From positions 1-18,540 of the forward strand of contig JAITHO010000020.1 of NCBI GenBank assembly GCA_031279915.1: a stretch of DNA of 18,540 nucleotides. The letters run 5' to 3'. Below are positions 1-18,540 of this stretch, piece by piece. Origin of the DNA: Tannerellaceae bacterium. Its GTDB lineage: Bacteria > Bacteroidota > Bacteroidia > Bacteroidales > Tannerellaceae. How positions within the stretch are numbered: the stretch's first letter is position 1; each line of letters starts with the position of its first letter. Under the pieces are notes generated by a model. That model had not been told where the DNA came from. It did not search any database and saw nothing but the letters and a program-made list of their open reading frames with translations. The position numbers and the translations under genes were made by a program.

Positions 1-11
1 GTTGCTGGCGA

Positions 12-42
12 TTTGGATTATTGGTAGCTTGCCTTATATTTG
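12..42 (+). promoter_or_regulatory. Bacteroidetes sigma-ABfr promoter of the DUF4837-pdxA-OPT-pqqD operon
   Basis: TTTG at 12-15, a 19-nt spacer, then TATATTTG at 35-42. This is an exact match to the Bacteroidetes -33/-7 consensus TTTG-N19-TANNTTTG. Transcription should start near position 49, giving a leader of about 20-25 nt before the ATG at 72. No other good promoter is seen before 4612, so all four downstream genes probably share it. Confidence 0.8.
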
Positions 43-71
43 TGCTCGTAAAATTTTAAATCTTGATTATT

Positions 72-1115
72 ATGAAAGCTTCATCCTGTTTGATGTTTAT
101 TTGTTTATTCTGCGCCGTCTTAATGGCGGCTTGCAGCTCGTCGCCTTTGCAAACGCAGGCGACGGGAACTCCTTACGAAATCGTTGTGTCGGTTAATCGG
201 GCCGAATGGGAGGGCGAAATGGGCCGTCTCATCAGGGCTGATCTCGAATCGGATATCCCAATGCTGCCTCAGCCGGAGCCTGCATTCAGAGTTATGTTTG
301 CCGATTCTGGTCGGTTTGGGACGCTATTGAAACATGTTCGGAATGTTTTTATTATCAATATAGATCCCACGATGTTCACGCAGATGGCTTTGCAGTATGA
401 GCGCGATGCATGGGCTAAGGGGCAGATGACGCTCAAGATGAACGCTCCCGATCGTCAGAGCGTGATGGATTTTTTCAGCAAGGATAGCAGGAAGATTTCG
501 AAGTTCTTCTCTATGGTTGAGATGAATCGAGCGACGCTGCTGCTGGGATTGGCTCCGGGTACTGCTCCTATGGATAGCCTTTCGCGACTCTTCAACATTA
601 AGCTTTGCCTTCCGTATGAGATGAAGGCAACGGGAAGAGGGAAAGGGAAGGACTTTTTCTGGGTGTCGGATGATGGAAAGAAAGGGCGGTCGGACGTCAT
701 CGTTTATACATTTCCGTATACTGATACTAATACTTTCACGATGGAGTATCTGATGGCTAAGCGAGATTCGGTGTTGCAAATCAATCTGCCGGGCGGCAGG
801 CCGGATTCGTATATGACTACCGAAAAAATGATTGAGCCGGAGTATGAGGCGATCGCTCTGCGCGGTAAGTATTGCGGACTGATGCGGGGGCTATGGAGGA
901 TGGTTGGCGATGCAATGGGAGGACCATTCGTGAGTGTAGCTAGGCTGGATTCGGCTAACAATCGAGTGATTGTAGCCGAAGGCTTCGTTTATGCGCCCGA
1001 AACTCATAAGCGCAACTTTATCCGCAAGCTCGAGGCTGCCCTCTACACATTGCGCCTCCCCGATGAGCTTGACCTGCCTGTTGAGGAACCATACAAGGAC
1101 ATTAGTAAATTGTAA
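72..1115 (+). CDS. DUF4837 family lipoprotein
   Basis: A 347-residue predicted outer-membrane or periplasmic lipoprotein. The N-terminus has a short hydrophobic signal (residues 7-20) ending in LMAAC, with Cys21 as the lipidated residue. The mature part lacks further membrane segments and resembles the Bacteroidetes-specific DUF4837 family, for which I know no biochemical function. The ATG at 72 was chosen over an in-frame TTG at 63: it gives a standard lysine-initiated signal peptide and sits about 23 nt after the predicted transcription start. It is the first gene of a four-gene operon, and pdxA begins 5 nt after its stop. The family assignment rests on overall sequence resemblance, not on a catalytic motif. 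Confidence 0.8.
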   Translation: MKASSCLMFICLFCAVLMAACSSSPLQTQATGTPYEIVVSVNRAEWEGEMGRLIRADLESDIPMLPQPEPAFRVMFADSGRFGTLLKHVRNVFIINIDPTMFTQMALQYERDAWAKGQMTLKMNAPDRQSVMDFFSKDSRKISKFFSMVEMNRATLLLGLAPGTAPMDSLSRLFNIKLCLPYEMKATGRGKGKDFFWVSDDGKKGRSDVIVYTFPYTDTNTFTMEYLMAKRDSVLQINLPGGRPDSYMTTEKMIEPEYEAIALRGKYCGLMRGLWRMVGDAMGGPFVSVARLDSANNRVIVAEGFVYAPETHKRNFIRKLEAALYTLRLPDELDLPVEEPYKDISKL

Positions 1116-1120
1116 TAATA

Positions 1121-2233
1121 ATGGACGATAATAATTTGAAGATAGGATTTACGCACGGCGATATTAACGGCATCGGATACGAGTTAATCCTGAAAGCCTT
1201 CGCCGACGCGCGTTTGATGGAGCTATGCACGCCGGTTGTGTACGGATCATCCAAGATTGCGGCATATCACCGCAAGGCGCTTGAGATTCCTGCGCTCAAC
1301 ATGAGTAACATCAGCCAGGCTGAGGACGCTGCAAGTAATCGCGTTAACATGATTAATTGCATAAGCGATGAGATAAAGGTGGAGCTCTCCAAGCCTTCCT
1401 ATATCGCCGCCGAAGCTGCTGTGCGTTCGCTGGAGGCTGCTGTGGATGATTTGAAGCGTGGAGCTACACATGCGCTGGTGACAAGTCCGGTAAGCAGTCG
1501 AATAACAGGCGACGGACTTTATCCGAAGCATACTGAATACCTAGGGCAGCGCCTCAAAGCCGGAACTAAGCCTATGACTATACTTGTGTCGGATGCAATG
1601 AAAGTGGCGCTGCTTAGCGAATCTATTCCGCTCTCGGATGTGTTCTTGCATGTTAGTCTGACTAATGTGCTTGACAGATTGCTGCTGTTTGAGAAATCTC
1701 TCCAGCAAGACTTCCGGATTGTCAAGCCGCGCATCGCTGTATTATCCTTCAACCCTAAGTCGGGGCGCGGAGTGAAAGACAGCGAAGAGCAGGCGGTTTT
1801 GATGCCCGCTATTGAGGAAGCTACCAAGCGAAACCTCCTCTGCTTCGGCCCATATTCGGCAGATACTCTTTTCGGATCGAACATGTATGAGAAATTCGAT
1901 GGCATAATGGCTATGTACTATGAGCAGGGAATGACCGCCTTCAAAACTATCGGACTCGACCGAGGAATTGCCTACACTGCCGGACTATCCGCCGTGCATA
2001 CTACTCCTGCTCATGGAGCCGCATACGATATCGCCGGACGCAATTTGGCCTCCATTGACTCTTTCTTGAAAGCTATTTATACTGCAATCGACATTTATCG
2101 AAACCGAATAAGCTTCATTGAAGCTACGGCCAACCCCTTGCGCAAACAATACTTCGACAAAGGAGCCGGCGATGAGAGCGTTGACCTAACAAAAGATGAT
2201 GACGATGGCATATTAATCAACACAAACGCATAA
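1121..2233 (+). CDS. pdxA: PdxA-like protein (4-hydroxythreonine-4-phosphate dehydrogenase family) with degenerate active site
   Basis: 370 residues, homologous along its length to PdxA, which oxidises 4-phosphohydroxy-L-threonine with NAD in the DXP-dependent vitamin B6 pathway. Family landmarks are THGDINGIGYE (11-21), VTSP (120-123), KHTEYLG (136-142), HVSL (177-180), GPYSADTLF (243-251) and AHGAAYDIAG (297-306). Against E. coli PdxA recalled from memory, the metal ligand His166 is kept (H177), but His211 is K213 (NPKSG instead of NPHAG) and His266 is Y267 (MYYEQG instead of MYHDQG). Lys123 is S126, Asn283 is A284 and Arg292 is H293, while His136, Thr137 and Lys274 are kept (H137, T138, K275). 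The reading frame is intact, so this looks like a repurposed or inactive paralogue rather than a decaying gene. The symbol marks family only. It lies 5 nt after the DUF4837 gene and 7 nt before the OPT gene. Confidence 0.85.
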   Translation: MDDNNLKIGFTHGDINGIGYELILKAFADARLMELCTPVVYGSSKIAAYHRKALEIPALNMSNISQAEDAASNRVNMINCISDEIKVELSKPSYIAAEAAVRSLEAAVDDLKRGATHALVTSPVSSRITGDGLYPKHTEYLGQRLKAGTKPMTILVSDAMKVALLSESIPLSDVFLHVSLTNVLDRLLLFEKSLQQDFRIVKPRIAVLSFNPKSGRGVKDSEEQAVLMPAIEEATKRNLLCFGPYSADTLFGSNMYEKFDGIMAMYYEQGMTAFKTIGLDRGIAYTAGLSAVHTTPAHGAAYDIAGRNLASIDSFLKAIYTAIDIYRNRISFIEATANPLRKQYFDKGAGDESVDLTKDDDDGILINTNA

Positions 2234-2240
2234 TATTTTT

Positions 2241-4262
2241 ATGGAAGACAAGAAGAAAACAACCCCCTTCGTATCCGGTCAAACTAGCATGAAAGAGTTC
2301 ACGCTCCGAGCTCTGCTTACCGGATTGCTCCTGGCTATTGTGCTGGGAGCTGCAAATGCTTATCTGGGATTAAAAGCGGGAATGACCATTGCCGCTACTT
2401 ATCCGGCTGCCGTAATTGGCATGGCTGTTCTGAGATTCTTTAAGGGAAGTATTCTCGAAGAGAATTTTACGCGAACCGTGGGCTCCATCGGCGAATCTGT
2501 TGCCGCAGGAGCCATCTTCACTCTGCCGGCTTTCTATATCGCCGGAATATGGACTGATTCATTCAACTCCTTGAGCTCATACCTTACCGCATCGCTGATT
2601 TTACTTGCCGGCGGAACCCTGGGCATTCTTTTCGTAGCTCTACTCAGGAGAGTGATGGTTGAAGATCGTGACTTGCCTTTCCCTGAAAGCCTCGCCGCTG
2701 CGGAGATTCATAAAACCGGACAAAGCGGATCGGGAGGCTCCAAATATCTGTTCTCGGCCATGATCGTCGGAGCTTTGATTCAACTCGGAGGAGCTCTCCG
2801 ACTTTACGCTACCGAATGGGCTGCATTTTTCAAAACTACAACGGCTAAGTTTGCCGGAGGAAAAGCTATTGAAGGTGGATTCCTCGCTGCTGGCCCGGCA
2901 ATCGCTCCTGCTTATTTCGGCGTTGGATACATCATCGGACCGCGACTGGCAGCGCTCAACTTCAGTGGATCAGTGATGGCATGGGGCCTCATGGTGCCTG
3001 TCTTACTCATGATGCTCGGAGCGGGATTCGTCGACGCTTTGCCTGCTAATATAGCTAACGGACTCACCGCCGCTTCCTCTGATGCCTGGACGCATGCCGC
3101 CGACGTGGTATGGAAACAGATCGTTCGCATGGTAGCTATCGGAGGTATGCTGGTAGCCGCCTGCTTCACATTATATCGTATGCGTGAGAACCTCACTGCC
3201 GGATTGCGACGATCGGTTAAAGATTTAAAGCGAGCAACCCAAAGCGGCGGCGATAACGTTGAGCGAACTGAGAAGGACTTGCCCACAGTATGGGTACTCG
3301 TCGGAATAGGCGCCGCAGCTGCTCTCACCTTCGCCGTTACCTTCTTTATCTTCCACACATCCGTATTCGTGGCAATCATCGCATCCACCGTCATGGTCGT
3401 ACTTGCATTCTTCTTTGCCGCAGTATCAGGATACCTCGTAGGATTGATCGGCTCCAGCAACAACCCGATTAGCGGACTAACATTAACCGCGCTGGTAGTT
3501 ACAGCCCTCATCCTCGTTGCATGCGGCGTGAACGCCAATACAGGAGGCGTAGCTGCCGTACTCGGAGTAGCAGCCATAGTTTGCGTTGCAGCCGCCGTTG
3601 CCGGAGAAATGTTCCAAGACTTAAAGGCTGGACACCTGCTCGGCGGAACCCCATGGAAGATGCAAACCGGCGATCTCATTGGGGTACTCCTATCCGCCTT
3701 CGTCATGTTCGGAGTCCTCATCATTCTGAACCAAGGTGACATCAACGCCGGTAATGCCAACAATTACAGCGGCGGATTCGGAAGCAAAAACCTCCCAGCC
3801 CCACAAGCCGCCCTGATGGCCACTCTATCGCAAGGAATCATAGGCGGAGAAATGACATGGGGATTAATCATCGCAGGAATGATCCTCGGATTTGCTTTCA
3901 TCCTCGCAGGAATCAAAAGCCCAATGCTCATATTCGTCGGAATGTATCTACCCTTCAACACCGTTTGCGCAATATTCGTGGGCGGACTAATCAAAGGCAT
4001 TCTCGATATCTACGTGGCGCGACGAAAATACCAAGGCGCACAGCTGGCTGCCGTTGAAAATACCGGCGTACTCATCGCATCCGGACTGATAGCCGGCGAG
4101 GCGCTCCTCGGACTAGTCTCGGCCACGCTCGCAATGTTCGATAAGTACATGCACAAGATTCTAAACATATCGAATCCATCCTACATCCCAGGCATACTTA
4201 TCATGGCGCTCATGGCATACTTCCTGGTCAGCATACCGCTTAAAAAGGGAAAAACCGAATGA
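2241..4262 (+). CDS. OPT-family oligopeptide transporter
   Basis: A 673-residue polytopic inner-membrane protein with roughly 14-16 hydrophobic segments from residue 20 to the C-terminus. It fits the oligopeptide transporter (OPT) superfamily, whose members move small peptides or metal chelates by secondary transport. Visible family marks are NAYLGLKAGMT (39-49), the NPISG motif (408-412) after a GLIGSS turn, PWKMQTGDLIG (471-481) and SGLIAGEALLG (614-624). A charged cytoplasmic loop rich in Lys, Arg and Glu lies at about 313-347. The length is normal for bacterial OPT proteins. The substrate cannot be read from sequence. The stop codon TGA overlaps the ATG of the PqqD-domain gene (ATGA), implying translational coupling. 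Confidence 0.9.
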   Translation: MEDKKKTTPFVSGQTSMKEFTLRALLTGLLLAIVLGAANAYLGLKAGMTIAATYPAAVIGMAVLRFFKGSILEENFTRTVGSIGESVAAGAIFTLPAFYIAGIWTDSFNSLSSYLTASLILLAGGTLGILFVALLRRVMVEDRDLPFPESLAAAEIHKTGQSGSGGSKYLFSAMIVGALIQLGGALRLYATEWAAFFKTTTAKFAGGKAIEGGFLAAGPAIAPAYFGVGYIIGPRLAALNFSGSVMAWGLMVPVLLMMLGAGFVDALPANIANGLTAASSDAWTHAADVVWKQIVRMVAIGGMLVAACFTLYRMRENLTAGLRRSVKDLKRATQSGGDNVERTEKDLPTVWVLVGIGAAAALTFAVTFFIFHTSVFVAIIASTVMVVLAFFFAAVSGYLVGLIGSSNNPISGLTLTALVVTALILVACGVNANTGGVAAVLGVAAIVCVAAAVAGEMFQDLKAGHLLGGTPWKMQTGDLIGVLLSAFVMFGVLIILNQGDINAGNANNYSGGFGSKNLPAPQAALMATLSQGIIGGEMTWGLIIAGMILGFAFILAGIKSPMLIFVGMYLPFNTVCAIFVGGLIKGILDIYVARRKYQGAQLAAVENTGVLIASGLIAGEALLGLVSATLAMFDKYMHKILNISNPSYIPGILIMALMAYFLVSIPLKKGKTE

Positions 4263-4612
4263 AACAACCCGGATTGCTCGATCAATTGTACCTATTCCCG
4301 CAGATAGCCCCACACGTACAAACCGAAACCATGGGAAACCGATGCATAATCGTATTCCCACGGTTTCGCAACAAGTGGATGCAGAAATACCTTGTTCCGC
4401 GCAATCGATCGCCACTTATTCGCGTGAGGCTCGACGATCACGGCTCGGCCGTTTGGCAAAAAATCGACGGACGCCGAACCGTTTACGACATCGTCGAATC
4501 TCTCGCCTCGCACTTCGATGGAGATGATAAATACGAGCTGCAAATCTCCATTTTCATCAATCACTTACGGCAAGAAGGCTACATACGGATGCTCAGCGAA
4601 CCCGCTCCATAA
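4259..4612 (+). CDS. PqqD-domain protein (RRE-like winged helix), orphan
   Basis: 117 residues, soluble, no signal peptide. The central part (about 50-112) matches the PqqD family: VRLDDHGSAVWQ (56-67), IDGRRTVYDIVESLASHF (69-86) and a final helix IFINHLRQEGYIRM (98-111). PqqD proteins form a small winged-helix RiPP recognition element that binds a precursor peptide and presents it to a radical SAM enzyme. No radical SAM enzyme or precursor peptide gene is recognisable here, so the partner is unknown. The start overlaps the stop of the OPT gene by 4 nt, so the two are almost certainly co-translated, which suggests a role linked to the transported peptide or to the transporter itself (inference). 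It is the last gene of the operon. Confidence 0.8.
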   Translation: MKQPGLLDQLYLFPQIAPHVQTETMGNRCIIVFPRFRNKWMQKYLVPRNRSPLIRVRLDDHGSAVWQKIDGRRTVYDIVESLASHFDGDDKYELQISIFINHLRQEGYIRMLSEPAP

Positions 4613-4784
4613 CTCTCGCCACGACTTTTATCCGTTGATAATGAAGCCTGAAATAAGCGCAAAAAATCTCGTTCTCGAATATTAAAACATTTTTTTGTAG
4701 CCGAAAAAATATTTTTCCGAGATATCAATATCATGAAGCGGTCAAAAAAAATGCTGTGCGAGAAAAACACTCGTTTTTTGGGCC

Positions 4785-4837
4785 AAAAATTTGCTGGACG
4801 CCGATAAGACTATTTATTTCCGTCCAGCAATTTTTTT
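4785..4837 (+). terminator. Hairpin with T-run inside the 41-bp array, possible terminator of the pqqD operon
   Basis: TTGCTGGACG (4791-4800) pairs with CGTCCAGCAA (4821-4830) across a 20-nt loop and is followed by seven T (4831-4837). A-rich sequence precedes the stem, so the structure could also stop transcription from the other side. It lies 180 nt after the PqqD stop codon, and nothing closer looks like a terminator. The long loop is not typical, so the role is tentative. Confidence 0.4.
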
Positions 4838-4868
4838 GGCGAAAAAAACACTTGTTTTTTCTTCCCTG

Positions 4869-4914
4869 CAAATGCTGGATGGAAATAACGTTTGATTTTT
4901 CCATCCAGCATTTG
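4869..4914. repeat. 17-bp inverted repeat within the array (GGATGG arm type)
   Basis: The arm at 4869-4885 (core TGCTGGATGGAAA) pairs perfectly over 17 bp with 4898-4914 (core TTTCCATCCAGCA), leaving a 12-nt loop. A second copy of the right arm lies at 4938-4954. It is the strongest hairpin in the array. Confidence 0.8.
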
Positions 4915-4927
4915 ATTTTGGGAAAAA

Positions 4928-4978
4928 AACAAGTGTGTTTTCCATCCAGCATTTTTTTTGAAGGAAAAAACACTTGTT
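4928..4978. repeat. 16-bp inverted repeat within the array (AACAAGTG arm type)
   Basis: AACAAGTGTGTTTTCC (4928-4943) pairs with GGAAAAAACACTTGTT (4963-4978) at 15 of 16 positions across a 19-nt loop. The left arm is an inverted copy of the A-run/CACTTG part of the other units, so one unit carries this section in reverse orientation. Confidence 0.7.
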
Positions 4979-5158
4979 ATCGGCGTCCAGCAGATTTTGG
5001 ACGAAAAAAACACTTTTTGCCGGCTTTCAGCAGATTTTTTTTCGAGAAATAAACGTCGTTTTAATTTTCGCAAATGTTTTATCTCCAAAAAAAATATTTA
5101 TTCATACCGAAAAAAAATATGCTGAAAGCGAAATACACTGTTACATGGACTCAAAAAG

Positions 5159-5198
5159 TTGCTGGACGCCAAATCACTCTTTAAATGGCGTCCAGCAA
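5159..5198. repeat. 13-bp inverted repeat within the array (GGACGCC arm type)
   Basis: TTGCTGGACGCCA (5159-5171) pairs perfectly with TGGCGTCCAGCAA (5186-5198) across a 14-nt loop. It repeats the arm type of the 4791-4830 hairpin about 370 bp away. Confidence 0.75.
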
Positions 5199-5427
5199 AT
5201 GTTGGACGAGAAATAAATGTTTAAATGGGATTCGGCAATTATTTTCTCGGAAAATAAATCGTTGTATTTATTTCGGCAAAAAATCTTTGAGGAAGATGAT
5301 AGTTATTTTCGGTACGGAACAAATCATGAGGGCGGATTTGTGTTGCAATGGCAATGAACCGCTTGAGGGGCATAAACGGCAAATAAAAATCCCGTGCCGG
5401 ATATTGGGCAGCAATGATTATAGGATT

Positions 5428-5499
5428 GTGCGCCGGAATATGTATCTTGCGGGTGAATTATAAGATAGCAACCATATCCGGCAAGCCTTATGGGCGCAC
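5428..5499 (+). promoter_or_regulatory. Structured leader upstream of the TPR gene (alternative hairpins)
   Basis: GCCGGAATATG (5432-5442) can pair with CATATCCGGC (5473-5482) with one bulge, enclosing TATCTT (5443-5448) paired to AAGATA (5462-5467). The outer sequence GTGCGCC (5428-5434) is complementary to GGCGCAC (5493-5499) and shares bases with the first stem, so the two folds exclude each other. There is no T-run after the stem. This is a candidate leader RNA or protein-binding structure; function unknown. Confidence 0.35.
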
Positions 5500-5508
5500 T
5501 GACAAACG

Positions 5509-6984
5509 ATGACGATAATGACTAATAATATATTCAAAATGGAAGAAATAAACATGAACGAAACCGGCAAAAATATCGAAGAGGCGATGCAACAGTTCCT
5601 ATCGGTATTTGCAGAGTATGAAGTTAAGAGGAGAGCGGAGCTGATTGAATATCTGGCAATCCCTAAAGTGGTTGGACGGGCTCGCAGAGAGGCTACTTTC
5701 ATACTGGAAGACATTGAGCATCACCTGGCTTTTTGTCGGGATATTTTCAAACGCATCCTTGTTTATGCAGGAAATGATAACGCTAAATCCGACTTATTTA
5801 TGGAGGCCATAAGTATGATTTTGGAGAGCAAGGTTGATGAAGCATACGAGCTTCTTAGCGATGAAAAGATGCAGAAAAATGGCGGAGACGCCGCTGCTTA
5901 TATACTCAAAGCACAGATTGCGGAGTTTAAACACCTAAATTTGGCTGCCGACGAATACTATACGAAGGCCGTTGAAACCAACCCTTCCTACGAAAATTGT
6001 TACTACACGGCAAGATTCTACTTTTGCTCGAATCAATCGGATAAAGCCTTGCTATATTTTAATCGAGCCCTGCAATTGGATATATCTTACTTGGATCGGG
6101 CCGGTATACTCACTCATATCGGTAGAATGGCAGCCGACGCGAAAAATTATCCCGAAGCGGCAGCTGCTTTTAAGGAATCGCTGGAAATGAAACGAAAAAT
6201 GCTTGCGCAGCTTCCTCAGTATACCCCTAATTTCCTTGCCAACCTTAAGGATCTGGGCGACTTGCATTATAAGTACAAAGAATATCGTATGGCGAAAGAA
6301 TGTTTTAATGAGGCTCTGAAGGGATATGCAAAGCTGGCTAAAAACGATGGAGACGAGCATAATCCGGCTATCGCCAAGCTATACGACGCGCTCGGCAACG
6401 TTAACAACGAACAAAAGGCCTACGCTCATGCGGAGGAGTACTACAAGAATGCGATTGCTATGTATACCGATTTGCTGGAGAAAGAACCAAAACGAGAGCT
6501 GCCCAAGAAATATCTGCCCGAACTCGCAGAGGTTTTAATGCATATCGGTGGTCACTACAAGGAACGAAGCATCTATGCCGAGGCTCAAAAGCATTATCTG
6601 GAGGCTATGGATATATACAAAGAGCTGGTGAAGTTTGATTCGGAGGAGTACGATAGTAATTTGGGAATATGCCTAAGTCTCATCTCGTATTCGTACATGG
6701 AAAACCGTGAATATCGAAAAGCGGAGCCATTTTTCGTTGAAACTTTGAAGGCGTACAGAAGTTTGGCGACGAGGTTCCCTAAGATTTGGACTAAGGATTT
6801 GGCTCAAACCTTAGTTGCAATGGCCTCATTCTATACTATGCATATTCGCGACAAAAAGCTTTCGGTTCGTTATGCCAACGAGGCCGTAAAGGTTCTGCAA
6901 ACGTGGGATGACAAGGAATGGGCGCCGCAACTCCGTACAACGGCTAAACATGTGCTGACGCTTTGGAAGAAGGGCTATAAATAA
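5509..6984 (+). CDS. Cytoplasmic tetratricopeptide repeat protein of unknown function
   Basis: Up to 491 residues, without signal peptide or membrane segments. I do not recognise the family. Numbered from the ATG at 5554, residues 1-75 form a helical, charged segment (AMQQFLSVFAEYEVKRRAEL and on), and about 113-455 are consecutive TPR-type helix pairs, for example AADEYYTKAVETNP, SDKALLYFNRALQLD, YPEAAAAFKESLEM, YRMAKECFNEALKGYAKL, YAHAEEYYKNAIAMYTDLL, YAEAQKHYLEAMDIYKELV and YRKAEPFFVETLKAYRSLA. Such arrays are protein-interaction scaffolds. Four in-frame ATGs compete (5509, 5518, 5539, 5554); GGAAG eight nt before 5554 favours that one, and the longest reading is given here. It stands alone after the repeat array, and I found no consensus promoter. 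It converges on sbcC, with 25 nt between the stops. Confidence 0.8.
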   Translation: MTIMTNNIFKMEEINMNETGKNIEEAMQQFLSVFAEYEVKRRAELIEYLAIPKVVGRARREATFILEDIEHHLAFCRDIFKRILVYAGNDNAKSDLFMEAISMILESKVDEAYELLSDEKMQKNGGDAAAYILKAQIAEFKHLNLAADEYYTKAVETNPSYENCYYTARFYFCSNQSDKALLYFNRALQLDISYLDRAGILTHIGRMAADAKNYPEAAAAFKESLEMKRKMLAQLPQYTPNFLANLKDLGDLHYKYKEYRMAKECFNEALKGYAKLAKNDGDEHNPAIAKLYDALGNVNNEQKAYAHAEEYYKNAIAMYTDLLEKEPKRELPKKYLPELAEVLMHIGGHYKERSIYAEAQKHYLEAMDIYKELVKFDSEEYDSNLGICLSLISYSYMENREYRKAEPFFVETLKAYRSLATRFPKIWTKDLAQTLVAMASFYTMHIRDKKLSVRYANEAVKVLQTWDDKEWAPQLRTTAKHVLTLWKKGYK

Positions 6985-6994
6985 GGTATAGCCC
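6972..6994. terminator. Hairpin between convergent TPR and sbcC genes
   Basis: GGGCTATA (6972-6979) pairs perfectly with TATAGCCC (6987-6994) across a 7-nt loop that contains the TPR stop codon. It sits exactly where two convergent transcripts meet, and so may end both. There is no long T-run on either side, so the strength is uncertain. Confidence 0.45.
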
Positions 6995-7009
6995 GCAGTT
7001 GTTTCGGCC

Positions 7010-10000
7010 TTATTCAACCACACTCCTTCCATTGGCTACTTTTTTGACATGTATTCGGACGGCGATGTTGGCGCTCATCTCGGCGATGTGTGAGATGACA
7101 CCGATTTTGCGTCCTTGAGTTTGCAGATTTTCGAGAGCATGCAGGGCTATGGATAGCGAATCGGCGTCGAGCGATCCGAATCCTTCGTCGATAAAGAGCG
7201 ATTCGATTTTCATACGCTTGGAGGATAGCGAGGATAGTCCCAGAGCTAATGCCAGAGCCAGCAAGAAGGATTCGCCGCCTGACAGCGAATGCACCGTGCG
7301 GACTTCACCTAGCATTTCGAGGTCGATGACTTGCAGGGCGAGCGTGCCAGGTATGCGCTGAAGCAGGTAGCGCCGATTGAGTTCCTTCAGTTGTTTGTTG
7401 GCATAAGCAAGCAGAGCGTCGAGAGTGTAGCCTTGAGCTATCTCCTTAAACTTTGATCCGCCGGCTGAACCGAGTAAATCGTTAAGTTTTTGCCAATTCT
7501 CCAGCAATGCACGCTTGGATTCGAGTTCTTCGGCGAAGGCGGCCACACGTTCGCGTGCTGCTGTCTCCTGGCGGAGCGTAGCCTCCAGCTCGGCAATGCG
7601 ATTGCGGGCGGCATCTATTTGGGCGTTAGTTGCACGTAGATATTCGGATAAGCCGTCGATTGATTCCTCATCGGATGCTTTGAGCTCCTCCAGTTCATGC
7701 TGGCGGAGGATTCGCTTGCGTTCTTCGAGGGTGGTAGTGGCGATAGTCCGACGCTTCTCTATATCCGCGAGCGATGCTTTTTCCTGCTGCACCCATGCAG
7801 TGTCATGCGATAGCAGAGCTTGCAGATCGCTGCGCGATAATCCATCTGCCCTTAATTCCAGCAAATGATTGACTGCCGCGTCTTCATCGGCGAGCAAGAG
7901 TCGGCAGGCCGCTATGCTTTGTTCTAATCGCTCGATGGAGCCGCGGAGGAGGTCGGTTTGGGATGTAATCTTGCTGCAGCTCTCGGTGGATTTCTGCATC
8001 TTTTGTTCGGCCTCCTTGCGCTTGGATGAATAGGATGTTTTTATGTTCTCAACCCTCATGCCTTGCAGCAGATCCTTTCGCTGGGTTGCGAGGAGATCGC
8101 GATCGGCGGTGAGCTCCCTCTCCTTTTGTTGCTTCTCTGCAAGAACAGCTATGCCGGCTGCCAATGATTCTTCGACGTTATGCAGCAGAGGTGCGTTGCG
8201 CTCAAGGATGCTCAGGGCTTTCGATTTTTGTTGGGAGGATGCAGTCCATTGCTCAGCCGCCGCTTTCAATGCCGAGCTCAGCGATCCTTGTTCGATGGCC
8301 TCCTTCCATTTGGGCAGAGGATGCAGCAAGCTTTCGGCCTTCTCCCAGAGCTCTCCATAGCGGTTTGAATAGTTCTCTGCCGATGCCGTTAGCGATGCAA
8401 CAGAATCTTTGCCTGATTCGAGGGCAGCAGTAAGCGATAGGCGTTCTTGCTTTAGTCGTTCTGATTCGATGATCTGTTCGGGACTGACATGCTTTGCCGG
8501 ATGATGCAGGCTGCCGCATAGCGGACATGCTTGGCCGTCGGCGAGCTCAGCCCGCATGGCCATTATCTCCGGCGAAGTAATCGTTCCCGACGACAAGCGG
8601 TGCAGCTTTTCCTTCGTAAGATGGAGCTCAGCTTTAGCCGCCTCAAGTTTGCGGAGGTAATCGAGGCGCTTCTGAGCCGTTGCCTCCAAGTCGGCGATTG
8701 ATGTGAGAATAAGATCGGTTTGGGGAATAATGGGCTCGAAAGATCGGCATGAATCCAAATCAGCATCGGCTTTAGCGATCCGTTTGCGAGCAGCCTCCAT
8801 CTCATCCGTCAGCGATTTGCTAGATTGCTCGAGGCGGATGTTATCGGCCATAACTCTACTTGATTCCTTGCGAGCTTCCGTCAGATTGGCCTCAGCATTT
8901 GCAATCCTGATGTCGAGAGCTTCTGCCTGCCGCAACGACGGCTCAATCATCTCCCACTCTTCCTCGATCTTGCGTTTATCCTTCTCATGCCCTTCGCAAG
9001 CCGACTTAGCCTCCTTGAGCAAGATGATTTGCTTTGCATATTCATTTTCGGCGATTATAAGCTCAGCTTTGCTCGAATCCAGTTGTCGCGACAAGGCGCG
9101 GAAGCTATTGAAGTTGTCTCTTAAGTCTTGCACGCTATCTATTTGATGAATCAAAGCGAAACGGGAGGCCGCCTCTTCTGTTTGCCGGCCGACTTCTTTC
9201 AACTGCTGTTCGGCAAGCTCTATATTCTTCAGGAGAGCGCTACGAGCGTTGAGCCATTTCAGCTTGGTTTCAGCGATTCGAGCGGATTCTTTGGCTCTGC
9301 GGGATTCGTCAGTCTGCGAATCGCATTCCGTTCGGCAGGCCGTCGTTTGTTCGTCAGACATGAGAGCTATGCCTTGTATCCTTTCTTTAATGCGGACATA
9401 TTCAAGTTCTGCCTCTTTGGTTTTTTGATGAATAATGATGGATATGCGCGAGTATACCTCTGTGCCCGTCAGCTTTTCGAGAAGTTCGGCCTTCTCGGCT
9501 TGTTTAGCCTTTAGGAATGTTGCGAAGTCGCCTTGGGCAAGGAGTACGGCGCGAGTGAACTGTCCGAAGCTAAGTCCGATTAGCTCCGATATCTTTTGCA
9601 GCAGATCGCCTGCACGTCCTTGTACTTCCTCGCCTGTTGTTAGATTCAGGAGCCGCATTTCTCGGTTCATAAGCGCTCCGTCGGCTTTTCCTCGAGCACG
9701 GCGCACCGACCAGGTTGAGCGATACTTCATGCCGTCGAGCGATAGGAAATCGACCTCTGCATATCCCTCGGCTGTGCCGCGCCGCAGCAATGTTCGGCAA
9801 TCCTGCTGGCTGATCGGTTTGCTATTCGAATAAGCTATAACGACATTGTTTTCGGCAGCCATACTCATCCTTGGAGTATTGCCGAAGAGCGCCAAGCAAA
9901 GCGCATCAAGCAGAGTTGATTTGCCGGAGCCCGTACTGCCGGTGATGGCGAAGATCCCCGCTGAGGCAAGCGGTTCGCGGCTGAAATCTATCTCAAATAA

Positions 10001-10048
10001 TCCTTCGAGGGAGGCCAGGTTTTTGCCTCTTATTGCTAATATCTTCAT
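7010..10048 (-). CDS. sbcC: Exonuclease SbcC (Rad50-like ATPase subunit of SbcCD)
   Basis: 1012 residues with Rad50/SbcC architecture. The Walker A is GSTGSGKST (37-45), with a Q-loop region AQGDFATFL (171-179). Two long coiled-coil arms (about 185-490 and 525-890) flank the zinc hook CPLC (508-511). The ABC signature is LSGGE (922-926), and the Walker B is LFIDEGFGSLD (951-961). With SbcD it forms an ATP-dependent nuclease that opens hairpins and processes double-strand break ends in the cytoplasm. Length and all motifs are normal. The ATG overlaps the TGA of sbcD by 4 nt, so the two subunits are translationally coupled. It is the last gene of the hisB-sbcD-sbcC operon. Confidence 0.95.
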   Translation of the reverse strand: MKILAIRGKNLASLEGLFEIDFSREPLASAGIFAITGSTGSGKSTLLDALCLALFGNTPRMSMAAENNVVIAYSNSKPISQQDCRTLLRRGTAEGYAEVDFLSLDGMKYRSTWSVRRARGKADGALMNREMRLLNLTTGEEVQGRAGDLLQKISELIGLSFGQFTRAVLLAQGDFATFLKAKQAEKAELLEKLTGTEVYSRISIIIHQKTKEAELEYVRIKERIQGIALMSDEQTTACRTECDSQTDESRRAKESARIAETKLKWLNARSALLKNIELAEQQLKEVGRQTEEAASRFALIHQIDSVQDLRDNFNSFRALSRQLDSSKAELIIAENEYAKQIILLKEAKSACEGHEKDKRKIEEEWEMIEPSLRQAEALDIRIANAEANLTEARKESSRVMADNIRLEQSSKSLTDEMEAARKRIAKADADLDSCRSFEPIIPQTDLILTSIADLEATAQKRLDYLRKLEAAKAELHLTKEKLHRLSSGTITSPEIMAMRAELADGQACPLCGSLHHPAKHVSPEQIIESERLKQERLSLTAALESGKDSVASLTASAENYSNRYGELWEKAESLLHPLPKWKEAIEQGSLSSALKAAAEQWTASSQQKSKALSILERNAPLLHNVEESLAAGIAVLAEKQQKERELTADRDLLATQRKDLLQGMRVENIKTSYSSKRKEAEQKMQKSTESCSKITSQTDLLRGSIERLEQSIAACRLLLADEDAAVNHLLELRADGLSRSDLQALLSHDTAWVQQEKASLADIEKRRTIATTTLEERKRILRQHELEELKASDEESIDGLSEYLRATNAQIDAARNRIAELEATLRQETAARERVAAFAEELESKRALLENWQKLNDLLGSAGGSKFKEIAQGYTLDALLAYANKQLKELNRRYLLQRIPGTLALQVIDLEMLGEVRTVHSLSGGESFLLALALALGLSSLSSKRMKIESLFIDEGFGSLDADSLSIALHALENLQTQGRKIGVISHIAEMSANIAVRIHVKKVANGRSVVE

Positions 10049-11259
10049 CGATCGGCCTCTCTGATTGCAGTTAGTAATAGCTCTTGCATGGCTTGGGGCA
10101 TCTCTTCGCCTCCGAAGGTTTGACGATATACATCCAAAGCCATATCAACGGGTTTAATGTTGTGAAGTTCCTCGAAGGATACTCCTCCGGAGCTCTTCCC
10201 TTGAGAGGGAAATACCGGCACAATGCCTGCGAGCCGAACCGATTTGCCTTCCAAAGCCGACTCTATTCGAAAGCGTAGCGCAGGCTCTGGCTCTCTAAGC
10301 TTAATCCTGACCTCGATATAAGGCGACAGAGATGTTATCTCGCCACCAGGAAGGTTGGCCAACTCTTCAAGTACCGTTTGCAGCGAGCCCGCTTCATCGC
10401 TTCTTGGTATAGATATAAGTTCGGACGGAGGACTGAAGTCTATGAAATCAAACTTTGTTTCCGCATTGATCCCCTCGCTTATCTCCACTAATACCACGCC
10501 ACGGCGATTATTACGCTCGGCAAACGACATCGGAACCGGAGCTCCGGCATATCTAATCTTATCCCTCCCCGACACTGATTGGGGTCTGTGCAGATGCCCG
10601 AGAGCCGTATATGCCAAAGTTGAAGGGAAGGCATCCGATGAAACTGATTCCAAGCCGCCGATAATGCTTCGCTCAGAGCTATCATTGTCGGATATGCAAG
10701 CGCCCATCGACTGCAAATGGCCCATGGCAACGATCGGCAAGCTGGCGTCAGGAACAGCATCCAGCAATGCGCGATATAGCTTGCTTACTCCCTCAGAATA
10801 ATTGCTTGCCGGAGGATAATCGCCCTGCCGCAAATAAGGAACGGCAAGGCACCAAGCCTTGGTTACGCCATCGCAGATCAGGGGTATGATGAGCCGTTCA
10901 AGATCTATCTCTCCATCGGATTTGCGGCGAATAATCCCGCGGGCATGCACTCGCATCCCCTCCAATAATGGCTCCGGAGCCTCGAGCCTGGCCGCCGAAT
11001 CGTGATTGCCGGCTATTACGACAACGTTCAGCTCCGGATTATCGCTCGTTATTTCACGCAGGAAGCGATAGTACATAGCCTGCGATTCGGCCGGTGGATT
11101 TGGGTTATCAAACACGTCGCCTGCAATCAACAGAGCATCCGCCTTCGCCGCCGATAGCTCATTGCGGAGCCAGGCAAGGAAGAGTCGATGCTCTTCCTTC
11201 CGATCGTAGCTGTAAAAGCTTTGGCCCAGATGCCAGTCGGATGTATGTATGATTTTCAT
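10045..11259 (-). CDS. sbcD: Exonuclease SbcD (Mre11-like nuclease subunit)
   Basis: 404 residues, close to the usual length. The metallophosphoesterase motifs are in order: HTSDWHLG (5-12), IAGDVFD (45-51) and AGNHDS (83-88), followed further on by MGHLQSMG and ALGHLHRPQ, which supply the remaining metal-binding histidines. The C-terminal part is the capping and SbcC-binding region. SbcD supplies the manganese-dependent nuclease of SbcCD, acting on DNA hairpins and protein-blocked ends. Its start codon overlaps the hisB stop (ATGA), and its stop overlaps the sbcC start in the same way. Confidence 0.95.
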
Positions 11260-12362
11260 AATAGCCCTTTAGTGGAGGGAAGTTCGAAGCGATGCGGATC
11301 TCGCGCTATGGCCTGTTTGAGGGCTCGCGCGAAAGCCTTGAAGATGCCCTCGATCTTGTGGTGCTCGTTCTCGCCCTCCGCTCGTATGTGCAGATTCATC
11401 CTGGAGGCATCGCTCAGGCTCTTGAAGAAGTGGCGGAACATCTCGGTGGGTACGTCGCCGATTCGCTCTCTGCGAAACTCGGCGTCCCACACTAGCCACG
11501 GCCTTCCGCCCAGGTCGATAGCCACGCTGCAGAGGCAATCGTCCATCGGCAATGAAAAGCCGTATCGCTCGATGCCGCGCTTATCGCCCAGCGCCCTTAG
11601 CAGAGCCTCGCCCAGCGCCAGAGCCGTGTCTTCAATCGTGTGATGCTCGTCGACTTCAAGATCTCCAACAACCTTCACCTTCATATCAATTCCTGCATGC
11701 CGCCCGATTTGCTCCAGAATATGATTGAAGAATCCGAGGCCGGTATCAATGCTGGTTTGACCATTACCGTTGAGGCCGATCTCGATCAATATGTCGGTTT
11801 CGCGGCTTGTTCGTTGCACCACAGATCGGCGTTCGTTGTCGAGTATAAAGCGCGCAATTTCGTCCCAATCATTGCTAATAAAGAGCGGCTGCTGCATTTC
11901 TGTGGCATCCTCCGGACGACAAAGCCTGATCGCCTTGGCTCCCAGATTCTGCGCCAACAGCACGTCGGTATGCCGGTCGCCAATGACATAAGAAGCCGAT
12001 AGATCGTACTCGCCAGAGAGGTATTTCGTCAGCATCCCCGTTTGCGGCTTCCTAAAAGGCGAATTATCCGCAGGAAAAGATCGGTCGATAAGAATATCGT
12101 CGAACACAATGCCCTCGCCCGCCAAGGTTTTGAGGATAAGATTATGGGGCGGATAAAAAGTCTCTTCAGGGAAAGCCTCCGTGCCAAGTCCGTCCTGATT
12201 GCTCACCATAACAAACTCGAAGTCCAGACGCTGCCTCAGCAGATACAGATTGCGAATCACTTTAGGATAAAACTCCAGCTTTGAGAGGGAGTCGATTTGG
12301 AAATCAACCGGCGGTTCTGTCACCAGCGTTCCGTCTCTGTCGATAAATAGAGCTCGTTTCAT
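11256..12362 (-). CDS. hisB: Bifunctional histidinol-phosphatase / imidazoleglycerol-phosphate dehydratase
   Basis: 368 residues. Residues 1-165 are a HAD phosphatase: FIDRDGTLV (6-14) holds the catalytic aspartates D8 and D10, then [10 protein letters not shown] and YVIGDRHTD. Residues 180-368 are imidazoleglycerol-phosphate dehydratase, with the metal-binding repeats [33 protein letters not shown] and [17 protein letters not shown]. Together they catalyse two steps of histidine synthesis. The zinc-binding Cys/His loop of E. coli HisB-N is absent ([14 protein letters not shown] instead), which I believe is usual for Bacteroidetes HisB. The ATG at 12362 is preferred because the HAD motif follows at once; the 40-codon upstream extension is hydrophobic and overlaps the promoter. 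No other his gene is in the window; it heads an operon with sbcDC. Confidence 0.93.
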
Positions 12363-12363
12363 T

Positions 12364-12398
12364 TGAATTATGACTTGTGAATTATGAATTATGATTTT
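12364..12398 (-). repeat. Heptanucleotide repeat in the hisB leader
   Basis: Five consecutive 7-bp units on the plus strand: TGAATTA, TGACTTG, TGAATTA, TGAATTA, TGATTTT. On the hisB strand this is a run of TAATTCA-type heptads ending one base before the ATG. It lies in the untranslated leader where the ribosome loads. Confidence 0.75.
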
Positions 12399-12452
12399 TG
12401 GGTTCGCCGACATGACCGTGAAAGCCAGGGCGAGTAAAAATAAGGGGCGCAG

Positions 12453-12483
12453 CAAAATTAAAATAAAGAACAAGGCTTGCAAA
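12453..12483 (-). promoter_or_regulatory. Bacteroidetes sigma-ABfr promoter of hisB-sbcD-sbcC
   Basis: Read on the minus strand: TTTG (12483-12480), a 19-nt spacer, then TAATTTTG (12460-12453), an exact consensus match with the same spacing as the promoter at 12-42. Expected transcription start is near 12446, giving a leader of about 84 nt that contains the heptad repeats. The two downstream junctions overlap, so this probably drives all three genes. Confidence 0.8.
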
Positions 12484-12504
12484 GCCCAATCCTATATGTA
12501 GAAA

Positions 12505-12598
12505 GCTTGCGGAAATTTTCCGCAGAGAATATACACGTTGGATTCTTTAGGAATTTGCCGGCGGGGATGCAAACGGTCGTGCATTGGCTTGCGGAAAT
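12505..12598. promoter_or_regulatory. Repeated GCTTGCGGAAAT and a 17-bp palindrome between hisB and the helicase gene
   Basis: GCTTGCGGAAAT occurs at 12505-12516 and again at 12587-12598, 82 bp apart. The first copy is part of a near-perfect palindrome, TGCGGAAA (12508-12515) and TTTCCGCA (12517-12524) about a single T. The palindrome is just upstream of the hisB -33 box, so it could be an operator for hisB or for both divergent genes. No regulator is known. The rest of the 393-bp gap shows nothing further apart from the two promoters and the heptads. Confidence 0.4.
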
Positions 12599-12698
12599 CT
12601 CGGTATACTATTTTTTAGGCCGGCTCGCCGCAATAAAGATTCGCAGAAGGATAATTTGCAGTATAAATAAGTTCGGGCATCCTCCTTTACAGCAAGAG

Positions 12699-12730
12699 TT
12701 TCATAATCTCTTAGTTTCTTCGTACTTTTG
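12699..12730 (+). promoter_or_regulatory. Promoter of the DEAD-box helicase gene
   Basis: TACTTTTG at 12723-12730 is an exact -7 element. TTTC at 12699-12702, 20 nt upstream, matches three of four bases of the -33 element. Transcription would start near 12737, leaving a very short leader of about 20 nt before the TTG start at 12756. Confidence 0.65.
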
Positions 12731-12755
12731 TGCCTCCTCATAAATAATAATCATA

Positions 12756-14306
12756 TTGAAAACATTTGAAGAATTAGGAATTGCCTTGCCAATCTTACAG
12801 GCAATCCGCGAAATGGGATTCGAAACCCCGATGCCCGTGCAGGAAGAGGTCATACCTTTTTTGCTGGGCGATGATAACGATGTCATAGCTCTTGCCCAAA
12901 CGGGTACCGGCAAAACGGCCGCTTTTGGCCTGCCTATACTGCAAAACATCGACATTGCAACTAATCAGCCCCAGGCTCTTATCCTTTGCCCAACACGCGA
13001 GCTCTGCCTTCAGATTTCCGACGACCTGAACGACTACTCCAAGTACATGGACGCCCTGATTGTGCTGCCTGTTTATGGCGGCTCGAGCATAGAAAGCCAG
13101 ATCAAAACCTTGAAGCGAGGCGTGCATATTGTGGTTGCAACGCCCGGACGACTGCTCGACCTCATGAATCGCAAGACTGTGGATTTGCGACTTATTCGCA
13201 ATGTAATACTCGACGAAGCCGACGAGATGCTCAACATGGGATTCTCCGATAGCATAGAAGAGATTTTGGCCGCGGTGCCTGCCGGTCGAAACATGCTGCT
13301 CTTCTCGGCAACAATGCCGCAAGGAATAGCTGCCATCGCCCGAAAGTACATGCGACAGCCCAAGGAGATAGTGATAGGAAGGCGGAACGAAGGGAACAAT
13401 AACATACGCCATATATATTATATGGTGAGAGCCCAAGACAAATATCTTGCCCTCAAACGCATTGCGGATTATTATCCTAATATATATGGAATAGTTTTTT
13501 GCCGTACGCGCAAGGAAACGCAAGAGATTGCCGACCAACTGATGCACGACGGATATAACGCCGATTCGCTTCACGGGGATTTAAGCCAAGCTCAGCGCGA
13601 CAACGTGATGCAGAAGTTCAGGATACGCAACATACAGCTGTTAGTGGCCACCGATGTAGCCGCCCGCGGTCTCGATGTCGACGATCTCACACACATCATC
13701 AACTACGGATTGCCCGACGAAGTTGAATCATACACGCATCGCAGCGGTCGCACCGGACGCGCCGGCAAAACAGGCATCGCTATATCGCTCTGCCACGTCC
13801 GCGAGAAAAGCAAGATCCGCAGCATCGAAACCACGCTTAACAAGAAGTTCGAGAAAGGCGAGATACCCGGCGGCAAAGCTATATGCGAGAAGCAAATCCT
13901 CAACCTGGTTGATAAGATTGAGAAAGTGAAGGTTGACGAAGCCGAGATAGCTCCGCTCATGCCTTCCATCTTCCGCAAGTTGGCCTGGCTCGACAAGGAA
14001 GACATCATAAAGCGAATGGTATCGCTCGAATTTAACCGTATGATCAACTACTACAAAGAGGCCGGACAAATCCAAACCGTTAGCGAAGAAGAACCGCCCC
14101 GCAAGAAGAAAGAATGGAAAAAATCAAAACCATACAATGAAACCTCAAGGAAGAAGAAAGATAAAAAGCCGTCTGTAAAGCCCTACGGCAAAGATCCGCG
14201 CAAAGCTGAGGCAAGCGTTCCCTTTTACGAAAGATTCGATAAGAACAGATTCGACAATAAATCGAGAAAGAAAGACAAGCCATGGCGACGTTCTTTCTCA
14301 AGATAG
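12756..14306 (+). CDS. DEAD-box ATP-dependent RNA helicase
   Basis: 516 residues with all superfamily 2 motifs: Q motif GFETPMPVQ (21-29), motif I AQTGTGKT (47-54), Ia PTREL (79-83), II DEAD (153-156), III SAT (184-186), V VATDVAARGLD (297-307) and VI HRSGRTGR (328-335). A helical C-terminal region (about 385-435) is followed by a very basic, lysine/arginine-rich tail of about 80 residues, as in RNA-binding helicases of the DeaD/RhlE kind. It probably remodels ribosomal or messenger RNA, for instance in ribosome assembly or at low temperature; the exact subtype is not determined. The start is TTG: the N-terminus MKTFEELGI is typical for Bacteroidetes orthologues, and the next ATG (residue 20) would delete part of the Q-motif region. 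Confidence 0.93.
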   Translation: MKTFEELGIALPILQAIREMGFETPMPVQEEVIPFLLGDDNDVIALAQTGTGKTAAFGLPILQNIDIATNQPQALILCPTRELCLQISDDLNDYSKYMDALIVLPVYGGSSIESQIKTLKRGVHIVVATPGRLLDLMNRKTVDLRLIRNVILDEADEMLNMGFSDSIEEILAAVPAGRNMLLFSATMPQGIAAIARKYMRQPKEIVIGRRNEGNNNIRHIYYMVRAQDKYLALKRIADYYPNIYGIVFCRTRKETQEIADQLMHDGYNADSLHGDLSQAQRDNVMQKFRIRNIQLLVATDVAARGLDVDDLTHIINYGLPDEVESYTHRSGRTGRAGKTGIAISLCHVREKSKIRSIETTLNKKFEKGEIPGGKAICEKQILNLVDKIEKVKVDEAEIAPLMPSIFRKLAWLDKEDIIKRMVSLEFNRMINYYKEAGQIQTVSEEEPPRKKKEWKKSKPYNETSRKKKDKKPSVKPYGKDPRKAEASVPFYERFDKNRFDNKSRKKDKPWRRSFSR

Positions 14307-14329
14307 GAACTTAAAGGCCTCCCCGACCG

Positions 14330-14363
14330 ATTGTCACTCCTTCAATTTATTTCACTATCTTTA
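14330..14363 (+). promoter_or_regulatory. Possible promoter of the AlbA_2 protein gene
   Basis: TATCTTTA at 14356-14363 matches seven of eight -7 positions. ATTG at 14330-14333, 22 nt upstream, is a weak -33 candidate with long spacing. Another near-match, AAAATTTG (14369-14376), lies close by. The 131-bp gap offers no better candidate and no convincing terminator for the helicase gene. Confidence 0.3.
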
Positions 14364-14437
14364 AACGCAAAATTTGTAACACGTAGTTTAACTCGTTCGG
14401 AAACCATAAAAAGACAAACAAAGCAATACTCATTGAT

Positions 14438-16006
14438 ATGGATGAGAAGGATATAAAGCAGATAATAAAGCAAGGAGAAACACGGTTCGTTGAATTTAGC
14501 AAGTGTACCACCGAATTAACGGATTCTTTCTTCCAATCCGTTTGCGCCTTCCTCAACAAATACGGAGGCAAGCTTATCATAGGCGTTCATGATTTCGGCA
14601 AGATTGTTGGCGTGGCAGAGATGTTCCATGCCAACATGCTTCGCCGCTTTCATCATGCCATAGCTAAAGAGATTTCGCCCGCCGTCGATTTGAAGCTCGC
14701 AACGGTTGCAATAAATAATAGCATGGTGCTATGCATTGATATTCCCGATAGCCCGTATGTGCACAGGTTCAAAGGGAAAGTATATGATAAGATGGGCAAC
14801 GAAACCGTAGACATTACGTACAACTACCACCTGGTAGAGAATCTTTATTTGAGGAAGCGCAATGAGTCGTCGGAGAATATCGTGTGCCCATTCCTCAAAG
14901 TGTCGGAGCTCGACGAAGCTGCCTTTCTGACAATGCGTCAAGCCATAGCGGAGGCACATCCCGCCCATCCATGGCTATCGTTAAGCAACGAAGAAATCCT
15001 GCACAAAGAAGGTTTCCGCAGGCGCGATTTAGTTAGCGGCAAAGACGGATTCACGCTAGCCGCCGTACTCCTGTTCGGCAAAGAAGACTCCATACAGAAT
15101 TACAGTCCGGCAATCCATCGCATTGAAGCCGTATATCGCAATGTCACCTTCAAAGACTTTTCTCGACCCGCCTCCGATTATCTCGAAAGCCGGTATGACG
15201 ATCGCGATATTATCTTCTCGAACCTTATGGAAGCATGGCCGCGACTGAAAAAGTTTATATCGCGCAATATGCCCGAATGCCTCATCAATAACGGCAGCAG
15301 AGTGGATGTGCGAGGAAAAATATTCGATGAGATTCTCTCCAACTTCTTAATCCACAAAGAATATACATACAGATACCCGTCGCGCCTGCTGATATTCTCC
15401 GACCGAATCATCACCGAAAACGGCGCCCGCGTAAAGCCTCACAATGCCGATCCGAACGAGATGCCCGAATCGACAGCCAAGAACCCGCTCATCGCACAAG
15501 TATTTCGCGCAATGGGATGGACTGGCCCTGCCGGATCAGGACGCGCCAATATCTTTCAGTATGCTCCATACTATGATACAGACTACGAAATAGAAATCCG
15601 CAACGACGAATGCTTCTTTTTCTCTATGACCTACGGAGGTCGCAGGCTCAGCAAAGCAGTTGCAACCTTTGCTGCTCCAAAGCAGGCAGCTACGGATAGC
15701 GCTACGGAATGGCCGATGTACTTCTCCAAAGTATCAAAGGCTTGTCCGGCTATCGACATCTCATATCTCGACAAAGCCGAAGACATACTCGCGGCCTGCA
15801 TCAAGCCGATGCAAATAACCGACATGATGCGTCTCGTGCAGCAATCCAATCGAACGCGCTTTCGCCAGAACATCATCCGTCCACTTCTTGAAGCAGGCCT
15901 ACTTGCGATGCGAATCCCCACCAAACCTTCGAGCCCGCTGCAACGATACTTCACCACCGAAAAGGGAAAATTATTGCTTATGCAAGGGGAAAAAACCGAC
16001 GAATAA
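14438..16006 (+). CDS. AlbA_2 (Schlafen-type) / HATPase_c_4 putative regulator
   Basis: 522 residues, soluble. Residues about 10-125 form an AlbA_2/Schlafen-like domain, with GETRFVEFSK (13-22), the helix AFLNKYGGKLIIGVHDFGKIVGV (37-59) and VVxIDIPxS-like strands near 96-105. Residues about 290-400 match the GHKL-type HATPase_c_4 domain: FDEILSNFLIHKEY (296-309), LLIFSDRIITENGAR (317-331) and NPLIAQVFRAMGWTGPAGSGRANI (349-372). The C-terminal 75 residues look like a winged helix (PMQITDMMRLVQQSNRTRFR, then LLEAGLL). This arrangement is usually annotated as a putative DNA-binding or RecG-related transcriptional regulator; the biochemical role is poorly known. It stands alone with no obvious partner and a strong hairpin 28 nt downstream. 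Confidence 0.8.
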   Translation: MDEKDIKQIIKQGETRFVEFSKCTTELTDSFFQSVCAFLNKYGGKLIIGVHDFGKIVGVAEMFHANMLRRFHHAIAKEISPAVDLKLATVAINNSMVLCIDIPDSPYVHRFKGKVYDKMGNETVDITYNYHLVENLYLRKRNESSENIVCPFLKVSELDEAAFLTMRQAIAEAHPAHPWLSLSNEEILHKEGFRRRDLVSGKDGFTLAAVLLFGKEDSIQNYSPAIHRIEAVYRNVTFKDFSRPASDYLESRYDDRDIIFSNLMEAWPRLKKFISRNMPECLINNGSRVDVRGKIFDEILSNFLIHKEYTYRYPSRLLIFSDRIITENGARVKPHNADPNEMPESTAKNPLIAQVFRAMGWTGPAGSGRANIFQYAPYYDTDYEIEIRNDECFFFSMTYGGRRLSKAVATFAAPKQAATDSATEWPMYFSKVSKACPAIDISYLDKAEDILAACIKPMQITDMMRLVQQSNRTRFRQNIIRPLLEAGLLAMRIPTKPSSPLQRYFTTEKGKLLLMQGEKTDE

Positions 16007-16034
16007 ACGCCCACAAAACGAAGAAATAAAAGAA

Positions 16035-16067
16035 AAGAGCCGCTCGACTTATTGTCCGACGGCTCTT
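16035..16067. terminator. Strong hairpin, bidirectional terminator candidate
   Basis: AAGAGCCG (16035-16042) pairs with CGGCTCTT (16060-16067); inside, TCG-AC pairs with GT-CGA around a TTATT loop, with single-C bulges. On the minus strand it is followed by TTCTTTTATTTCTT, a good U-rich tail, so it best suits transcripts from the right, namely the decayed T9SS-cargo gene at 16108-16221. It also lies 28 nt after the AlbA_2 gene and may end that transcript, although there is no T-run on that side. Confidence 0.65.
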
Positions 16068-16107
16068 ACTGTTTAGGGTGTTACCTATCTACTACGAACT
16101 ATATTAA

Positions 16108-16221
16108 CTATCTGACTGAGACTTTTACTGTCTTGTTGTCGCAAACGATTATGTAGATGCCGCGTACTATGCTAACCCGCACTTCGGTTGCGTACTGTAC
16201 GGCGTAGCGGGGGGTGGCGAC
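16108..16221 (-). pseudogene. 3' remnant of a T9SS-cargo gene (type A sorting domain tail)
   Basis: The minus strand ends with ATEVRVSIVRGIYIIVCD followed by NKTVKVSVR and a TAG stop (16110-16108). The GIYI-V...NKTVKV-VR ending is characteristic of the C-terminal sorting domain of Bacteroidetes T9SS-secreted proteins (TIGR04183-like). Only about 38 residues of similar character remain (from LVATPRYAVQY on). Upstream the frame runs into the 22-bp repeats and the palindrome, with no start signal, signal peptide or passenger domain. The hairpin at 16035-16067 would be the gene's original terminator. The body of the gene seems to have been deleted or replaced. Confidence 0.6.
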
Positions 16222-16326
16222 AAGGGCTAAATTTCTATGCGCATGCGCGTAAATTTCCATGCGCATGGAAATAAATTTCTGTCCGCATGGAAATTTTTTT
16301 TCTCCCGCATGGAAATTTTTGCGCAT
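16217..16326. repeat. 22-bp tandem repeat, five units
   Basis: Units begin at 16217, 16239, 16261, 16283 and 16305, each 22 bp. The pattern is GCGCATG or CCGCATG, then GAAAT or CGCGT, then AAATTT or T-rich sequence ending in CTGT, CCAT or CTC. The first unit (in GCGACAAGGGCTAAATTT) is the most divergent. Pieces of inverted symmetry occur, such as TTTCCATGCGCATGGAAA at 16254-16271, a perfect 18-bp palindrome across a unit junction. Reading frames through it are low-complexity and not credible as genes. Confidence 0.8.
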
Positions 16327-16328
16327 CT

Positions 16329-16356
16329 GTGGAGACGAAATGCATTGCGTCTCTAC
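16329..16356. repeat. 28-bp near-perfect palindrome (GAGACG...CGTCTC type)
   Basis: GTGGAGACG (16329-16337), A, AATGCATT (16339-16346), G, CGTCTCTAC (16348-16356). The dyad centre is between 16342 and 16343, with only one mismatch (16338/16347) and one G-T pair (16331/16354). It resembles the dispersed extragenic palindromes with GTAGAGACG/CGTCTCTAC ends that I recall from Bacteroidetes and cyanobacteria. It directly abuts the 22-bp repeats. Confidence 0.65.
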
Positions 16357-16611
16357 GGAAACGACGACGGCTTTTATCCATATCAAATGTTTTTTTATCT
16401 CTTGTTTATACATATTGTTGTTGTTTACATCGGCGTAAAAATATATACACTGGCTGCGAAAGCAGGCGACAAATCGTCAGTAAAAAGCGATACTTTACTT
16501 CTTGCTGAGGACCAACTATTTTGAACATGGGTCATTTGTTGAAGTGTATAAACGGGCAGCTTGGTGTCAAAACAAGAATTATTCTCCTATTTCGACAGAT
16601 AAATATGGGTA
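16357..16611. other. Gene-free AT-rich stretch
   Basis: Nothing recognisable: no credible ORF with family resemblance, no consensus promoter in either direction and no clear terminator for the AraC-type gene that ends at 16612. Confidence 0.5.
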
Positions 16612-18360
16612 TTACTTGCCTTTCCTGGCTGCGCTGCGAAACTCTTTAGGGGTTATGCGGTATTTATTTTGAAATTGGCGTTGGAATGTTCTTATGGTGC
16701 CGAAGCCTGTTTTTCCGGCAATATCCTCTATTGAGAAGTCTGATTCTTCGAGCATCGTAATGGCATCTTTAAGGCGCAGGCCGTTGATGTAGTCTGTGAA
16801 CGACATTCCGAAGCATGCCATGAAGGCGTCGACAAAGAGTTCGCGGTTTGTGCCCAGATGGTCGATAATGTAGTCGCGGTTGATGCTCGGATTGAGATAG
16901 GCCTTGTCGAGGAGGATGAAGTCGCGAATCTCTCGGCAGAGCTTGTCTTTGCGGCTTTCGGGGCATAAGCTTTCGGAGTCGTCGATATCGGTTGCGGCTT
17001 CGGGCTCAACAAAGGTTGTTTTGCTGAGCAGTTCCTTGTCTCGCGCTTCCTGTTGTGCGGTAAGCTCTTGGATTTGCTCCGTGAGGGCGCGGTTCTTTTC
17101 GGCAATTTTTCGACTGCAGAATACCCAGATGCCGAGGGCGACGGCGAGCAGGAGGCATCCGCCAAGAGCAAAGAGGAAGTAGAGGCGGTTCCGCTCTTTC
17201 TCGGCCACATGACGGTCTACGTCGTACTGCGTGCGGAGTTCGTCGAGCTGTACCTGATTTTTCCGCATCTCAAACGAATCGCGCAGGGCGATATGCTCTT
17301 CATACACGGCTACTATCTCTTCGGCATTAAGCATCTTGGCCAGGATCCGCGCTTTGGTTTGCAGTATCCATCTGAGATGAAAGCCGGCCGCCGATGCCTT
17401 GCAGAGTCGCACGGCTTCGTTGCATAGCTCAAGCGCTCGCGGATAGTCTTTTCGCGATTCGGCAATCTCCGCTCTGTAACGCATAATATTCACCATACTT
17501 CTTTCCACGCCGGGAAGCATTTCTTCGGCAAGATCGATGAAAGGTTCGGCCTTGTCAAATTCCTTCATATCCAAATACACTACTGCCTGCATGATATAGA
17601 GCGAATTCCGGCTTATAGTCATAGGCCGTTTCTTCAGCGCTTCGAGGCGATCGACGGCTTTGTTATATTCCTGAAGCCATTCCTGCGCTTCGGCAAAGCG
17701 TTTCTGCTCCGACAGTATTTCAACAAGTGAAAAGTAGGCATAGAGACTGACGCCGGGGTTCTCGCGCCGGCTGAGGATGGAGATGGTTTTCTTGTAGTAT
17801 TCTTCCGCATCCTCCAGTCGAGCAAGGTTACAATAAGCATCGCCCATTGTGAGAGTGGCGACGCTCATTCCGTCCTCATCTTTTTTGCTGTTGGCTTCGT
17901 CATACAATTCGCGTGCTTTACGAATGGCGGTTTCAAACATATATTCTTCCATGTATGTCTCAAGCAATGTTTGGTACATCTGATAATAAAGCTCCCACTG
18001 CTCGTTTTCGGCAAGATATTTCAGATAATCGGGAGCTGTTGCCATTACTTCCTGTTTGAGTCCTTTGTTGAATAGACAATTGATATGAACAAACTTCAAT
18101 CGTCCCTCCTGTTTTTTGTTGCCTTGTCTGCGCATCTCGCGGATGCCTTCATTGTAGAGCAGTGATACGGAATCCTGCGATAGATTTACCGAAACATCTT
18201 CCGACAGAAGCTTGACGTAGGCATTCTGTTTGTCTTCTCCGCCTGACGTTGCGATGACGTTCAGTAGCGAATCAATCCGTTGCTGCTGCGTATCGTTTGC
18301 CTGCGCCGCTGCCGCGAAAGATGTCAGTAGTAAGATAAATGATAATAGTATTCCTTTCAT
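16612..18360 (-). CDS. Membrane-anchored TPR/AraC-family one-component regulator
   Basis: 582 residues. The signal sequence is at 1-22 (hydrophobic 4-19, likely cleavage after AAAAQA). A periplasmic region of about 23-365 holds TPR-like helix pairs such as YCNLARLEDAEEYYKKTISIL, LVEILSEQKRFAEAQEWL, DMKEFDKAEPFIDLAEEML and YRAEIAESRKDYPRALELCNEAV. A predicted coiled coil lies at 365-391 (VQLDELRTQYDVDRHVAEKE), one transmembrane helix at 393-414, a cytoplasmic coiled linker at 417-445, and an AraC-type double helix-turn-helix at about 485-577 (IDHLGTNRELFVDAF, then SIEDIAGKTGFGTIRTFQRQF and YRITPKEFR). It should sense a periplasmic or envelope signal and regulate genes directly. The ATG at 18360 starts a good signal peptide. 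It has no operon partner in the window; its promoter region carries paired direct repeats. Confidence 0.88.
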   Translation of the reverse strand: MKGILLSFILLLTSFAAAAQANDTQQQRIDSLLNVIATSGGEDKQNAYVKLLSEDVSVNLSQDSVSLLYNEGIREMRRQGNKKQEGRLKFVHINCLFNKGLKQEVMATAPDYLKYLAENEQWELYYQMYQTLLETYMEEYMFETAIRKARELYDEANSKKDEDGMSVATLTMGDAYCNLARLEDAEEYYKKTISILSRRENPGVSLYAYFSLVEILSEQKRFAEAQEWLQEYNKAVDRLEALKKRPMTISRNSLYIMQAVVYLDMKEFDKAEPFIDLAEEMLPGVERSMVNIMRYRAEIAESRKDYPRALELCNEAVRLCKASAAGFHLRWILQTKARILAKMLNAEEIVAVYEEHIALRDSFEMRKNQVQLDELRTQYDVDRHVAEKERNRLYFLFALGGCLLLAVALGIWVFCSRKIAEKNRALTEQIQELTAQQEARDKELLSKTTFVEPEAATDIDDSESLCPESRKDKLCREIRDFILLDKAYLNPSINRDYIIDHLGTNRELFVDAFMACFGMSFTDYINGLRLKDAITMLEESDFSIEDIAGKTGFGTIRTFQRQFQNKYRITPKEFRSAARKGK

Positions 18361-18388
18361 AACTCTGCGTTTTATTAAATTAAAAGCG

Positions 18389-18396
18389 CAAAGCTA
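18389..18396 (-). promoter_or_regulatory. -7 element of the TPR/AraC gene promoter, no -33 box
   Basis: On the minus strand this reads TAGCTTTG, an exact TANNTTTG. At 19-21 nt upstream there is nothing like TTTG, so the promoter probably needs an activator. Expected transcription start is near 18383, about 23 nt before the ATG. Confidence 0.6.
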
Positions 18397-18418
18397 TGCA
18401 ACCGCTAAGGCAGCGAGG

Positions 18419-18466
18419 TGTCTAAACCGGAAAACTTAGCGGGCATTTGTTGCCTAAACAGGAAAA
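18419..18466 (-). promoter_or_regulatory. Pair of 16-bp direct repeats upstream of the TPR/AraC gene
   Basis: Plus-strand TGTCTAAACCGGAAAA (18419-18434) and TGCCTAAACAGGAAAA (18451-18466) agree at 14 of 16 positions and are 32 bp apart, about three helical turns. The inner copy sits where the missing -33 box would be or just upstream of it (roughly -36 to -51), and the outer at about -68 to -83. This is the geometry expected for tandem AraC-family activator sites. The remaining 74 bases to the window end show nothing I can assign. Confidence 0.5.
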
Positions 18467-18540
18467 GATTGTACGGCGAACCAGCCAGCTAGGCAGGCGG
18501 AATTATTTTTTGACGCAAACGCAAATGCAATCACGATCGC

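Follow-up and report, generated by a model that had tools for sequence, protein, structure and literature searches.

A PdxA homologue retained without its metal site in a Tannerellaceae bacterium, and the recurrence of this change in Bacteroidales

The window, i.e. the whole stretch of DNA analysed (18,540 nucleotides), is a single contig of an approximately 61%-complete (60.75%) Tannerellaceae genome, labelled G000, and contains a pdxA homologue that has been retained despite the loss of its metal site (Table 1). The recurrence of this change in relatives that lack the rest of this vitamin B6 pathway suggests a second job for the protein. From the sequence comparisons described below, we consider it rather probable (about 60%) that this PdxA no longer works as a metal-dependent 4-phosphohydroxythreonine dehydrogenase and has been kept for a second function that was already present in PdxA of Bacteroidales. 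The earlier note on this DNA treated the gene as a single odd protein; it is instead one case of a change recurring across the order.

Table 1. Positions in the window of the pdxA homologue, its upstream neighbour, and the segments and residues discussed
Feature	Position	Strand	Remarks
DUF4837 protein	63..1115	+	directly upstream of pdxA, 5-nt gap
pdxA homologue	1121..2233	+	370 aa, ATG start; intact frame, metal triad lost
N-terminal segment, residues 9-52, GDxNGxxYExxxK and YGSxKxxxYxRK	1145..1276	+	shared by intact and degenerate PdxA of Bacteroidales
S126 at E. coli K123 position	1496..1498	+	alignment
S168 at E. coli H166 metal ligand	1622..1624	+	alignment
K213 at E. coli H211 metal ligand	1757..1759	+	alignment
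Y267 at E. coli H266 metal ligand	1919..1921	+	alignment
A284 at E. coli N283 position	1970..1972	+	alignment
H293 at E. coli R292 position	1997..1999	+	alignment
C-terminal tail, residues 338-358, NPLRKQYFDKG..DE..DLTKDD	2132..2194	+	extends past the E. coli C-terminus

The pdxA homologue and its active site

The frame is open throughout, as the earlier note had claimed, and in profile searches the similarity to PdxA spans nearly the full length of the protein. PF04166 (PdxA family) was matched over its entire profile (1-286) with 262 bits (cut-off 27), and the protein has the fold of the solved PdxA structures. It differs from E. coli PdxA in its extra C-terminal tail and in scoring below the cut-off of TIGR00557, the NCBIfam equivalog for PdxA (246.9 bits, cut-off 290.35), which was passed by the three canonical proteins scanned (368-373 bits) and also by the degenerate forms of two relatives (310 bits in G007 and 301 bits in G016). 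The superfamily and fold are shared with D-threonate 4-phosphate dehydrogenase (6E85) and terephthalate dihydrodiol dehydrogenase (4ATY, 8ZHY), but the window protein reached only 120.5 bits with PRK03371, the NCBIfam profile for the former enzyme (cut-off 583), and clusters with PdxA of its own family. A canonical PdxA elsewhere in the same genome was considered and rejected, the gene in the window being the single match in the sequenced part of this 60.75%-complete genome.

E. coli PdxA, as read from NC_000913.3, served as the alignment reference. We take the catalytic roles of its positions from the published structure, i.e. H166, H211, and H266 as presumed metal ligands and H136, T137, K274, N283, and R292 as presumed substrate residues. 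Compared with PdxA (4-hydroxythreonine-4-phosphate dehydrogenase; TIGR00557; E. coli structures 1PS6 and 1PTM), the window protein has all three ligands replaced (S/K/Y vs. H/H/H in E. coli), together with two of the five substrate residues (N283 and R292). The alignment bears out the replacements named in the earlier note (S126, K213, Y267, A284, and H293), as well as the retention of H137, T138, and K275, which correspond to E. coli H136, T137, and K274. That note counted two of the three ligands as lost, which holds for the H211 and H266 positions, but H166 is also gone. The residue that it took for the surviving ligand, H177, was wrongly assigned: H166 aligns with S168, in the context LLSESIPL vs. 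e.g. LVTGHIPL in canonical relatives, and H177 was rejected as a metal ligand, its column being Ala in E. coli and mostly T, A, S, K, L, or Q in intact relatives. Other histidines aligned at the metal positions, which the note had named as a finding that would count against its reading, were looked for, and none was found at the three positions.

Vitamin B6 genes and the repeated origin of degenerate PdxA

The B6 route in question runs PdxB-SerC-PdxA-PdxJ. No pdxJ, PdxB, or PdxS was found in the window genome, and PdxH gave a weak match alone (24 bits, cut-off 180); because this genome is incomplete, its lack of pdxJ by itself proves little. In the sister genome (G017, 83% complete), pdxJ was likewise not found. 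Among 60 relatives including the window genome, several of which, from its own family (f1), are metagenome assemblies, presumably from termite and cockroach guts, PdxA was read in 58 and pdxJ was present in 39. All 39 pdxJ-bearing relatives are identical to E. coli at all eight active-site residues, which argues that the loss of the site is not due to chance. The 21 pdxJ-less relatives comprise 18 with a broken triad, all changed at H166, one that is intact (G044, 88% complete), and two in which no PdxA was found (G001 and G008, 86 and 58% complete, respectively). The association of pdxJ with the state of the triad has a Fisher p of 4e-14 in the 58 genomes with PdxA, uncorrected for kinship. 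PdxS was above the cut-off in 15 of the 60 genomes, i.e. in 14 pdxJ-less genomes and in G010, an apparent intermediate in which PdxS stands beside pdxJ and an intact PdxA. A degenerate PdxA is also encoded in a named sequence of the cultured Parabacteroides sp. PH5-46 (L074).

These data bear on the possibility that the window protein is a working PdxA that serves vitamin B6 synthesis through other metal ligands. The family match and the overall fold speak for it, but the three ligand positions hold no histidine, and pdxJ, which is needed to use the product, was found neither in the window genome nor in the other 17 broken-triad relatives, 12 of which have PdxS; we regard this reading as extremely improbable. 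The suggestion in the earlier note of a pseudoenzyme or a changed activity gains support from the failure to find pdxJ in the window genome or its nearest degenerate relatives, and is strengthened by the presence of PdxS in many degenerate relatives and by replacements that differ between lineages.

PdxB with the R/E/H triad, at positions that we assume for it, was found in six pdxJ-less relatives (G002, G004, G005, G009, G011, and G017; loci L200-L205). These proteins are 54-73% identical within the group and 38-45% identical to PdxB of the six intact relatives fetched, which share 54-80% identity among themselves. The possibility that PdxB is a relic was considered; these proteins look like a different PdxB lineage standing beside degenerate PdxA.

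In an order sample of 393 Bacteroidales genomes, each at least 95% complete except the window genome, a PdxA homologue was present in 389, a pdxJ match in 340, and PdxS above the cut-off in 30. Besides the window genome, 52 genomes lack pdxJ, and 51 of these retain PdxA, in 49 cases as a frame of 329-400 aa; no PdxA was found in the remaining one (G255). The triad is changed in 34 of them, other sites are changed in 12, two proteins are eroded, and three, against the pattern, retain all eight sites (G163, G370, and G398). The eroded frames, which are still open (L198 in G114 and L199 in G280), come from genomes of 1.0-1.2 Mb that are 99% complete. PdxS was found in 28 of the 52, and the remaining 24, with neither pdxJ nor PdxS, all retain PdxA. 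Two further genomes have PdxS, a degenerate PdxA, and weak pdxJ matches only (G164, E 1.3e-4; G308, E 2.3e-13). G256 (L186) is an exception in having a good pdxJ match and yet a degenerate PdxA, like that of pdxJ-less neighbours of the same genus, and in three pdxJ-bearing genomes (G235, G263, and G356) no PdxA was found. In this sample, PdxA of most pdxJ-bearing genomes was judged by its score; the genomes read residue by residue were those common to the 60 relatives together with G164, G308, G256, G076, G088, G226, G271, and G383, the last five of which have an intact PdxA, and G291, whose PdxA is a fragment at a contig end with its four covered sites intact.

In a phylum sample of 218 genomes, pdxJ was missing in four besides the window genome. 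In two of these, from one family (G593 and G637), neither PdxA nor pdxJ was found, and the other two (G476 and G548) have a PdxA that is high-scoring, as judged by score. Outside Bacteroidales, the metal triad is intact in 20 of 20 proteins read, which were picked among the better-scoring ones, and three of them have Q at H136. Retention after pathway loss is not the rule everywhere; it is a Bacteroidales feature in the samples studied.

A tree of 112 PdxA proteins was built by a quick method and has long branches; L057, L146, L194, L198, L199, the E. coli sequence, and the named loci L066-L145 were omitted, and its pdxJ count excludes G164, G308, and G291. In f2, f5, f19, f49, and f53, broken forms group with members of the same family whose triad is intact (support 94-100), and they also sit inside f1, the family of the window protein. 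On the best tree, computed without the eight site columns, the minimum numbers of changes, gains and losses not being distinguished, are 15 for the triad, 14 for the presence of pdxJ, and 11 for Y267. The placement of f79 inside f1 and that of f4, f90, and f100 together on long branches are not trusted. We rejected the ideas that the broken form spread horizontally or arose only once, given the mostly own-family grouping and the rejection of one clade of all broken forms (p 2.5e-5). In an independent-pairs test, nearly all draws went in the expected direction, with approximately five informative pairs agreeing and none disagreeing in the median draw (p 0.0625, an underpowered test). Judging from the tree, degenerate PdxA is vertical and repeated.

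Selection, retained segments, and gene neighbourhood

The window protein and its counterpart in the sister genome (G017) are 82% identical, with a dN of 0.114, a dS of 1.30, and a dN/dS of 0.088. Among the degenerate pairs listed that have a finite dS, dN/dS ranges from 0.03 to 0.21, some pairs repeating one genome and five having no finite dS. The degenerate set for dN/dS and entropy was defined by the triad alone, so that proteins changed only at other sites were counted as intact. The entropy comparison covered 52 unique degenerate and 125 unique triad-intact proteins, with eroded or partial proteins (L194, L198, and L199), second copies that belong to another PdxA type by motif (L057 and L146), and duplicates omitted. 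From intact to degenerate proteins, the active-site segments relax, with entropy rising from 1.12 to 2.68 bits in residues 121-135, from 0.96 to 2.24 bits in residues 211-225, and from 0.50 to 1.84 bits in residues 286-300, and residues 1-60 show small rises of 0.09-0.36 bits per 15-residue block. Averaged over residues 1-90, entropy rises by 0.19 bits, and over residues 91-330 by 0.75 bits (p 1e-9); when only the columns that intact proteins conserve are considered, the averages are 0.31 and 1.09 bits (p 1e-4).

Within the N-terminal segment, D14, N16, E21, K25, G42, and S43 are common among the Bacteroidota proteins read and different in E. coli. Y20 is present in the seven Bacteroidales proteins compared, whereas the 19 other Bacteroidota proteins alignable there all lack it, and Y41, K45, and K52 are commoner inside Bacteroidales than outside. 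The C-terminal tail occurs in most f1 members and some others, intact and degenerate alike; since it is absent or different in e.g. f2 and f19, it is not needed everywhere.

That PdxA, useless after the loss of pdxJ, is a slowly dying relic drifting towards a pseudogene is quite improbable in light of these data. The site changes resemble drift, the two genomes of 1.0-1.2 Mb carry eroded forms, and decay of pdxA along with its pathway is reported in a paper on Blochmannia obliquus, which lost pdxA, pdxB, pdxH, and pdxJ and retains pseudogenes of three of them (PMC4389277). However, the gene persists, mostly at full length, in nearly all pdxJ-less genomes of the order sample, and also in broken lineages on long branches of the tree; dN/dS is low and N-terminal conservation is nearly unchanged.

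The OPT transporter gene starts 7 nt downstream of pdxA. The DUF4837 gene lies directly upstream of pdxA in 31 of the 34 f1 genomes with PdxA, both intact and degenerate, with gaps of -11 to 39 nt, which makes its product a candidate partner of PdxA in f1; in several other families, blastp of the stretch fetched did not detect DUF4837 beside pdxA. This tight linkage, together with lipid genes downstream in many relatives, would also fit a gene that is kept for its translation or its operon position, driving neighbours (DUF4837, RlmN, and lipid head-group genes), rather than for its protein. Such an explanation is very improbable, as purifying selection acts at the protein level and for several families with degenerate PdxA, blastp of the fetched stretch revealed no such neighbour, a search that distant homologues could escape.

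The lipid genes downstream of pdxA (L066, 7198-10133; L102, 7189-9973; and many relatives) are CDP-alcohol head-group genes of two different sets, one with a cytidylyltransferase-like protein, an SDR, a CDP-alcohol phosphotransferase, and a GlsA-like acyltransferase and the other with an NTP transferase, a RimK-like protein, and a CDP-alcohol phosphotransferase. The eroded PdxA of L199 is still upstream of such genes. In the window, a PqqD-like protein (PF05402) is encoded behind the OPT transporter gene (4259-4612), and no other PQQ gene was found among the nine window proteins scanned. An AT-rich intergenic stretch with many inverted pairs follows (4740-5300), including a 40-41 nt unit repeated quasi-tandemly six times, with the cores GTCCAGCA and AAAACACTTGTT (4792-5034), and short 22-nt tandem repeats with palindromes surround GCATGGAAATAAATTTC at 16228-16326.

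Function and meaning of the retained protein

A new, metal-free activity on a different phosphorylated substrate (oxidation, decarboxylation, or other), with Y267, K213, and K275 as catalytic residues, is unlikely in our judgement. It would agree with the retention of K275, H137, and T138 in a frame under purifying selection and with the existence of PdxA relatives named for other substrates, such as the two dehydrogenases mentioned above; moreover, tyrosine at the third ligand, present in 31 of the 52 unique full-length degenerate proteins and with its 11 changes on the tree, looks selected. However, those relatives presumably keep the metal, the other positions have no common replacement (H166 gives way to A, D, K, N, P, T, S, V, E, C, or M, and 36 of the 52 lack H211), and the strongest relaxation falls in the catalytic segments. 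A single new activity would leave one new set of residues, and only Y267 comes near to that, so that a non-catalytic role is preferred; replacements differing by lineage are likewise more in keeping with lost PdxA chemistry than with a single new one.

Gene presence and alignments would place the loss of PdxA activity in the following course of events. Ancestors would have made B6 via PdxB-SerC-PdxA-PdxJ, and lineages that gained PdxS, or used B6 from outside, would then have lost pdxJ. With pdxJ gone, the PdxA product would be without known use, so that the metal and substrate residues would have drifted variously and the sites decayed lineage by lineage. The rest of the protein, according to the selection measured, has stayed under purifying selection, most of all at the edge that the N-terminal residues 1-90 form in domain 1, with its motifs GDxNGxxYE and YGSxK...RK, and in f1 at the C-terminal tail as well. 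This edge, probably in a dimer, may bind a partner protein or a nucleotide-like ligand. A non-catalytic binding role of this kind, we infer, would explain the data with the fewest assumptions; alternatively, the conserved edge could serve folding only. One study of Porphyromonas gingivalis counts pdxA among the genes essential in vitro (PMC3547785).

Like pseudoenzymes in general (reviewed in PMC10211241), the window protein keeps its fold and remains under selection while losing catalytic residues; unlike them, the PdxA change recurs in place, in a mostly single-copy gene, and with the next enzyme lost. Among the literature matches listed, which cover few subscription journals, there was no report of catalytic decay in a retained PdxA. 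In a vitamin reconstruction of gut genomes, PdxA is bracketed in the PdxJ route, which we read as optional, and the part of the text available describes no decay (PMC6593275).

A broader proposal, which the sequence data leave evenly poised, is that PdxA may be a two-function protein throughout Bacteroidales, with a probably important non-catalytic N-terminal role that would predate the pdxJ losses; whenever the DXP-dependent B6 route was dropped, only the catalytic half would have decayed, and repeatedly so. PdxA homologues, which nearly all genomes of the order sample contain, carry the annotation of a B6 enzyme, and if many are inactive, B6 predictions based on PdxA only are wrong. That the catalytic site has gone while the gene has stayed, as many times over as the triad changes on the best tree, points to a further function in this dominant gut order, and pairs of intact and broken genomes indicate the residues of interest.
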